This document shows, piece by piece, positions 1-64,000 of a stretch of DNA of 64,000 bases. Under the pieces are notes generated by a model. That model did no database searches. It saw only the letters and a list, made by a program, of their open reading frames with translations, and had not been told where the DNA came from. Numbering within the stretch: the stretch's first letter is position 1; every line of letters begins with the position of its first letter. This DNA is from Acidimicrobiaceae bacterium. Its GTDB lineage: Bacteria > Actinomycetota > Acidimicrobiia > Acidimicrobiales > Ilumatobacteraceae. The position numbers and the translations under genes were made by a program. The DNA lies in NCBI GenBank assembly GCA_947467375.1, contig CANIHL010000003.1:1-64000 (forward strand). The letters are read 5' to 3'.

Positions 1-1
1 A

Positions 2-172
2 TCAATGGCTCAATGGTTAATAGGTGCAGGTCGTTTTGTTCCGCCATATTTGGCTTCTCAGGGTATTGCAATGGGTCATGCAGGTGAAGTCCACGTTTCA
101 CTGGATGAGTCGAAGCAGGTTTGGATTGGTGGCGAAGTTTCCGCGTGCATTCAAGGAACTGTTGAGATCTAG
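2..172 (+). CDS. PhzF-family isomerase, C-terminal fragment (truncated by window edge)
   Basis: Open frame from base 2: SMAQWLIGAGRFVPPYLASQGIAMGHAGEVHVSLDESKQVWIGGEVSACIQGTVEI*, resembling the PhzF C-terminus. Confidence 0.6.
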   Translation, partial: SMAQWLIGAGRFVPPYLASQGIAMGHAGEVHVSLDESKQVWIGGEVSACIQGTVEI

Positions 173-177
173 TTAAT

Positions 178-345
178 TGAATTTGGTACGGATTTGGTAC
201 GACCTCGTGAACGCTCAGCGGGAAAACGGGGGACAGACGAGACTTGGAACGCTGAACTCGAGTGATGAAGTGGCGGTTTGAAGCCAGACGGGGTACTGGA
301 CGACACTTTCCTTGGATTTCGATTCCCGGCGTCGCCTCCATTTTT
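178..345. repeat. Degenerate intergenic repeat, copy A (ends in a tRNA/tmRNA-3'-end-like sequence)
   Basis: gaatttggtacggatttggtacgacctcgtgaacgctc is shared with 1296-1335; about 85 bp is alignable with 3831-3900; ends gatttcgattcccggcgtcgcctcca. Confidence 0.45.
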
Positions 346-662
346 TATAGCGTTAAATCTGAAATATACACGACTCTTTTTCGTCAGTAAACGCATATTC
401 GAAAATTGGGTGATTGTTGGGGATGCGCAATAGCCAACTGAGGAGCCGCGAATTTCACTTCAATTACATTTATTGTCACAACACCAAACTTGTTTGTTGA
501 CAAAAGGGCGGGACAGGACATCCACAAAATTGATTCCGCGAATCCAAAGCGAACCAAGTTGGACCTGCAGTTCTAACCAAGACTTTCCATTGATCGATCA
601 ACTAATTGATCACGGGCAACTCTGACTTGACAGATTTTTCAAAAGAGATGTACCATTACTGT

Positions 663-1106
663 ATGAGCCGCAGCATCAAAACAGTTACAGGATTCTTTCT
701 TACAGTTCTCTTTCTTTTTGTTGCAACTGAACAAGCATCAGCTGCAACAAAACAATCAATCAAATGGAGAGTGAACGGAGATTGCGTTGATTTGTATGAG
801 GAGTTCCAAAGTGACTACACGGTATATGAAGGTGAATCTTGTGTATTCACGGCAACCGTAAAACCTGTTAAGCCATCCCGAACCGTTGCCCTACAGTGGT
901 TTGACTCTGATACAGGTAAATGGACGATTTATGATCAGGCAAAAACAAACAAATCTGGTGTGGCGCGGGTCGACGTCTACTTTGATACTGACGAATGCTG
1001 GGAGGATGCCTCGTGGGAGTTTCGACTAGGAATGGCTAAACAAGGCGCTTCGCCAGCGATAACTTCAGCACCTTTTTGGATTACGTTTGTCTACGACTGC
1101 AACTAG
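663..1106 (+). CDS. Small secreted protein of unknown function
   Basis: Start moved to ATG 663, giving signal peptide MSRSIKTVTGFFLTVLFLFVATEQASA. Confidence 0.6.
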   Translation: MSRSIKTVTGFFLTVLFLFVATEQASAATKQSIKWRVNGDCVDLYEEFQSDYTVYEGESCVFTATVKPVKPSRTVALQWFDSDTGKWTIYDQAKTNKSGVARVDVYFDTDECWEDASWEFRLGMAKQGASPAITSAPFWITFVYDCN

Positions 1107-1238
1107 ATGACTCTCTCGGTTGTTCTCATCTTTTGAAGATTTGCTTGGCGTAACCCAAGTTCAACTGAGAAGTGAAGAAAGACAATCTTCAAAAAGTTAA
1201 ATGTTTATCTACCGCCCATAATCCATTAATTACCTATA

Positions 1239-1335
1239 GAGGTGCTGGAGGGGATACCAGCCGGTGGCAAGGTTTGGGTTAGGTGGACCTATTTGAAATT
1301 TGGTTCGGATTTGGTACGAATTCGTGAATGCTCGG
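1239..1335. repeat. Degenerate intergenic repeat, copy B
   Basis: gaggtgctgg...ggcaaggtttgggttaggtggacctat matches 4622-4700; tttggttcggatttggtacga matches copy A. Confidence 0.5.
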
Positions 1336-1376
1336 TTGGAGCACTGGAAATCGGACTAGAGAATTCACTGTTGGGT

Positions 1377-2705
1377 TTATCGCTTGATCAGTGTTGGGCA
1401 TCCTTCTGGTCGAAGGGTGAGGAGAAATTCCTCCTTAGGGGAACTTCCGGAAAGTTGCCAAGGGCCAGTAAGGGCGAATTCGGTAAGAAATTCGCGCATC
1501 TCGGCAAGGGCAAATCTTTGGCCTATGCACCCACGACCACCGGCCCCAAATGGCAAGTACGCAGCTGGCGCATCTTTGAATTGAACATTGTCCCATCTAG
1601 AGGGATCGAATCGCAATGGATCAGGAAAATATGAATCCATGCGATGGTAGATATACGGCGAAATCAAAACATTTGCACCCGTGGGTATTTCGTATCCATC
1701 AATCATGATGGCGCTATTCACTTGGCGTGGCAGAATCCAAGCTGGCGGGTGCAGTCGTAATGTTTCAAAGATTATTTGGTCAATACTCTGAACTGGTATT
1801 GGGGTCATGCCCGCTTTTGTGGTCTCGATGATCACCCATGCCAACGTGTTAGCTGTGGTTTCATGTCCTGCTAGTAGAACGGTGAGAATCTCATCCACTT
1901 GGGCATCTGCGTTCCAAAAATCTTTGTTACTTGCTTGCGCTTCTCTAAGGTAGAAAAGGAGATCCGTCTCGTCTTTACTTACTGAGGAGGGGGAATAGAT
2001 CAAATCTTTTGCAAAATCACGCATATTGGCAGAGTGCAGGCTTTCTGCCCGTCGACGTAACCGATATGAAAACAGATGAATCATGTGATTCACTACGAAT
2101 TTCACGACTATCTCGTATGGTCTTCTTGATTTTCTATCTGACAATTCAATTTTTTCAATAACGCGGGTTAGCAAGCGAGTTGCTGTGAGGTATTCAGTTT
2201 CTAGATTGAAATCAATTTGAAATTGGTTCGTAGGCGTTTCTGCCTTGCTCTTGAAAAGTGTCAGCATTGCGGCTTGAAGAGTAAAATCTTGCGAGATTTT
2301 GCGAATATCAACTGATTCTTTGTCTATAACGTTCTGAATCGTTTGGGAGGAAAGATTATTGAAGTCAGAGATGTATTGTTCTATCTCTTTCGATCGAAAT
2401 ACATTCTTGATTGCGTCCAATCGAATTCCATGTTCGGGTTCATCAGCAAGAAGCGTGCCATTTCCAATGCTTTCTCGGGCTATCTCGAAAAAGGTCCCTT
2501 TAGATAGGTTCTCCTCATATTTGATGAGTAAGTCTCGGGCAATTAACGGGTTATTGATCAGATAAAACGAAGAACTCAGATATGAAACAATTGTGATGTC
2601 CGATTTTTGGGACCATTTTGTGAGTAGTTTTTCTGGATTTTTCAGAAGGAATGGCAGGTTGAGAAGAAGTTTTCCAACTGTAATAGTCTGCGTACTTATG
2701 TTCAT
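1377..2705 (-). CDS. Cytochrome P450
   Basis: I-helix AGHETTANT, ETLRLHPP (ExxR) and heme loop FGAGGRGCIGQRFALAEM. Confidence 0.93.
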   Translation of the reverse strand: MNISTQTITVGKLLLNLPFLLKNPEKLLTKWSQKSDITIVSYLSSSFYLINNPLIARDLLIKYEENLSKGTFFEIARESIGNGTLLADEPEHGIRLDAIKNVFRSKEIEQYISDFNNLSSQTIQNVIDKESVDIRKISQDFTLQAAMLTLFKSKAETPTNQFQIDFNLETEYLTATRLLTRVIEKIELSDRKSRRPYEIVVKFVVNHMIHLFSYRLRRRAESLHSANMRDFAKDLIYSPSSVSKDETDLLFYLREAQASNKDFWNADAQVDEILTVLLAGHETTANTLAWVIIETTKAGMTPIPVQSIDQIIFETLRLHPPAWILPRQVNSAIMIDGYEIPTGANVLISPYIYHRMDSYFPDPLRFDPSRWDNVQFKDAPAAYLPFGAGGRGCIGQRFALAEMREFLTEFALTGPWQLSGSSPKEEFLLTLRPEGCPTLIKR

Positions 2706-2782
2706 TGTGCCACCATTGGCTTTGTGTTCAATTTAGTGATATCCATGTTTTTGTATCGTTCGTGATAAGAGGAGGCTTGGAA

Positions 2783-3802
2783 ATGGTTCATCAAGTTAGT
2801 TCACCGTACATCAACAAAACGATTAAAAAATCAATTTCAGTTCTGTCTTTTGTATTGTTCATCTTTTGCGTTAGTGACTTGATATCGGATCCCGGTAAAG
2901 AGTTGAATCAAGGGGCCCAATACGCAGCACTTTGGTGTTCACTATGGCTTGTAGTTGGACCCCAATTGGCTTTTAGGTGGCATCTCAAATGGGGTGAATT
3001 CCATGATTTTTTAACTTCCTTCAGTCTGCAAGAACCAGAATTGAGTGTATTCAATTCAGTAGAAGTGAAATTAACTAGATTTCGACTTTTGATTGTGTCT
3101 CTGCCAGTGCTATTGATTGTCGCAGCTTTTCGATTTGGTTATGACTTTTTTGCAAGTTCCTTAGGACTTGGCGATAGCTCACAAACGAAGTTTTGGATCA
3201 TTCCGTTAGTGCTTGGAGCGCTTGTTGCTGGGTGGGGCGTTTGGTGCGCGGTTCGTTCGCTGGTGGTGTCGCTTGCTGTTTCTAAGCATGTTGGAGATTT
3301 TGCTCCATTTGCCGGAGTGGTTTCTTCGACCAGCAAGAAGCTCTCAGATTTTTGTTTCGGAGTTGCATTCATCTTCGGAATTGGTGCGACAGTGGTTCTA
3401 CCAGTTTTTTTCGTTGGTGTTTTTCAAACTACAGGACTGGTTCGTTTAATCATTTGTGCGTTAATAGTGCTTGTGGTCGGAGTAACAGTTGCGCTTTTAG
3501 CATTTCCCGCTTTCGCAATTTCGCGTCAGGTGGAAGGTGAACGCCAACTGTATTTAGATCAGCTATCAATAGAGATTGAACACTTGGTTACTGATCTGCG
3601 TAGCGGTGACCACAATTCTGATGTTGCTGTCTGGAATACAAACGTAACTATGCGGTTAAACGCTTTGTTAGAGATCCGTAAACACGTGATGGTCCACATG
3701 GCTTCTGATTCGGCATTAAAAATGGTTCGACGCATTCCCTTTGTTTTGATCGGACCGATTGGTTCCTCAGTCGCGGCGTGGCTTGCACTTGTCTTCGGTT
3801 AG
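2783..3802 (+). CDS. Multi-pass membrane protein of unknown function
   Basis: Several hydrophobic segments; start chosen at ATG 2783 behind a purine-rich gaggcttgga. Confidence 0.55.
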   Translation: MVHQVSSPYINKTIKKSISVLSFVLFIFCVSDLISDPGKELNQGAQYAALWCSLWLVVGPQLAFRWHLKWGEFHDFLTSFSLQEPELSVFNSVEVKLTRFRLLIVSLPVLLIVAAFRFGYDFFASSLGLGDSSQTKFWIIPLVLGALVAGWGVWCAVRSLVVSLAVSKHVGDFAPFAGVVSSTSKKLSDFCFGVAFIFGIGATVVLPVFFVGVFQTTGLVRLIICALIVLVVGVTVALLAFPAFAISRQVEGERQLYLDQLSIEIEHLVTDLRSGDHNSDVAVWNTNVTMRLNALLEIRKHVMVHMASDSALKMVRRIPFVLIGPIGSSVAAWLALVFG

Positions 3803-3830
3803 AAAAATACAGTAGACCCAGTTGTTGTTT

Positions 3831-3900
3831 TGAATTTGGTACGACCCCGCCGACTCTCCGTGGGAAGACAAGGGATACGCAAGTTTTGGGGTGCTTGATT
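3831..3900. repeat. Degenerate intergenic repeat, copy C
   Basis: gaatttggtacgacc...gtgggaagacaaggga...ttttggggtgct aligns with copy A. Confidence 0.4.
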
Positions 3901-3910
3901 TTCTAGGGAA

Positions 3911-4582
3911 CTAGCAAGAGCCGCCATACCCGAAGTTTTGTGTTGCTACGGATCGGTACCACGCATCCCATTTTCCGATATTGACGCCAACTCCGAGGTG
4001 AGTAAAGCCTGGGTTTAAAATATTTGCTCGATGTCCTGGTGAATTCATCCAGCCCACCATCGTGGCGTTGGGGGAGCTGTATCCCATAGCGATGTTTTCT
4101 CCATAGCCCCAACCATTTGAAGATTCGAAATAACCAGTGCTACGAATCCGGTCAACACTTGCTGTGCCCGTGCCTGGATCGCTATGAGAAAAGAACTGGC
4201 CTTCCAGCATTCGATTGGTGTGTGCGAGTGCAGAGTTAGCAAGACGTGTGCAACTAACCAAAGGATTGAGCCCGGCATTCTGGCGCTCCACGTTTGTGAT
4301 TCGCAAAATCTCTGATTCCCAGCCGCGAGCATCAAAACTTGCTGTCGGTGCCAGCGTGGTCGTGGTCGTGGTGGATGTAGTTGCAGGTTTAAGGATCCAA
4401 ACTTTCTTCTTGCCAATAGACACACAAACCAAGATCCGCACCTTCCCCTTGACCCTGGAGGAACTAATTGCGCCAACTTTCGGACACCTATCTCCAGAAT
4501 TAGATGCAAAGGTTGTGGTTGTAGAAACCAAGGAGACCAGTAATGAACAAATCAATACGCGTCTCAATACCGACATGTGCAA
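3911..4582 (-). CDS. Secreted CAP (SCP/PR1-like) domain protein
   Basis: Signal peptide, short Cys/Trp module, Thr-rich linker, then CAP domain ITNVERQNAGLNPL...FFSHSDP...GENIAMGYSSPNATMVGWMNSPGHRANILNPGFTHLGVGV. Confidence 0.88.
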   Translation of the reverse strand: MHMSVLRRVLICSLLVSLVSTTTTFASNSGDRCPKVGAISSSRVKGKVRILVCVSIGKKKVWILKPATTSTTTTTTLAPTASFDARGWESEILRITNVERQNAGLNPLVSCTRLANSALAHTNRMLEGQFFSHSDPGTGTASVDRIRSTGYFESSNGWGYGENIAMGYSSPNATMVGWMNSPGHRANILNPGFTHLGVGVNIGKWDAWYRSVATQNFGYGGSC

Positions 4583-4621
4583 ACACTATTACCCTCTCGC
4601 CTGAACCGACTATTACCAATT

Positions 4622-4705
4622 GAGGTGCTGGGGGCTTTCATATGTTTGGCAGGCTTTGGGCTAGGTAGACCTATCCGATAATTGGTTCGAGCGCGTGAAC
4701 CCCGG
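4622..4705. repeat. Degenerate intergenic repeat, copy D
   Basis: gaggtgctggggg...ggcaggctttgggctaggtagacctatccga...attggttcga matches copy B. Confidence 0.5.
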
Positions 4706-4768
4706 CAAGAGGGAACTTAAAGCATGCTTAATTAAGACGTATAAAACCCGCCAGTTGCTTGCTTGATA

Positions 4769-4801
4769 AGGGTTAACACTTTGATAAAAAATTTTAACCC
4801 T
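4769..4801. promoter_or_regulatory. Inverted repeat upstream of the lipoprotein gene (possible operator or hairpin)
   Basis: agggttaa-17 nt-ttaaccct, perfect 8 bp arms. Confidence 0.3.
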
Positions 4802-4864
4802 AGGATGTGGCAGTGGTTCGAGTGGCTTCTGAGAACTACTGACAATCGGCTCCGGAGGATTTAA

Positions 4865-7783
4865 GTGTTTGCGACATCGCGTAATTCCAAGATTGCAGTT
4901 TTTGGCCTCGCAGCCATTTTGGTTCTCACGTCATCCTGCAGTAAGGGCGGTAGCTCTGGCGGAGCTCCCGAATTGTCGGAAGCTGTAGCTACGACGTTGA
5001 GGCCAACGCCAGACGGCTATTCATTTGCAAACTTTTCTGCCACTGGTTCGCCTGAAGAATTTGGAAGCGCTGATTTGGTAGCAATGTTCGGCGAAGGTGC
5101 ATGTGTTGATGGCGTTGTCGATCCGTGTGATCCGATTGCTGAGGCTGCCGCTTGGGCCAGAATGGTGAATCAGGCTCGTGCATCAGGGCATTGCGAGGGT
5201 TTAGTAGTAGAAGCATCAAAACGATTCAATACAGCTGCTTCACCACAGACAGTTGATTTGAAGAATGAAGGTGAGGTGACTCATCGTATTTTTCAAACAT
5301 TTGCTACACAGTTTCTGAAAGAGACGCAAGACGAAACTGCTAGTTGGCAGCAGAAGTCTTTACGTGAGATTGTCAATGAACTGGGCGTTTCCTTTCAAAC
5401 AGGTGTCTTGAAGTATTCGATGGGTTTGTATACGGATACTGGTGGCCATGCGTTATTGCCATATGCAATTGATTTCACTGATCCTGATCATGCGGTAGTC
5501 CATTTGTACGATTCGAATTGGCCGGGTAAGGATCGTTATGTTGAGGTTGATTTAAAGGAAGAGACTTGGAAGTTCTCCTTTTCCGGTAGCGATCCAGCCA
5601 ATGACCCAAAAGCCTGGACCGGTGGCGCTGGCGATATGGACTTGACATCGTTAGATGCTCGGTCAAATTCGTTGTGTCCGTTTTGCGTAACGGAAACCAA
5701 AGTGAAGAATTCGATGCTCGTAATTAAATCGACTGATACAAAATGGTCAATTACAACAGATCAGGGAACGTATTCACCGAGCAACGAAACATTGGTAACC
5801 GGTATCAGCTCACGACCAATAAAAGGTTCAGCAGGCACTATTGAAATCGGGAGTCAAGCCTTTGAATTTGTGGTGTTTGTTGAAGGTACAGATATGAAGT
5901 TGAAGTTTCCTAGTCCTACGAGCGCCTTCGTCTCTCAGGGAACAGCAGTTGTGCAGTTGTTGTCGAGTGAGTCTTCAAGTGCTGAAGTAACGGTTTCTGG
6001 CGACAGCATTTCTGTGAATGATCCGAATATGACAGTGACGGTTGCCAGCGAAAACCTTGTTGCATCTGTCGCGGGTAATAACACTGTTGTCGACATTGGT
6101 GCTGCGCAATTGAATATCGCAACCGAATCTGCCAGTGGTCAGATACTCAATGTTGTTGCTGACGCTCAGACGCCACAGATTGTTGCTAAGGCAGTGGTGC
6201 CTGATGGCTCCAGTGGTGGGGCGCAATTTGTATACACATCGAAGAGTGCTGATGACGTGACTCAAGTTCACGAAGTGTCGAGCAAGGGTGTTGAAACAGT
6301 CAAAGTCGTCGAAGAAACGCTAGATCTGAATGCTGTGACTGCAGAATTGCCCCCGGTCTTAGCTGTGGTCATCGTGAAAGAAGGTTTGCCGCCTCCTGAA
6401 GAGCGCGATTTGTCGAACCCCGCCTATGTTGCAGACCCTGTATTTGTTCCTACGTCTGGCGTAGTGGCATCACGCATTGAAGGTTCACGAGTTTGTGACG
6501 TGCCGGGCTATCCATCGGATTGGATTATTCAGGCAAACGCAACATCGTGTACAGCTCCGGTGTTGCAGTTAGCTTCTGCGAGTGCACAATCACGAAACAC
6601 TGTGGGAAGTGACTGTTCCGTTGGTGGTGTCGATGGAATATGGACAGCTTTCGGTGGATCAGGGACAACTATTTGTTCTCCTCGGATCGTATTGGCTGCA
6701 TCACGCGTAACAGCGCAAAATGCGATCGGACAACCGTGCAGCGAATACGGAATCGTAGGGACGTGGACTTCTGTAAGCGGCATTGTTGTTTGTCAAAACA
6801 ACACAGTGAGAAATGCTGCTTTCGATAATTCCCCGTCTACTACCAGTCCACCAGCAACAGTCCTTTCGACAACTACTACGGCCCCATCAACGACTACAAC
6901 GGTTCCACGAACCACAACAACAACTACAAGCCCGGTATCGGTCCCGTACTTCAATGCTGTTCAGAATCTGACTGCATCTGCCTCTGGCGATGGAAGTGTG
7001 TTCTTGAGTTGGAGCGCTCCTCAAGCAAGTAATTCTGAAATATATGGATATTCAATTGAATTTGTAGATCTTGATGGCGGTGCTGAGCGGGGCGGTTGGG
7101 GTATATGGACTACCGCATCAAACACGTCTTACTCCCTGGGTCATTGGATGTTTGATGGGAATAACCCTGTAACAACCGGATACGGACCAGTTCGTTTCAA
7201 GGTGTATGCAATGTCTGGGCAATGTGTCGGTGTAGGTAGCGGTTCATGTCTATATGGGCCGAAAACAAGTGCTGACGCAGTCGTGCTCAACCCGGGCACG
7301 TCTACGGCAACGACGACCACGACTACGTCGACAACGACGACAACGACAACGACGACTGTCCCATCAAATACAACGACGACAACGACAACAACAACCCCGT
7401 CAAATACAACAACGACTACAACAGTCGTACCGTTTTTCAATGCGGTACAGAACCTCACGGCTACAGCAGCAGCAGATGGAAGTGTCTACCTGAGTTGGGG
7501 CGAACCGCTTGCAAGCACCGGTATTTACGGTTATGCAATTGAATTTGTTGACTTTGATAACAATGTCGAGAGTGGTGGTTGGGGCATTTGGACATACGCG
7601 GCTAATACCTCTTTCACACTCGGTCATTGGATGTTTGATGGGAATAACCCCGTAACAACTGGTTACGGTCAAGTTCGTTTCAAGGTGTATGCAATGTCTG
7701 GAGAATGTGTTGGTGTTGGTAGCGGATCATGTGTCTATGGTCCAAGGTCTAGCGCTGATGCAGTTGTACTAGCCCCAAGCTGA
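4865..7783 (+). CDS. Large modular lipoprotein: putative papain-like N-terminal domain, Cys/Trp repeats, Thr-rich linkers and two Fn3-like domains
   Basis: GTG start; lipobox LTSSC; GHCEGL...GGHALLPYAIDF...YDSNWPGKDRYVEVD; two copies of PxFNAVQNLTA...GGWGIWT...LGHWMFDGNNPVTTGYG...CVGVGSGSC.YGP. Confidence 0.8.
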   Translation: MFATSRNSKIAVFGLAAILVLTSSCSKGGSSGGAPELSEAVATTLRPTPDGYSFANFSATGSPEEFGSADLVAMFGEGACVDGVVDPCDPIAEAAAWARMVNQARASGHCEGLVVEASKRFNTAASPQTVDLKNEGEVTHRIFQTFATQFLKETQDETASWQQKSLREIVNELGVSFQTGVLKYSMGLYTDTGGHALLPYAIDFTDPDHAVVHLYDSNWPGKDRYVEVDLKEETWKFSFSGSDPANDPKAWTGGAGDMDLTSLDARSNSLCPFCVTETKVKNSMLVIKSTDTKWSITTDQGTYSPSNETLVTGISSRPIKGSAGTIEIGSQAFEFVVFVEGTDMKLKFPSPTSAFVSQGTAVVQLLSSESSSAEVTVSGDSISVNDPNMTVTVASENLVASVAGNNTVVDIGAAQLNIATESASGQILNVVADAQTPQIVAKAVVPDGSSGGAQFVYTSKSADDVTQVHEVSSKGVETVKVVEETLDLNAVTAELPPVLAVVIVKEGLPPPEERDLSNPAYVADPVFVPTSGVVASRIEGSRVCDVPGYPSDWIIQANATSCTAPVLQLASASAQSRNTVGSDCSVGGVDGIWTAFGGSGTTICSPRIVLAASRVTAQNAIGQPCSEYGIVGTWTSVSGIVVCQNNTVRNAAFDNSPSTTSPPATVLSTTTTAPSTTTTVPRTTTTTTSPVSVPYFNAVQNLTASASGDGSVFLSWSAPQASNSEIYGYSIEFVDLDGGAERGGWGIWTTASNTSYSLGHWMFDGNNPVTTGYGPVRFKVYAMSGQCVGVGSGSCLYGPKTSADAVVLNPGTSTATTTTTTSTTTTTTTTTVPSNTTTTTTTTTPSNTTTTTTVVPFFNAVQNLTATAAADGSVYLSWGEPLASTGIYGYAIEFVDFDNNVESGGWGIWTYAANTSFTLGHWMFDGNNPVTTGYGQVRFKVYAMSGECVGVGSGSCVYGPRSSADAVVLAPS
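7303..7426 (+). repeat. ACN-codon low-complexity tract encoding a poly-Thr linker
   Basis: Long acgacgacaacgacaac-type repeats translating to TTTTTTSTTTTTTTTTVPSNTTTTTTTTTPSNTTTTTT. Confidence 0.9.
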
Positions 7784-7802
7784 TAACGATGTTGGCTTTA
7801 CG

Positions 7803-8426
7803 TCAATTGTCATTAAGAAATGATTTAAGCGCGAAAAGAGCAATTGCATTCCAGTCTTCGTTTAAATCGTCTTCGCCACTGATGTCAAGAAGTTTGTGGC
7901 CGAAGAACATGCCTTGCTGCCAGTAAGAGAAAGCTCTCACATTTATGTCTTTGCGTAGCCAGCCTTTATCAACAGCAATTTGCATTGTTTCCGCAAGGTA
8001 ATTGCTGCCCTCTACTTGGGATTTCTTGAATTCTTGAGCCAATACGGGTTTGTGCTGTGCAAGTGCAAGCGCACGTATCCGACGACGGCGTAATTCGACA
8101 GATTGTGAATTGGTTGCCGTTTGCACCATGAGTTCGATGGCAGTTGAAAATTCCCGTTTGTCACTAGCACTTTCAACAACTAATCGAAACAGCCGGTTGC
8201 CCTGGTCGTAGTTCGCTACCAAAAGGTGCAATTCAGCGGCGACGATAAAACCGTCTTTGTTTCCAAAGTGGTGGTACAAGGAGCCTTTGGAAATCTTGGA
8301 TCTTGCTAAAAGTCCATCAAGATCAAAATTTGTTGGCCCATTTGTATCTAATTCAGCGATTGCAAGATCTAACAGGCGTTGCCTAGTTGAAATCTTGGGA
8401 CTGGCAGCAGGCTTATTTATGGCCAT
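7803..8426 (-). CDS. TetR/AcrR-family transcriptional regulator
   Basis: N-terminal HTH: RQRLLDLAIAELDTNGPTNFDLDGLLARSKISKGSLYHHFGNKDGFI. Confidence 0.9.
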   Translation of the reverse strand: MAINKPAASPKISTRQRLLDLAIAELDTNGPTNFDLDGLLARSKISKGSLYHHFGNKDGFIVAAELHLLVANYDQGNRLFRLVVESASDKREFSTAIELMVQTATNSQSVELRRRRIRALALAQHKPVLAQEFKKSQVEGSNYLAETMQIAVDKGWLRKDINVRAFSYWQQGMFFGHKLLDISGEDDLNEDWNAIALFALKSFLNDN

Positions 8427-8566
8427 AGAGTTAAATTGTTACCCGTTATTTGAACTTTTCCCCCGTTTTAGGTGAATTTAACTATTTTTACTAGCGGGAA
8501 AGTATAGAAAGTTGTAGGATATCCCTTGTAATTATCCAATTAGTTCCAAAACCTTAAGGGGTATCA

Positions 8567-10207
8567 ATGTTCGGATTATCACGTTTAAGCGGGAAAAGGC
8601 TTTCAGCCTTGGGCCTCGCCATGGCCTTTATTTTGACGTCGTGTGGAGGCAGCGACTCTTCGAGCGAAGGACGCACTAAGAACTCTGCCTTGTGTTTCGC
8701 AACACAGGAAGACAAAGATGCTGCAATTGCTACTGCGCAAGCTGATCTTGATGCGGCCAATGCAACAGCTACGTCTGGCGACACCACCGTTCCATCAGAA
8801 ACGACCGTTCCACCTTCGGACACAACAGTTGTTGATTCTGGACCTAACCTTGCGATGCTTGAACAGGCTCTAACCGACGCTCAGAACCAAGCGCTATGTG
8901 ATGTGGTTAATGCATCCTCGGATAGCGAATCTGCACCATATTTCAACGCTCCCCTTGATTTGACCGCAGTCGGCAATGATGATGGAACAGTTGACTTGAG
9001 TTGGACGGCTCCAGAAGCAAGCAATGTCGAGCCATTTATGTACAACATCACATTTTACAAAATTGTTGATGGACAGCAATCAGGTGGTTGGGGAGTTTGG
9101 ACATATGCCCCAAATACGACATACCAATTAGGTAGTTGGTTTTGGGACACCATCGGTGGAGACGCAGCGCGAATTGAGATTTTTGCTGGAACCAGCCCAT
9201 GCGTTGGTGAAGGCGAAGGCGATTGTCTTTATGGCCCAGTAGTAAATGCTGACGTTTATGCTCCAGGTGCTACGCCGGCAGAAACCGCTACGACTGATAC
9301 GACGCCAGCTGACGTGACGCCTCCATATTTCAATGCACTTACGAATCTGACAGCAACGGCAAACACAGATGGAAGCGTTGCTCTCAACTGGACTGCTCCA
9401 GAAGCAAGCAACATTGACCCATATTTGATCGTAGTTTCGTTCTATGACATTGATTCGGGCCAAGAAGTTGGTGGTTGGGGAGTGTGGACGCGCGGAACAA
9501 ATACGTCGTTCGACCTTGGACATTGGATGTTTGATGGAAATAACCCTGTAACAACGGGTTATGGTCCTGTCCGTTTCAAACTTTATGCAGGAAGCGCTGC
9601 ATGCGTAGGAGTGGGTTCGGGCGAGTGTCTCTACGGTCCTTCAACTTCGGTCGACGTGAATGTGCTTGATCCAAATGGGGAAGCGACTGGTGCAACTGAA
9701 ACAACTGTTGCTTCAGACACAACTGTTGCTTCAGACACAACTGCGACAACGAGTCCATCCGATAATCAGCTAGTGATTATTGAGACGCCTCTTTCAGTCG
9801 TCGAATTGCTCACAGAGACAACAGTTTTGGTGCCAAATGATGTCGCCACAATGGTCTGTGATGAAAGTTGCATTTCTGCAATGTTCAGTGCAGCAAATCT
9901 TGACGCTGGAACGGTAACCATCAATGGTGTTTCCGCAGCATTTGGCTCAAAGAGCTTGCGATTCCCAGTTGATGGCAAGATCGGCGCAATTAGTGCTGTA
10001 GTTACTTCAACCGATGGTGTTTCTGCATTGGACGTGTCAACGAAATTTGATCATGTCGTGAGAAAGACTCCGTTGGCCGGTTCAGCTGTAGCTTCAACAT
10101 CAACAACTGGATCATCAAAGATGAAATACATTTATGTATTAGTCGCATTGTTGATCTTGGTTGCAGTTGGTTACAAGCGCCGCAAGAAGGAAGCAGAAAC
10201 TAAGTAA
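8567..10207 (+). CDS. Lipoprotein with two Fn3-like domains and a C-terminal TM/basic tail
   Basis: Lipobox LTSCGG; two copies of the GGWGVWT / CVGxGxGxCLYGP domain; C-terminal MKYIYVLVALLILVAVGYKRRKKEAETK. Confidence 0.8.
   Translation: MFGLSRLSGKRLSALGLAMAFILTSCGGSDSSSEGRTKNSALCFATQEDKDAAIATAQADLDAANATATSGDTTVPSETTVPPSDTTVVDSGPNLAMLEQALTDAQNQALCDVVNASSDSESAPYFNAPLDLTAVGNDDGTVDLSWTAPEASNVEPFMYNITFYKIVDGQQSGGWGVWTYAPNTTYQLGSWFWDTIGGDAARIEIFAGTSPCVGEGEGDCLYGPVVNADVYAPGATPAETATTDTTPADVTPPYFNALTNLTATANTDGSVALNWTAPEASNIDPYLIVVSFYDIDSGQEVGGWGVWTRGTNTSFDLGHWMFDGNNPVTTGYGPVRFKLYAGSAACVGVGSGECLYGPSTSVDVNVLDPNGEATGATETTVASDTTVASDTTATTSPSDNQLVIIETPLSVVELLTETTVLVPNDVATMVCDESCISAMFSAANLDAGTVTINGVSAAFGSKSLRFPVDGKIGAISAVVTSTDGVSALDVSTKFDHVVRKTPLAGSAVASTSTTGSSKMKYIYVLVALLILVAVGYKRRKKEAETK
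9701..9736 (+). repeat. 18 bp tandem duplication in the linker
   Basis: acaactgttgcttcagac x2. Confidence 0.85.
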
Positions 10208-10233
10208 ATTAAGCTAAACATTTCGTTTGCGAA

Positions 10234-10272
10234 CGGGCCCACAACAGCGATGTTGTGGGCCCGCTTTTTTGT
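10234..10272 (+). terminator. Rho-independent terminator
   Basis: cgggcccacaaca-gcga-tgttgtgggcccg, 13 bp perfect stem followed by a T run. Confidence 0.93.
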
Positions 10273-10492
10273 TATTGGCAATCACCCCAGAAAAATTCCC
10301 AGGTATGTAAGTTCTGACTACTCTTCAGGTTTGACGTCTTCCACTTTCTTGTCTTCTTCATCTTCAAATGCCGAAGCCACCACATCCACTACGTCTAACG
10401 CTGGTTTTATCCACAAGTTACGAGTGGCCATAGTTATGCCAAATTCCAAGCAACCATTGAAAGCCACAGTTTCCAAGGGTTGTGCCAGTGGA

Positions 10493-11386
10493 TTACTCAT
10501 CGCTCAGAATTATTTGTCCTTCGCACATGTTTGAAAGTAGGCAGGGGAGGCTTTCGGTTGCGAAAAGTGTCTTGTCGGTTGCTGCGGGCGTTTTGAATAT
10601 TCCGGTCACTTCATGGACTACAAGGGTGTCGCCCTTCCTGACTATTGAAATGGGGTATTGATCATCATTAAAGATTTCTTCGTTTAAATCCTTGTTGCTG
10701 CAGAATCCAGCGCCCGAACAGAACTGATACTGGCTCGTGTAAGCCGTGCCGGAAAGTTGTTCAAAATCCAAAACATCAAAACCGGGAAGACCTCGCGATA
10801 CGACTTGCGGATCCTTTGCGTCAATAAAAAGGGTGAGGAGCCCCTGGTTGTTGGTGCCTCCAGCTTCTCCATGGCACGCCCAAGTACGACGAATCGCAAT
10901 AGTGATGTAATCGTTGTTGTTACTCGTTGAATCCAGTTCTACCGCGGTCGAGTCGTAGCATTCGTACCATGGTGCAGTGCTCCCACCAGGATTTACATAA
11001 CCGTTTGTATAGGGCTCACCAAAAACTTGGTAGTTGAAACTTGGCAGGAATGTTCCTGTGATCTTCGTCCAACTGTCGTTGGGTTCCTTTCTAAATATGC
11101 AAAGGTCTGTACCATCAGTGCCTGCATCTCTAAGTTCAACCCGCGCATTGTCCATCTCGGAAGATGATTCAACGGTTCCAATGCAGTGATTCGACAGACC
11201 GACTTCTGAGTTCGACCAAAGGGCGTTTATGTCCACAAATGGAACTTCGAATTCAGTTAGGGGGTCTACGGTTGAAGAAGCCTCTTGTTGAGAGCATGAA
11301 GCGATGGCAAAAATGCCTAGTAAGAGTGTCAGACGGATAAGAGTTCTGAGCCTATTGTCCCTCAATTGAAGTACTACTTTTCGCAA
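10493..11386 (-). CDS. Lipoprotein of unknown function
   Basis: Signal and lipobox LLLGIFAIASC; rest of the protein has no recognised motifs. Confidence 0.65.
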   Translation of the reverse strand: MRKVVLQLRDNRLRTLIRLTLLLGIFAIASCSQQEASSTVDPLTEFEVPFVDINALWSNSEVGLSNHCIGTVESSSEMDNARVELRDAGTDGTDLCIFRKEPNDSWTKITGTFLPSFNYQVFGEPYTNGYVNPGGSTAPWYECYDSTAVELDSTSNNNDYITIAIRRTWACHGEAGGTNNQGLLTLFIDAKDPQVVSRGLPGFDVLDFEQLSGTAYTSQYQFCSGAGFCSNKDLNEEIFNDDQYPISIVRKGDTLVVHEVTGIFKTPAATDKTLFATESLPCLLSNMCEGQIILSDE

Positions 11387-12198
11387 ACAGTGAGATCTTT
11401 GTCTCTATCCATCTTGACAAGTTGCAGATACAGAGATTTGGATACATAAGGATTGTTTACTGGGTAGTTTTTTTGCTTCTTGGCAGCAGCGAGCGTTTTG
11501 GCTATACCCCAGGGGTGGATCACATTTACTTGTGAACAATTCTTGAATGTTGATGGTTTGATTTGTGTAGAAATCGATGCTGTGTTGTACGGCAGAGCAG
11601 CGTTAATAACGCTAACGATTGTGGTTGTGGCACTATTTGGGTTGTTTTGGCTTACAGGCAAAGTGTTTGTTGTGCTTGTCGTTGTGCTTGTTGTGGTGGA
11701 GCTTGTACTCGTGGTGGCGATACTTCCATCAAATTGACGCCCAACTGTGCCATCACATGAAATATTGCAGTCTCCATTTGTAACAATTGGATTAGCGCTA
11801 GCACCGACTAGTTCATAGATTGCTGCTCGGGCAATATCTACATCAACACCATCTCTCCATATCCAGAGTGTGTAGTTAGGGCGATATCCGTTGCCGCCAC
11901 TTCCATCTCCAATTCCAATACCGACGTACTCACAGTTATCGAAATAGTTGAACTTTGCAGCAATCGCCATTCCAAGAGCTTTATGTCCACCAGAGCTGAA
12001 GGGGAGAAGTCGCTGGTAAGCCTCTGTTCCGATATCGGTGTCCAGGATCGTGATCGAAGAGGGGCTATTAGACGAGGGGGATTGTGTGTATTCACCACAA
12101 CTAATTGCGTTCACAGAACCCTGCGAAGGAAGCATCGAACACGCAAAAATCGAAAATGCCACAACGAACTTGTAAGTGTTTTTCACATCAAACCTCAC
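11374..12198 (-). CDS. Secreted protein of unknown function with a Ser/Thr-rich linker
   Basis: GTG start, signal peptide, linker TTSTSSTTTSTTTSTTNT; overlaps the downstream gene by 13 bp. Confidence 0.65.
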   Translation of the reverse strand: MRFDVKNTYKFVVAFSIFACSMLPSQGSVNAISCGEYTQSPSSNSPSSITILDTDIGTEAYQRLLPFSSGGHKALGMAIAAKFNYFDNCEYVGIGIGDGSGGNGYRPNYTLWIWRDGVDVDIARAAIYELVGASANPIVTNGDCNISCDGTVGRQFDGSIATTSTSSTTTSTTTSTTNTLPVSQNNPNSATTTIVSVINAALPYNTASISTQIKPSTFKNCSQVNVIHPWGIAKTLAAAKKQKNYPVNNPYVSKSLYLQLVKMDRDKDLTVCEK

Positions 12199-12228
12199 GA
12201 TCGCTAGGACTTAAATGGAATTTGCCTT

Positions 12229-13596
12229 ATGAATGGTACTCCTGCATTCAGACTCTACGGATGTATGTTTTGGGGGATGTTTCAACGGAAAAGGTTCATA
12301 GGTGCGTTGGCGATCTGCCTGATTTTGACAACAACCCTCAGCAAGGGTTCAACCTCTGCGGCTTCCCATGGCGGCAAGTGCTCGAAGGTCGGGGTTGTGC
12401 AGAAGACCAAGGGCGTCACATTTACCTGCGCCAAGGTGGGGAAAACGTTGAAGTGGGTTCGTAAGTCTGTGAAATCCTCGTCACCGATTGTTCCGACCAC
12501 AATCTCTGGTGCTCAATTGTTGCAACTGAATCTGTCTTCGCCAGAGCCATTGAGTAATTGCCGGTTGAAAGATGCCCGATCATTTAAGGCAGCAGGTGAT
12601 TGGCAAGCAATTACATACCCAGCGACACCGAACCATGGCTTTACGAACGCTGGTGTAGTTGATGTCGCTGTCGTGTTTGTTGATTTTCCAGATGTGTCTG
12701 GTGGTTCGGCGGAGCTGATCGAACATATTGCAGCAATCAAAAAATCTGCAGAGTGGTATTCGTGGTTTTCTCAGGGCAACGTGAAATACAACTTGCGCAT
12801 TGCCGACAAATGGGTTCGAGCACCAAAGAACTCTGAAAACTATTACTGGTTGCATCCTGGAAAACCTGGCACACAGCTCATGTCGGATATTGACATTGCA
12901 GACACCTATAGGTCACTTGCTGGGAGTGTTGTCGACACCAGTGGGGTCACATCTGTTTGGGCTGTACTTCCTAAATCGATTACTGCAATTGACGAAGGCT
13001 TTGCTTATAGGGCATACCCGGGTGTGTTTTCCATAGGCAGCGATTCGTATAGGGCTGGCACACCAATTTGGCAGCACTTTGTTCACGAGACACTTCACTC
13101 GCACGGAGCTCTTGGACATTCGCCGAAGAATACGCAGATTGGCTTGTTCTGGAATACCGGTTCGGCAGGCGCAACCCTCAACTCATGGGATGCAATGACA
13201 CTTGGTTGGATGAAACAGGAGAACATCTTTTGCATTGCAAAGCAAAATGTTGTTACCCAGACACTCACATTGGTTCCGTTGGAGCGAGAGCAGGTAGGCC
13301 TTAGAAGTATCGTTGTCAAACTTTCGGAATATGAAGCACTCGTCATTGAATCTCATCGAAAAGATAAGTGGTCGGATAGGTGGCCAGTTGGAACATCTGG
13401 AATTTCGATCATGCGCATAGATACACGGAACGACACTGTGTGGGACTTGGGCAGTTCAACTGGAACGTATGTGATTCCTGCTCGCGAACACTCGCTCGAC
13501 TTTTTGAAATTAGGTCAATCATTCACCACTGATGGGGTCAGGATCTCCGTGGTGCAAAGTGGCGATAATGATCAGGTCAAGATCGAACAAGGCTGA
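12229..13596 (+). CDS. Secreted putative zinc metallopeptidase
   Basis: Signal peptide; Cys/Trp module CSKVGVVQKTKGVTFTCAKVGKTLKWVRK; HExxH motif in FVHETLHSHGALGH. Confidence 0.65.
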   Translation: MNGTPAFRLYGCMFWGMFQRKRFIGALAICLILTTTLSKGSTSAASHGGKCSKVGVVQKTKGVTFTCAKVGKTLKWVRKSVKSSSPIVPTTISGAQLLQLNLSSPEPLSNCRLKDARSFKAAGDWQAITYPATPNHGFTNAGVVDVAVVFVDFPDVSGGSAELIEHIAAIKKSAEWYSWFSQGNVKYNLRIADKWVRAPKNSENYYWLHPGKPGTQLMSDIDIADTYRSLAGSVVDTSGVTSVWAVLPKSITAIDEGFAYRAYPGVFSIGSDSYRAGTPIWQHFVHETLHSHGALGHSPKNTQIGLFWNTGSAGATLNSWDAMTLGWMKQENIFCIAKQNVVTQTLTLVPLEREQVGLRSIVVKLSEYEALVIESHRKDKWSDRWPVGTSGISIMRIDTRNDTVWDLGSSTGTYVIPAREHSLDFLKLGQSFTTDGVRISVVQSGDNDQVKIEQG

Positions 13597-13699
13597 ATGC
13601 CCTTGTGAAACCCTTTGTGGGACAGGGGTAGAAGTTTCACTAGGCAATTCCTGGTTTTGGGTGTAGTCATTGGTTACCAACTATCAAAAGGGGATTGAA

Positions 13700-14332
13700 A
13701 TGATTTGGACACGAAGGATATTGCAAGGTCATTCGACAGAATCAGTAGCGCTAGGTATTGAGGCGTGCAAGATATTCAAAGATGTAACTGGAGCAGATTT
13801 GGCGCTTTGGTCACCATTGGGCGGAATGCCATACAACGCACTCGCTTGGACGCAAACTGCTGAAGATTTCAACGAAGCAGTAGAGCGCGCATTTAAGTGC
13901 GGAGTAAGTGATGCGTGGACACATTTGATGCAGCGAGCATCAGGAACTGCGACGACAATTCCTGAACTTCCTGACAATGTTTACAACTTCCATGCAATTT
14001 CAAGCAATTTCACTCCACATACGGTTGGAACCGTTGTCATGGGTACATCACTCACGATGAAAGATGGCGCTGACTATTTTGGTGCGCTTAAATACTTGAC
14101 AGAGTGGTGCGAGGTTGCGGCAAGCGCTACAGGCGCAGGAGTAATTGTTTCGATACCTATGTTCGGTGCGGCAGGAGTAATTGAAATTTCTAACTTCTAT
14201 CCGAATGCCAAGTCCGCTGAAGATGGACGCAATGCGGCCATGGCAAGCACAACTTGGTTGACCAAATTTATGGAAGGTGGAGTATTTTTCAACTCCGGCA
14301 TGAATCGCACGGCAATCATCCGTATCGCTTAA
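13700..14332 (+). CDS. Conserved-looking protein of unknown function
   Basis: Start at ATG 13700 behind aaaagggg; two roughly similar alpha/beta halves; no recognised motif. Confidence 0.55.
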   Translation: MIWTRRILQGHSTESVALGIEACKIFKDVTGADLALWSPLGGMPYNALAWTQTAEDFNEAVERAFKCGVSDAWTHLMQRASGTATTIPELPDNVYNFHAISSNFTPHTVGTVVMGTSLTMKDGADYFGALKYLTEWCEVAASATGAGVIVSIPMFGAAGVIEISNFYPNAKSAEDGRNAAMASTTWLTKFMEGGVFFNSGMNRTAIIRIA

Positions 14333-16206
14333 GCCAGGTCGGTAACCGCACCAGCGAATTGAGATTGATACAGGCGGAAGTACGCGCCACGAGAAGCAAG
14401 TAGATGCTCGTGCGAACCCTGTTCAACAATTCGACCATCTTCCATCACCAGAATCACGTTCGCATCGCGAATTGTGGACAGGCGGTGGGCGATGACGAAA
14501 CTGGTGCGTTTACTACGTAGTGCCGTCATTGCGCGTTGAATGAGCACTTCGGTACGAGTGTCAACAGAGCTTGTTGCTTCGTCGAGGATGAGAATTGCTG
14601 GGTCTGCAAGAAAAGCGCGAGCAATAGTAAGCAATTGCTTTTCGCCAGCACTTACTACACCGCCTTCGTTGTCGAGGATGGTGTCGTAACCAAGTGGCAG
14701 AGCGTGCACGAAGCGGTCTACGTACGTTGCTTTAGCCGCCGCAAGAATTTCGGCCTCTGTAGCAAGTGTGTTGCCGTAAGCAATGTTCTGGCGAATAGTT
14801 CCACCGAATAACCACGTGTCTTGCAACACCATGCCAACGTTTGAACGAAGCTCGCTGCGGGGAATCTGTGAAATGTCACGACCGTCAAGTGTGATGCGAC
14901 CGCTGTTCAATTCATAAAAGCGCATGATTAGGTTGACGAGCGTCGTCTTGCCGGCGCCGGTTGGCCCAACGATTGCCACCGTGGTTCCAGGTTCGGCAAC
15001 AAGCGAGAGGTCCTCGATGAGTGGGCGATCAGGGTCGTAGGAGAAGCTCACGTGTTCGAAAGCGATGCGACCTTTAACCTCTGGTTGTTCAGTTGAGGCA
15101 GGCTCAATGCTCTCTTCTTCTGCATCAAGCACTTGGAATACTCGTTCGGCAGATGCCACGCCAGATTGCAGCACGTTCATCATGGACGCTGTCTGGGTAA
15201 GTGGCATGGTGAACTGACGCGAGTACTGAATGAAGGCTTGAACATCGCCTAGGCCCATTGTTCCCGAAGCGACCTTCAAGCCACCAACAACGGCAATCAT
15301 GAGATAGTTCAAGTTGCCAACGAACATCATGGCTGGCTGAATGGAACCAGACATGAATTGTGCACCGAAGCCGGCTTCGTACAACTTCTCGTTCGTGACT
15401 GAAAAGCGCCCTTCGACTTCTCGTTGACGACCAAAGGTTTTGACGATGGCATGACCGGTGAACGTTTCTTCAATCAGTCCGTTGAGTGCGCCAGTGTGCG
15501 ACCACTGTGCAATGAACTTGGCTTTTGACTTAGCGGCGATCTGCTTCATCGCAAGAATTGACAGAGGAACGGTAACCACAGCAATGAGGGCAAGGATCGG
15601 TGATACCCAGATCATCATGCCGAGAACGCCAACAATGGTGAGGAGTGATGTGATGAGCTGGCTCAATGACTGCTGCAAACTCTGCGAAATATTGTCGATG
15701 TCGTTAGTGACTCGGCTGAGTAGGTCGCCACGAGATTGACGGTCAATGTAACTCAATGGCAAGCGATGAATTTTTGCTTCAACTTCAGACCGCAGCGTAA
15801 ACATGGTGCGCTGCACAACACCTGCAAGCATGAAAGTTTGAACATAGGAGAGCAAGAACGACATTGCGTACAACGAAAGAGCAATTTCAAGAGTGTGGTG
15901 GAGCGCAGTGAAGTTGACTCCGGTTTGCCCATTGCGTTTCATTAACCCATTGAACAAAATGTCCGTTGCATGACCCAGAATTTTTGGACCGGACACCACC
16001 AACGCAACGCTGATAACGGCCATGATCAAAATGATGCAAACCAGGAAGAGTTCGTTGGACATCAAGCCAATTAAGCGTTTAATTGACTCAGAAAAGTTCT
16101 CTGATTTTTCGACTGGCATACCAACAACGTGCATGCGGCTATTGCGTAGTTCTGAGCCCGGCATTGCCGTCGGTTTGGCGGCTGGTGTCTGTGGCTTTTC
16201 GCTCAT
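14329..16206 (-). CDS. ABC exporter half-transporter (TM + NBD), catalytic-site partner
   Basis: Walker A GPTGAGKTT; signature VSAGEKQ; Walker B ILILDEATSSVD; H-loop IAHRLSTI. Confidence 0.93.
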   Translation of the reverse strand: MSEKPQTPAAKPTAMPGSELRNSRMHVVGMPVEKSENFSESIKRLIGLMSNELFLVCIILIMAVISVALVVSGPKILGHATDILFNGLMKRNGQTGVNFTALHHTLEIALSLYAMSFLLSYVQTFMLAGVVQRTMFTLRSEVEAKIHRLPLSYIDRQSRGDLLSRVTNDIDNISQSLQQSLSQLITSLLTIVGVLGMMIWVSPILALIAVVTVPLSILAMKQIAAKSKAKFIAQWSHTGALNGLIEETFTGHAIVKTFGRQREVEGRFSVTNEKLYEAGFGAQFMSGSIQPAMMFVGNLNYLMIAVVGGLKVASGTMGLGDVQAFIQYSRQFTMPLTQTASMMNVLQSGVASAERVFQVLDAEEESIEPASTEQPEVKGRIAFEHVSFSYDPDRPLIEDLSLVAEPGTTVAIVGPTGAGKTTLVNLIMRFYELNSGRITLDGRDISQIPRSELRSNVGMVLQDTWLFGGTIRQNIAYGNTLATEAEILAAAKATYVDRFVHALPLGYDTILDNEGGVVSAGEKQLLTIARAFLADPAILILDEATSSVDTRTEVLIQRAMTALRSKRTSFVIAHRLSTIRDANVILVMEDGRIVEQGSHEHLLASRGAYFRLYQSQFAGAVTDLA

Positions 16207-17939
16207 GACACTTCTCCATTAACAGATGCCTGTGAATCCACGATCTCTTGGTACGTAGGGCAATCGGCAAGCAGTTCATCATGTGTGCCAAGGCCAACAC
16301 AATGGCCGCCTTCAAGCACCAGAATCTGGTCGGCTTCACGAATAGTGGAGACACGTTGGGCAACGACAACTACAACGGAGTTGCTTGTGTTCGGTGCAAG
16401 TGCGGCGCGAAGCCGTGCATCAGTTGCAAGGTCGAGTGCAGAGAACGAGTCGTCAAACAGGTAGATCTCTGGCTGGCGAATAAGTGCACGTGCAATTGCG
16501 AGTCGTTGTCGTTGCCCACCCGAAACATTCGACCCACCCTGTGCGATGGTCGCGTCAAGACCACCTGGCATGGCGCGAACGAAATCTTCGGCCTGGGCAA
16601 TTCGTAGTGCAGCCCACATCTCATCTTCTGATGCGTCTTCTTTTCCGTATGTGAGGTTGCTTGCCACGGTGCCCGAAAAGAGATAAGGCTTTTGAGGAAC
16701 GATGCCGACTCGCGACCACAGTGCTTCTGGCGCCAGTTCACGAACATCAACACCGTCAAGCGAAACGACGCCACTCGTGACATCGAACAGGCGAGGGATC
16801 AGATTGACCAAAGTCGTTTTACCCGAACCTGTGCTGCCAACAATTGCAAGTGTTTGACCAGCGCGCACAGTGAAGGAAATATCTTGCAGAACGGGCGCTT
16901 CGGCACCTGGGTAGTGGAAGCCAACTCCGTTGAATTCGAGTACCGCTGTCTGCGACAACTTGGATACCGCGTTCTTTGCAATGACCACGCTCGTAGGTGT
17001 GTGGAGAACTTCTTGAATGCGTTCGGCGCTTACCGTTGCACGAGGAAGCAATGCAGCCATCCATGTGGTCATCATGACCGACATCAAAATCTGGGTCAGA
17101 TAGGTGAGGAACGCAATCATCGAACCAGGCTTCATGAGCTGCTGGCTAATGCGGTCGGAACCGAACCACACCACTGCAACGCTCGAGAAATTGATCACCA
17201 GAGTTGCAGTAGGAAACATGAGCGCTTGAAGTCGCCCGCCTGTAAGTGCGGTTTCGGTTACTGCATCGTTCGCCACGCGAAAACGCTCTTGTTCAACCGG
17301 TTCTCGCACGAAAGCGCGAACAATACGGATGCCTGTGAGTTGCTCGCGCAGTATTTCATTGATTCGGTCAATGCGTTCTTGCATGCGCCTAAACGTTGGA
17401 ACCATGCTTCCAATAATGAGCGATAGCGCAACAGCAAGAATTGGGATCGACACCATCAGAATGCGCGATAAGCCAAGGTCCTGATGCATGGCCAGAAAAA
17501 CTCCGCCAATTGCTGTGAACGGAGCTCCAAGAATGAGTGTGCACGTCATGAGCACCAGCATTTGAACCTGCTGCACGTCGTTGGTGATGCGAGTGATGAG
17601 AGATGGCGCTCCAAATTGGGCAACTTCACGTGAAGAGAAGTCGTTCACCTGATGGAACAACATGTTGCGAACATCACGGCCAAAACCCATGGCTAAACGT
17701 GAACCGACATACACCGAAGAAATAGAGAAGATCACCTGAGCAAAGGTGACGAGCAACATGATGCCGCCATAAGTCCAGATGTACCCGATGTCGTGTTTCA
17801 CAACTCCGTTGTTGATGATGTCGGCATTCAGGGTTGGTAGGTATAAGCCGGCCATGGCCTGAATGGCCTGAAACACAATCACGATCCAGATGAGCTTCTT
17901 GTATTTGGCAAGAACTGTAGAGAGCAGCGACTTCAGCAT
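16203..17939 (-). CDS. ABC exporter half-transporter (TM + NBD), degenerate-site partner
   Basis: Walker A GSTGSGKTT; signature VSGGQRQ; Walker B IYLFDDSFSALD; H-loop VAQRVSTI; ATGA overlap with the gene at 14329. Confidence 0.93.
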   Translation of the reverse strand: MLKSLLSTVLAKYKKLIWIVIVFQAIQAMAGLYLPTLNADIINNGVVKHDIGYIWTYGGIMLLVTFAQVIFSISSVYVGSRLAMGFGRDVRNMLFHQVNDFSSREVAQFGAPSLITRITNDVQQVQMLVLMTCTLILGAPFTAIGGVFLAMHQDLGLSRILMVSIPILAVALSLIIGSMVPTFRRMQERIDRINEILREQLTGIRIVRAFVREPVEQERFRVANDAVTETALTGGRLQALMFPTATLVINFSSVAVVWFGSDRISQQLMKPGSMIAFLTYLTQILMSVMMTTWMAALLPRATVSAERIQEVLHTPTSVVIAKNAVSKLSQTAVLEFNGVGFHYPGAEAPVLQDISFTVRAGQTLAIVGSTGSGKTTLVNLIPRLFDVTSGVVSLDGVDVRELAPEALWSRVGIVPQKPYLFSGTVASNLTYGKEDASEDEMWAALRIAQAEDFVRAMPGGLDATIAQGGSNVSGGQRQRLAIARALIRQPEIYLFDDSFSALDLATDARLRAALAPNTSNSVVVVVAQRVSTIREADQILVLEGGHCVGLGTHDELLADCPTYQEIVDSQASVNGEVS

Positions 17940-17953
17940 GTGCCTTGCAAATT

Positions 17954-18841
17954 CTACTTGCCGTTAATCGGTTGCATTACCTGCTCGACAAAACGAATTA
18001 CCGGTTCAGTTGATTTCGGATGCCCAAAGTCCATAACGAAGTGACATGCGTCAAGTTCACGCAAATGCATGAGGTCTTCAACAAACTGTTGTGATTCGGA
18101 ATCGTTAGTTGGCAGAGATCGTTCTATGGTCAGGGAAATTTCGATGGATTGTGGATCGCGGCCAGCTTTCTCAGCTGCTGTACGCATGATGTCCCGTTTG
18201 CGTAACCAACGTTCTTCATTTCCCTGCAGAGATGAGTTCCATACATCGGCCAGTCGGCCAACCATCGGAAGTCCGATTTGTTCGCCATATGCGCCGATGC
18301 ACACAGGGGGTACAACTGTTGGTCGCGGAGGCGCAGCAGCCTTATCGATACTGAAGTGCTTGCCGGTAAATGAAGGGGAGTCTTCGGTCCACATTTTGCG
18401 ACATATATATATGAGTTCCTCAAGTTGGGCGAAACGCTCGGCTGGTCGAGGAAAGTCATATCCATACGCTTGGTACTCGTCTTCCCGCCATCCTGCGCCG
18501 ATGCCAAGCATGAAACGGTTTCCAGACAACACTTGCAGCGTTGCAGCCATTTTTGCGGTGAGTGCCGGGTTGCGGTATCCCTGACCAAGTACATGGTGGC
18601 AGAGCAATACATTCGGGAATTTCGCAGCAAGCCACGTGAGCATTGTCCAGGCTTCCATGAATGGATCGGTGGGCGAATCGAACCCGTAGAAATGATCAGC
18701 GATCCAAAGCGAATCGAAGTGTTGAAGCGCTGTTGGAAGGATGTGCTGTTCTTGAAACATCACGATGGGTTTAAAGTCGCTCCACTTGTTTCCAATAACT
18801 GGCGACAACCAACCGAATTTCACTGCTTCGCTCATGCGCAA
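17954..18841 (-). CDS. LLM-class (F420-dependent-type) oxidoreductase
   Basis: FDSLWIADHFYG, GNRFMLGIGAGWREDEYQAYGYDFP. Confidence 0.88.
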   Translation of the reverse strand: MRMSEAVKFGWLSPVIGNKWSDFKPIVMFQEQHILPTALQHFDSLWIADHFYGFDSPTDPFMEAWTMLTWLAAKFPNVLLCHHVLGQGYRNPALTAKMAATLQVLSGNRFMLGIGAGWREDEYQAYGYDFPRPAERFAQLEELIYICRKMWTEDSPSFTGKHFSIDKAAAPPRPTVVPPVCIGAYGEQIGLPMVGRLADVWNSSLQGNEERWLRKRDIMRTAAEKAGRDPQSIEISLTIERSLPTNDSESQQFVEDLMHLRELDACHFVMDFGHPKSTEPVIRFVEQVMQPINGK

Positions 18842-18872
18842 ACACTAATTCGCGGTCATGTAGATTTCGTTA

Positions 18873-19412
18873 GTGGCAACAATTGATGATGTAGGCAGAC
18901 CTGAGCCAGATCCAGCAGTAAATGAGGTTGAAACCTTGCGAGGTTTCCTGAATTATCAGCGTGCGACATTGAGGTGGAAATGTGCTGGGTTAGAGCATTC
19001 CCAAATGAATATTGCGGTTGCGAAGTCAACCATCACACTTGGCGGGTTGCTCAAGCACATGACTTTTGTTGAAAATGAATGGTTCTGGCGCTGGATCGGT
19101 GACAACGATCGATTGGAACCATGGCTATCAGCTGATTTTTCAACATATCCAGATTGGGAATTTGAATCTGCAAAAGAAGAGGATGGCGAAACGCTGTTCT
19201 CTAATTGGAACGCATCAGTGGCGTTGTCGGAAAAGGTGCTTTCGGATTTACTCGCAAAAGGTGGACTTGATCAGCTGGCTAAACGAAAATGGCCGAGCGG
19301 TGAGTCTCCGAGCTTGCGTTGGATTCTGGTGCACATGATCGAAGAATACGCACGACACAACGGCCATGCAGATTTCATTCGCGAATCGATTGACGGTTCA
19401 GTTGGCGAGTGA
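18873..19412 (+). CDS. DinB-like / DUF664 family protein
   Basis: [19 protein letters not shown] ... [24 protein letters not shown]. Confidence 0.82.
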
Positions 19413-20294
19413 CGTGGCGTGCGATGGGCATCGCGGTATTGGGTGCTGTTCGAAACAGGAATCGCACAGTAAAAAGCGTTTCCGACAATCACTGAGTTCG
19501 CAGTTATAAAAATGATTAGTTGGTGAATTGCAGTAATCGCATTCTCCAATTACCGAAGCGGATGGACTGAATTCCACATTGAGACGTGCATCGAATACGT
19601 ACAGCGACCCTTCCCATAGGCCTCTGTCTCGATATTTTTCCCCGTAGCGAACGATGCCGCCTTCAATTTGATAGATCTCTTTGAATCCGCGGTTCTTCAT
19701 AATGAGCGACAACACTTCACAGCGAATACCGCCGGTGCAATATGTAACGATCGGTTTGTCCTTGATGTGGTCGTATTTGCCGCTCTCTAGTTCTGCGATG
19801 AAATCACGAGTAGTTTCCGTCTGGGGGACAATTGCGTCACGAAATTTGCCGATCTTCGCCTCGAACGCATTGCGTCCATCAAAAAACACCACATCATCTC
19901 GTTTGGCCACGAGTTCATTCACTTCCTCTGGTTTCAAGTGAATGCCACCACCTACGACTCCGTTTTCGTCAACCACAATTTCGTCGGGAACACCGAAGGT
20001 GACAATTTCGTCGCGAACTTTTATCTGTAAGTCGGGGAAGTCATCTTTACCTCCATCAGACCATTTGAATTCCATGGCTTTAAAAGATGGGTAACTTTTC
20101 GTCACCCTGATGTACTTCTTCACTTGGTCAATGGGTCCGCCAACAGTGCCATTAATCCCGTGCTTCGAGATGAGAATCCGTCCGTGCAATCCGAGGCGTT
20201 CGCATAGTGCGCGCTGCCACAGCCGTATCGCGTCAGGATCAACGATCGGTGTGAACTTGTAATAGAGGAGGATTTTAGAGGTACTTATGTGAAT
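19398..20294 (-). CDS. trhO: tRNA uridine(34) hydroxylase (rhodanese-type, TrhO/YceA)
   Basis: [46 protein letters not shown]. The reading frame continues upstream of TTG 20189 with family-typical [29 protein letters not shown], but no ATG/GTG/TTG is available there; the 5' end given is a non-canonical ATT candidate. Confidence 0.85.
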
Positions 20295-20325
20295 AGTTTA
20301 TACGCTGTTTATATGGTGATTCGTT

Positions 20326-20814
20326 GTGATTGATTACAGCATTAGAGCCATGTCCACATCGGATTTGGAAATGGTGTGGGCTATTAATCAGGAGAATATT
20401 CCAGCGGTTGGTGAAGAAACTGTTGAAGTTCTCGCGAGTCTGCATGCGATGTCGTCGATCTCGCTTGTGGCAGAAGTGGACAGCGTGGTTGTCGGATTCT
20501 GCATGGTGCTCAGTCCGCACACGACATATCGCAGTCCTAACTACCTGTATTTCTGTGAGCGTTATGAAGATTTCATCTATCTTGATCGAGTTGCTGTTAC
20601 CAGCGATTACCAAGGTGCTGGCGTTGGCGCAGCCTTGTATCGCAAGGTCGAACAAATGACAGAAGCGTCACTATTCGCTTTAGAGGTAAACACAAAACCC
20701 AGAAACGAAGGTTCTTTGCGGTTTCACACACGTGAAGGTTTCACACTGTTGGAAGAAGTGGAAACTCGACCTGGCAAAATGGTCGGTTTTATGATCAAGA
20801 AATTGAAGGGATGA
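20326..20814 (+). CDS. GNAT-family N-acetyltransferase
   Basis: GTG start; LDRVAVTSDYQGAGVGAALYRKVEQ. Confidence 0.85.
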   Translation: MIDYSIRAMSTSDLEMVWAINQENIPAVGEETVEVLASLHAMSSISLVAEVDSVVVGFCMVLSPHTTYRSPNYLYFCERYEDFIYLDRVAVTSDYQGAGVGAALYRKVEQMTEASLFALEVNTKPRNEGSLRFHTREGFTLLEEVETRPGKMVGFMIKKLKG

Positions 20815-21581
20815 CAACGATGACTCAAGTTGCCGTAGTTACAGGTGCCGCGCAAGGAATTGGGCGCCAAACAGCACAGGTACTCAATGAACAAGGTTGG
20901 AGCCTCGTTCTGCTCGACTTGCAACACGTTGATGCTTCTGAATACAAATCTGCATTGGTACTTGCGGGAGACATTTCCGATGAACAATTTGTGGAGTCTG
21001 CTGCACAGCAATGCATTGACAAGTTTGGCCGTGTCGATGCATTGGTGAACAACGCAGGTATTTCATGCATCAGTTCAGCACTGGAAACGTCTGCAGAGTT
21101 GTATCGCAAGGTCATAGATGTGAATTTGGTTGCGCCTTTTCTGCTGGCCAAAGCATTTGGGCGTGTGATGATCGCGAACGGATCTGGTTCGGTGGTCAAC
21201 GTTGCCTCTGTTGCTGGGCTGCAAGGTGTGGCAGACCGTTCTGCGTACAACGCAAGCAAGCATGGACTTATTGGGCTCACGCGCACGCTTGCAGTTGAGT
21301 GGGGCGCAAAGGGCGTTCGGGTTAATGCGGTGTGTCCTGGCTGGGTGAAAACCGAAATGGACCATAAAGACCAGGCCGGTGGCAGTTACAGCGACGCAGA
21401 CATCATGGAGCACGTACCAATGGGCCGGTTCGCAAAACCTGATGACATTGCTCAAGCCATCGCATTTCTGTGTGATTCTTCAAAATCTGGGTTCATCAAT
21501 GGAGTTGCTTTGCCAGTAGATGGTGGCTGGACGGCCGATGGTTCCTGGCAATCACTTCGACTGAAGCACCGTTTGCACTAG
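20811..21581 (+). CDS. SDR-family oxidoreductase
   Basis: TGAAQGIGRQTA; NNAG; YNASKHG; C-terminal PVDGGWTADGSW. Confidence 0.92.
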   Translation: MTTMTQVAVVTGAAQGIGRQTAQVLNEQGWSLVLLDLQHVDASEYKSALVLAGDISDEQFVESAAQQCIDKFGRVDALVNNAGISCISSALETSAELYRKVIDVNLVAPFLLAKAFGRVMIANGSGSVVNVASVAGLQGVADRSAYNASKHGLIGLTRTLAVEWGAKGVRVNAVCPGWVKTEMDHKDQAGGSYSDADIMEHVPMGRFAKPDDIAQAIAFLCDSSKSGFINGVALPVDGGWTADGSWQSLRLKHRLH

Positions 21582-21605
21582 GTTGTAAGTGTCAAAGGAG
21601 CCATC

Positions 21606-21707
21606 ATGGCAAACAAAGAACAGAATAAGAATCCAAACCAGAAAAAAGAAGCAAAGATGACGCTGAAAGAAAAGCGTGCAAAGAAGGCAGAAAAGAAGAA
21701 GTCTTAA
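21606..21707 (+). CDS. 33-aa lysine-rich small protein
   Basis: aaaggagccatcATG; MANKEQNKNPNQKKEAKMTLKEKRAKKAEKKKS*; below the ORF-track size limit. Confidence 0.6.
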   Translation: MANKEQNKNPNQKKEAKMTLKEKRAKKAEKKKS

Positions 21708-22372
21708 AGCTTCTTAAAAATAACGACGCGCGCTTTGTCTCCAAAGTGCGTGCTGCCCTCACCATAAATATCGACTTCCTCGTATTGAGGCTTGGTGATG
21801 GTTTTGTTGTCGACGGCCTCGGTTATTGCTGAAGCAAAGTCGTCGTCTTCCCAGTGCTGTTGGTTCACGCCCGCAACAATGGTTGCACCGGATCGACAGA
21901 CTGTTATTGCATCGATGAGTTCATACGCGCCTAGGTGGCCGATGGTGAACGTTCCTGCACTGACAAAGAAGTCGTAATAGTTTGCAGCAAAGTAGATGGT
22001 GCCGGTGAGGTCGGCTTCATGCAAGTCTTCGTACACCTTGGTTCCATCTTGGCGAAGCTTGGTAGCCGCAACAGCAAGCATCTCGGGTGAGATGTCTACG
22101 CCTTCAATAACGCTCTTCGGGCGAATCGTTGCAATTTCTTCTCCTACAGCCCCAGTGCCGCAGCCAATGTCGATGACACTGAATGAACGGTCGGAAGGCA
22201 TGTGCTTGGCCAGGACTGCAGCGATTTTGGCTGGGTAGACATATTTATTGTCTTCAATGAAGGTTTTGTCATACGTGGGGGCCCACTGTGCATACAGCTC
22301 ACGACTGTCATCAGGCGTTACGAGGTTGTAAGCATCGGCGAGGGTGATCTGTTTCTTCGGTTTTTCGGCCAC
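21704..22372 (-). CDS. Class I SAM-dependent methyltransferase
   Basis: FSVIDIGCGTGAVGEEIATIRPKSVIEGVDISPEML. Confidence 0.87.
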   Translation of the reverse strand: MAEKPKKQITLADAYNLVTPDDSRELYAQWAPTYDKTFIEDNKYVYPAKIAAVLAKHMPSDRSFSVIDIGCGTGAVGEEIATIRPKSVIEGVDISPEMLAVAATKLRQDGTKVYEDLHEADLTGTIYFAANYYDFFVSAGTFTIGHLGAYELIDAITVCRSGATIVAGVNQQHWEDDDFASAITEAVDNKTITKPQYEEVDIYGEGSTHFGDKARVVIFKKL

Positions 22373-22418
22373 GCGATTATTGTAACTGCAGTCGTTTCAC
22401 GCGAGCCGGGGGGTCGTC

Positions 22419-23954
22419 ATGAAGGTGCCGTTAACCGTTGTTGATCATCTGCGACGCGCGGAACAGGTGTATAGCCAACGAACTGCATTCATTGACGAAC
22501 CAGATCAGCCTGCCGAGTCGTGGGGTACACAAACCTATGCAGAGATGGCACGTCGGGCACGCGCCCAAGCTGCAGCATTAGACAAGTTGGGCGTTGCTCA
22601 AGGTGCTCGCGTTGCCGTAGTCAGTCAAAATTCCGCGCGCCTGCTCACCAGCTTCTTTGGGGTGAGCGCTTTCGGACGAATTCTTGCGCCAATAAATTTT
22701 CGACTCTCTGCAGAAGAAGTCGGTTACATCGTGGATCACTGTGGTGCAGAGGTGCTCATTGTCGATCCTGAATTAGAAGATTCACTTAAGAATGTTTCCG
22801 CCAAGCATCGTTTTGTCATCGGTGCCGATAGTGACGAGTTGCTGTATGACTATTCGGCAGAACCAAAACCATGGACTCCGGATGAAGACGCGACAGCAAC
22901 CATTAACTACACCAGCGGTACAACCGCTCGTCCAAAAGGGGTGCAATTAACTCATCGAAATATTTGGTTGAACTCCACAACGTTTGGTTGGCACATGGGA
23001 GTGAATGACCGCGATGTATATCTGCATACATTGCCGCAGTTTCATTGCAATGGTTGGGGAATGGTGTACGCGGTTACCGCAATGGGCGGTACGCATGTTG
23101 TCCTTCGCAAGGTCGATGGCGCCGAAATTCTTCGTCGCGTTGACAAGCATGGAGTCACTTTGATGTGTGGAGCGCCAGCAGTTGCGAACGCCATCATTGA
23201 TGCGTCTCACCAATTCGATTCAGGCGTTCCGGGAAGGGGAACCGTTCGCATGGTAGTTGCAGGAGCTCCGCCACCATCGAAGACCATCGAGCGAGTGGAG
23301 ACCGAACTAGGTTGGCAATTCCATCAGATATACGGATTAACAGAAACCTCACCGGTGCTAACGATCAATAGTCCTCGTTTTGAAACAGACCATCTAACGC
23401 CAGCCGAGCGATCAGTGGTGCTGAGTGCAGCGGGAGCCCCAACAATTGGAACAGTAATTGCAACCAGCGATAGTGGAGAGGTGATGGCTCGCAGCAACAC
23501 GGTGATGGATGGATATTGGAATCAGCCCGATGCGACTGACGCAGCAATCATGGATGGTTTCTTTTACACAGGTGACGGAGGAAGCATCGGAGACGGTCAT
23601 GTGTTGACCATCAGTGACCGTAAGAAGGATGTGATCATCTCCGGAGGAGAAAATGTCAGTTCAATAGAAGTTGAAGATGCACTGTTCTCCCACCCAGATG
23701 TCACTGAAGTGGCTGTGATCGGCATCCCAGATGAAAAGTGGGGAGAACTCGTGCTCGCTCTCGCTGTGAAGGTACCTGGTTCGACGCTTACTGAAGACGA
23801 ACTGATCGCCTTTTGCCGATCAAAAATTGCCACGTATAAATGTCCGAAGAGGGTGGAGTTCCGTGCAGAGCTTGCGCGCACGTCAACAGGCAAATTACAA
23901 AAATTCAAACTCCGTGCCCCATATTGGGACGGCTACACGAAACAGGTGAACTGA
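22419..23954 (+). CDS. Acyl-CoA synthetase / AMP-dependent ligase
   Basis: INYTSGTTARPKGVQLTHRN; IYGLTETSP; ISDRKKDVIISGGENVSSIEVE; TSTGKLQKF. Confidence 0.93.
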   Translation: MKVPLTVVDHLRRAEQVYSQRTAFIDEPDQPAESWGTQTYAEMARRARAQAAALDKLGVAQGARVAVVSQNSARLLTSFFGVSAFGRILAPINFRLSAEEVGYIVDHCGAEVLIVDPELEDSLKNVSAKHRFVIGADSDELLYDYSAEPKPWTPDEDATATINYTSGTTARPKGVQLTHRNIWLNSTTFGWHMGVNDRDVYLHTLPQFHCNGWGMVYAVTAMGGTHVVLRKVDGAEILRRVDKHGVTLMCGAPAVANAIIDASHQFDSGVPGRGTVRMVVAGAPPPSKTIERVETELGWQFHQIYGLTETSPVLTINSPRFETDHLTPAERSVVLSAAGAPTIGTVIATSDSGEVMARSNTVMDGYWNQPDATDAAIMDGFFYTGDGGSIGDGHVLTISDRKKDVIISGGENVSSIEVEDALFSHPDVTEVAVIGIPDEKWGELVLALAVKVPGSTLTEDELIAFCRSKIATYKCPKRVEFRAELARTSTGKLQKFKLRAPYWDGYTKQVN

Positions 23955-24829
23955 TGTTGAGTGAACAGGCAATTAGTGCGGCAATTGAACAATTTCACGA
24001 TGAGGGTTACGCAATTGTGCGCAACTTTCTTCCCGAGAATGAATTGTCAGAATTGCAGAAGAAGACCGCCGAATTGCGCGAGATTGCACTTGAGCATCCA
24101 GTTACATATCGCCATGGCAACTTGACCTACGAGATTCTTCCTGAAGAGCACTTCGGCAAGCGGTATGTCATACAGGCGTATTGGTTCGCATGGGCAGATG
24201 CGTACTTCGACAAGTTCAGAAGTAATCCGCGGTACCTGCAGCTTCTCGAACCATTGATTGGCAGGAACGTAAAACAAGTAACTCAGCAAATTCATTGGAA
24301 GCCGCCTGGGGCACGACTCACTGGTTATCGCTTTCATCAAGACTTACGGTTTCGCGAAAGCCGGGAATCGTACGAAGATGTTGTTCGTGACACGGTCACC
24401 ATGGGTCTGGCAATTGATAGGGCAACGCCAGAAAATGGTTGTCTCAAGATTGTTCCTCGCAGCCACACGATGGGTTATCTCGGACTCTCCGATAATGGAG
24501 ACGGCCAAATTATGAAAGGTCTTACGCAAGACGATGAATTGGTGCAAGTAGGTATTCATCCATCGCAAGTAATTGATGTGGTGCTTGAACCTGGCGACCT
24601 AGTGGTGTGGGGGCTGATGACGGTTCATGGTTCATTGCCGAACGAGTCGATACACGAGCGCGCATTTGCCATTTCAAGCTATGTACGAGGCGAAACATCG
24701 CAGCGTGGTGAATGGACGTTTAAGGACGGGAAACCTCAGTTGTTAGGTGAATCACCTCAGTTGTGTAAGAACGAGAAACTTTTTGCCAATCTAGAACCGC
24801 ACTACGACGCGACCAAATGGTTTCTCTGA
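23954..24829 (+). CDS. Phytanoyl-CoA dioxygenase (PhyH) family protein
   Basis: FHDEGYAIVRNFLPENEL; HQD; GCLKIVPRSHTMG; start overlaps the upstream stop (TGATG). Confidence 0.87.
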   Translation: MLSEQAISAAIEQFHDEGYAIVRNFLPENELSELQKKTAELREIALEHPVTYRHGNLTYEILPEEHFGKRYVIQAYWFAWADAYFDKFRSNPRYLQLLEPLIGRNVKQVTQQIHWKPPGARLTGYRFHQDLRFRESRESYEDVVRDTVTMGLAIDRATPENGCLKIVPRSHTMGYLGLSDNGDGQIMKGLTQDDELVQVGIHPSQVIDVVLEPGDLVVWGLMTVHGSLPNESIHERAFAISSYVRGETSQRGEWTFKDGKPQLLGESPQLCKNEKLFANLEPHYDATKWFL

Positions 24830-24843
24830 ACTAGCCTGCGCTC

Positions 24844-25620
24844 ATGATTTCAAACACGCTGCTTAACTCGGTATTGGTCATAGTCGCCAGCATGGTGTTG
24901 CTGTGGATCTTGAGCCTGGCGAAGAAGAACGCTTCAATTGTTGACATTTTTTGGGGACTGGGATTCGTCATCGTTGGATGGGCGAGTGCGATCAACGCCG
25001 ACAATGTTTCGGGCTTAGGCAAAGTGGTCCTTGGGATGGTCACCCTGTGGGGTGTGCGCCTATCGCTGTATCTGGCCATTCGTAATCACGGCAAACCAGA
25101 AGACTTTCGCTACGTGGCAATGCGCAAGCATTATGGGGCACGTTTTCCTGTGATCAGTTTGTTCACTGTGTTTCTATTGCAGGGCGCAATCATGATGGTG
25201 GTTTCGCTGCCTGTACAGATCGCTTTATCCGATGCACATGCCTCCCTATCAATTGTGAGTTATGTGGGAATTGCACTCTTCGCACTCGGGATTTTCTTTG
25301 AAGCCGTAGGCGACTGGCAGCTAGCTCAGTTCAAGCGCAACCCGCAGAACGCTGGGCAAGTTATGCAAACTGGTTTATGGAAGTACACGCGTCATCCAAA
25401 CTATTTTGGCGACACGTGCGTGTGGTGGGGCATTGGCATCGTCGCCCTGAGCGCAAGTTTCGGTTGGATTGGGCTTGTTGGAAGTTTGCTGATGAACTTT
25501 TTCTTGGTTCGTGTTTCGGGAGTTCCAATGTTGGAGCGTTCAATGTCGAAGCGACGACCTGGCTACGACGATTACAAGCGACGCACCAGCAGTTTCGTTC
25601 CACGTCCGCCAAAGAAATAG
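24844..25620 (+). CDS. DUF1295 / steroid 5-alpha-reductase-like membrane protein
   Basis: LWKYTRHPNYFGDTCVWWGI ... RRPGYDDYKRRTSSFVPRPPKK. Confidence 0.9.
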   Translation: MISNTLLNSVLVIVASMVLLWILSLAKKNASIVDIFWGLGFVIVGWASAINADNVSGLGKVVLGMVTLWGVRLSLYLAIRNHGKPEDFRYVAMRKHYGARFPVISLFTVFLLQGAIMMVVSLPVQIALSDAHASLSIVSYVGIALFALGIFFEAVGDWQLAQFKRNPQNAGQVMQTGLWKYTRHPNYFGDTCVWWGIGIVALSASFGWIGLVGSLLMNFFLVRVSGVPMLERSMSKRRPGYDDYKRRTSSFVPRPPKK

Positions 25621-28014
25621 CTACACGCGCGGAGTGCGGCCGCGAAGTTTTGCCCACTCACCGAATTGCGTGAGTGAAGCAACAGTTGCGCCCATCGACT
25701 CTGGCGCGACCGGATGACTGATGAGGTACCCCTGCGCCTTGGCGCAACGAAGTTCTGCAAGCGCTTGCAGTTGGCGAACACTTTCAACACCTTCGGCCAC
25801 CATGTCGAGACCGAGTGAATCACCCATCGCAATGATGGTGCGCACAAGTGATCGCGCACTGAGGTCGTCTGCAACTCCGTTGACAAATGAACGGTCAATC
25901 TTCAATCGCTGAATCGGGAACTTTTGCAGAAGCGAAAGCGATGAGTATCCGGTTCCGAAGTCGTCAATGGCCACGCGTACGCCAAGTGCACACAATTTGG
26001 TCAGCGCTTCGAGCGCTTGTTCTGGTTGGGCGATCATTACGCCTTCAGTTATTTCGAGCCACAGCTGATCGGGCGCTATATGTGAACGCTGTAATGCTTC
26101 GTGGACAACGGGAACAAAATTTGGATCATGCAGTTGGCGCGGGCTTACGTTTACCGACATCGTTGCTTCACGACTGCAGATTCCTTCATTGATCCAGCCA
26201 CGCAAATGGGTGAGTGCCTCCAGCAATGCCCAAGCCCCAATGGGAACGATGGTCCCGGTTTCCTCGGCGATTGGAATGAACTCTGCAGGCGAGATGATGC
26301 TGCCGTCGTCGCGTGTCCAACGCATGAGCGCTTCAAACCCAACAACGTCGCCAAGTTCAATATCGACAATTGGTTGATGAACAAGTCGCAACTCTCTGCG
26401 CTCGAGTGCTCGGTACAACGCGGTTTCAACGGCGAGTCGTTGTGTTACGCGCTCAAGCATTGATTCGTCAAAGATTGCGACACAATTACGTCCGGCATCT
26501 TTTGCTCGGTACATCGCGGTATCGGCATGGCGAAGAAGATCGTCTGCGCCCGATGAAATATGTTTTTGAAAGGTTGCGACACCGATGCTGGTGGACACAA
26601 AAACATCACCCTGGCGCAATGAAAGCGGTTCGTTGAAGCTTTCAAGAATTTTGTCGGCAACGATCATGGCATCGCTTGCTCCGCGAGTACCAGGGTCCAA
26701 GATGACGAATTCGTCTCCAGAGATTCTTCCAACGATGCACCGTTCGGGCAGCGCATTGCGCAATCGTTGCGCGACAGCAATAAGTACGTTGTCTCCAGCT
26801 TGATGCCCGAGGGAATCATTGATGTTCTTAAATCTGTCAACGTCAATGAACAGCACCGATGGGTGTCGGCTGTCTTCTTCGGCAAACTCAAGTGCATCAT
26901 GGACATACGAGAGCATGAGGCTTCTATTTGGCAAGCCAGTAAGTGCATCGGTCTGTGCTGAGTGAATGAGCGATCGTTGTGTCTTGGCATTGGCGCGCAC
27001 AGCGTGAATAACACGAGATGTAACGGCAATAGATAAGACGAATACTGAAATCGCCCGAACGATTCGATCGGTTTGGTCCGCGGCTTCGGTAAGTGCCAGA
27101 ACGACAACGGGAATGGTGAGTGCAGCCGTAGTGACGATAAGTCGTCCAAGCAGCGGTCGTTGTGTGCGGACTGGCCCGTGTTCGGTAATGGTGGAGATGG
27201 ATTGATGGACGAATGCTGCAGAGCACAAGAACAAGCAGAATACGTAAGAGGCGTTGATGTACTGGTTGGCTATGTCAATGCGACCAGAATCATTTGCTGC
27301 ATAGAGAAAGTCTCCGGCAAGCGTGAACGTGATTGCGCCAGCAATTAACCACACGGCTGGTGTGCGTGCCGCATCGCCGAACAGCAACGTTGCAAGAGAA
27401 AAGAGAACTATTGCGCTAATTGCGAGAGTTGCTCCCTGAATACCAGTAACTAATACGACAGATGTACTCGCATCGAAAGATGGCTGCAGAAAAATCACCC
27501 AGATGAGAAACCATGCACCTAAAGCAACGATGAGGCCATCGCCGAGCACGCTCATCGGATCATTGCCGATACGACGGCGAATGATGAGCAGGAGACCAAG
27601 AGCCAAAGTGATTTGGACGAGCAAGAACAATGATTCAGGAATTGCTTGCAAGTTCACATTCGAGAACTGATTGTCCAACACCTGAGCCGTGGACGAAGCT
27701 ACGGCGATCACGAAGAGTGCAGGCCACAACAATTTGTCTGGCTTATTGAACTTGGCAGAAATACCAAGAAACACCATCACTTGAACCGTGGCAATGAGGT
27801 AAGCTGTGTTACTGAATGTCTGAGAATGGCTGGTAGCGACCGCAATTGACAATGCCAAACCAACGCCAGTTAAGCCCCACGAAAGGCGTGAAATAGGCGC
27901 AGAATTCACTTGGCAAACGGTACAGCATCCCTTTTCATGCACTGAGGATGGGTTACTTTGGATGCAGGGCGGAGAACCCTTAGCCGCGTTTGCGGCCTGT
28001 TTGGAGTTCCCCAA
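25621..28014 (-). CDS. Membrane-anchored GGDEF-EAL protein (c-di-GMP turnover)
   Basis: N-terminal TM region; GRISGDEFVIL (SGDEF); GFEALMRW, AIDDFGTGYSSLSLL, KIDRSFV, VAEGVES; start uncertain (GTG 27909 possible). Confidence 0.93.
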   Translation of the reverse strand: MGNSKQAANAAKGSPPCIQSNPSSVHEKGCCTVCQVNSAPISRLSWGLTGVGLALSIAVATSHSQTFSNTAYLIATVQVMVFLGISAKFNKPDKLLWPALFVIAVASSTAQVLDNQFSNVNLQAIPESLFLLVQITLALGLLLIIRRRIGNDPMSVLGDGLIVALGAWFLIWVIFLQPSFDASTSVVLVTGIQGATLAISAIVLFSLATLLFGDAARTPAVWLIAGAITFTLAGDFLYAANDSGRIDIANQYINASYVFCLFLCSAAFVHQSISTITEHGPVRTQRPLLGRLIVTTAALTIPVVVLALTEAADQTDRIVRAISVFVLSIAVTSRVIHAVRANAKTQRSLIHSAQTDALTGLPNRSLMLSYVHDALEFAEEDSRHPSVLFIDVDRFKNINDSLGHQAGDNVLIAVAQRLRNALPERCIVGRISGDEFVILDPGTRGASDAMIVADKILESFNEPLSLRQGDVFVSTSIGVATFQKHISSGADDLLRHADTAMYRAKDAGRNCVAIFDESMLERVTQRLAVETALYRALERRELRLVHQPIVDIELGDVVGFEALMRWTRDDGSIISPAEFIPIAEETGTIVPIGAWALLEALTHLRGWINEGICSREATMSVNVSPRQLHDPNFVPVVHEALQRSHIAPDQLWLEITEGVMIAQPEQALEALTKLCALGVRVAIDDFGTGYSSLSLLQKFPIQRLKIDRSFVNGVADDLSARSLVRTIIAMGDSLGLDMVAEGVESVRQLQALAELRCAKAQGYLISHPVAPESMGATVASLTQFGEWAKLRGRTPRV

Positions 28015-28016
28015 AA

Positions 28017-28625
28017 ATGTTCGTTACCCGCCACTCTCCAGTCACCGATGCGGTGCTCAAGGACCAGTTGTGGACGCTGTATACCCGCTCGTACGCACGA
28101 ACTGCAGAAGAAGCCGTGACTCATGAAATGCTCGATCGGCTTGAATTCAACGATCAACTTGCTGACGCGACTAATCGTGCTTGGGTGGTGTGGGAAGACA
28201 ACATGCCGGTTGCGATGACCATGATTGCAACGGATGTTCGCCGAACTCGCTGGTTGAGTGAGCACTATTTCAAGAAAAACTATCCACAGCAATTTGCAAC
28301 GAACAAAGTGCATTACGTGGTGTGGGCAGTTGTCGATCCTTCGTATGTCACGAAGGGTGTCAGCATGTTTATGGCACGTCAGGCAATGGCCGTTGAGGCA
28401 CGAGAAGGCTCGTTATTGGTATTTGACATGCCAGAGTCGAATCAACCCAATGAGCAGGGTGGCGCTGCTGAGTTGATGTTCAGGATGGCGCGGCAAGTTG
28501 GTGGAGCTCATTTGGTTCCGCTCACTGTCCAGAGGTATTACGCACTCGATTTCTCTCCAGCGCTGGTTGAACAGCAGGAAACTGGCGCACAGACACCGAG
28601 TTCGCTGTCTGATTCAGTTCTTTAG
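28017..28625 (+). CDS. Protein of unknown function (possible GNAT-like fold)
   Basis: MFVTRHSPVTDAVLKDQLWTLYTRSY...; located immediately upstream of phoH. Confidence 0.6.
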   Translation: MFVTRHSPVTDAVLKDQLWTLYTRSYARTAEEAVTHEMLDRLEFNDQLADATNRAWVVWEDNMPVAMTMIATDVRRTRWLSEHYFKKNYPQQFATNKVHYVVWAVVDPSYVTKGVSMFMARQAMAVEAREGSLLVFDMPESNQPNEQGGAAELMFRMARQVGGAHLVPLTVQRYYALDFSPALVEQQETGAQTPSSLSDSVL

Positions 28626-28655
28626 CCAGTAATCCCCGCTAGATTTGGGGTCAAT

Positions 28656-29600
28656 ATGGCAGTCACGTTTGTTGTGCCCGGAGCACATCTGATGAGCGGA
28701 CTCCTCGGCGAACGCGATGAGCACCTGAAGTTCATTGAGGGTGAATTTGAAGATGTCGCCATCAGGGTTCGCGGTAATGAGGTTTCGATTACTGGACCGC
28801 AATCCGATGTTGTCTCACGCCTGTTTGAGGAATTGACCGCGTTATTGCAACGAGGCGAATCACTAGATCGATCGGTCTTGTCTCGGTCAATTGTGATGGT
28901 GCAAGCAAATGAGAAGCCAAGCTTGATTCTGACCGAAGATATTTTGCGCACAAGTAGCGGTAAAAACGTGCGCGCAAAGACTTCTGGCCAGCGAAAATAT
29001 ATTGAAGCGATCAGGGACAATGTCATCACATTTGGTATCGGTCCTGCAGGAACTGGTAAAAGCTGGCTTGCTGTGGCAATGGCGGTGCTTGCGCTGAACA
29101 CAAAACGCGTTCAGAGAATTATTTTGACGCGTCCAGCGGTTGAAGCAGGCGAGCGTTTGGGATTTTTGCCAGGTGACCTCACCGCAAAGATCGATCCATA
29201 TTTGCGCCCGCTCTATGACGCGCTGCACGACATGGTTGGTGCTGAAACGGCGAAGATGTATCTAGAAAAGCAAGTTGTTGAAGTTGCACCGCTTGCGTTC
29301 ATGCGCGGTCGAACGTTGAACAACAGTTTTGTCATTTTGGATGAAGCCCAGAACACCACTCCTGAGCAAATGAAGATGTTCCTGACGCGCATTGGATTTG
29401 GCTCCAAAGTTGTAGTTACTGGCGATACGACCCAAGTAGACGTACCTGATGGGCGAAGCGGGTTGCTCGGGGTTGAGCGAGTGCTCACCGGAATTAAAGA
29501 TTTAACGTTTGTCCATCTCGATGCAACCGATGTTGTTCGACATCGCATCGTTGCTGACATTGTCGCTGCATACGAAAAACAAACACCAAACCATGGCTGA
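28656..29600 (+). CDS. phoH: PhoH-family ATPase
   Basis: TFGIGPAGTGKSWLAVAMAV; FVILDEAQNTTPEQMKMFLTRIGFGSKVVVTGDTTQVD. Confidence 0.95.
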   Translation: MAVTFVVPGAHLMSGLLGERDEHLKFIEGEFEDVAIRVRGNEVSITGPQSDVVSRLFEELTALLQRGESLDRSVLSRSIVMVQANEKPSLILTEDILRTSSGKNVRAKTSGQRKYIEAIRDNVITFGIGPAGTGKSWLAVAMAVLALNTKRVQRIILTRPAVEAGERLGFLPGDLTAKIDPYLRPLYDALHDMVGAETAKMYLEKQVVEVAPLAFMRGRTLNNSFVILDEAQNTTPEQMKMFLTRIGFGSKVVVTGDTTQVDVPDGRSGLLGVERVLTGIKDLTFVHLDATDVVRHRIVADIVAAYEKQTPNHG

Positions 29601-30195
29601 ATCACGACCAGGCGTATCTAAACCACGACGTGTTGGCGGCGACGGCGAGCCAGAGGTGTTTATGGCTGACGAGCAACAGGATCTTGAAATTGATCTCGGT
29701 CGCTGGCAAAACTTGGCACTAGACGTATTGCGCGCTGAAGGTGTGAAGGGTCTAACCGAGATGACCGTGATGTTCATTGACGCTTCAACTATGACCGAGC
29801 TGAATTCGCAGTACATGGGTAAGGCTTATGCAACCGATGTGCTGTCATTCCCGCTCGATGCCGTTGAAGCAACGCGCACGCCAGGCCCAGGAGCAATGTC
29901 GAAATCTCCCGAGCCGGCACCATTAGATGTTTCGGAATTGCCATTGTTGTTAGGCGATGTAGTGATTTGCCCGAGCGTTGCTGTGGCACAGGCTCCTCGT
30001 CATGCAGGAACAGTTGACGATGAGATTGCCTTGCTCCTGGTGCACGGAATTTTGCATGTGCTTGGTAACGATCACGACAATCCAGAGTCAGAAGCAGCAA
30101 TGCACGCGCTAGAGCGAAAACACCTCGAAGCCTTTCATTGGGGTCACACAGCACCAGAGAATTTCCGACATATTCAGGAGATAGAAGAAAAATGA
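29593..30195 (+). CDS. ybeY: Endoribonuclease YbeY (rRNA maturation factor)
   Basis: C-terminal metal motif HGILHVLGNDH; overlaps the phoH end by 8 nt. Confidence 0.94.
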   Translation: MAESRPGVSKPRRVGGDGEPEVFMADEQQDLEIDLGRWQNLALDVLRAEGVKGLTEMTVMFIDASTMTELNSQYMGKAYATDVLSFPLDAVEATRTPGPGAMSKSPEPAPLDVSELPLLLGDVVICPSVAVAQAPRHAGTVDDEIALLLVHGILHVLGNDHDNPESEAAMHALERKHLEAFHWGHTAPENFRHIQEIEEK

Positions 30196-31472
30196 TATTT
30201 GCCCAAACGCCAACGGCAATCGACTATTGGATGCTTGCCGGCATCGGGCTCATTCTCGTAGTCCTCATTTTTCTTTCGCTTGCCGAAATGAGTTTGTCGC
30301 AGTTGACAAAACCGCGTGCGGCAGCACTTGCGGAAAAGGGAGCCAAGTCGGGCAAGGCGTTGGTTCGCCTTGCAGCAGAGCCAACCATGTGGGTGAACCC
30401 ATTGTTGCTTACGGTGAACGTCTGTCAAACCGTGCAGGCAACGCTGATGGGAATTGTGTCAGGCCGATTGTTTGGACCTGCTGGTGTTGCTGTTGGTGTG
30501 ATTATCAACGTGATGTTGTTCTTCGTGCTTGCAGAAGCAGTGCCAAAAACATACGCATTGCTCAACCCCGTTCGTGGTGCGACAACAACTGCACGCCCAA
30601 TTTCTTTGCTGGTGCGCTTTTGGCCATTGCGCGCTGCGTCAACAGTGTTGATCAAACTCACCAACGTCATTGTGAAGGGCGAGGGGCTAAAGCAAGGCCC
30701 GTTCATTGGCGAGCAAGAGTTCTTGGGAATAGTCGAGGCTGCTGCGCAGGAAAGTGTGATTGAACACGAAGAGCGCGAGCTCATCGAATCAATTATTGAA
30801 TTCGGCGACACTGTGGTGCGCGAAATCATGGTCCCACGACCTGATGCCATGTTTATTGATAGTGATCTCACCATCACACAGGCTCTTGATAAAGCGGTGG
30901 AAGACGGCTTCAGTCGTCTTCCCGTGTTGCGAAAAGATGACGACGACGTGGACGATGTTGTCGGCATCGTGTACGTGAAGGATCTAGTTATCGCCGAGCG
31001 CAAGGGCAATGGGGCTTCACCGATTACCGAACTCATTCGCGAAGTTGAAGTCGTTCCAGAAAATAAATTGGTTGCCGACCTGATGCGCAGCATGCAGGCC
31101 AAGAAATTCCACATGGTCATGGTTGCCGACGAATACGGAATCATTGTCGGTCTTGCAACGCTTGAAGATTGCTTGGAAGAACTGGTTGGAGAAATTGTCG
31201 ACGAACATGATGATGAAGATCTTTCGCTGCAGCATTTAGCAAACGGCGACTACTTGGTGGTTGGCTCGATGCCCATATCTCGACTCAACGACGAGCTTGA
31301 ATTAAAGGTTCCAGAGTCTGAATACGACACCATCGGCGGTTTTATTTTCGGAATGCTGGGGCACGTTCCTGTGCAAGGCGAATCAGTCGATTTCGATGGA
31401 TGGCGCATCAGTACTGAGACGCTTGATGGTCGCCGTATTCAGCAAGTACGCATCAGCGCCATTACGTCGTAA
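30192..31472 (+). CDS. CNNM/HlyC-CorC-type CBS-domain membrane protein
   Basis: N-terminal TM domain; GDTVVREIMVPRPDAMFID; VVGIVYVKDLV; ATLEDCLEELVGEIVDEHD; ATGA overlap with ybeY. Confidence 0.92.
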   Translation: MIFAQTPTAIDYWMLAGIGLILVVLIFLSLAEMSLSQLTKPRAAALAEKGAKSGKALVRLAAEPTMWVNPLLLTVNVCQTVQATLMGIVSGRLFGPAGVAVGVIINVMLFFVLAEAVPKTYALLNPVRGATTTARPISLLVRFWPLRAASTVLIKLTNVIVKGEGLKQGPFIGEQEFLGIVEAAAQESVIEHEERELIESIIEFGDTVVREIMVPRPDAMFIDSDLTITQALDKAVEDGFSRLPVLRKDDDDVDDVVGIVYVKDLVIAERKGNGASPITELIREVEVVPENKLVADLMRSMQAKKFHMVMVADEYGIIVGLATLEDCLEELVGEIVDEHDDEDLSLQHLANGDYLVVGSMPISRLNDELELKVPESEYDTIGGFIFGMLGHVPVQGESVDFDGWRISTETLDGRRIQQVRISAITS

Positions 31473-31489
31473 CGACTATCGTCGGGCGA

Positions 31490-32239
31490 ATGGACATTTC
31501 GCTTGAAGGAAAAGTAGCCCTCATTACCGGTGGATCTCGTGGAATTGGCTTAGCCATTGCCAAGTCGTATGCGGATTCTGGAGCGCAAGTAATGCTCACT
31601 TCCAGAAAGGAAGATGCACTTCGCGATGCTGCAACCTTCGTGGGTGGTGGTGCCTCGTACCTGGCAGGAAATGCAGGCGACACCGAATTTGCACAAAAGT
31701 GCGTAGGTACAACCCTCGAGCGATTCGGAAAGATCGACATCTTCGTCAATAACGCAGCAACAAACCCTTACTCGGGACCAACGCTTGAAGTGAGCGAATC
31801 CCAATTCGACAAAACGTTCCAGGTCAACCTACGTGGTCCGTTGTTTTGGTGTTCGCAAGTGTGGTCGCAACACATGAACGACAATCCTGGTGTCATCATC
31901 AATATTGCTTCAGTTGGTGGCCTTCGCGCAGAGGGAAGCCTTGGTGTGTACAACCTGACGAAGGCCGCTCTTATTCATCTCACCAGGCAATTGGCAGGCG
32001 AACTAGGGCTCACACGTGTTGTGGGAATAGCTCCGGGATTAGTGAAAACAGATTTTGCGCAAATGTTGGTCGACAACTACGGCGATTCTCTCGCTAAGCG
32101 CCTGCCACGTAAACGTTTAGGAGAACCTCAAGACATTGCAAACCTTGCAACATTTCTCGCTTCAGATTTAGCTAGCTGGATTACTGGCGAGACTTATGTA
32201 ATTGACGGCGGCGCAGGAGTTGCATCAGGCGCAATGTGA
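31490..32239 (+). CDS. SDR-family oxidoreductase
   Basis: TGGSRGIGLAIA; NNAATNP; YNLTKAAL; YVIDGGAGV. Confidence 0.9.
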   Translation: MDISLEGKVALITGGSRGIGLAIAKSYADSGAQVMLTSRKEDALRDAATFVGGGASYLAGNAGDTEFAQKCVGTTLERFGKIDIFVNNAATNPYSGPTLEVSESQFDKTFQVNLRGPLFWCSQVWSQHMNDNPGVIINIASVGGLRAEGSLGVYNLTKAALIHLTRQLAGELGLTRVVGIAPGLVKTDFAQMLVDNYGDSLAKRLPRKRLGEPQDIANLATFLASDLASWITGETYVIDGGAGVASGAM

Positions 32240-33453
32240 TTGCGCACTTCTGTGAAGAGCGTTGGTCCACCAACTGCAAGTGCCAGCAGACCAAGAACTG
32301 CGGCAGCAAGAAACGGCATACGCAAATTCGTTGAGTAAGCAATTTGCCCACCGATCAGTGCGCCGATTCCAATAGAGCCTGTTCCGATAAAGCGGTACAC
32401 GCTGTTCACGCGTCCGAATAACTCGGTTGGAATGACTCGTTGTCGTAGGGAAACCGTAACGACGTTCCACGTTGTGCTTGCGAGACCCATGAGGGAAGCC
32501 GCTATTGCTACTGCCCAAACGTAAGGCATAAAAAAATAGATGATGCCAACGAAACCAAACACAAAATATGAATAGACGATTGATTGTGCAATGCCAAGAC
32601 GTTTTGCGATCTTGTCTCCAAGTAGTCCACCTAGAATGGATCCGATTGCGGTGAGGGCCAGTAAGAAACCGTAAGCACGACCGGTGACACCTAGTTCTTC
32701 TGCTGCGTACTTCACAAAGATTGCATCGCCGAACATGGTGGTCATATTGGTGATGCCAAGCATGATGGCAAGCGTGCGAATGAGTTTGTTACTCCACAGC
32801 CAGCGAAGGCCTTCAGCAAGATCCGCTTTGAAACTCTTGCGCTGCTCCAGGGATTCGCTTTCCGCGACTGCACTTGATGGAATTCGAATGCTCGCCACCA
32901 GAACGGCTGCTAATGCAAACGAAGCGGCATCAACACCGAATGGGACGCCGACCGCTACAACGAATGCCCACGCACCAAGTGGCAATCCGATGAAGGTATT
33001 GGTGATCAGTTCAAGACTGGAAAGTCGCCCGTTTGCCTTTTCGAGAAGGTGATCAGGGACGATCTGCGGCAGAAAGGCTTGTGCCGACATATCGAAAATA
33101 ACTTCACAACAGCCAACGCCAACGAGAATTGCCATGAAAATCCAGATGGAAAGCGATCCTGTTGCTGCAGAGAACGCGATGAGCCCAAATAGTGCAGCAC
33201 GTATCAGGTTTGCAACCACCATCATTTTGCGGCGATCGAAACGATCGATGTACACGCCAGCCGGAAGCGAAAGTACGAGCCACGGGATCATGGAGCAAAA
33301 ACTGACCCCAGCAATGAGCCGCTCATCATTAGTGAGGGAGAGTGTGAGTAGAGGGGCGGCGGCATGCACCATGCCATCGCCGATATTAGAAACACCGCTT
33401 GCGACAAATTGGCGCCAATAGTTTGCAGGTAGCCGTTGATCGTTTGTGTCTAT
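32194..33453 (-). CDS. MFS transporter
   Basis: Multiple TM helices; GVYIDRFDRRKMMVVANLIRA. The 5' end shown is a putative ATA start in an ATAG overlap with the menE stop; the frame is open further upstream to 33639. Confidence 0.85.
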   Translation of the reverse strand: MDTNDQRLPANYWRQFVASGVSNIGDGMVHAAAPLLTLSLTNDERLIAGVSFCSMIPWLVLSLPAGVYIDRFDRRKMMVVANLIRAALFGLIAFSAATGSLSIWIFMAILVGVGCCEVIFDMSAQAFLPQIVPDHLLEKANGRLSSLELITNTFIGLPLGAWAFVVAVGVPFGVDAASFALAAVLVASIRIPSSAVAESESLEQRKSFKADLAEGLRWLWSNKLIRTLAIMLGITNMTTMFGDAIFVKYAAEELGVTGRAYGFLLALTAIGSILGGLLGDKIAKRLGIAQSIVYSYFVFGFVGIIYFFMPYVWAVAIAASLMGLASTTWNVVTVSLRQRVIPTELFGRVNSVYRFIGTGSIGIGALIGGQIAYSTNLRMPFLAAAVLGLLALAVGGPTLFTEVRNHIAPDATPAPPSIT

Positions 33454-34568
33454 TTCATTTTCCTTAACGTCTGGATGTCTACTTTGCCTAGAGATGTGGA
33501 GGGAATGTCCTGCACAATTCGTAGCTCGCTCGGAGCACAGAACGAGGGTAATTGATGTTTTACGTGCTGACGAACATATTCCAATGTCGGTGCACTTGCC
33601 CCGGATGAAACGATCCATGCAACAACGCGTTGACCCCACTGATCATCGTGGATTCCGCTGACCACAACTCGCTCCACGCCTGGAATTGTGGAGATGATCT
33701 TTTCAACGGGATGTGGCCAAACGTTTTCACCGCCTGTGATGATCATGTCATCGGTTCGACCGAACACTTGCAGTACGGAATTGTTTACCATTCCGCTATC
33801 TCCAGTTTGATACCAGCCATCCACTGTAGTTGGGGCTCCGGAGCAGCGGTAACTGCGAAACAGTGATGGGGACCGAACTTCAATGTGTTCATCAGAAATA
33901 CGAATGTCAACTCCATCCAGCTGCTGTCCGTTGTAGGCAATACCACCAAATGTTTCGGTCATGCCATAGGTCGTAATCACATTTGTTGGGAGTTCGGCGG
34001 GAGCTGCAGCGCCGCCGAGCAGGATAATTTCAAAAATCGCGGGGCCAATTCGACGCAACGTTGTAGGCACAAGTGAAACATGGGTTGCTCCTGCATCAAC
34101 AGCGGCTAACACGTCGGTTTCGTCAAACTTCGGAAGGATGCTGATTGGATTGCCGAAAATAAGTGACCGAGCAAGAATGCTAAATCCAGCAACATGCGAA
34201 ACTGGCAGACACAACAGCCAATGAGTAGAGGAGTTGGTGTTCAGTCGCGCTTGCGACATGTTAAGCAGCGCTCGAATTGAATCGTGCGTATGCACTACGC
34301 CCTTTGGGGTTCCAGTAGATCCACTCGTTGCAATGATCAGCGCGTCATTGTTATCAACTGGCTCGGAATTACTGAGGTTGACCGTGTTTCCGGACTCATC
34401 AATCACTAGTGATGGTTTGAATTGTGCGATTAATGAATCTTTTGCAGTTTGCGGGAGTCGTTGATCGATGGGAAACACCGCATCACCTGCTTCCCACGCA
34501 TGTCGCACATGGTTGGCAAACTTGGTGCTTGCCGGCATATCCAATGCAATGAGGCGATTCACGATCAT
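33450..34568 (-). CDS. menE: o-Succinylbenzoate-CoA ligase-like AMP-binding enzyme (MenE)
   Basis: IATSGSTGTPKGVVHTHDS; TYGMTETFGG; VFGRTDDMIITGGENVWP; short size and men-gene neighbourhood. Confidence 0.85.
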   Translation of the reverse strand: MIVNRLIALDMPASTKFANHVRHAWEAGDAVFPIDQRLPQTAKDSLIAQFKPSLVIDESGNTVNLSNSEPVDNNDALIIATSGSTGTPKGVVHTHDSIRALLNMSQARLNTNSSTHWLLCLPVSHVAGFSILARSLIFGNPISILPKFDETDVLAAVDAGATHVSLVPTTLRRIGPAIFEIILLGGAAAPAELPTNVITTYGMTETFGGIAYNGQQLDGVDIRISDEHIEVRSPSLFRSYRCSGAPTTVDGWYQTGDSGMVNNSVLQVFGRTDDMIITGGENVWPHPVEKIISTIPGVERVVVSGIHDDQWGQRVVAWIVSSGASAPTLEYVRQHVKHQLPSFCAPSELRIVQDIPSTSLGKVDIQTLRKMK

Positions 34569-34602
34569 CAGCGTAGGCGCTTAAAAGTGCGACACTAGAA
34601 GG

Positions 34603-35490
34603 ATGGAAAAACAACCAAGTGGCCTGCAACTGTGGATACTGGGAGCGCGCCCGCGCACATTGCCCGCGGCATTCGTACCTGTATTCGTTGCTTTTGGTAG
34701 AGCGATTTCTCAGGAAACCACTCACGCGAAAATGTGGTGGTGCGGCATATTCGCCCTCATCGTCAGTGTGGCTTTGCAAGTCGGTGTTAACTACGCAAAC
34801 GATTACTCAGATGGAATCAAGGGCACTGATAACAAGCGTGTTGGGCCATTGCGACTTGTTGGTTCGGGTTTGGTTCCGGCCAAAACGGTGAAGACAGCAG
34901 CGTTCATTGCGTTTGGTGTAGCAGCGGTGTTTGGTTTGTTCATTGCGCTGGCGACGACGCTTCTTCTTGTGCCACTTGGCGCGCTGTGCATTGCTGCTGG
35001 TTGGTTATACACGGGAGGCCCAAAGCCATACGGCTATTTGGGGTTCGGCGAGCTGTTCGTATTCGTGTTCTTCGGACTAGTTGCTACGAGTGGATCGGTA
35101 TATGCGATCACTCAAAAGATTGATGCAGAAACCGTGCTTGCCTCGTGCATCGTAGGTTTGCTCGCTTGTGCATTGCTCGTGGTGAATAATCTGCGCGATA
35201 TTCCTGGTGACACGATCGCCAATAAGTTGACGTTGGCGGTGCGCATGGGAGATGCCATGACGAGAAAGTTGTATTACGCCATGTACGTGTATGTGGTGCT
35301 CTTGATTGTGCTTATTGGAACTCAAGATCGCACAGTACTTATTGCACTGTTTGGTTTGATTGCTGCTTATCCTGCGCTGAAGTCGGTGAAATCTGGTGCT
35401 TTGGGCAGGGATCTGATTCCCGTGCTTGGAGCAACGGGTAAGGCGCAGCTGGCTATCGGTTTGCTACTTGCAGTCGGTTTAGCTCTGTAA
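34603..35490 (+). CDS. menA: 1,4-dihydroxy-2-naphthoate polyprenyltransferase
   Basis: LWILGARPRTLPAA; NYANDYSDGIKGTD; LRDIPGD; UbiA-like TM pattern. Confidence 0.92.
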   Translation: MEKQPSGLQLWILGARPRTLPAAFVPVFVAFGRAISQETTHAKMWWCGIFALIVSVALQVGVNYANDYSDGIKGTDNKRVGPLRLVGSGLVPAKTVKTAAFIAFGVAAVFGLFIALATTLLLVPLGALCIAAGWLYTGGPKPYGYLGFGELFVFVFFGLVATSGSVYAITQKIDAETVLASCIVGLLACALLVVNNLRDIPGDTIANKLTLAVRMGDAMTRKLYYAMYVYVVLLIVLIGTQDRTVLIALFGLIAAYPALKSVKSGALGRDLIPVLGATGKAQLAIGLLLAVGLAL

Positions 35491-36222
35491 CCACGAATTG
35501 ATTGACTCACCAAATGCGGCGGGTTGATCTAGGTGAGCGCTGTGGCCCGCTTTATCAATGATGTTCAGTGTTGATTTTGGAATGAGTTGTTTCATTCGTT
35601 TGGCAATCGCGACAAATTTTTCATCGCGAGAACCGGCGACGATGAGTACCGGAATTCGAATTTCGTGAAGTTCTGACCAGAACGGTTGCTGTTTCCCGGT
35701 TCCGCACGTGCGCAAACTACTTGCGAGTGACGCCGGTGAATTTCGGTTTCGATCACGTATTTCTGCGTCGGTAAATGATGATTTGTCGAATAGTGGCTGT
35801 TGTATCCATTCATTGATGAATGCAGAGGTGCCGATCTGTTCAATTCGTGTTGCCAGCGCATCATCGGAATGCACGCGTGCTTCGCGTTCGGAGTCGTCTT
35901 CGATGCCAGGAGTTCCGCTCACCAAAACGAGACCAGTCATTGCCTGAGGGTGTTGCATTACTGCGTGAAGCGCCATGCGTGCTCCCATGCTGTAACCCAC
36001 CAGAACTTTGCCAAATGCAATATCGGCGATGGCTTCTCCGGTCTCCTCTAATGAAAGCGAAATAGCTTGAGACTTTCCGTGGTCAGGAGCGTCAATAAAT
36101 GTGTTGGTTGAATCGTGAATGTTCTGTGCGGGGACCTTCCACGAATTTCCAGTTTGAGTGAAACCATGGACGAAACAGATATCACGCGATCCATTTCCTT
36201 GTGATTCGACATACAAACTCAT
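35479..36222 (-). CDS. Alpha/beta hydrolase, MenH-like
   Basis: CFVHGFTQTGNSW; VGYSMGARMAL; C-terminal GHSAHLDQPAAF; men-cluster context. Confidence 0.8.
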   Translation of the reverse strand: MSLYVESQGNGSRDICFVHGFTQTGNSWKVPAQNIHDSTNTFIDAPDHGKSQAISLSLEETGEAIADIAFGKVLVGYSMGARMALHAVMQHPQAMTGLVLVSGTPGIEDDSEREARVHSDDALATRIEQIGTSAFINEWIQQPLFDKSSFTDAEIRDRNRNSPASLASSLRTCGTGKQQPFWSELHEIRIPVLIVAGSRDEKFVAIAKRMKQLIPKSTLNIIDKAGHSAHLDQPAAFGESINSWLQS

Positions 36223-36869
36223 GCGCGTTCAAGAATCCTTTCAATGATGCGTTCGAACATTTCAACATCTTGTGCTCCGGGCACAGACCATTGACCATTG
36301 ACAATAAATGTTGGGACGGCGGTAACGCCGTATTCGGATGCTTCGGCAATCTCTGCGCGAATCTCACTGACGAGCGAATCGCTTTCAAGGAATGTGATTG
36401 CGTCTTGTCGTGGTATTCCAGCAGATTCAGCGCAGTCGGCGAGTACGGAAACCTCGCCAATGTTTAGGCCATTGGTGAAATACGCATCCATGATCTTTTC
36501 CTTCAGGTCAATTTGAACCGCTGCACCGTGTTGCTTCAGCGCGTAGCCCAGCATTCGATGGGCGAGGAATGTATTTGCCCGCACTGCGATATCCATGTTG
36601 AAGGTGATGTTGTCTTGCGCTGCAACGGAGGTGACGTGTTGAAGAATCTCGGTGGCCTTTTCCTGACCGCCAAACTTTTTGGCGTAAGCGTCCTTTGCAG
36701 GTGTCGGGGAATCGGTTGGAGCGGATGGGTCTAGCTGGAAAGGGCGGAACACATATTCCACATCAACATCGACTCCGCGTTCTCGTAGGCGCGAAATTGC
36801 CGTCTCAAAACGCCGTTTTCCGATAAAACACCATGGACATATGACGTCGGAGAAGATTTCTATGCGCAT
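36219..36869 (-). CDS. DsbA/FrnE-family thiol oxidoreductase
   Basis: MRIEIFSDVICPWCFIGKRRFE; GVTAVPTFIVNGQWSVPGAQ. Confidence 0.9.
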   Translation of the reverse strand: MRIEIFSDVICPWCFIGKRRFETAISRLRERGVDVDVEYVFRPFQLDPSAPTDSPTPAKDAYAKKFGGQEKATEILQHVTSVAAQDNITFNMDIAVRANTFLAHRMLGYALKQHGAAVQIDLKEKIMDAYFTNGLNIGEVSVLADCAESAGIPRQDAITFLESDSLVSEIRAEIAEASEYGVTAVPTFIVNGQWSVPGAQDVEMFERIIERILERA

Positions 36870-36888
36870 AGGTGCCACGATAGAGGGG

Positions 36889-38592
36889 ATGGCCACCTCT
36901 CCTGCAACCACGGCAACCTTTTGCTCGACCTTTGTGGACGAGTGGGTTCGACTTGGGGCTACCCACGCTGTGGTGTCGCCAGGGTCACGCAGTACGCCTA
37001 TGGCAATCGCGTTAGCAAGTAATCCGAAAATCTCTCTCCACGTATTTCACGATGAGCGATCTGCGGCATTTGCGGCTTTGGGAATTGGTCTTGAATCAGG
37101 GATGCCTGCGGTGTTGTTGTGCACGTCGGGAACGGCTGCGGCACAGTTTTTTGCGGCGGTGATTGAGGCGAATTACGCGCATGTTCCGCTACTCGTATGC
37201 ACAGCCGATCGTCCTCCAGAATTGCAAGGCGTTGGTGCACCTCAGACCATTAACCAAACACATCTGTACGGCACTTTCGTTCGCAAATTTATTGATGCTG
37301 GATTGGCCGACGATGCAAAGGCGTCTAAATGGCGTTCGGTAGCTCGAGATGCGTTCTCGACAACCGTTGGAGTGAATCGCGGACCGTGTCATGTGAACTT
37401 CCCATTCCGTGAACCGTTAGTTGGCGTAGCCGGAGCGCTTCCAGCCATAGATGCACACTCACCGGTTCGGGTAAGCGCCGATGTCGCCACGGCATCTGAA
37501 CGCAAGAAGTTGTCGTTGTCGCTGCGTGCTGAACGGGGAGTCATCATTGCGGGGAATGGAATTGACCAACCGCGTTTCATTCTTGAGCTGGCCGCAAAAT
37601 TGAAATGGCCTGTTCTCGCTGACCCACGAAGCAATTGTCGTGTTTCGCCTGAAAGCAGCAACGGAGCAACGGTTGTGAGTTGCGCAGATGTGATGTTGCG
37701 ACATCTTCCAACAGCCGAATTACTTACACCGACTGTGGTTATTCGCGTAGGTGATCCGCCAGTGAGCAAGGTAGCCAATCAGTGGCTTGCTCAATGTGGT
37801 GCCGAACAAATTGCCATAACACAACAACCGTCGCTCATTGACCCCGACAAAGTCGTGTCAACTCACATCATTGGATCAATCAATGAACTGTTCATGGAGA
37901 TGACTCGTGGTGCCGAACCAAAATCGGAAACAGAATGGATTGCTAGCTGGAACCGTTGTGAACGAAATGCACGAACCGCTCTTGACGCGAAATTAGCTTC
38001 ACAAGAACAGTTGACAGAGCCGTTGTGTGCCGTGACGGTAAGTGATGCGCTCGTTGCAGGATCAAATTTGGTGGTGTCTTCATCGATGCCGGTGCGGGAC
38101 CTTGAATGGTTTGCCCCTGCGCGAGATGGAGTTCGTGTATTCAGCAATAGAGGAGTGAACGGAATCGACGGAGTCGTTTCAACAGCCGTTGGTGTTGCTC
38201 TGTCGTCAAAGGCGCCAACTGCTCTGCTCATTGGTGATATTGCGTTGCTTCACGACAGTAATGGTTTGCTCAATTTGATTCGCCGAGACGTTCAGCTGAA
38301 AGTCATTGTTGTCGACAACGAAGGTGGAGGAATATTCTCTTTTCTTCCTCAGGCTCAAGCCATGGAAGGTGCTCAATTCGAGCAGCTATTTGGAACCCCG
38401 CACAGCGTGGATTTCGAAGCGCTGGCAAAAACTCACGGCATTCCATTCACATGGGTGACAACAGCGGATCAATTGCGTCGCGAATTGAGCAATGCCGCAA
38501 CGTCGATAGTCGGTGTGCGAACGAATCGCAACACGAATGTTGATGATCACAATGCTTTGTATTCGGCAGTTGCCGAGTCATTGACAAAATAG
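36889..38592 (+). CDS. menD: SEPHCHC synthase MenD
   Basis: THAVVSPGSRSTPMAIAL; TADRPPELQGVGAPQTINQ; VFSNRGVNGIDGVVSTAVG; VVDNEGGGIFSFLP. Confidence 0.95.
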   Translation: MATSPATTATFCSTFVDEWVRLGATHAVVSPGSRSTPMAIALASNPKISLHVFHDERSAAFAALGIGLESGMPAVLLCTSGTAAAQFFAAVIEANYAHVPLLVCTADRPPELQGVGAPQTINQTHLYGTFVRKFIDAGLADDAKASKWRSVARDAFSTTVGVNRGPCHVNFPFREPLVGVAGALPAIDAHSPVRVSADVATASERKKLSLSLRAERGVIIAGNGIDQPRFILELAAKLKWPVLADPRSNCRVSPESSNGATVVSCADVMLRHLPTAELLTPTVVIRVGDPPVSKVANQWLAQCGAEQIAITQQPSLIDPDKVVSTHIIGSINELFMEMTRGAEPKSETEWIASWNRCERNARTALDAKLASQEQLTEPLCAVTVSDALVAGSNLVVSSSMPVRDLEWFAPARDGVRVFSNRGVNGIDGVVSTAVGVALSSKAPTALLIGDIALLHDSNGLLNLIRRDVQLKVIVVDNEGGGIFSFLPQAQAMEGAQFEQLFGTPHSVDFEALAKTHGIPFTWVTTADQLRRELSNAATSIVGVRTNRNTNVDDHNALYSAVAESLTK

Positions 38593-38596
38593 CTAG

Positions 38597-39790
38597 TTAC
38601 TGGCGCGTAATTGCCGCAAGCATGGCTTGCAATTTGGCATTGGTCTCGGCAAGCTCTTCCTGCGGGTCACTGTCTGCCACTATTCCGCCGCCTGCAAACA
38701 AGCGAGCTTGAGTGCGCGCATCATTGAATTGCGCGCATCGAATAGCCACGGCGAAGACACCATTGCCTCGGCTGTCGAACCAACCGATTGCACCACCGTA
38801 TTTATCGCGGTCCATCCCTTCGTATTGTGCGATGAGTTGCAATGCCTGTTCGCGAGGGAATCCGCCTAGCGCTGGTGTTGGTGAAAGCGCGAGCGCAGCA
38901 TCGAGCACATGCATTCGCGGTTCTGAAAGTTTGCCAACAAGCTGCGTGCCAAGGTGTTGAACATTTGCGACCTGAACGACCGAAGGTTCGGCTTCCCAAT
39001 CGAGGTATGAACAATGTGGCAGCAGTGTGTCATGGACCATGTCGATCACCACTCGATGCTCAATTTGGTTTTTTGCACTTTCCAATAATTGCTTTGCCAG
39101 CAGTGCATCCTGTTGTGCATCACCAGTGCGCGGTGTCGTGCCTGCAAGGGGATGGCTGGTGATTTCATCGTCATGAATGGCAACGAGTAATTCTGGAGAG
39201 GCTCCAACGAATCCATCGAATGAGTAGCGGTAGCTGGTGCCAAACGATGATCGAAGGCGGATGAGTAATTGATGTATGTCGATCGGTACATCTGATTGAA
39301 CGAACACATCGCGCGCAATTACAGCCTTGGTGAGATCGCCGCAACGAACTGCGTTTCTTGCTGCTTCTACCGCAGCGATGTACGTAGAAAGAGAAACACC
39401 ATCGCGAACATCAAAATGCGCGGTACTTGATGTTGTTGAATTTTCGTTGATCTCTGGGATTGGCGCATCATCGATAACCGTCACCCAGGTATCGCCTTCT
39501 CGTGTTTTGCAAAACATAACGGTTGGCAAGATGAAGTCGGCATCGTGGGTTGTATCGAACGGAATTGAACCGAACATGATGGGGCCAACTCCGATGGGAG
39601 CGTCGGGTGACGAGTATTCAATGGCGCTTAACAACTCACGAGCTTCGGTTGCGTGTGCTCGTGCTGAAATACCGATTGCTGCAAAACCAATTCCTTCACG
39701 AACAAACAGAAAGCCGTTCGCGCCAGCCACATCATTGAGATCGATTTGGCGATCTGTGATCTGTGCAAGCGGGAAAGACGTTGCCTTCAT
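38597..39790 (-). CDS. menF: Isochorismate synthase
   Basis: GDLTKAVIARDV; SPELLV; HPLAGTTPRTGD; EHRVVIDMVHDTL; LSPTPALGGFPREQAL. Confidence 0.9.
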   Translation of the reverse strand: MKATSFPLAQITDRQIDLNDVAGANGFLFVREGIGFAAIGISARAHATEARELLSAIEYSSPDAPIGVGPIMFGSIPFDTTHDADFILPTVMFCKTREGDTWVTVIDDAPIPEINENSTTSSTAHFDVRDGVSLSTYIAAVEAARNAVRCGDLTKAVIARDVFVQSDVPIDIHQLLIRLRSSFGTSYRYSFDGFVGASPELLVAIHDDEITSHPLAGTTPRTGDAQQDALLAKQLLESAKNQIEHRVVIDMVHDTLLPHCSYLDWEAEPSVVQVANVQHLGTQLVGKLSEPRMHVLDAALALSPTPALGGFPREQALQLIAQYEGMDRDKYGGAIGWFDSRGNGVFAVAIRCAQFNDARTQARLFAGGGIVADSDPQEELAETNAKLQAMLAAITRQ

Positions 39791-39798
39791 ACCGGCTG

Positions 39799-40512
39799 CT
39801 ATCGCTTCGTTGCGTGCATCAACTGTGTCAAGCCACCCGATAGTTGTTCATGACGAACATGCTCGAACCCAGCATCTTGCAGCATTCGTACAAGTTGATC
39901 TGGGGCAGGTAGGTAAGCCACGCTCTTAGGAAGGTAGTTGTAAGCGGCACGATTGGAAAGAAGGCCTCCAATGCGTGGAACAACTTTTCCGAAATACACG
40001 CTGTTGCCCCAGCGAATAATGGGATTGGTCGGCGTGCTCACATCGAGAAGCGCAATTCGTCCTCCCGGTTTGGTGACGCGAGCAATCTCGTGAAAAAACA
40101 CATTGAGATCAACCAGGTTGCGTAACGCAAACCCGCATGTAACGCCATCAACTGATTGTCTGGCGATGGGAAGTCGCAAGATGTCTGCCTGCACTCGTGG
40201 CGCTTTGCTGTGGTCGGCAGCAAGCATGCCAAATGACATATCGAAAGAAAGCGGGTGCAAGCCAGCTTTGCGAAGATTGATGCACAGATCTCCTGTACCG
40301 CTGGCCAGGTCAAGTACCCGTGCACCCTTTGCGAGAGCGAGTTTGCGCACAGCGATTTTGCGCCACCGTGTGTCCAGTCGGAACGTCATGATGCGGTTCA
40401 CCAAGTCGTACCGCGGTGCAATGGCATCAAACATCTTCTGAACGACTTTGGCCTTGGCTTCTCCTTGCGGAAGATCTGGCGTGTCCCAAGCCACTTTGTC
40501 GGAATTGCTCAC
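39799..40512 (-). CDS. menG: Demethylmenaquinone methyltransferase (UbiE/MenG)
   Basis: VQKMFDAIAPRYDLVNRIMTFRLDTRWRKIAV; VLDLASGTGDLC; YNYLPKSVAYLP. Confidence 0.94.
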   Translation of the reverse strand: MSNSDKVAWDTPDLPQGEAKAKVVQKMFDAIAPRYDLVNRIMTFRLDTRWRKIAVRKLALAKGARVLDLASGTGDLCINLRKAGLHPLSFDMSFGMLAADHSKAPRVQADILRLPIARQSVDGVTCGFALRNLVDLNVFFHEIARVTKPGGRIALLDVSTPTNPIIRWGNSVYFGKVVPRIGGLLSNRAAYNYLPKSVAYLPAPDQLVRMLQDAGFEHVRHEQLSGGLTQLMHATKR

Positions 40513-40591
40513 CTCGTCAGGTTACGACACTCTCGGCAATACTTAATGGTTGACCTCGCTACTTTGTCGTGAGGGAAAGGTTTGGGGACCC

Positions 40592-41812
40592 ATGATCGAT
40601 TTCACATTTACGCCAGAGATTGAAGCTGTGCGCCTGAAAGTTCGCGCATTCATGGACGAACAGGTTCGTCCACAGTGGGACTCGATCGATCAAAACGATC
40701 GTGGGCAAGTAGTCAAGGCAATTGTTGGTTTACGTAAGTTGGCACGCGAAGACTGGAATCTTTGGTTGCCTCATATGCCTGCCGAATGGGGCGGCATGGG
40801 ACTTGGACCAACTGCAATGGCAGCAGTGTCTGCCGAAGCTGCCAAGGTGAGCATTGGGCCATACGTGTTGAACGCTCAAGCGCCAGACGAAGGCAACCAA
40901 CACACGCTGTTGCATTGGGCTACTCCGGAGCAAAAAGAGAAATATCTTCGACCATTGTGTGAAGGAACGAAACGTTCATGTTTCGCTATGACCGAACCAG
41001 AGGTAGCTGGCAGCGATCCGACTCTCATTAAGACGTTTGCTTATAAAGATGGCGACGAATGGGTGATTAATGGTCACAAATGGTTTATCTCTGGCGCTCG
41101 TGGTGCTCAGTTCGCATTGTTGGTAGCGCGCACTGAAGAAGATCCAGACCTACCGCAAGCGGCCAACTCGTGTTTTATTGTGGACATTCCAAGCGAAGGT
41201 TGGAATATTGTCCGCGACGTAGAAACCATGTCGGGTGGACATAACCATTGCGAAATTGAAATCAAAGATTTGCGTGTACCGAACTCGAACATGTTGGGTG
41301 GTCGTGGGCAGGGTCATTTACTCGGCCAGTATCGACTTGGGCCAGCGCGATTAGCTCACTGCATGCGATGGATTGCTCAAGCTGAGACAGCGCTTGACAT
41401 GATGGTGTCTCGCGCGCTCGAACGATATTCGCATGGATCGCTACTTGCAGAGAAGCAGGGCATTCAATGGCTCATCGCTGATTCGGCGATGGAGATGTAC
41501 CAGGGCAAGCTGATGATTTTGCATGCCGCGTACAAGATCGAACACGGCATGGATTTTGTGAGTGAAGTAAGTATGACGAAGCATTTTGTGGCAAATAGTT
41601 TGTGGCGAATTATTGACCGCGCCATTCAGGTGCACGGTGCACTTGGATACAGCACAGACACTCCACTGGCGGGCATGTTGCAACAAGCCCGCTGGAGTCG
41701 TTTTGCAGATGGCGCCGATGAAATTCATCAGATGCGAATTGCGCAACGCACGATTGCCGCGTACAAGGATTTTGGAACAACCAAAAAAGCAACAGGAGAC
41801 CTCCCATTATGA
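40592..41812 (+). CDS. Acyl-CoA dehydrogenase
   Basis: CFAMTEPEVAGSDPT; GHKWFISGARGA; QVHGALGYSTDTPLAGMLQQARWSRFADGADEIHQ. Confidence 0.93.
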   Translation: MIDFTFTPEIEAVRLKVRAFMDEQVRPQWDSIDQNDRGQVVKAIVGLRKLAREDWNLWLPHMPAEWGGMGLGPTAMAAVSAEAAKVSIGPYVLNAQAPDEGNQHTLLHWATPEQKEKYLRPLCEGTKRSCFAMTEPEVAGSDPTLIKTFAYKDGDEWVINGHKWFISGARGAQFALLVARTEEDPDLPQAANSCFIVDIPSEGWNIVRDVETMSGGHNHCEIEIKDLRVPNSNMLGGRGQGHLLGQYRLGPARLAHCMRWIAQAETALDMMVSRALERYSHGSLLAEKQGIQWLIADSAMEMYQGKLMILHAAYKIEHGMDFVSEVSMTKHFVANSLWRIIDRAIQVHGALGYSTDTPLAGMLQQARWSRFADGADEIHQMRIAQRTIAAYKDFGTTKKATGDLPL

Positions 41813-42774
41813 GCAAGCAAGACATCACGTTTGGCGTATTCATGCCGCAAGGCTGGAAGATGGAATTAGTTGGAATTCCCAATGCCACCGACAAGTGGAA
41901 TGCTGCTGTAGATATTGCCGTTACTGCCGAACAACTTGGGTTTGATTCCATTTGGGTGTACGACCATTTTCATAACGTTCCACGCCCAGCGCACGAGACA
42001 GTGTTTGAGTGTTGGACGGTTATGGCCGCAATCAGTCAGCTCACATCACGCATTCGATTAGGTCAAATGGTGGGTTGCAACTTGTACCGACCTCCTGCGC
42101 TCTTGGCGAAGATCACGAGCACCCTTGACGTCATTTCTGGTGGGCGATTGGACTGGGGCATCGGTGCGGGTTGGTATGAGAACGAGTGTCGTGGATACGG
42201 CTATGAATTCCCGGTTCCGAAAGACCGAATTGCCATGCTTCGTGAGTGCGTAGAAATCGTGAAGATGATGTGGTCACAGGAAGAAACCACATACGACGGA
42301 AAGTACTATCAGCTTGTTCGTGCAAACTGTGATCCGAAACCGTTGCAGGCACCTCGTCCACCAATTTGGATTGGTGGCGGTGGAGAACAGCTCACTTTGC
42401 GAGTTGTTGCTCAGCATGCCGATTACTCAAACTTCGGTGGCACAGCCGAAGATTTTTCGCGCAAAGTGGAAATATTGAAAGGTCACTGCCTAAAAGTCGG
42501 CCGCGATGAGTCGGAGATTAAAAAGACAACATCAGGCGAGATTCTCATCCGCGATACCGAAAAGGAACTCCGCGAATACCAAATTGCTAGTGGTCGCGGA
42601 GATCAGTTTGAACAATGGAGTAACGCAAACTTCGTGGGCACGCCCGATCAAGTTGCGGAACGAATTGCAGATTTCGTAAAGCGTGGATGCAGCGGCTTTA
42701 TCCCGTGGTGTGTGGATTACCCGGATAAGCAAACACTTACCGAATTTGCCAAAATTATGCAGACGTACCGCTAA
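41809..42774 (+). CDS. LLM-class (F420-dependent-type) oxidoreductase
   Basis: FDSIWVYDHFHNV; GGRLDWGIGAGWYENECRGYGYEFP; ATGA overlap with upstream gene. Confidence 0.9.
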   Translation: MSKQDITFGVFMPQGWKMELVGIPNATDKWNAAVDIAVTAEQLGFDSIWVYDHFHNVPRPAHETVFECWTVMAAISQLTSRIRLGQMVGCNLYRPPALLAKITSTLDVISGGRLDWGIGAGWYENECRGYGYEFPVPKDRIAMLRECVEIVKMMWSQEETTYDGKYYQLVRANCDPKPLQAPRPPIWIGGGGEQLTLRVVAQHADYSNFGGTAEDFSRKVEILKGHCLKVGRDESEIKKTTSGEILIRDTEKELREYQIASGRGDQFEQWSNANFVGTPDQVAERIADFVKRGCSGFIPWCVDYPDKQTLTEFAKIMQTYR

Positions 42775-42777
42775 TTA

Positions 42778-43233
42778 TTAGTAGTAGTGACGGAAGATAA
42801 TTTCTGCAACACATGAAGGCTTAGTTGCGCCTTCACATTCAAACGTAGTTTCAAGAACTACCTGTGCGCCACCGGCGATTTCGGTTGCCTCAAGCAGCTT
42901 GACTCCAGCGCGAACCTTTGCGCCAACTGGTACTGGAGCCATAAAACGAACTTTGTTCGTTCCGTAGTTGACGCCCATCTTGACGCCTTCTACTTTCCAG
43001 ATCTGACCAATGAGTACTGGTGCCAACGAGAGTGTGAGGTAACCGTGTGCAATGGTTTGACCAAATGGTCCTGTCTTGGCGCGTTCGGTGTCCAAGTGAA
43101 TCCATTGGTGGTCGCCGGTTGCGTCAGCGAATAGTTGCACCTGCTCTTGGGTAACAGTGATGTACTCGCTGTATCCAAGATGTTGGCCAACGTGAGCCAT
43201 GAGGTCTGCCTGATCTTTGATGATGGTTGCCAT
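42778..43233 (-). CDS. MaoC-family (R)-hydratase/dehydratase
   Basis: ATGDHQWIHLDTERAKTGPFGQTIAHGYLTLSL. Confidence 0.93.
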   Translation of the reverse strand: MATIIKDQADLMAHVGQHLGYSEYITVTQEQVQLFADATGDHQWIHLDTERAKTGPFGQTIAHGYLTLSLAPVLIGQIWKVEGVKMGVNYGTNKVRFMAPVPVGAKVRAGVKLLEATEIAGGAQVVLETTFECEGATKPSCVAEIIFRHYY

Positions 43234-43284
43234 GTCTTCAGTGTTGCAGAAACGCGAGCCAAGCTGCGAACTCGGGGATACGGG

Positions 43285-43683
43285 CTAGTGGAACCACACC
43301 TTCTGGTGAGCGCGACTTTGGGTATGCAGCAAAAGGGCAACTAGGGCGATGTCGAATGCGGCGTTCAGAAATGAGTGTGCAACCAACGAACGATAGACAA
43401 TCAGGTTTGAAACGAACGGGGAGAAAGCAGCAACGAGAGCGATTTTGTATCCAATCTTGAGATCATTGGCCATGAGTAAGCCGCCAAGCACGTGTGCGGC
43501 TATCACTACAAGCCCATACACCGGTCCTAATGAGTAGACCCGACGGATATATCCGATTTCCATTTGGCTATCAATGAAATTCGCCAATGCAAAAAAACCA
43601 TTCATGTACAGCAACCACGTAGCGATTTGCAGCGTTTGTGGCTGCATTCGATCAAACCATTTCTTCCAATTGATGTTCTGCAC
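43285..43683 (-). CDS. Small integral membrane protein of unknown function
   Basis: About four hydrophobic segments. Confidence 0.6.
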   Translation of the reverse strand: MQNINWKKWFDRMQPQTLQIATWLLYMNGFFALANFIDSQMEIGYIRRVYSLGPVYGLVVIAAHVLGGLLMANDLKIGYKIALVAAFSPFVSNLIVYRSLVAHSFLNAAFDIALVALLLHTQSRAHQKVWFH

Positions 43684-43714
43684 CGTTTCATTCTTGCAGA
43701 ACTAGCCTGTACAC

Positions 43715-44554
43715 ATGCGTTCAGGCTTTGTGTCACTTGTTGGACGCCCAAACGTTGGAAAATCAACTTTGGTCAATGCACTGTGTGGTTCAAAGGTCAG
43801 CATCGTTTCTGACAAACCGCAAACGACTCGCACACGAGTTCGTGGAGTCGTTACTAAGGATGACTACCAAATCATCTTTGTCGACACTCCTGGATTGCAT
43901 AAGGCGGTCAGCGCGTTGGGTGAACGTGTGAACGCCACAGCTCTTGAGTCCACAAAAGATGTCGACGTAGTGTGTTTAGTAATTGACGCAACGCAACCAT
44001 TCGGCTCTGGCGATCAGTGGGTAGCCAGCCACATCGATATGGCGAAAGCAATTGTCATTCTGAACAAAATCGACAGAGCTTCTCCGCAGCAAATTCTGAA
44101 GCAGCTCACCAAGCTCAGCGAGCTTGGAGCTTCCGAATATTTTCCGGTCAGTGCGCAGACCGGCGCTGGCGTTGCAGAACTCGCCGAGCATCTTGGAAAG
44201 CTTCTTCCTGAAGGCGAACAGCTGTACCCAACAGAAATGACAACAGAAACGTCTCCGGGAGAATGGGTTGCAGAGTTGGTTCGCGAGCAATTGTTGGCAC
44301 TCACGTTTGATGAATTGCCTTATTCGATTGCAACACGAGTTACTGAATGGGAAGACGACAAAGTTCGCTGTGAGATTGTTGTCGAGCGTGACAGTCAAAA
44401 GGGAATGGTAATTGGCAAGGGCGGATCGCTCCTGAAGGAGGTTGGAACCGCAGTTCGCAAACAACTGCCTAAAGGTACGTACCTAGAGTTGGCGGTAGTC
44501 GTTGATAAAAACTGGCAGCAACGCGCCGATCGAGTGGAGCGTCTGGGTTACTAA
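43715..44554 (+). CDS. era: GTPase Era
   Basis: GRPNVGKSTLVNAL; DTPGLH; NKID; C-terminal KH region VIGKGGSLLKEVGTAVRKQL. Confidence 0.96.
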   Translation: MRSGFVSLVGRPNVGKSTLVNALCGSKVSIVSDKPQTTRTRVRGVVTKDDYQIIFVDTPGLHKAVSALGERVNATALESTKDVDVVCLVIDATQPFGSGDQWVASHIDMAKAIVILNKIDRASPQQILKQLTKLSELGASEYFPVSAQTGAGVAELAEHLGKLLPEGEQLYPTEMTTETSPGEWVAELVREQLLALTFDELPYSIATRVTEWEDDKVRCEIVVERDSQKGMVIGKGGSLLKEVGTAVRKQLPKGTYLELAVVVDKNWQQRADRVERLGY

Positions 44555-45163
44555 TTACTTGGTAATCAGCATTTTGTAGTCGTCAAAGGTGACTGGTGTA
44601 CCAGCTCCTGCAATGTCTCCTCGCCCACGGGGCACTCCTATCGGTTTCCCGCCGACGCTAAACGTGACTTGTCCGATGCCCGGCTGGCTAGTAAGTGTCA
44701 ACACAATTTGAGCGATTGCCAACCGCTGTTCATTTGGCTTGATTGCATCGAGATAGCCGCGTTTTGAATTGACATTCGCAACACCTCCGACCACCTCGAC
44801 ATTCGCTGAAAATGCCGGTGGGAGGAGAGTCTTCACTTTTGAGTGGGCAGGGTCGGGCAGTCCGGCAATAAGTGCCGTGAACACTCCTTGCAGATTTGTG
44901 GGGGAAGGTATCTCAAGTCGAACTCGCACGAGGGAAGAGGCCTTAACAAAGAACAGGTCAGCGTATTCGTAGGTCGTGCCGGCAACGGTTGTCGGTACCT
45001 GCACCGGAGTGGTTGTGGCTGGAGCTGATGTTTCGGGTGAATTCAACCCGAAGGGAATGTCGTTTGGATTCACCTCGTTAAACGACCCAGACTTCGGTAC
45101 TGCGCATGCAGCTAGTAATACGCAAAGGGCAAACAGTTGAGCAAGCCGCTGTTGTTGCTTCAT
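44555..45163 (-). CDS. GerMN-domain lipoprotein
   Basis: Lipobox LLAAC; LQGVFTALIAGLPDPAHSKVKTLLP...AIAQIVLTLTSQPGIGQVTFSVGGKPI. Confidence 0.82.
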   Translation of the reverse strand: MKQQQRLAQLFALCVLLAACAVPKSGSFNEVNPNDIPFGLNSPETSAPATTTPVQVPTTVAGTTYEYADLFFVKASSLVRVRLEIPSPTNLQGVFTALIAGLPDPAHSKVKTLLPPAFSANVEVVGGVANVNSKRGYLDAIKPNEQRLAIAQIVLTLTSQPGIGQVTFSVGGKPIGVPRGRGDIAGAGTPVTFDDYKMLITK

Positions 45164-46581
45164 GCCTGGTTCTCCATTTTTGGAAATGAAATGACGAAAC
45201 GCGAGCCACCCTCGGCTGATTGCTCCACGTAAGCGGTGCCTGCAAGAGCCCGTGCGTGTTCATTAACGATTGCAAGTCCAAGACCGCTGCCTTTGCTATT
45301 GCGAGAAGCTGTGCCGCGTGCGAATCGATCAAATATATGTTCACGTTCGCTGGCTGCGACGCCTGGTCCAGCGTCATGCACAGCGAGCGTGAAGTGCTTA
45401 CCATCACTTTCCAAGGTGACTCGGATTGCGCCATTGGCATGGTCTCGTGCGTTCTCTAACAAATTGACAAGTATTCGTTCTATCCGACGCCTATCGAGAT
45501 TGGCCTCATCATCTGCTTGCGTGTCGCCATCGGAAGATTGCACGGTGCTGATGAATGGAACATCACCGAATCCATAACGGTGCATGATTCTGGCGATGAG
45601 ATCATTGAGCTGGACGTTCTCTGTCTCATGGTCGGCGGCACGAGCATCGATTCGTGAAAGTTCCAAGAGGTCTAACACGGTTCGGTCGAATCGTTCAATT
45701 TGTTTCTGCATAATGTCAATAGCTTGCTGATTGCGTTCTGAGAATTCAGACTTTCGCGAAACGAGAACATCTGCTGCAGCGGCAAGTGCAGTGACGGGCG
45801 AACGCAATTCATGGCTCACATCACTTGCAAAACGCTGCTCTCGCTCAATTCTTTGTTGAACGGCATTTGCCATCTCGTTAAATGAAATCACCAAACGTTC
45901 AAGATCTGAATCGTCTTCGTGGACTAACCGCGTGTCGAGCCCTCCGGTGGCGATGTTGTTAGCAGCAAGAGCAACACGAGTAAGTGGCTGGAGAACATTT
46001 TTGCTCATGTAGAAGCCAAGTACACCGGCAAGAAGCGTGATCAATAAGACACCAACGAACAGTGTGATTTGAATGGTGCGTAATGTGTTTTCTACGTCAG
46101 TAACAGGGAATGCTTCAAAGTAATGAAGCCCGACGGAGGGAACGGCTACGCCAATGGCTTCGTATGGTCGGTTTTCAAATTGGAAGCGTTGTCGTCCGGT
46201 TTTGTTATTTAATGTCAACTCAACAATTTCGGCTGGCAAATTTGACTGCGTAAAACGAAGTGGCTCCTGCGCATAGAACAACGATGCACGTCCAGGGCGA
46301 GCATCAAGTTGCACCACTGCATATCCGTTTTGTTCGGTACGAATTTGAGTGATTAGGTCGGCGATATTTGCACCATCTGTTTCAACGATGTTGCGCATGA
46401 GCTGGGCGTTGTTGAACGCTTGCCGTTGCGCGACTTCGGAACGCTGGCCCAAAAGGTAGGAGCGCGTGCTCGCGTAGGTTACGACGCTGAGAGCAACTGC
46501 TGCGGCCAATGCAGCGAGTCCAAAGAACAGCACCATTCGCTGCTTTAACCCAAACTTTGGGGGAAAGGTCAGCCGATTCAT
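45160..46581 (-). CDS. HAMP-containing sensor histidine kinase
   Basis: Two TM segments, HAMP, FASDVSHELRSPVTAL (H-box), DRRRIERILVNLLENARDHA, GSGLGLAIVNEHA. Confidence 0.94.
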   Translation of the reverse strand: MNRLTFPPKFGLKQRMVLFFGLAALAAAVALSVVTYASTRSYLLGQRSEVAQRQAFNNAQLMRNIVETDGANIADLITQIRTEQNGYAVVQLDARPGRASLFYAQEPLRFTQSNLPAEIVELTLNNKTGRQRFQFENRPYEAIGVAVPSVGLHYFEAFPVTDVENTLRTIQITLFVGVLLITLLAGVLGFYMSKNVLQPLTRVALAANNIATGGLDTRLVHEDDSDLERLVISFNEMANAVQQRIEREQRFASDVSHELRSPVTALAAAADVLVSRKSEFSERNQQAIDIMQKQIERFDRTVLDLLELSRIDARAADHETENVQLNDLIARIMHRYGFGDVPFISTVQSSDGDTQADDEANLDRRRIERILVNLLENARDHANGAIRVTLESDGKHFTLAVHDAGPGVAASEREHIFDRFARGTASRNSKGSGLGLAIVNEHARALAGTAYVEQSAEGGSRFVISFPKMENQA

Positions 46582-46611
46582 GGATACAGCATGGCAGTAA
46601 AAGGGAGACCG

Positions 46612-46654
46612 GAACCGGCGGGGTTCAAGGGGGAGCATGAACTCCCGCCGGTTC
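46612..46654. promoter_or_regulatory. Strong hairpin between divergent histidine kinase and response regulator genes
   Basis: gaaccggcggggttca-10 nt-tgaactcccgccggttc; 16 bp stem with one bulge; no T run. Confidence 0.6.
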
Positions 46655-46748
46655 GATAGGGAAATTCTGCACCCTGTACGTAACAAATGTTGACGAATTG
46701 TGTGCGTTTTCTGTAACAATTTGCTGGCTTCGGGCAGACTGCATAGCG

Positions 46749-47438
46749 ATGTTTACGCTGCTGTTCATTGAAGATGATGAAGCCATTCGTACGGCATTGC
46801 GACTTGTGCTTGAAGACGAAGGCTACGAAGTTGCAGTTGCTGGTGATGGCGAAACCGGAATCAGCATGTTTGGTCAGATCAGTCCTGACCTCGTGTTGCT
46901 GGACTTGCGCTTGCCAGACATCTCCGGTTTTGAGGTGTGTCGGGCAATCCGGCGAACGAGCATTACGCCAGTCATCATGGTGACTGCACAAACGGACACC
47001 TCCGACTTGGTGAATGGGTTTGATGCAGGAGCAGATGATTACGTCACCAAGCCTGTGGTGCCTAAGGAGTTGTCTGCTCGTATTCGCGCTGCATTGCGAC
47101 GAACACAGACCGTTGAACCCTCACCGTCAAATGCGAAGTCGCTAAACAAGATTGGCGATGTAGAAATTGATCGCGCTCTCAGTGTCGTCCGCAAAAATGG
47201 AGTAGAGATTTCACTCACTAAAACCGAATTCCGATTGCTAGTTGAATTCGCTGATCATCCAGGAATGGTGTTGTCTCGCGACCAGTTGCTTGAGCGTGTG
47301 TGGGGGTATGAATACCTCGGTGATTCCCGGCTAGTCGATGCTCACGTGCGCAGACTTCGAGTGAAGGTGGAGTCGCAGCCGGAAGAACCAACCATGATTG
47401 TGACGGTGCGCGGCATGGGGTACCGACTACTCGGCTAG
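46749..47438 (+). CDS. OmpR-family response regulator
   Basis: Receiver LLFIEDDEAIRTAL...VLLDLRLPD...VTKPV; winged-helix C-terminus VWGYEYLGDSRLVDAHVRRLRVKVE. Confidence 0.95.
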   Translation: MFTLLFIEDDEAIRTALRLVLEDEGYEVAVAGDGETGISMFGQISPDLVLLDLRLPDISGFEVCRAIRRTSITPVIMVTAQTDTSDLVNGFDAGADDYVTKPVVPKELSARIRAALRRTQTVEPSPSNAKSLNKIGDVEIDRALSVVRKNGVEISLTKTEFRLLVEFADHPGMVLSRDQLLERVWGYEYLGDSRLVDAHVRRLRVKVESQPEEPTMIVTVRGMGYRLLG

Positions 47439-47442
47439 TCCG

Positions 47443-49341
47443 CTAGATGGACTTGAGAAATTGCGCCACCTCTGAGAATTCAATGGTGCGTTTCATTGGT
47501 GGCAACGTGGAGACAAGTTTTTTCCCGTATCCCTTAGTGGCAAGTCTCGGATCAAGAATCGCTACCACACCTGTGTCTTTGCGCGACCGAATCAATCGAC
47601 CAGCAGCCTGAGCAAGTTGCGTAGCTGCAAGTGGAATATCAATCTCGCTAAATGAAGTTTTTCCAATTTCGTCGCGTCGGGCACTCAGCAATGGATCATC
47701 CGGACGTGGGAACGGGATTTTGTCAATGACAACAAGGCTGAGGGTTTGTCCAGGAACATCAACGCCTTGAAAGAATCCAGCGGTTGCAAACAGACAAGAC
47801 GATTCCTCTGCAGCGAATGCATCAACGAGTGCCATTTTCGGCAAGTCATCTTGACGCCAAACTTTGTATTCAAGACGCCTTGACATCTCATCCGCTGCGG
47901 CGTGCATTGCGCGATAAGTGGTAAATAGGGCCAGGGTTCGGCCTTGTGCTGCATTGATTAACTTTTCTAATTCACCATGTACCGCGTCATCTCGTCGCGG
48001 ATCATTTGGTAATGGCAGATGCTTTGCACAATACAAAATTGCTGAATTCTCGTAATCGAAAGGGCTTCCAACATCAATTGCATCAACTTCATCTTCCTCG
48101 AGGCCCACGCGAGCAGGCATTGCGAGCGGAATCGTGGCACTCGTGAGGATTGCTGTTCGCTTTGACCACACACCGCTATTCAGAGAAGGGCCAACGTGGA
48201 GAGGCGCAAGTTCCAATACGGGCCTGTCTTTGCTTCCGCTCACGAATGCAACGGTTCGTGAACCCGCGGTGAGTGAGCCATCGATGACATCGATCAATCG
48301 ATTGCTGAGCATTTGACCCCTCAATATTCGTTGTTTCGCTGATTCGTCATTGCTGGAGATCGCTTTCAATCCAGAAACGGCTTCATCAATTTTGAGTCGC
48401 AACCGTGCAAGTACATCTTGGATGTCGTCGGGAAGTGGGAGGGGTACGCGCTTGTCGACGTCGCCTGCGATGTATCCACCAAATTCGGAAGCCAATTGTT
48501 GCAGCGATCCGGACAGAGCGTCATCTCGCACGATTGAGCGCAGTGCACCAATGACGTGTTGGATGCTTCCCGGACTGATTGCCATGCTGACTGAAGCGCT
48601 CATCACATCTTCAAGCTGATGGGCCTCATCAAAAATGACTACATCGTGTTCTGGAAGAAGCGCCCCATCGGTCGCGACGTCCAAGCCATAAATATGGGTG
48701 TTGACAACAATGACGTCAGCGATAGATGCGGAATCTCGAGCACGTTCTGCAAAACACGTTTCTCCTGACGGACACCTACTTGCGCCAGGACATTCATCGC
48801 TTCCAATACTGACGTGCCGCCATGCTGCATCACGTGGGCTCCACGACAAATCCCCTGAATCGCCAGTGTTCGTGGTTTCCGACCAAGCAACAAGCTTGTC
48901 GATGTCGGACTTCACTTGAGTGCTGAACTCTTGTAGATCAAGTTTGTGTTGCTTCGGCTCTTGAATTTCTGCGATGCGTTGTGCGCATAGATAATTGTTT
49001 CGGCCCTTCAGAACTGCCCATGTGATTTCGCGTCCGATAAGTGGTGTCAATGCAGAGGACAACACTGGTAGGTCGTGTTTGGCGAGTTGATCTTGCAAGG
49101 CCTTCGTATATGTTGAAACCACGACGCGTTTGCCTGAAGCAATTGCAGGCACGAGATAACCCAATGTTTTGCCGGTTCCTGTTCCTGCTTGCACGATGAG
49201 ATGTCGTTCATTGTCAATCGCGTCTGCAATTGCTCTCGCCATCGTCACTTGTCCAGAACGCGCCTCAACATTGGGAAGCGTGTCTACGACTGCCTGAAGA
49301 AGATCTACGACATCATGTTCGTGTTGCGCTTTAGCTGGCAT
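47443..49341 (-). CDS. DinG/XPD-like ATP-dependent helicase
   Basis: VQAGTGTGKTLGYLVPAI; DEAHQLED; FFQGVDVPGQTLSLVVIDKIPFPRPDDPL; QAAGRLIRS; alternative start at 49359. Confidence 0.92.
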   Translation of the reverse strand: MPAKAQHEHDVVDLLQAVVDTLPNVEARSGQVTMARAIADAIDNERHLIVQAGTGTGKTLGYLVPAIASGKRVVVSTYTKALQDQLAKHDLPVLSSALTPLIGREITWAVLKGRNNYLCAQRIAEIQEPKQHKLDLQEFSTQVKSDIDKLVAWSETTNTGDSGDLSWSPRDAAWRHVSIGSDECPGASRCPSGETCFAERARDSASIADVIVVNTHIYGLDVATDGALLPEHDVVIFDEAHQLEDVMSASVSMAISPGSIQHVIGALRSIVRDDALSGSLQQLASEFGGYIAGDVDKRVPLPLPDDIQDVLARLRLKIDEAVSGLKAISSNDESAKQRILRGQMLSNRLIDVIDGSLTAGSRTVAFVSGSKDRPVLELAPLHVGPSLNSGVWSKRTAILTSATIPLAMPARVGLEEDEVDAIDVGSPFDYENSAILYCAKHLPLPNDPRRDDAVHGELEKLINAAQGRTLALFTTYRAMHAAADEMSRRLEYKVWRQDDLPKMALVDAFAAEESSCLFATAGFFQGVDVPGQTLSLVVIDKIPFPRPDDPLLSARRDEIGKTSFSEIDIPLAATQLAQAAGRLIRSRKDTGVVAILDPRLATKGYGKKLVSTLPPMKRTIEFSEVAQFLKSI

Positions 49342-50023
49342 GGACCAACTTGAGTGCATTATCTAATTCGTGTGCGTCGAAGTCTGGCCATGTTCGTTCG
49401 GTGAAGTACACCTTTGCGCCCATGATTTGCCATAAGAGAAAATTGGAAATTCGCGATTCTCCAGAGGTGCGCACGACTACATCGACAGGTGGTAGTTCTG
49501 GTGCGTACAGGTTGTTTGCAATTTCGTGCGATGTTATGTCGAGCCCAGAATGTTGCTTAGTGCGTGCATGTTGGGCTGCTCGGAGTAACTCGGCACGACT
49601 TCCATAATCAAAGGCCACAGTCAGCACCATGCCTGTGTTGTGTGCGGTGTCTTCTATAGCTTGCTGAATTGCACGTTGTATAAAAGCCGGGGTTTTGGAT
49701 CCCGGTTCATCGAAAGGCCGTCCGATCCATTGAATGCGCACATTGTTGGCATTGAGCTCCGCGATTCGGCCAAAGAGGCGTTTGTGCAGGGAGAGGATGT
49801 GCTTTACTTCGGCTGGTGGCCGCACCCAGTTCTCGGTTGAGAAGCCGAAAACAGTCAGCCATCCGACGTTTCGTGCGGCGCACACACGCACGACTTCGGC
49901 CAAGTTATCTTCACCCGCTGTATGGCCTTCAGTGCGAGGAAGGCCGCGTCGTTTTGCCCATCGTCCATTGCCGTCCATGATGCAAGCGATATGGACTGGA
50001 GATTCGGGATTCGCCTGTTCCAT
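49331..50023 (-). CDS. uppS: Isoprenyl (undecaprenyl) diphosphate synthase-like catalytic cis-prenyltransferase
   Basis: HIACIMDGNGRWAKRRGLPR; LTVFGFSTENWVRP; VDVVVRTSGESRISNFLLWQ; ends ...ELDNALKLVHAS* without the usual RRFGG tail. Confidence 0.92.
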   Translation of the reverse strand: MEQANPESPVHIACIMDGNGRWAKRRGLPRTEGHTAGEDNLAEVVRVCAARNVGWLTVFGFSTENWVRPPAEVKHILSLHKRLFGRIAELNANNVRIQWIGRPFDEPGSKTPAFIQRAIQQAIEDTAHNTGMVLTVAFDYGSRAELLRAAQHARTKQHSGLDITSHEIANNLYAPELPPVDVVVRTSGESRISNFLLWQIMGAKVYFTERTWPDFDAHELDNALKLVHAS

Positions 50024-50072
50024 TCCGAACACCTTACTGATGCAGGCAGTGATGGCGTGCGACAATAGTGGT

Positions 50073-50642
50073 GTGGCTGACGGTTCTTCATTGCGACATG
50101 TGCTTGTTGTTGGGGGATCGCTTGATCAATGGAAGGCCATGTCCGTTTCTGATTGGTCTCTGTATGTCGCAACCTTGCGATCATCGGTCGAACATGTTGG
50201 AGCGCAGTGGTTAACGGTGTATCCGTATTCTGGTATTCCAAACGTCAGTGACGACGGTGATCTCGTTCGCAAGATTTCAGAATCATGTAATGCGTCGCTC
50301 GTTAACGGAAAAGTGATTATTCGAGGAAAGACGTCTGTCGTTATTGATGTCTGTGCGGATGGGCAGCAGCGGTTTGTGCGTGCTGTTAATGGCATGTCGA
50401 CGGAAAAGATCACCGAGAAGAATTTGGCAAGTGCAATTTTGGATCCAGCATCAAGCGAACCGGATCTTGTGGTGATCTTTGGAGACCCAACGCAACTACC
50501 GCCATCGCTTGTATGGGAACTTGCCTATAGCGAGCTGGTGTATCTCAACACGCAGTGGCCTCACTGCAACAGTGAAGACATTGAGTTGGCCATTAATGAC
50601 TTCCAGCGCAGGGATCGTCGCTTTGGTGGCGTTGACTCATGA
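50073..50642 (+). CDS. Divergent, apparently non-catalytic cis-prenyltransferase paralogue (NgBR/Nus1-like in logic)
   Basis: C-terminus PDLVVIFGDPTQLPPSLVWELAYSELVYLNTQWPHCNSEDIELAINDFQRRDRRFGGVDS aligns with the UppS C-terminus; lacks MDGNGRW and RTSGExR; GTG start chosen. Confidence 0.7.
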   Translation: MADGSSLRHVLVVGGSLDQWKAMSVSDWSLYVATLRSSVEHVGAQWLTVYPYSGIPNVSDDGDLVRKISESCNASLVNGKVIIRGKTSVVIDVCADGQQRFVRAVNGMSTEKITEKNLASAILDPASSEPDLVVIFGDPTQLPPSLVWELAYSELVYLNTQWPHCNSEDIELAINDFQRRDRRFGGVDS

Positions 50643-51358
50643 CGCTGTATCGCGATAAAGGAATAGTGCTGCGAAGTTACAAACTCGCGGAGTCTGACCG
50701 CATCGTTGTGCTCATGACCGAGCATCATGGCAAAGTTCGTGCTGTTGCCAAAGGTATTCGTAAAACTAAATCCAAGATTGGCGCCAGGCTCGAACCCATG
50801 AGTCACGTGGATGTGCAGCTGTATAAGGGCAGGGAATTAGACACGGTGTCGCAGGTGGAATTGATTGATTCCTCTGCTCGATTACATAACAACCTTGACA
50901 AGTTGACACAGGGGATGTCGATGCTTGAGGCCGTTGATCAAATAGCAGAGGACCGAGAGCCGTCCCCTCATTTGTACCGCATGTTGCAGGGTGCACTGAA
51001 CGCGTTGATGGAGCAGGAATCGCCCGTCATGCTTGCATCGTTTTACTGGAAGCTGTTAGCGGCAGAGGGGGTGAGCCCGCAGGTGCGATTGTGCGTTGCC
51101 TGTGGTTCTACACAAGATCTCGTAGCGTTCGACATTTTTCAAGGTGGGGTGCAATGTCGGTCTTGTCGCACAGGAATCAGTATTTCTCAACCAGCCATTG
51201 ATTTATTGCAGCAGGTTTTGGGTGGTCATCTCAATGTTGCATTGGCTCAACCCGAATCACCAGCAAGTTTTGAGTTGCAGCAACTTGCAACTCAGGCAAT
51301 GGAGCATCACATTGAAAGACGGTTGCGGTCGGTCGCAATGTTCAGTCCTCGTCACTAG
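50639..51358 (+). CDS. recO: DNA repair protein RecO
   Basis: DKGIVLRSYKLAESDRIVVLMTEHHGKVRAVAKGIRKTKSKIGARLEP; CVACG...CRSC zinc motif. Confidence 0.95.
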   Translation: MTLYRDKGIVLRSYKLAESDRIVVLMTEHHGKVRAVAKGIRKTKSKIGARLEPMSHVDVQLYKGRELDTVSQVELIDSSARLHNNLDKLTQGMSMLEAVDQIAEDREPSPHLYRMLQGALNALMEQESPVMLASFYWKLLAAEGVSPQVRLCVACGSTQDLVAFDIFQGGVQCRSCRTGISISQPAIDLLQQVLGGHLNVALAQPESPASFELQQLATQAMEHHIERRLRSVAMFSPRH

Positions 51359-51378
51359 TCGGGTTGTAGTCTGTACGT

Positions 51379-52686
51379 ATGCCAGCGAGCGATTTAGAGC
51401 AAATAGTCAACCTATGTAAGCGTCGCGGCTTTGTGTATCCAAGTGCCGAAATTTATGGTGGGTTCCGTTCCTCGTATGACTACGGTCCACTCGGTTCATT
51501 GATGTTGCGCAATGTGAAGGATGCATGGGTGCGCAGCATGGTTCAACAGCGAGACGATGTCGTACTCATTGACGCGGCCATTCTCGGTCCACCTCAAGTG
51601 TTTGAAGCAAGCGGTCACCTGTCTAATTTCAGCGACCCACTGGTCGATTGCACGGTTTGTAACCGCCGGTTCCGTGAAGATCAACTTGATGCTCGTGATT
51701 GCCCACAGAAGATGAAGGGCTGCACCTTCACCGAAGCGCGCGCATTCAACCTGATGTTCCAGACACATGCTGGCCCAGTTGAAGGCGAAGGCGCAACCGT
51801 GTACATGCGCCCTGAAACCGCACAGGGAATGTTTGTGAATTTTGCAAACGTGTTGCAAACATCGCGCAAGAAGCCACCGTTTGGTATTGCGCAGGTGGGC
51901 AAATCATTCCGCAACGAGATCACTCCAGGAAACTTCATTTTCCGTACCCGCGAATTCGAACAGATGGAAATGGAATATTTTGTTCCGCCTGCCGAGAGTG
52001 CCAAGTGGTACGAGTACTGGTGCGAAACGCGCATGCAGTGGTATATCGATTTGGGAATTCCAGCTGAAATGTTGCGTCTCCGTGCGCACGATGCCGACGA
52101 ACTGTCGCATTATTCCAGTGGTACGAGCGACATCGAATTCAAGTTTCCATGGGGCTGGGGTGAGCTCGAAGGAATTGCGCAACGCACGAACTTTGATCTC
52201 AATCGCCATGCCGAATTTTCAAAACAGAAACTTGATTATTTCGATCAGGCGACGAACGAACGGTATGTGCCATATGTAGTGGAACCAGCAGCTGGCGCTA
52301 ACCGCACCATGGCTGCGTTCTTGCTCGCTGCATACGACGAAGACATGGTGAACGATGAGCCACGAACGGTGTTGCGTCTACATCCTCGCCTGGCTCCGTA
52401 TCAGGTTGCTATTTTGCCGTTGTCTAAGAAGGACACGCTCACACCATTGGCGGACAGCATCTTCTCGAAACTCAGCAAACGGTATTACTGCGACTACGAC
52501 GAGACCCAAGCAATTGGACGTCGTTATCGCCGTCAGGATGAAATCGGTACGCCGTATTGCATCACCGTTGATTTCGATTCGCTCGAAGACGGTCAAGTCA
52601 CCATTCGCGAGCGTGATACGACGCAGCAAGAACGAGTGTCTATCGATCAACTCGAAAAAGTTCTTAGTGAAAAATTAGGGTTCTAA
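51379..52686 (+). CDS. glyS: Glycine--tRNA ligase (alpha2 type)
   Basis: CKRRGFVYPSAEIYGGFRSSYDYGPLG; FRNEITPGNFIFRTREFEQMEMEYF; RLHPRLAPYQVAILPL. Confidence 0.97.
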   Translation: MPASDLEQIVNLCKRRGFVYPSAEIYGGFRSSYDYGPLGSLMLRNVKDAWVRSMVQQRDDVVLIDAAILGPPQVFEASGHLSNFSDPLVDCTVCNRRFREDQLDARDCPQKMKGCTFTEARAFNLMFQTHAGPVEGEGATVYMRPETAQGMFVNFANVLQTSRKKPPFGIAQVGKSFRNEITPGNFIFRTREFEQMEMEYFVPPAESAKWYEYWCETRMQWYIDLGIPAEMLRLRAHDADELSHYSSGTSDIEFKFPWGWGELEGIAQRTNFDLNRHAEFSKQKLDYFDQATNERYVPYVVEPAAGANRTMAAFLLAAYDEDMVNDEPRTVLRLHPRLAPYQVAILPLSKKDTLTPLADSIFSKLSKRYYCDYDETQAIGRRYRRQDEIGTPYCITVDFDSLEDGQVTIRERDTTQQERVSIDQLEKVLSEKLGF

Positions 52687-52697
52687 CAGGAGGAATC

Positions 52698-53003
52698 ATG
52701 AGCAAAGTTGCAGTAGCAGTGAAGTTGAGAATCAAAGCTGGTCAGCGAGATGCGTTTACCGAAGCGGTAAAACCAGGACTAGCAACAGCACAAGGCGAGT
52801 CGGAGACACAGACGTACATTTTCCACCACGATGCGCTTGACGCTGATGTTGTGTGGTTCTACGAGTTGTACGCAAACCAAGATGCGATGAATGCGCACAT
52901 GGGTAGTGACGCATTCAAAGCTTTCTCCAAGTCGCTCGGCGAATTTGTTGATGGTGCACCTGAATTCAACTTGCTTACGCCGATTGGCGGCAAGGGACTC
53001 TAA
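52698..53003 (+). CDS. ABM-type (antibiotic biosynthesis monooxygenase-like) small protein
   Basis: Dimeric alpha/beta pattern KLRIKAGQRDAFTEA...WFYELYANQDAMNAHMGSDAFKAF; RBS aacaggaggaatc. Confidence 0.82.
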   Translation: MSKVAVAVKLRIKAGQRDAFTEAVKPGLATAQGESETQTYIFHHDALDADVVWFYELYANQDAMNAHMGSDAFKAFSKSLGEFVDGAPEFNLLTPIGGKGL

Positions 53004-53006
53004 GCC

Positions 53007-53783
53007 TTGTATCTCGACAAGATCATCCAAAGCCATCGCGAATCTGCTTCGCATGACCAAAGAAACCTGGATGATCTTGTTGAGCAAGCGTTCGTACTTC
53101 CGGCTACTCGCGGGTTTGGTGAGCGGTTAGTTCGCGGCTCGCGCGATCGGCTTTGTGTTATTGCCGAGATCAAGCGCAAGTCACCTTCGAAAGGTGTTCT
53201 CCACGAGGGACTCGATGCCTCTCGCATTGCCGCGTTGTATGAACAGGGTGGCGCGTCTTGTTTGTCGGTGCTGACCGATGAGCATTTCTTTGGAGGCTCG
53301 GTTGAAGATTTACAGATCGCCCGAGCGAATACTGCACTTCCAGTTATTCGTAAAGACTTCACGGTTTCTGAATTTGATGTGGTTGATGCCCGATTGATGG
53401 GATCCGACTGTGTATTGCTGATCGCAGCTGCGCTAAGTGATGATGAGCTCGCACGATTTTTCGACCTAGCAACACATATCGGGCTTGATGTTCTTGTTGA
53501 AACTCATGACGAGAATGAATTGGAACGAGCTCTCAACATTGGTGCGAGCATCGTTGGTGTGAATCAACGTGACCTCATCACATTCGAAGTGGATCATGCA
53601 CGCGCAGAACGAATGGCCGCACTGATTCCCCCAACCGTGGTTCGTGTCGCTGAATCTGGTGTTCGCGATCTTCATGACGCTCGACGCCTGCGCGATGCTG
53701 GATATGACGCAGTTTTGGTGGGTGAGTCCATTGTTACTGCCACCGATCCAGCTGCTGCAGTACGTGATTTGATGGTGGTGTAA
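53007..53783 (+). CDS. trpC: Indole-3-glycerol phosphate synthase
   Basis: VIAEIKRKSPSKGVL; CLSVLTDEHFFGGS; VIRKDFTVSEFDV; GVNQRDLITFEVD; TTG start. Confidence 0.96.
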   Translation: MYLDKIIQSHRESASHDQRNLDDLVEQAFVLPATRGFGERLVRGSRDRLCVIAEIKRKSPSKGVLHEGLDASRIAALYEQGGASCLSVLTDEHFFGGSVEDLQIARANTALPVIRKDFTVSEFDVVDARLMGSDCVLLIAAALSDDELARFFDLATHIGLDVLVETHDENELERALNIGASIVGVNQRDLITFEVDHARAERMAALIPPTVVRVAESGVRDLHDARRLRDAGYDAVLVGESIVTATDPAAAVRDLMVV

Positions 53784-53785
53784 CC

Positions 53786-54394
53786 ATGTTCGTGAAGATT
53801 TGTGGAATTACGAACGAACAAGATGCGTTACTTGCGGTTGCGTTAGGCGCTGATGCACTTGGTTTTGTGTTTGCGCCAAGCCCTCGTCAGATATCCCCTG
53901 CACTCGCTCGCGAAATTGTTAAACGGTTGCCCCCAGAAACGGTGACTGTTGGAGTGTTCCGCAACGAAACCCCTTCTCGAATTGTTGAAATTGTTAACGA
54001 AGCCCGACTGCAAGGTGCGCAGTTGCATGGCCATGAAACCGCAGCGATGACCGCAGAGGTTGCAACTAACGTGCGTTTTGTTATTAAGGCAGTGGTAGCA
54101 GGGTCACAGGATGCAACACATGCCAATGATTTCTCTGCGGATGCGATTCTGGTTGATGGTCTGCATCCTGGATCTGGAACTGCGTATGACTGGGAATTAC
54201 TGCAAGATATTCCGACAGATATTCGGTTGATGCTCTCAGGTGGGCTTACTCCTGAAAATGTTGGCGCGGGAATTATGCAGGTTCGACCTTGGGGTGTGGA
54301 CGTGAGCAGCGGCGTGGAAAAATCTCCTGGTCAAAAGGACGCTGTGAAATTGCGTCACTTCATTACAAATGCTCGAGATGCGGTGCTCGGCTAG
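53786..54394 (+). CDS. trpF: Phosphoribosylanthranilate isomerase
   Basis: [62 protein letters not shown]. Confidence 0.96.
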
Positions 54395-54428
54395 GCCGAC
54401 GCACAGCCTTCGCAAGTACATTAGAAGC

Positions 54429-55580
54429 ATGTTGACAACGCCTGGTGCCGATGGACGTTTTGGGGAATTCGGTGGGCGTTATGTCCCTGAAACCCTCGTA
54501 CCTGCATGCCAAGAACTTGAAGCTGCGTTTAATGAAGCGTGGAATGACCAAGCTTTTAGAACCGAACTAAACGATCTTCTGCGTGACTACGCAGGTCGGC
54601 CTTCCATTTTGACGGAATGTCACAACTTGGGTCGCAAACTTGGCATTCGATTAATCCTGAAGCGTGAAGACCTGAACCACACCGGTTCACACAAAATCAA
54701 TAGCGTGCTCGGTCAAGCGCTTCTCGCAAAGCGCATGGGCAAGAAGCGCATTGTTGCCGAGACGGGTGCAGGTCAACACGGTGTTGCGTCAGCTACTGCG
54801 GCAGCATTGCTCGGTCTCGGATGCAAGGTGTACATGGGCGAAGTAGACGTCGAACGTCAAGCATTGAATGTGTTCAGAATGCGTTTGCTTGGTTCGGAAG
54901 TAGTGCCAGCAAAGTCGGGTAGTCGCACGTTGAAAGACGCTGTGAATGAAGCAATGCGCGACTGGGTAGCAACGGTTGAACACACGTATTACGCAATTGG
55001 CTCGGTTATGGGACCGCATCCTTATCCGTACATGGTTCGACAATTTCAAAGTGTGATTGGAACTGAAGCTCATGCGCAGTGTCGCGAGTTGCTGGGCACC
55101 GATCCTGATGTCGTCGCAGCATGTGTTGGTGGCGGATCAAACGCGATCGGAATTTTCTCTGGTTTCGTCGATACCCATGCTCGACTAATCGGTGTCGAAC
55201 CAGCTGGCGGAGCAGCGGTTGGTCGCGGTGTTCCTGGAGTTGTTCACGGAATGCGCAGCTACTTAATGCAAGACGAATACGGCCAAGTGCAAGAAGCTCA
55301 ATCAATTAGTGCGGGCCTCGATTATCCAGGTGTCGGTCCTGAGCACTCGTATTTGGCTTCCATTGGTCGCGCTGAATACCCGAGCGTCACCGATGCGGAA
55401 GTTATTGAAGGTTTCCAACTGCTAGCAAAAACAGAAGGAATCATTCCGGCTCTCGAATGCGCGCACGTTGTTGCCTGGATTGCACGTGAGGCGCCAAAGA
55501 TGCAAGGCAAGACCGTGCTGATGAATTTGTCGGGCAGAGGCGACAAAGACGTTGCTCAAATGATGGACATTTTGGGTTAG
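54429..55580 (+). CDS. trpB: Tryptophan synthase beta chain
   Basis: [51 protein letters not shown]. Confidence 0.97.
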
Positions 55581-55583
55581 GCC

Positions 55584-56381
55584 ATGTCAGTGCTTCACAC
55601 AGGAAAACTTGAAACTCATCTGCGCTCACGCCGAGAGGCTGGACGCAAACTGCTCGTTCCATACATTACCGGTGGCTATCTAGGTTGGACCGATGCAGTA
55701 CGAGCAGCCGCTGCAAATGGTGCAGATGCAATCGAAATTGGTATCCCGTTTTCCGATCCAGTGATGGATGGCCCGATGATTCAGCTTGCATCGGAACAAG
55801 CACTTGAGCGTGGCGCAACGCCATTATCGATTTTGCAGGGATTGCGAACGATTGATATCGACATTCCTCTTGCCGTCATGTGTTACTACAACACGGTGCA
55901 CTCCGCTGGAAACGAGCGGTTCTCAAGTTCTTTGGCGGAAGCAGGCGTGTGTGCGGCAATTGTTCCTGATCTTCCGTTAGAGGAAGCAACTGACTGGTGC
56001 ATTGCAGCCGATAAAGCCGGAATTGAAACTGTCATGTTGGCTGCACCGACAGCACCCGAGGAACGTCTTCCAAGAATTTTACAACGCTGCAATGGTTTCG
56101 TTTATGCGGTTGGTCTGCTTGGAGTAACAGGAGAGCGCGATGAATTGGCAAGCACCGCCACAAAGCTTGCTGCTCGATTGAAGGCGCTGACTGAAGTTCC
56201 AGTGCTTATAGGCGTTGGTGTATCGAATGCGGCGCAGGCTGTAGAAGCATCTGTAGTGGCCGACGGAGTAGTTATGGGTGCTTCGGTTATGCGTCGATTG
56301 ATTGAACACGATGCCGATGCTGTTGGTGAATATATTGCGGAAGTTCGTCAGGCTCTCGATGCCTCTACCGGATTGAAGTAA
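55584..56381 (+). CDS. trpA: Tryptophan synthase alpha chain
   Basis: LVPYITGGYLGW; IEIGIPFSDPVMDGPMIQ; GFVYAVGLLGVTGER. Confidence 0.97.
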   Translation: MSVLHTGKLETHLRSRREAGRKLLVPYITGGYLGWTDAVRAAAANGADAIEIGIPFSDPVMDGPMIQLASEQALERGATPLSILQGLRTIDIDIPLAVMCYYNTVHSAGNERFSSSLAEAGVCAAIVPDLPLEEATDWCIAADKAGIETVMLAAPTAPEERLPRILQRCNGFVYAVGLLGVTGERDELASTATKLAARLKALTEVPVLIGVGVSNAAQAVEASVVADGVVMGASVMRRLIEHDADAVGEYIAEVRQALDASTGLK

Positions 56382-56390
56382 GTTCGTTCT

Positions 56391-56843
56391 ATGTTGAAGG
56401 AAGGTTCTGTCGCTCCGGCAATTGAGTTGCTCGATCAGAATGGGAAGAAACTCTCGCTACAGAAGTATGCAAAACGCAAAGTGCTGGTGTATTTCTACCC
56501 AAAGGCCGACACTCCAGGTTGCACACAACAATCGTGTGGACTGCGGGACATTGCAGATCAAATCGGCCGAACCGCAATCATTGGTATCAGCCCCGACTTG
56601 CCTGCAAAGCAATTGAAGTTTGATGAAAAATATGAACTCGGCTTTCCGTTGCTTTCGGATTCGGAAAACAAAGTTGCCAAGGCTTACAAAGTGTGGAAAA
56701 AGAAGTCAATGTATGGTCGTGAATACATGGGTATCGAACGATCGGCATTTCTGATTGGTACAGATGGCACCATCCTGAAGGCGTGGTACAAGATTTCGCC
56801 GAAGGACACACCTGCAAAATTGCTAGAAGCCCTGGGTAAGTAA
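56391..56843 (+). CDS. bcp: Thioredoxin-dependent peroxiredoxin (Bcp/PrxQ)
   Basis: YFYPKADTPGCTQQSCGLRD; ATG overlaps the next gene. Confidence 0.94.
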   Translation: MLKEGSVAPAIELLDQNGKKLSLQKYAKRKVLVYFYPKADTPGCTQQSCGLRDIADQIGRTAIIGISPDLPAKQLKFDEKYELGFPLLSDSENKVAKAYKVWKKKSMYGREYMGIERSAFLIGTDGTILKAWYKISPKDTPAKLLEALGK

Positions 56844-57268
56844 TGACATTCCCAAAGCCAGCAGACTTAATCGCTCATCGCGAGCCATTTATTTTTGTTG
56901 ATGAAATCACTGAGTTGACTCCCGGTATTTCGGCTTCAACAATTTGGAAGTTGACAGGTAACGAATGGTTCTTCGCAGGACACTTTCCAGGTCGACCAAC
57001 ACTGCCTGGTGTTCTCATGTGCGAGGCCATTGCGCAAACGGGAGCTCTCGCAATTGTGAGTGATCCGAAGTTTGCCGGCAAGCTTCCGCTGTTTGGTGGG
57101 CTCGATGGTGCACGGTTTAGGCGACAGGTATTGCCTGGCGACACGCTTGAGATTTCGGCCAATATCGGTCGGATGTCGGCACGTGCTGGCAAGGGCACGG
57201 GAGTTGCAAAAGTAAATGGCGAGATCGCATGCGAATGCGAATTGTTATTCGTCGTTGTTGACGCGTGA
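56843..57268 (+). CDS. fabZ: 3-hydroxyacyl-ACP dehydratase FabZ-like
   Basis: LIAHREPFIFVDEI; FAGHFPGRPTLPGVLMCEAIAQTGA. Confidence 0.93.
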   Translation: MTFPKPADLIAHREPFIFVDEITELTPGISASTIWKLTGNEWFFAGHFPGRPTLPGVLMCEAIAQTGALAIVSDPKFAGKLPLFGGLDGARFRRQVLPGDTLEISANIGRMSARAGKGTGVAKVNGEIACECELLFVVVDA

Positions 57269-57269
57269 G

Positions 57270-58454
57270 TTATTTGTAAGGCGAAATAATCACGGAGCCG
57301 TTATGGCCACCGAAACCGAAGTTGTTCGAAATAGTAGGGCCTGGTTCCCAAGGGCGTGCCGACTCGGTGACGACATCGATATTCATGTCTTCGCTGATTG
57401 ATTGAGTTCCGGCAGTTGGTGGAATCAACTTCTTTTCCATGCTGAGCAGCACAGCTGCAGCTTCAAGGGCGCCTGCTGCACCTAGCGGGTGACCAGTTAC
57501 GCCTTTGATTGACACGACCGGAACCGTGCCCTTGCCGAATACCGTTTCAATGGCTTGGGCTTCGGCTGCGTCGTTTAACGGAGTGCTCGTGCCATGGGCG
57601 TTGATCTGTTTGATGTCACTTGGTTGTAGGCCAGCGTCTTCAAGGGCCAACTGCATGCAACGAGAAGCGCCTACACCGCCAGGCGATGGTGCAGTGATGT
57701 GGTGAGCGTCAGCATTGCTAGCAGCTCCAACAATTTCGGCAATGATGGTCGCTCCACGAGCGATAGCCAAGTCCATGCGCTCGAGCACGAACACGGCGGA
57801 ACCTTCGCCCATGATGAAACCATCGCGCGTTGCATCGAATGGTTTGCTGACCAGCGTGCTGGACAATGCAGTCATATTGCTAAAACCCGCGAGGGCAGTA
57901 ATGGTGGCCGCACTTTCGGCGCCGCCCGTTACAACCGCATCGCAACGACCCCACGCAATGAGTCGTGCTGCATTGCCAATTGCGTGTGTGGCAGCAGCGC
58001 ACGCCGTGCAAATGGTTTCGGCAGGACCTTGAAATCCGTAGCGCATGGAAATTGCTGCGCCTGATGCGTTCGACATCATCATGGGAACAAGGAATGGAGA
58101 AACGCGACGCTCGCCCTTTTCAACTCGCGTGATCACATTTTCTTCGAGTGTTCGCAGACCGCCAATACCCGTTCCGAAGATCGTTCCGATACGTGTGTGG
58201 TCGTAAGGCAATTCGCCAGATTGGGCGAGTGCTTCACCTGCTGCTGCTAACGCAAACTGTTCGCAACGGTCCGACCGGCGTGCATCTTTTGGATTGTCGA
58301 AATAGGGAAGTGGATCCCAGTTTTCAATCTCAATCGATTTAGCTCCAGTGAACCCTGGACCAAGCAGTCCTGCCCAAAAGGCTTCTTTGCCGATGCCGCA
58401 TGGTGCAACCACTCCGTAACCGGTAATGGCTATGCGATGTCCAGCTCCTTGCAT
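57270..58454 (-). CDS. fabF: Beta-ketoacyl-ACP synthase II
   Basis: TICTACAAATHAIG; INAHGTSTPLNDAAE; SIKGVTGHPLGAAGALEA; NNFGFGGHN. Confidence 0.96.
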   Translation of the reverse strand: MQGAGHRIAITGYGVVAPCGIGKEAFWAGLLGPGFTGAKSIEIENWDPLPYFDNPKDARRSDRCEQFALAAAGEALAQSGELPYDHTRIGTIFGTGIGGLRTLEENVITRVEKGERRVSPFLVPMMMSNASGAAISMRYGFQGPAETICTACAAATHAIGNAARLIAWGRCDAVVTGGAESAATITALAGFSNMTALSSTLVSKPFDATRDGFIMGEGSAVFVLERMDLAIARGATIIAEIVGAASNADAHHITAPSPGGVGASRCMQLALEDAGLQPSDIKQINAHGTSTPLNDAAEAQAIETVFGKGTVPVVSIKGVTGHPLGAAGALEAAAVLLSMEKKLIPPTAGTQSISEDMNIDVVTESARPWEPGPTISNNFGFGGHNGSVIISPYK

Positions 58455-58475
58455 GCGCTGCGAGGCTGCCGAGAC

Positions 58476-58715
58476 TTACTTGACTTTTGAAGTGACGAGC
58501 GCGAAGGCTTTGCCGACAGTGTCGACGCCTTCAAGATCGGACTCAGGTACTTCGATACCGAATTCTTCTTCAAGTGCCATGACCAACTCGACGAGGTCGA
58601 GGCTGTCTGCATCAAGGTCATCGCCGAAACTTGCTTCTGGAGTGATCTTCGAAGCGTCAACTGACAACACGTCTACTGCACACTTGGTGAAACGTACAAA
58701 CAATTCCTGGCTCAT
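58476..58715 (-). CDS. acpP: Acyl carrier protein
   Basis: FGDDLDADSLDLVELVMALEEEFGIEVPE (DSL phosphopantetheine site). Confidence 0.96.
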   Translation of the reverse strand: MSQELFVRFTKCAVDVLSVDASKITPEASFGDDLDADSLDLVELVMALEEEFGIEVPESDLEGVDTVGKAFALVTSKVK

Positions 58716-58774
58716 GATTTTCTCCTTGGTTTTCGTTGCGCAAACAGAGTACTACGCGGACAATGGGAAAGGGC

Positions 58775-59497
58775 TTAATGTCCCATGCCGAGGCCACCAT
58801 CAACAGGGATTACGGCGCCTGTGATGTAAGCGGCTGCTGGACTTGCAAGAAATGTCACAACGCCTGCGATTTCGTCAACCGTTCCGGTGCGTCCGAGTGG
58901 AACGGCAGATGTGAGTTCTTCAAGGCGTTTCTCGCCAAGAGCCGCAGTCATGTCTGTGTCGATTGGCCCAGGTGCAACCACATTGACGGTGATTGAGCGG
59001 GATCCCAATTCGCGTGCCAGTGATCGCGCGAGGCCAACTAGTCCAGCCTTGCTTGCTGAGTAGTTCGCCTGTCCTGCCGAACCGAGCAACGCAACAACGC
59101 TTGACATCAAAATAATGCGACCCGAACGTGCACGAAGCATTCCCTGAGTTGCGCGTTTGCACACTCGATAGGCAGCAGTGAGGTTTGCGTCGATCACGGA
59201 TGCAAAATCATCTTCGCCCATGCGCAGAAGTAGTCCGTCTCGTGTTATGCCGGCGTTTGATACGAGCACTTGAACAGGTCCAAACTTCTCTTCGATCGCC
59301 TTGAATGCGTTATCGACATCGTCGTTATTCGTCACGTCGCATTTCACTGCAAAGAAATCATCTGGTGGTGGCGAAGAGTTGTAGGTGACTGCAACATGGT
59401 CTCCAAGTGCGGCGAAATGACGCGCGCAAGCGAGACCGATTCCACGTGAACCGCCGGTTACTAACACCACACGTGGTGACGCAGAGGCGTTACTCAT
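58775..59497 (-). CDS. fabG: 3-oxoacyl-ACP reductase
   Basis: VTGGSRGIGLACARHF; NAGITRDGLLLRM; YSASKAGLVGLARSLARELGSRSITVNVVAPGPIDTDM. Confidence 0.95.
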   Translation of the reverse strand: MSNASASPRVVLVTGGSRGIGLACARHFAALGDHVAVTYNSSPPPDDFFAVKCDVTNNDDVDNAFKAIEEKFGPVQVLVSNAGITRDGLLLRMGEDDFASVIDANLTAAYRVCKRATQGMLRARSGRIILMSSVVALLGSAGQANYSASKAGLVGLARSLARELGSRSITVNVVAPGPIDTDMTAALGEKRLEELTSAVPLGRTGTVDEIAGVVTFLASPAAAYITGAVIPVDGGLGMGH

Positions 59498-60471
59498 ACT
59501 CGAAGTCCCTTTCCGTTCCAGCGCAACACTGCACTTGCGGCTGTCATTCCCGCACCGAAACCGACAACTAACACCAAATCGCCTTCGCGCAAGTTACGCC
59601 CACTCATGGCCCCACCGTTTGCGGCATCGAACAATGCAAGAGGGATGCTTGCAGAAGAGGTGTTTCCTGTTTCATGCAAAACCGTGCTCGTGCGATCCAT
59701 TGGAATGCCAAGCCTGTCGCAGGCCGCGCTAATGATTCGCGTGTTGGCTTGGTGGGGAACGATGAGTGCGATGTCGTCTGCAGTCACTCCGGCAATGTGC
59801 ATGGACTTTTGTGCTGAATCCACCATGATGCGAACTGCGCGACGAAATACCTCTTTGCCGTCCATGTGAATGTTGCCGCCGATTTCGGCGTACAACAAAT
59901 CTTCGGCAGATCCATCTGCGTCTAAATCCCAACCGAGCAATTCGCTTGGGCCTGTTGTTGCTTCAATGACTGCAGCGCCAGAACCATCCGCGAACAAAAT
60001 TGCGGTATTGCGATCGGTCCAGTCGGTAATGCGCGACAGTGTGTCGGTGCCAATGAGAAGAACCTTTTTGGATCCCATTGCGATAAGTCCGTGTGCAACG
60101 ACAAGGCCATATACGAAACCGGAGCAAGCTGCATTGATGTCAAAAGCTCCGCATGTCAAACCAAGTGAATTTTGCACTGTTGCAGAAGTTGCTGGAACCT
60201 GACGGTCAGGGGTTGTGGTGGACAGCACCAAGGCATCGATCTGATCGGCAGAAACTCCAGCCATTTCCAGTGCGATTCGTCCGCTTTCTACGGAAAGTTC
60301 AGCGGTACTGCCGCCAATGTGTCGGCGATGGATACCGGTGCGTTCGCGAATCCACTCATCTGATGTATCCATGGTCTTGGACAGGTCATCGTTGGTCACC
60401 ACTTTTGATGGGAGAGCGGTTCCCCAACCGGTGATAACGCCGCCAATGGCGTGAGTAGGAATTGTTGGCAT
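59494..60471 (-). CDS. fabH: Beta-ketoacyl-ACP synthase III
   Basis: DEWIRERTGIHRRH; FDINAACSGFVYGL; IVPHQANTRI; ETGNTSSASIPLAL. Confidence 0.96.
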   Translation of the reverse strand: MPTIPTHAIGGVITGWGTALPSKVVTNDDLSKTMDTSDEWIRERTGIHRRHIGGSTAELSVESGRIALEMAGVSADQIDALVLSTTTPDRQVPATSATVQNSLGLTCGAFDINAACSGFVYGLVVAHGLIAMGSKKVLLIGTDTLSRITDWTDRNTAILFADGSGAAVIEATTGPSELLGWDLDADGSAEDLLYAEIGGNIHMDGKEVFRRAVRIMVDSAQKSMHIAGVTADDIALIVPHQANTRIISAACDRLGIPMDRTSTVLHETGNTSSASIPLALFDAANGGAMSGRNLREGDLVLVVGFGAGMTAASAVLRWNGKGLRV

Positions 60472-60482
60472 GCGAAAGAACC

Positions 60483-61670
60483 TTAGTGAGTTCGCAGCCA
60501 CGCGATTGGTTGATGTGCGGTGACGCGTTCGCCGTCTACTGCGATGAAGTTTTGCAACATTCCCGCAAATGGAGAACGCACCTCTGACTCGCCGACGTGA
60601 CCGATAATTTGCCCAACTTCAATATGTGTTTTGTTCGCAATGGATTGGTCTTTCTGAAAAAGACCAGCAACTGGTGAAACCACCATGCGCTCTACGGCGA
60701 AGAGATGTTCGCCTTCATGAACAGATCCGGGTGGAAGAGTTGCAGTTGGTTGAAGGGCATCGATCCATTCGATCAATTTGTCAAGGTCGTCTGGAGTCGC
60801 AACGCTGATCGATTTCGATCCTTCAATCGTTCGCTTCGCCATACCGGTGAGCACGCCACCAGGTCCAAGTTCGATGAATCCAACTACGCCTGCCTCGGCC
60901 ATGGTGAGCAGACAATGCTTCCAGCGCACTGGGGATGAAAGTTGAGCGGACAACAGAGTTGACCACTCTTCACCATTGTCATGAGCGCGCGCGTCAACGT
61001 TGCTCACAACTGGAACATCGATGTTGCGTGGCTTAGCCAATGCAATTGCTTCTCGCAGACGTTCACGGGCACTTGTCATGTACGGCGTGTGGAATGCACC
61101 AGAAACCGGAAGCGCCATCACACGTTTTGCTCCGAGTGTTTTCGCCTGCTCGCTTGCCTTTGCCACGCCTTCAACAGATCCGGCAATAACTATCTGACCA
61201 GGAGCATTGAAGTTGGCAACCCACACATCGCTGTCTGCAAGACGGCATGCAGTTTCAACTTCGTCATCGTCAAGTCCGAGAACAGCAGCCATCGTTCCAG
61301 GCGACTCAATTCCCGCATCATGCATTGCGTCTGCTCGGGCTACGACTAAGCGGATGCCTTCGTCGAAGCCAAGTGCTCCCGTTGCCGCAAGCGCCGTGTA
61401 CTCGCCAAGACTGTGTCCTGCGCAGAAACTTGGTTCGATGCCGAGTCGCTCTACGGCATCGAGCACCATGAGCGAAGAAACAAACGTGGTGAGCTGTGCG
61501 TTACGCGTGTCCTTCAATTCCTCAGCGTCAGCCTCCAGCAGGAGGCGACCCACGTCACGGCCAGAAATATCGGATGCCTCAGTAACGAGCTCCCAACTGT
61601 CATGGCCAACCCAGGGTTGGCCCATACCAGGGCGCTGTGAACCCTGACCTGGAAAGGTGAACGCAAGCAT
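60483..61670 (-). CDS. fabD: ACP S-malonyltransferase (FabD) with C-terminal lipoyl/biotinyl-like domain
   Basis: FTFPGQGSQRPGMG; GHSLGEYTALAA; C-terminal VSPVAGLFQKDQSIANKTHIEVGQIIGHVGESEVRSPFAGMLQNFIAVDGERVTAHQPIAWL. Confidence 0.9.
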   Translation of the reverse strand: MLAFTFPGQGSQRPGMGQPWVGHDSWELVTEASDISGRDVGRLLLEADAEELKDTRNAQLTTFVSSLMVLDAVERLGIEPSFCAGHSLGEYTALAATGALGFDEGIRLVVARADAMHDAGIESPGTMAAVLGLDDDEVETACRLADSDVWVANFNAPGQIVIAGSVEGVAKASEQAKTLGAKRVMALPVSGAFHTPYMTSARERLREAIALAKPRNIDVPVVSNVDARAHDNGEEWSTLLSAQLSSPVRWKHCLLTMAEAGVVGFIELGPGGVLTGMAKRTIEGSKSISVATPDDLDKLIEWIDALQPTATLPPGSVHEGEHLFAVERMVVSPVAGLFQKDQSIANKTHIEVGQIIGHVGESEVRSPFAGMLQNFIAVDGERVTAHQPIAWLRTH

Positions 61671-61728
61671 GTCGGGGACAAGCGTAGAACTTCCAAGGGG
61701 TCGGTACGCTGTTTCCCACTTCACTCAA

Positions 61729-61814
61729 GCCCGAGTGGCGGAATGGCAGACGCGACGGACTCAAAATCCGTTATTCGAAAGGGTGTGTGGGTTCAACTCC
61801 CACCTCGGGCACCA
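61729..61814 (+). tRNA. tRNA-Leu (anticodon CAA), CCA encoded
   Basis: GCCCGAG acceptor pairs with CTCGGGC; anticodon arm acgga-ctCAAaa-tccgt; long variable arm; T-arm gtgggTTCAACtcccac; ends ACCA. Confidence 0.95.
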
Positions 61815-61816
61815 AC

Positions 61817-62143
61817 ATGGACACTCCTACACTCGCTGATGTGAACATTCGCGGAGTTGCCCAAAGACTCATCGAAAAGCGGCTTCGCCGAAATTCTGAG
61901 AACTTGAAGCAACTACAGATTGAACTGACGTTGCTCGACGAGCAACTCGCTGCCTTGAGCGATGATGCAAGCGAAAAGGAAATGCGCAGCTTGGTGTCGG
62001 AAACGCCTCTTGCTCTGCACGAATTTCGAGATGCGCAAAAACATGTAGATGCCTTGCAAGAGCAACGACATCATCTGGTGCAAGCAATAGCTATACAGAA
62101 GCAAAGTCAAGATGACCTGTTGGACAAATTGGGAGACAGGTAA
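61817..62143 (+). CDS. Small coiled-coil-like protein of unknown function
   Basis: Heptad-rich ENLKQLQIELTLLDEQLAAL...AQKHVDALQEQRHHLVQAI; its stop overlaps the next ATG. Confidence 0.6.
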   Translation: MDTPTLADVNIRGVAQRLIEKRLRRNSENLKQLQIELTLLDEQLAALSDDASEKEMRSLVSETPLALHEFRDAQKHVDALQEQRHHLVQAIAIQKQSQDDLLDKLGDR

Positions 62144-62730
62144 TGACTAACCCAATTCGAATTGTCGTCGCTGAAGATGAAGCCATTATTCGTTTAGATC
62201 TTGTAGAGACGTTGCAAGAAGAGGGCTACCTGGTTGTCGCAGACACGGGACGTGGAGACACAGCAATTGAGTTAGTTCGTGAACACAAACCTGATGTCGC
62301 AATTTTTGATATCAAAATGCCAGGACTTGATGGTCTTGCTGCAGCTCGCGTGGTTTCTGATGAAAAGATTTGTCCTGTAGTGATGCTGACAGCATTTAGC
62401 CAGCGCGAAGTTATTGAGCAAGCACGCGATGCTGGGGCATTGGCCTATCTGGTCAAGCCGTTCCAGAAAACTGATTTGGTTCCTGCCATCGAACTAGCAA
62501 TCGGACGGTTTACCGAAATGAAGTTGCTCAGCGGTGAACGCGATGCGCTCGATGAGCAACTGCAACTTCGCAAAGTGCTGGACCGCGCAAAGGGAGTGCT
62601 CATCGATTCGTTCTCCATGACTGAGCAGGCAGCCTTTGATTTCATTCAAAAAGGAGCCATGTCAACGCGCTCCAGAATGAAAGATGTCGCTCAACGAGTG
62701 ATTGACGGCGATCTCACACCCAATTCGTGA
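62143..62730 (+). CDS. Response regulator with ANTAR RNA-binding domain (PdtaR-like)
   Basis: VVAEDEAIIRLDLVETLQEEGY...VAIFDIKMPGLDG; ANTAR KVLDRAKGVLIDSFSMTEQAAFDFIQKGAMSTRSRMKDVAQRVI. Confidence 0.94.
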   Translation: MTNPIRIVVAEDEAIIRLDLVETLQEEGYLVVADTGRGDTAIELVREHKPDVAIFDIKMPGLDGLAAARVVSDEKICPVVMLTAFSQREVIEQARDAGALAYLVKPFQKTDLVPAIELAIGRFTEMKLLSGERDALDEQLQLRKVLDRAKGVLIDSFSMTEQAAFDFIQKGAMSTRSRMKDVAQRVIDGDLTPNS

Positions 62731-62743
62731 TATTCATAACGCT

Positions 62744-64000
62744 ATGAAATTGATGGCGCTCGATGGCAACTCGTTGGCATATCGCGCGTTCTTCGCCTTG
62801 CCAACGGACATGGCTACGGCAAGTGGCCAAGTAACGAATTCGGTGTACGGCTTCTGCACCATGTTGAACACCTTGGTGAAGGACCATAAACCAGACGGCG
62901 TCATCGTGGTGTTCGATAGGCGAGAGAAGACGTTCAGGCATGAGGCTGTGCCGGAATATAAGGCGCAACGTGAGCAGCAGCCAGACATTTTGTATCAGCA
63001 GCTCGACATCATCAAAGAACTACTGGTGTCGTTCGGAATTCCTGTCATCGACGCAGCTGGCTTTGAAGGCGACGATCTGATTGCAACCATCGCTACCAAG
63101 GCGGAAGAGCAAGGCGCGGAGTTGATTGTGGTTACGGGAGATCGAGACAGTTATCAACTGGTGAAAGACCCACTCATTCGTGTTCTGTATAACAAGCGAG
63201 GTGTCAGCGACTATGCGTTGTATGACGAGGCGGGAATTTTTGAACGCACAGGCGTGACCCCAAGTCAGTATCCCGACTATGCAGCATTACGTGGCGATCC
63301 AAGTGACAACTTGGAAGGTGTGCCCGGAGTTGGAGAGAAGACTGCGGCAAAGCTCATCAATCAATACGGATCACTCGATTCAATATTCGATGCTGCAGAT
63401 GCGCAAACGCCGAAGTTGAAGGAATCGCTACATGCAAGTCGTGAGCGAGTAACGCGAAATGCGAAAATCATGATTCTGAGGCGCGATGCACCTCTCGGAA
63501 TCAATGTGTTGGAGTCTGCGCCAAAACCAAACGTTGCAGCGTTGCAGAAATGGTTTGAGACGTTGGAATTCAAATCGATGCTTACCCGAACCAAGGACGC
63601 ATTCTCGCGATTCATTTCGGAAGGGCCTGAGCAAGCAATTGATCAGCTGGTTGAACAAACCTCTGCTGCTATCGAAGTTGCGACAACGTTTGCGAAGAAC
63701 TCGGCTGAAGCGATTTCTGCGCTGGATACTGCCGATGGCGACTACGGCATTGTTCTTGCTGCTGGTTGGCTGAATGAAGACCAGCGTGCACTTGATGGCA
63801 TTGCCGTAGTGGTTGACCAAATTCAAAATGAAGTTATGTGGATTCCAGCGCTCATTGCCGAGGATAAAGCCGTGCTGACCCGATTCTCCAAGACTGCTTG
63901 TATTTCGGGTCACCATGTAAAGCCAATGTTGCGTTGGTTTCTGGATCGCAATGTCGACATTCCAAAGATTGGCTTTGACACAGCGATTGCCGCCTACTTG
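62744..64000 (+). CDS. polA: DNA polymerase I (5' part; truncated by window end)
   Basis: ATG 62744: MKLMALDGNSLAYRAFFALP...FEGDDLIATIA...VTGDRDSYQLV...LRGDPSDNLEGVPGVGEKTAAKLI; open to base 64000. Confidence 0.95.
   Translation, partial: MKLMALDGNSLAYRAFFALPTDMATASGQVTNSVYGFCTMLNTLVKDHKPDGVIVVFDRREKTFRHEAVPEYKAQREQQPDILYQQLDIIKELLVSFGIPVIDAAGFEGDDLIATIATKAEEQGAELIVVTGDRDSYQLVKDPLIRVLYNKRGVSDYALYDEAGIFERTGVTPSQYPDYAALRGDPSDNLEGVPGVGEKTAAKLINQYGSLDSIFDAADAQTPKLKESLHASRERVTRNAKIMILRRDAPLGINVLESAPKPNVAALQKWFETLEFKSMLTRTKDAFSRFISEGPEQAIDQLVEQTSAAIEVATTFAKNSAEAISALDTADGDYGIVLAAGWLNEDQRALDGIAVVVDQIQNEVMWIPALIAEDKAVLTRFSKTACISGHHVKPMLRWFLDRNVDIPKIGFDTAIAAYL

Follow-up and report, generated by a model that had tools for sequence, protein, structure and literature searches.

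Complementary motif loss in two divergent UppS-type genes points to a probable heteromeric cis-prenyltransferase in Ilumatobacteraceae

The window, a 64,000-nucleotide stretch of genomic DNA from a member of the Ilumatobacteraceae, a family of aquatic actinobacteria, contains two divergently oriented genes of the undecaprenyl-diphosphate synthase (UppS) type. UppS is a conserved, essential and homodimeric bacterial enzyme that makes the cell-wall lipid carrier, and it is a drug target. The locus comprises the following features:

47443 to 49359, minus strand: DinG-like helicase, downstream of the truncated uppS with a slight overlap; borders the ancestral uppS slot on its other side.
49331 to 50023, minus strand: truncated UppS (230 aa), putative catalytic subunit; catalytic and IPP-binding residues complete, AYxE glutamate and C-terminal RxG missing.
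50024 to 50072, no strand: divergent intergenic region of 49 bp, with promoter-like boxes near both start codons.
50073 to 50642, plus strand: degenerate cis-prenyltransferase paralogue (189 aa), putative non-catalytic subunit ("partner"); AYSE and RRFGG present, equivalents of Asp26 and Arg194 lost.
50639 to 51358, plus strand: recO, directly downstream of the partner gene.

Promoter-like hexamers occur on both strands between the two start codons, TAAGGT at 50031-50036 (minus) and GACAAT at 50061-50066 (plus). In close relatives such hexamers lie 6-7 bases from each start codon, and the exact intergenic hexamers are common to close relatives only. Because they crowd the start codons in a very short divergent region, two leaderless transcripts, one per subunit, are suggested. 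The start codon of the partner gene is GTG at 50073; an in-frame ATG at 50052 is unlikely to serve instead, since two close relatives carry ACG at that site. At the far end, the last 29 bases of the truncated uppS (49331-49359) are shared with the DinG-like gene as predicted, which may in fact begin later, at the ATG at 49341.

The translated open reading frame of the truncated UppS reads MDGNGRW, FSTENW and RTSGESRISNFLLWQ, followed by IMGAKVYFTERTWPDFDAHELDNALKLVHAS and the stop. RTSGESRISNF is kept, and the Pfam Prenyltransf profile (PF01255) is matched from position 1 to 209 of 219 (E 1.7e-66). The chain ends at residue 230, which is the end of the cis-prenyltransferase domain. Alignment to E. 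coli UPPS (1x08) identifies the missing residues as Glu213 and Arg242-Phe243-Gly244, the latter being the RxG motif of the E. coli enzyme.

The partner presents the converse picture. Its match to PF01255 is confined to positions 125-219 of 219 (E 3.6e-13); its C-terminal end reads ELAYSELVYLNTQWPHCNSEDIELAINDFQRRDRRFGGVDS, also given as AYSELVYLNTQWPHCNSEDIELAINDFQRRDRRFGGVDS, and its counterpart of the MDGNGRW segment aligns as GG-x-x-x-[E/D/Q]-W. An earlier note on this DNA had described the two genes in these terms: a UppS with MDGNGRW and FSTENW but neither AYxE nor RRFGG, and, about 49 bp away, a divergent gene that lacks the catalytic motifs and retains AYSE and RRFG. Each of these points was confirmed here, as was its statement that the AYxE glutamate is E213 in E. 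coli, which the AYAE of the 1x08 alignment bears out.

Structure prediction, in which each chain was modeled singly, assigned the partner a cis-prenyltransferase fold, a test that had been set beforehand. The model (57 sequences) has a mean pLDDT of 87.8 and a pTM of 0.86, and that of the truncated UppS (86.3) is on par with it. The best solved matches of the partner model are cis-prenyltransferases, with a Foldseek value of 3.4e-08 to E. coli UPPS and a VIA-align Z score of 13.0 (rmsd 3.2 A over 163 residues, 22% identity). NgBR is not among the 50 VIA-align rows listed, which carries no weight either way. The first strand of the fold starts at residue 9, and the RRFGG tail is modeled with low confidence, as might be expected if it becomes ordered only within a dimer. 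The partner thus has a whole, degenerate fold of its own, which rules out an origin as the C-terminal fragment of a uppS that was simply cut in two.

The source genome (1.68 Mb) contains exactly two PF01255 matches, the pair described here. The pair was seen in nearly all of 101 Ilumatobacteraceae genomes, spanning 27 genera, and in most of the family the split has become fixed. The exception that emerged from this survey of relatives, which had been proposed in advance for co-occurrence and truncation, is a basal genus in which the ancestral uppS is still intact. A second, complete uppS elsewhere in the genome had been named as one of the findings that would refute a functional reading; none was found in the source genome or in three single-contig genomes (G012, 4,830,181 bp; G019; G038), which hold only the pair, and a hidden full-length copy is therefore ruled out. 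Many of the genomes are metagenome bins, and that of the source is 92% complete, which would make pseudogenization or an assembly artifact conceivable. However, the pair recurs across the 27 genera and in the single-contig genomes, and both chains are under purifying selection, with dN/dS values against the closest ungapped relative of ~0.12 for the partner and ~0.04 for UppS. This explanation is already refuted, and its residual probability is negligible.

Beyond the family, the surrounding order was surveyed (148 genomes, 51 families), and the best UppS listed for other families runs from position 1 to 219 of the profile. The exceptions are G196, with no match, and G203, with a weak match only (8e-15); the latter genome is 96% complete and has no RecO match, perhaps owing to an assembly gap. 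One further family (f81) had appeared to have short chains, and the one that was read has both AYAE and RRFGG. Among 198 genomes of the class, full-length matches to a partner profile (169-245 bits) occur in Ilumatobacteraceae only; matches outside the family reach at most 105 bits and mostly cover the C-terminal part, corresponding to the C-terminus of full-length UppS. Six metagenome-bin records (L123, L124, L137, L140, L141 and L142) that bear the name Bifidobacterium breve or Ferrithrix thermotolerans DSM 19514 contain a partner gene of the Ilumatobacteraceae type; the organisms are therefore probably misnamed.

The distribution of motifs was assessed in 101 non-redundant pairs and 84 non-redundant UppS without a recognized partner. 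The two genes of the pair are divergent neighbors in 101/101 cases. None of the 101 catalytic chains has YxE and none has RxG, so that in no case do AYxE and the C-terminal RxG share a chain with the catalytic aspartate. RRFG is present in all 100 complete partners, and the YxE pattern in 100 of 101. Both motifs occur in 81 of the 84 UppS without a recognized partner; the other three (L020, L066, L217) are also from Ilumatobacteraceae, and for L066 and L217 further searches located a partner that either lies on a different contig or matches weakly.

Residues were compared, in E. coli numbering, across 54 full-length UppS, 32 catalytic chains and 30 partners. Asp26, Arg30, Arg39, His43, Phe70, Ser71, Asn74, Trp75 and Arg77, as well as Arg194, Glu198, Arg200 and Ser202, are invariant in the full-length enzymes and the catalytic chains. 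In the partners, Gly always replaces Asp26, a hydrophobic residue stands in place of Arg194, Arg30 is mostly Glu or Asp, and Ser202 is mostly Pro; Trp31, Tyr211, Glu213 and RRFG are invariant. Glu213 and RxG thus follow a pattern opposite to that of Asp26 and Arg194 across the chain types, and the loss is therefore complementary. Its recurrence in every non-redundant family pair excludes chance. Two features that mark heteromeric cis-prenyltransferases in general are present: one chain retains the catalytic Asp and the IPP-binding Arg and Ser and has no RxG, and a second, non-catalytic chain has the fold and RxG but has lost its catalytic residues. Evolutionary distances of the two chains correlate with each other no better than either does with RecO (partial r 0.34 given RecO).

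In most of the other-family loci examined, dinG on the minus strand is followed by uppS and recO on the plus strand. The same order is found in the basal genus (G011), where a single full-length uppS occupies the slot. In the split genomes, dinG and the truncated uppS lie on the minus strand, and the partner gene and recO on the plus strand. The comparison indicates that the partner, rather than the truncated uppS, now takes up the position ahead of recO where uppS ancestrally stood. Its adjacency to the truncated gene could for that reason be merely historical, and the partner might serve another process, for example in a complex with another protein, having kept a UppS-like C-terminus by accident and inherited its neighborhood. 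Against this, RxG and AYxE, which have no role outside the active site of a cis-prenyltransferase, are invariant in it, and no full-length UppS was seen alongside the partner among the family genomes examined; such a role is very unlikely.

In a RecO-DinG-GlyS tree, G011 and the genus g23 form a clade (98) apart from two clades of split genera. The resulting trichotomy would be read most simply as the split having arisen once, after G011/g23 had branched off. The catalytic copies form a clade with a long stem that is not placed within the UppS of the order, and their source may be duplication or transfer; the C-terminal tree rests on few columns. The three genomes of the sister genus g23 (L083 and L084 in G023 and G057; L214 in G042) have nothing between dinG and recO, and both halves are thus jointly absent from the locus. 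Two of them encode elsewhere a single divergent UppS that is complete and groups with families f2 and f16, which suggests that the pair was replaced; no PF01255 or other cis-prenyltransferase match was found in the third, G042. The divergent UppS ends in RRRRKG or RRRRMG.

The joint absence bears on a further alternative, in which truncated UppS chains form, by themselves, a homodimer that is active despite lacking RxG, and the partner acts as a regulator or stabilizer with no role in the active site. Some cis-prenyltransferases do work without the motif, as MM_0014 does (PMC8131916), so the truncated chain might be active by itself. Human DHDDS alone is weakly active; in the complex, where NgBR gives it RxG, kcat is ~400-fold above that of the DHDDS homodimer (PMC7573591). 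A mere regulator, however, would leave unexplained why the partner retains precisely the two motifs lost from the catalytic chain while the rest of its site has decayed, and why both halves are missing together from the g23 locus. This alternative is improbable, less so than a role in another process.

The preferred reading is that the pair very likely constitutes an obligate heteromeric cis-prenyltransferase for an undecaprenyl-type lipid carrier, convergent with DHDDS/NgBR. Such a carrier is needed, since the source genome encodes three polyprenyl-phosphate-using transferases of the MraY/WecA type (PF00953). The truncated UppS would bind FPP, IPP and Mg2+ and carry out the chemistry, and the 189-aa chain would take up the dimer-interface position of a second UppS monomer. 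Its RRFGG tail, together with the AYxE glutamate, would enter the active site of the catalytic chain, as NgBR does for DHDDS; the residue distribution implies that this glutamate, too, may act in trans. In a homodimer, the AYxE and RxG of one chain serve the active site of the other. The partner lacks such a site, so these motifs of the catalytic chain would have become dispensable and then been lost. The one remaining site would combine Asp26 and the IPP-binding set from UppS with RxG and Glu213 from the partner, and a dimer with one active site needs exactly the observed distribution of residues. Complex formation, completion of the site in trans and the identity of the product are what we infer from these data. 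The earlier note had arrived at the same division of labor, and the sequences and models support it; none of the contrary findings looked for was made.

The same division of labor has been described for enzymes of humans, plants and some archaea. In DHDDS/NgBR (Rer2/Nus1), too, the catalytic chain lacks RxG and a non-catalytic chain of the same fold supplies it in trans (PMC7573591), as the partner would do here. Unlike NgBR and DHDDS, the Ilumatobacteraceae partner has no evident N-terminal membrane anchor and the catalytic chain no C-terminal helix-turn-helix domain, and both chains are nearer in sequence to bacterial UPPS than to the eukaryotic subunits. The partner profile scores 1.7e-22 against E. 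coli UPPS and 1.4e-6 against NUS1/NgBR, and the catalytic chain scores 176 bits against the T. fusca synthase and 107 against DHDDS. On these grounds the pair lies outside the DHDDS/NgBR family, though it would work like it, and its product is likely C50-55 rather than of dolichol length. The earlier guess of an independent origin gains support from the same profile scores and from the confinement of full-length partners to one bacterial family. It is thus quite likely that an obligate heteromeric bacterial undecaprenyl-diphosphate synthase arose, independently of the eukaryotic enzyme, on the stem lineage leading to most Ilumatobacteraceae, where two UppS copies lost complementary motifs, with one genus still in the pre-split state.

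A two-chain prokaryotic enzyme to which the pair can be likened by description is Methanosarcina mazei MM_0618/MM_1083, cited in PMC8131916 as a heteromeric cis-prenyltransferase for a glycosyl carrier lipid; it is archaeal, whereas the genes described here come from a single bacterial family and seem to have had a history of their own. A review assigns homodimers to bacteria and plants and heteromers to eukaryotes (PMC7839719), and in the open-access literature, with most subscription journals outside the search, neither a report of a bacterial heteromeric cis-prenyltransferase nor a paper on Ilumatobacter and undecaprenyl was found. With homodimeric UppS (E. coli, M. tuberculosis Rv2361c) the pair shares its fold, catalytic residues and presumed reaction. 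There, RxG already acts from the counter-subunit, and in the M. tuberculosis decaprenyl-diphosphate synthase its Arg extends into the active site of the other chain, as far as the catalytic Asp and the diphosphates (PMC6450523); all motifs lie in one chain, in contrast to their division over two genes in Ilumatobacteraceae. If correct, a bacterial example that is established in most of a family and has an unsplit sister lineage would indicate that the transition from homodimer to heteromer is repeatable. It would also offer small, apparently soluble proteins for testing the action of RxG and AYxE in trans, a question linked to human NgBR disease mutations.

Follow-up and report, generated by a model that had tools for sequence, protein, structure and literature searches.

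A Divergent Gene Pair of Ilumatobacteraceae Very Likely Encodes a Heteromeric Undecaprenyl Diphosphate Synthase

Genomic Location and Organisation of the Locus

The window, meaning here the whole stretch of 64,000 nucleotides that was analysed (positions 1 to 64,000 of contig CANIHL010000003.1, GenBank assembly GCA_947467375.1), belongs to a 1.68-Mb draft genome assembly of the Ilumatobacteraceae. A divergent gene pair is located at about 50 kb and comprises a minus-strand gene of undecaprenyl diphosphate synthase (UppS; 49331–50065) and a plus-strand open reading frame of 189 amino acids (50073–50642). The minus-strand gene, with alternative GTG/ATG starts at 50032/50023, encodes a protein that contains all catalytic motifs but is truncated before the RxG motif; it is assigned here to the catalytic subunit. 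The plus-strand frame, referred to below as the paralogue, starts with GTG at 50073, stops with TGA at 50640–50642 and encodes a non-catalytic cis-prenyltransferase homologue, putatively NgBR/Nus1-like in its role. Its end shares the four nucleotides ATGA with the recO gene (50639–51358, plus strand; TIGR00613, E 7e-45), whose ATG lies at 50639. The original prediction, made without database searches, had described these coordinates, the intact frame and the overlap with recO, and all of this held. A glycyl-tRNA synthetase gene follows recO on the plus-strand side. On the other flank lies a minus-strand gene of a DinG/YoaA-type helicase (47443–49359; NF053712, E 1.6e-153), which overlaps the catalytic gene at 49331–49359. 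The helicase ATG is thus positioned upstream of the stop codon of the catalytic gene, leaving no space for an RxG tail.

A Pfam profile scan revealed just two PF01255 genes in the whole genome, the members of the divergent pair. Three matches to PF00953, the MraY/WecA family that includes homologues of undecaprenyl phosphate consumers, were also found. The named relatives possessing the same gene are mostly metagenome assemblies of Ilumatobacteraceae or Acidimicrobiales, some of them recorded as 'acIV'.

An extended −10-like element resembling TGnGAnAAT (TGCGACAAT, 50058–50066, plus strand) is situated 6 nt before the GTG that opens the paralogue. Such an element is found exactly 6 nt before the chosen start in 26/31 orthologues, against a background of 0.19% of 20-mers. 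Because this pattern partly guided the choice of the orthologue starts, the spacing cannot count as fully independent evidence. The element supports the GTG start and suggests a leaderless transcript with a promoter of its own for the paralogue, an inference from sequence alone.

Homology and Predicted Fold of the Paralogue

The paralogue matches PF01255 with an E-value of 3.6e-13 over profile positions 125–219 of 219, scoring 50 bits against a curated cut-off of 27. Its C-terminal half is also matched by NCBIfam UppS models, and its N-terminal half goes unrecognised at the sequence level. A profile built from 31 paralogues and compared with the PDB found chains of solved UppS structures at E-values of about 1e-21 (best 8.8e-22). 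The AlphaFold2 model, obtained with 62 orthologues in the alignment, has a pLDDT of 87.8 and a pTM of 0.86; it matches UppS structures with an E-value of 5e-8, a probability of 1.00 and a TM-score of about 0.6, and every one of its 50 best structural matches is a cis-prenyltransferase. The profile score, together with the fold as predicted by the model, places the paralogue in the PF01255 cis-prenyltransferase superfamily.

Division of Catalytic Residues between the Two Proteins

In cis-prenyltransferases, the tail bearing the RxG motif crosses the dimer interface into the active site of the other subunit (PMC7573591). In the human enzyme, the two pyrophosphate sites of DHDDS are each contacted by the NgBR tail, and homodimers show equivalent contacts between their chains (PMC7573591). 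In several cis-prenyltransferase structures, the arginine of the motif is a water-mediated ligand of Mg2+, and the glycine is in contact with the acceptor phosphate (PMC8131916).

The two proteins were compared in an alignment of 25 canonical UppS (24 from other families of the order and one from Ilumatobacteraceae), 33 pair-type catalytic proteins and 31 paralogues. Eighteen catalytic-site positions were scored, covering DGNGR, the R..GH segment, STENWxR, the next Glu, RTSGE and RISN. All 18 are conserved without exception, in 25/25 canonical UppS and in 33/33 pair-type enzymes. Among the paralogues, 13 of the 18 are retained in none of the 31 sequences, and the other five occur sporadically (2, 2, 4, 9 and 12 of 31), partly within loosely aligned stretches. 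The entire motifs DGNGR, STENW and RTSGE are each absent from all 31, and the catalytic Asp is replaced by Gly in 31/31. The former diphosphate/Mg site of the paralogue (50097–50132, plus strand) reads HVLVVGGSLDQW where UppS has HIACIMDGNGRW. The paralogue does not possess the substrate- and Mg-binding motifs that a catalytic homodimeric UppS requires.

The distribution of the C-terminal residues is the reverse. The RxG Arg and Gly are present in 24/25 and 25/25 canonical UppS, respectively; both are absent from all 33 pair-type catalytic proteins and present in all 31 paralogues. The string RR[FY]G is found in 22/25 canonical, 0/33 pair-type and 31/31 paralogous sequences. In the paralogue of the window, the motif belongs to an RxRRFGG tail (residues 180–186; 50610–50630, plus strand), which is invariant in 31/31 paralogues and in 62/62 aligned orthologues. 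The Tyr and Glu of the AYSE segment are divided similarly, being conserved in 25/25 canonical UppS and 31/31 paralogues, while the catalytic partners retain the Tyr in 0/33 and the Glu in 2/33 cases. The corresponding WELAYSE block of the paralogue (residues 148–154; 50514–50534, plus strand) has its W, Y and E conserved in 31/31.

The catalytic protein of the window matches PF01255 over positions 1–209 of 219 (E 2.1e-66, 224 bits) and ends '...WPDFDAHELDNALKLVHAS', short of the RxG motif. This protein does not meet the RxG requirement of a homodimeric bacterial UppS. A tail hidden by a frameshift was considered and ruled out: no RxG remnant was found in any frame downstream of the catalytic gene, and the helicase gene overlaps it. 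The C-terminal end of the catalytic partner is short and variable, and no other conserved motif has been gained there. The same split of the Pfam profile recurs in genome after genome of Ilumatobacteraceae, with the catalytic protein extending to about 209/219 and the paralogue covering 125–219. A catalytic protein devoid of RxG is paired with a non-catalytic homologue that bears it, which is the sequence criterion of a heteromeric cis-prenyltransferase.

The original prediction had interpreted the paralogue as a structural subunit that had lost only its diphosphate- and metal-binding motifs. The motif replacements held, namely the HIACIMDGNGRW/RHVLVVGGSLDQW and RTSGESRISNFLLWQ/VIFGDPTQLPPSLVWEL correspondences and the disappearance of the STENW stretch. 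The claim that the loss is confined to these motifs held only in part: a stretch of about 50 further residues, lying after the second strand and before the C-terminal half, has been lost or can no longer be aligned, and evolution is faster in the N-terminal half. The description of AINDFQRRDRRFGG (...RRDRRFGG) as fold-defining was also only partly correct, since this segment contains the RxG active-site motif, precisely the element missing from the adjacent UppS. The interpretation as a structural subunit finds support and can be sharpened: the subunit is not merely structural but probably contributes directly to the active site of its partner. The decisive evidence, the absence of the RxG tail and of the AYSE Tyr/Glu in the neighbouring catalytic UppS, had been missed.

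Distribution of the Gene Pair

PF01255 scans were carried out on sixty relatives, 100 genomes of the class and 97 genomes of the family Ilumatobacteraceae representing 24 genera. The presence of the paralogue in related genomes, proposed earlier as a check, was confirmed: the signature of the pair was detected in 95/97 family genomes. At least two PF01255 matches with both parts present were found in 92/97. The paralogue alone was found in two genomes (G088 and G231) and the catalytic gene alone in one (G235). In G088, the paralogue starts at a contig edge, which explains the lone match; in G235, the paralogue is there but broken by N, which explains the lone catalytic match. G231 was counted among the 95 without a resolved cause. 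No case of a full-length UppS coexisting with the paralogue was found among the 97 family genomes.

The remaining two genomes (G032, locus L064, and G290, locus L171) encode one intact full-length UppS. They may have branched off before the split, have replaced the pair later or be misplaced in the family.

Outside the family, the sampled relatives and class genomes showed full-length matches (1–219) alone, fragments and contig-edge cases excepted. The paralogue profile gave no match at E ≤ 1e-30 beyond Ilumatobacteraceae in 81 genomes of the phylum. In an independent collection of named loci, the RRFGG tail was found in 80/80 paralogues, and all complete catalytic partners lacked RRFGG. These 80 loci were retrieved with a pattern of the WELAYS region of the paralogue and do not measure prevalence.

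Two side observations can be mentioned. Several metagenome-assembled records titled Bifidobacterium breve, Ferrithrix thermotolerans or Acidimicrobium ferrooxidans carry a pair locus of the Ilumatobacteraceae type or its paralogue–recO part (L091, L092, L096, L105, L108, L109, L111 and L117), and their organism labels look wrong. Besides, many genomes in other orders of the class encode a second, full-length and distinct UppS-like enzyme, which forms its own clade and has an RVDFLRALRDF...RRFG ending (L150, L152, L154, L156, L158, L160 and L169).

Selection and Co-Evolution

The ratio dN/dS was estimated from Nei–Gojobori counts in close relatives, using pairs with dS < 1.5. The median for the paralogue was 0.12 and 0.08 in two clades (about 0.07–0.14 overall), compared with 0.06 and 0.07 for the catalytic partner and 0.03 for RecO. 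The paralogue is under strong purifying selection, although the constraint is looser than that on its neighbours. Its N-terminal half (omega 0.21) is less constrained than its C-terminal half (0.08, the latter from 4 pairs). The paralogue frame is open in the examined family genomes except at contig breaks or sequence gaps. Frameshifts or relaxed selection in relatives had been named beforehand as the observations that would indicate a pseudogene, and neither was seen.

The paralogue evolves faster than the catalytic partner (mean distances of 1.04 and 0.39, respectively). The two subunits show correlated distances even when those of RecO are taken into account, with a partial correlation of 0.61.

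Origin of the Gene Pair

Wherever recO was within reach of a canonical locus, uppS preceded it on the same strand (22/22 cases) and was nearly always adjacent to it. In the pair loci, this pre-recO position is occupied by the paralogue in 31/31 cases. A BLAST comparison of the paralogue gave a median of 66 bits to canonical UppS of the same order versus 28 bits to pair-type catalytic proteins. The simplest reading, likely but inferred from sequence alone, has the gene at the ancestral locus turning into the helper and a further, divergently inserted copy turning into the catalyst. In a quick phylogenetic tree, each pair clade formed one group on a long stem (2.2 and 1.5), and the placement of these clades was unreliable. 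The tree therefore leaves unresolved whether the catalytic copy arose by duplication or was acquired by transfer. It is likely, as far as can be inferred, that the split originated at the base of Ilumatobacteraceae or inside the family, apart from the eukaryotic system.

Two other relationships were considered and found no support. Orthology by descent with NgBR/Nus1 is unsupported, the PDB profile search ranking bacterial UppS first (8.8e-22) and NUS1 at 1e-7 or weaker. As for a RecO-linked role, the order uppS–recO is ancestral in 22/22 canonical loci, and the adjacency of the paralogue to recO, being the ancestral position of uppS, carries no information on such a role.

Proposed Heteromeric Enzyme and Alternative Explanations

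It is very likely that the two genes encode an obligate heteromeric undecaprenyl diphosphate synthase of the DHDDS/NgBR kind. The sequence evidence for the pair is very strong, comprising homology, fold, the reciprocal split of residues, exclusive co-occurrence, purifying selection and the fact that these are the sole two genes of the family in the genome. The physical complex, the requirement for the second subunit in catalysis and the identity of the product are inferred; neither an experiment nor a prediction of the complex stands behind them. According to the proposed mechanism, the minus-strand protein would bind farnesyl diphosphate, IPP and Mg2+ and catalyse chain elongation, and the plus-strand protein would retain the dimer half of the fold without a substrate site. 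The C-terminal RRFGG tail of the helper would cross the interface and complete the active site of the partner, as NgBR does for DHDDS, giving a putative heteromer in which each heterodimer would have a single active site. The polyprenyl diphosphate carrier produced, presumably of the undecaprenyl type, would feed the MraY/WecA-type enzymes (PF00953) of the genome. A bolder reading, likely but less secure, is that of a bacterial heteromer of independent origin, in which the ancestral uppS–recO copy became an obligate helper and the divergent copy a catalyst minus RxG, converging on DHDDS/NgBR.

Several points speak against this interpretation. The faster evolution of the paralogue is one of them. 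Another is that RxG is dispensable in some cis-prenyltransferases: Methanosarcina mazei MM_0014 is active without the motif (PMC8131916), and DHDDS homodimers keep weak activity (PMC7573591). It is also possible that the tail of the paralogue serves some other partner.

Of the alternatives, the best surviving, though unlikely, is that the catalytic UppS is a self-sufficient homodimer with a modified C-terminus and that the paralogue is an independent protein, e.g., a lipid-binding one, carrying an old tail. The activity of MM_0014 favours it. Against it, the paralogue keeps the residues of prenyltransferases that act in trans, and these are among its most conserved positions; genomes without the paralogue keep a full-length UppS; and the short, variable end of the catalytic partner shows no conserved replacement motif. 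It is very improbable that the paralogue acts as a pseudoenzyme that binds UppS to inhibit or regulate it, without completing its site. Pseudoenzyme paralogues frequently act as regulators, and this reading is likewise compatible with a heterodimer, but the catalytic partner has in turn lost its RxG, and this implies a helper that provides a catalytic element. A decaying pseudogene, or a spurious frame open by chance beside recO, would be consistent with the lost substrate-binding residues and the evolution faster than that of the neighbours, but is all but excluded by the low dN/dS, the frame open across 24 genera, the invariant C-terminal residues and the promoter-like element conserved at a fixed spacing.

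Comparison with Known Systems and Biological Significance

The heteromeric reading has its closest parallel in human DHDDS/NgBR (NUS1; PDB 6W2L, 6Z1N), where one subunit likewise holds the complete set of substrate and metal residues but lacks RxG (PMC7573591). The yeast enzyme, too, is divided into a catalytic and a non-catalytic half. NgBR, like the helper, has no substrate site, shows homology mainly in its C-terminal half and carries RxG and a conserved Glu (PMC7573591). As was checked against 6W2L and 6Z1N, NgBR reads ...WHIRLTEIVSL...EQRLGK, with TE kept, and DHDDS reads ...WQTSHSCLVF, where HSC marks the loss of the Glu; the human pair divides RxG and Glu in the same way as the bacterial pair. 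Unlike NgBR, the bacterial helper is short from its proposed start and has no evident membrane anchor (judged by eye, not computed), and its similarity to bacterial UppS (E about 1e-21) exceeds that to NgBR (1e-7). Unlike DHDDS, the bacterial catalytic subunit simply ends, without a C-terminal extension.

MM_0618/MM_1083 of M. mazei (cited in PMC8131916) is similarly a prokaryotic heteromer, and it makes a glycosyl carrier lipid. It is archaeal, and its sequences were not compared with the present pair, so shared descent is not excluded. The homodimeric UppS of E. coli, B. subtilis and M. tuberculosis (Rv2361) share the fold, catalytic motifs and pathway position, but each of their chains gives RxG to the other, whereas in Ilumatobacteraceae the two contributions reside on two proteins encoded by different genes.

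A 2020 review described cis-prenyltransferases as homodimeric in bacteria and plants and heteromeric in eukaryotes (PMC7839719). No report of a heteromeric cis-prenyltransferase from bacteria, or from Ilumatobacter, was found in the literature searched, which left most subscription papers out of scope. The principle itself is already known; what is likely to be new is its occurrence in bacteria as a domain of life, an origin that is probably separate and the cleanness of the two-way split.

The helper matches UppS family models and would be misannotated as an undecaprenyl diphosphate synthase despite the absent residues. If the proposal is true, the pair would offer a small and probably soluble system for studying why heteromers evolve and what the second subunit contributes. 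It would allow testing whether heteromerisation itself alters chain length, free of the complications of the ER membrane that accompany DHDDS/NgBR, and the two family genomes with a single full-length UppS might provide a before-and-after comparison. For the Ilumatobacteraceae, which are mostly aquatic, the pair would concern an essential pathway, the one that provides the lipid carrier for building the cell wall.
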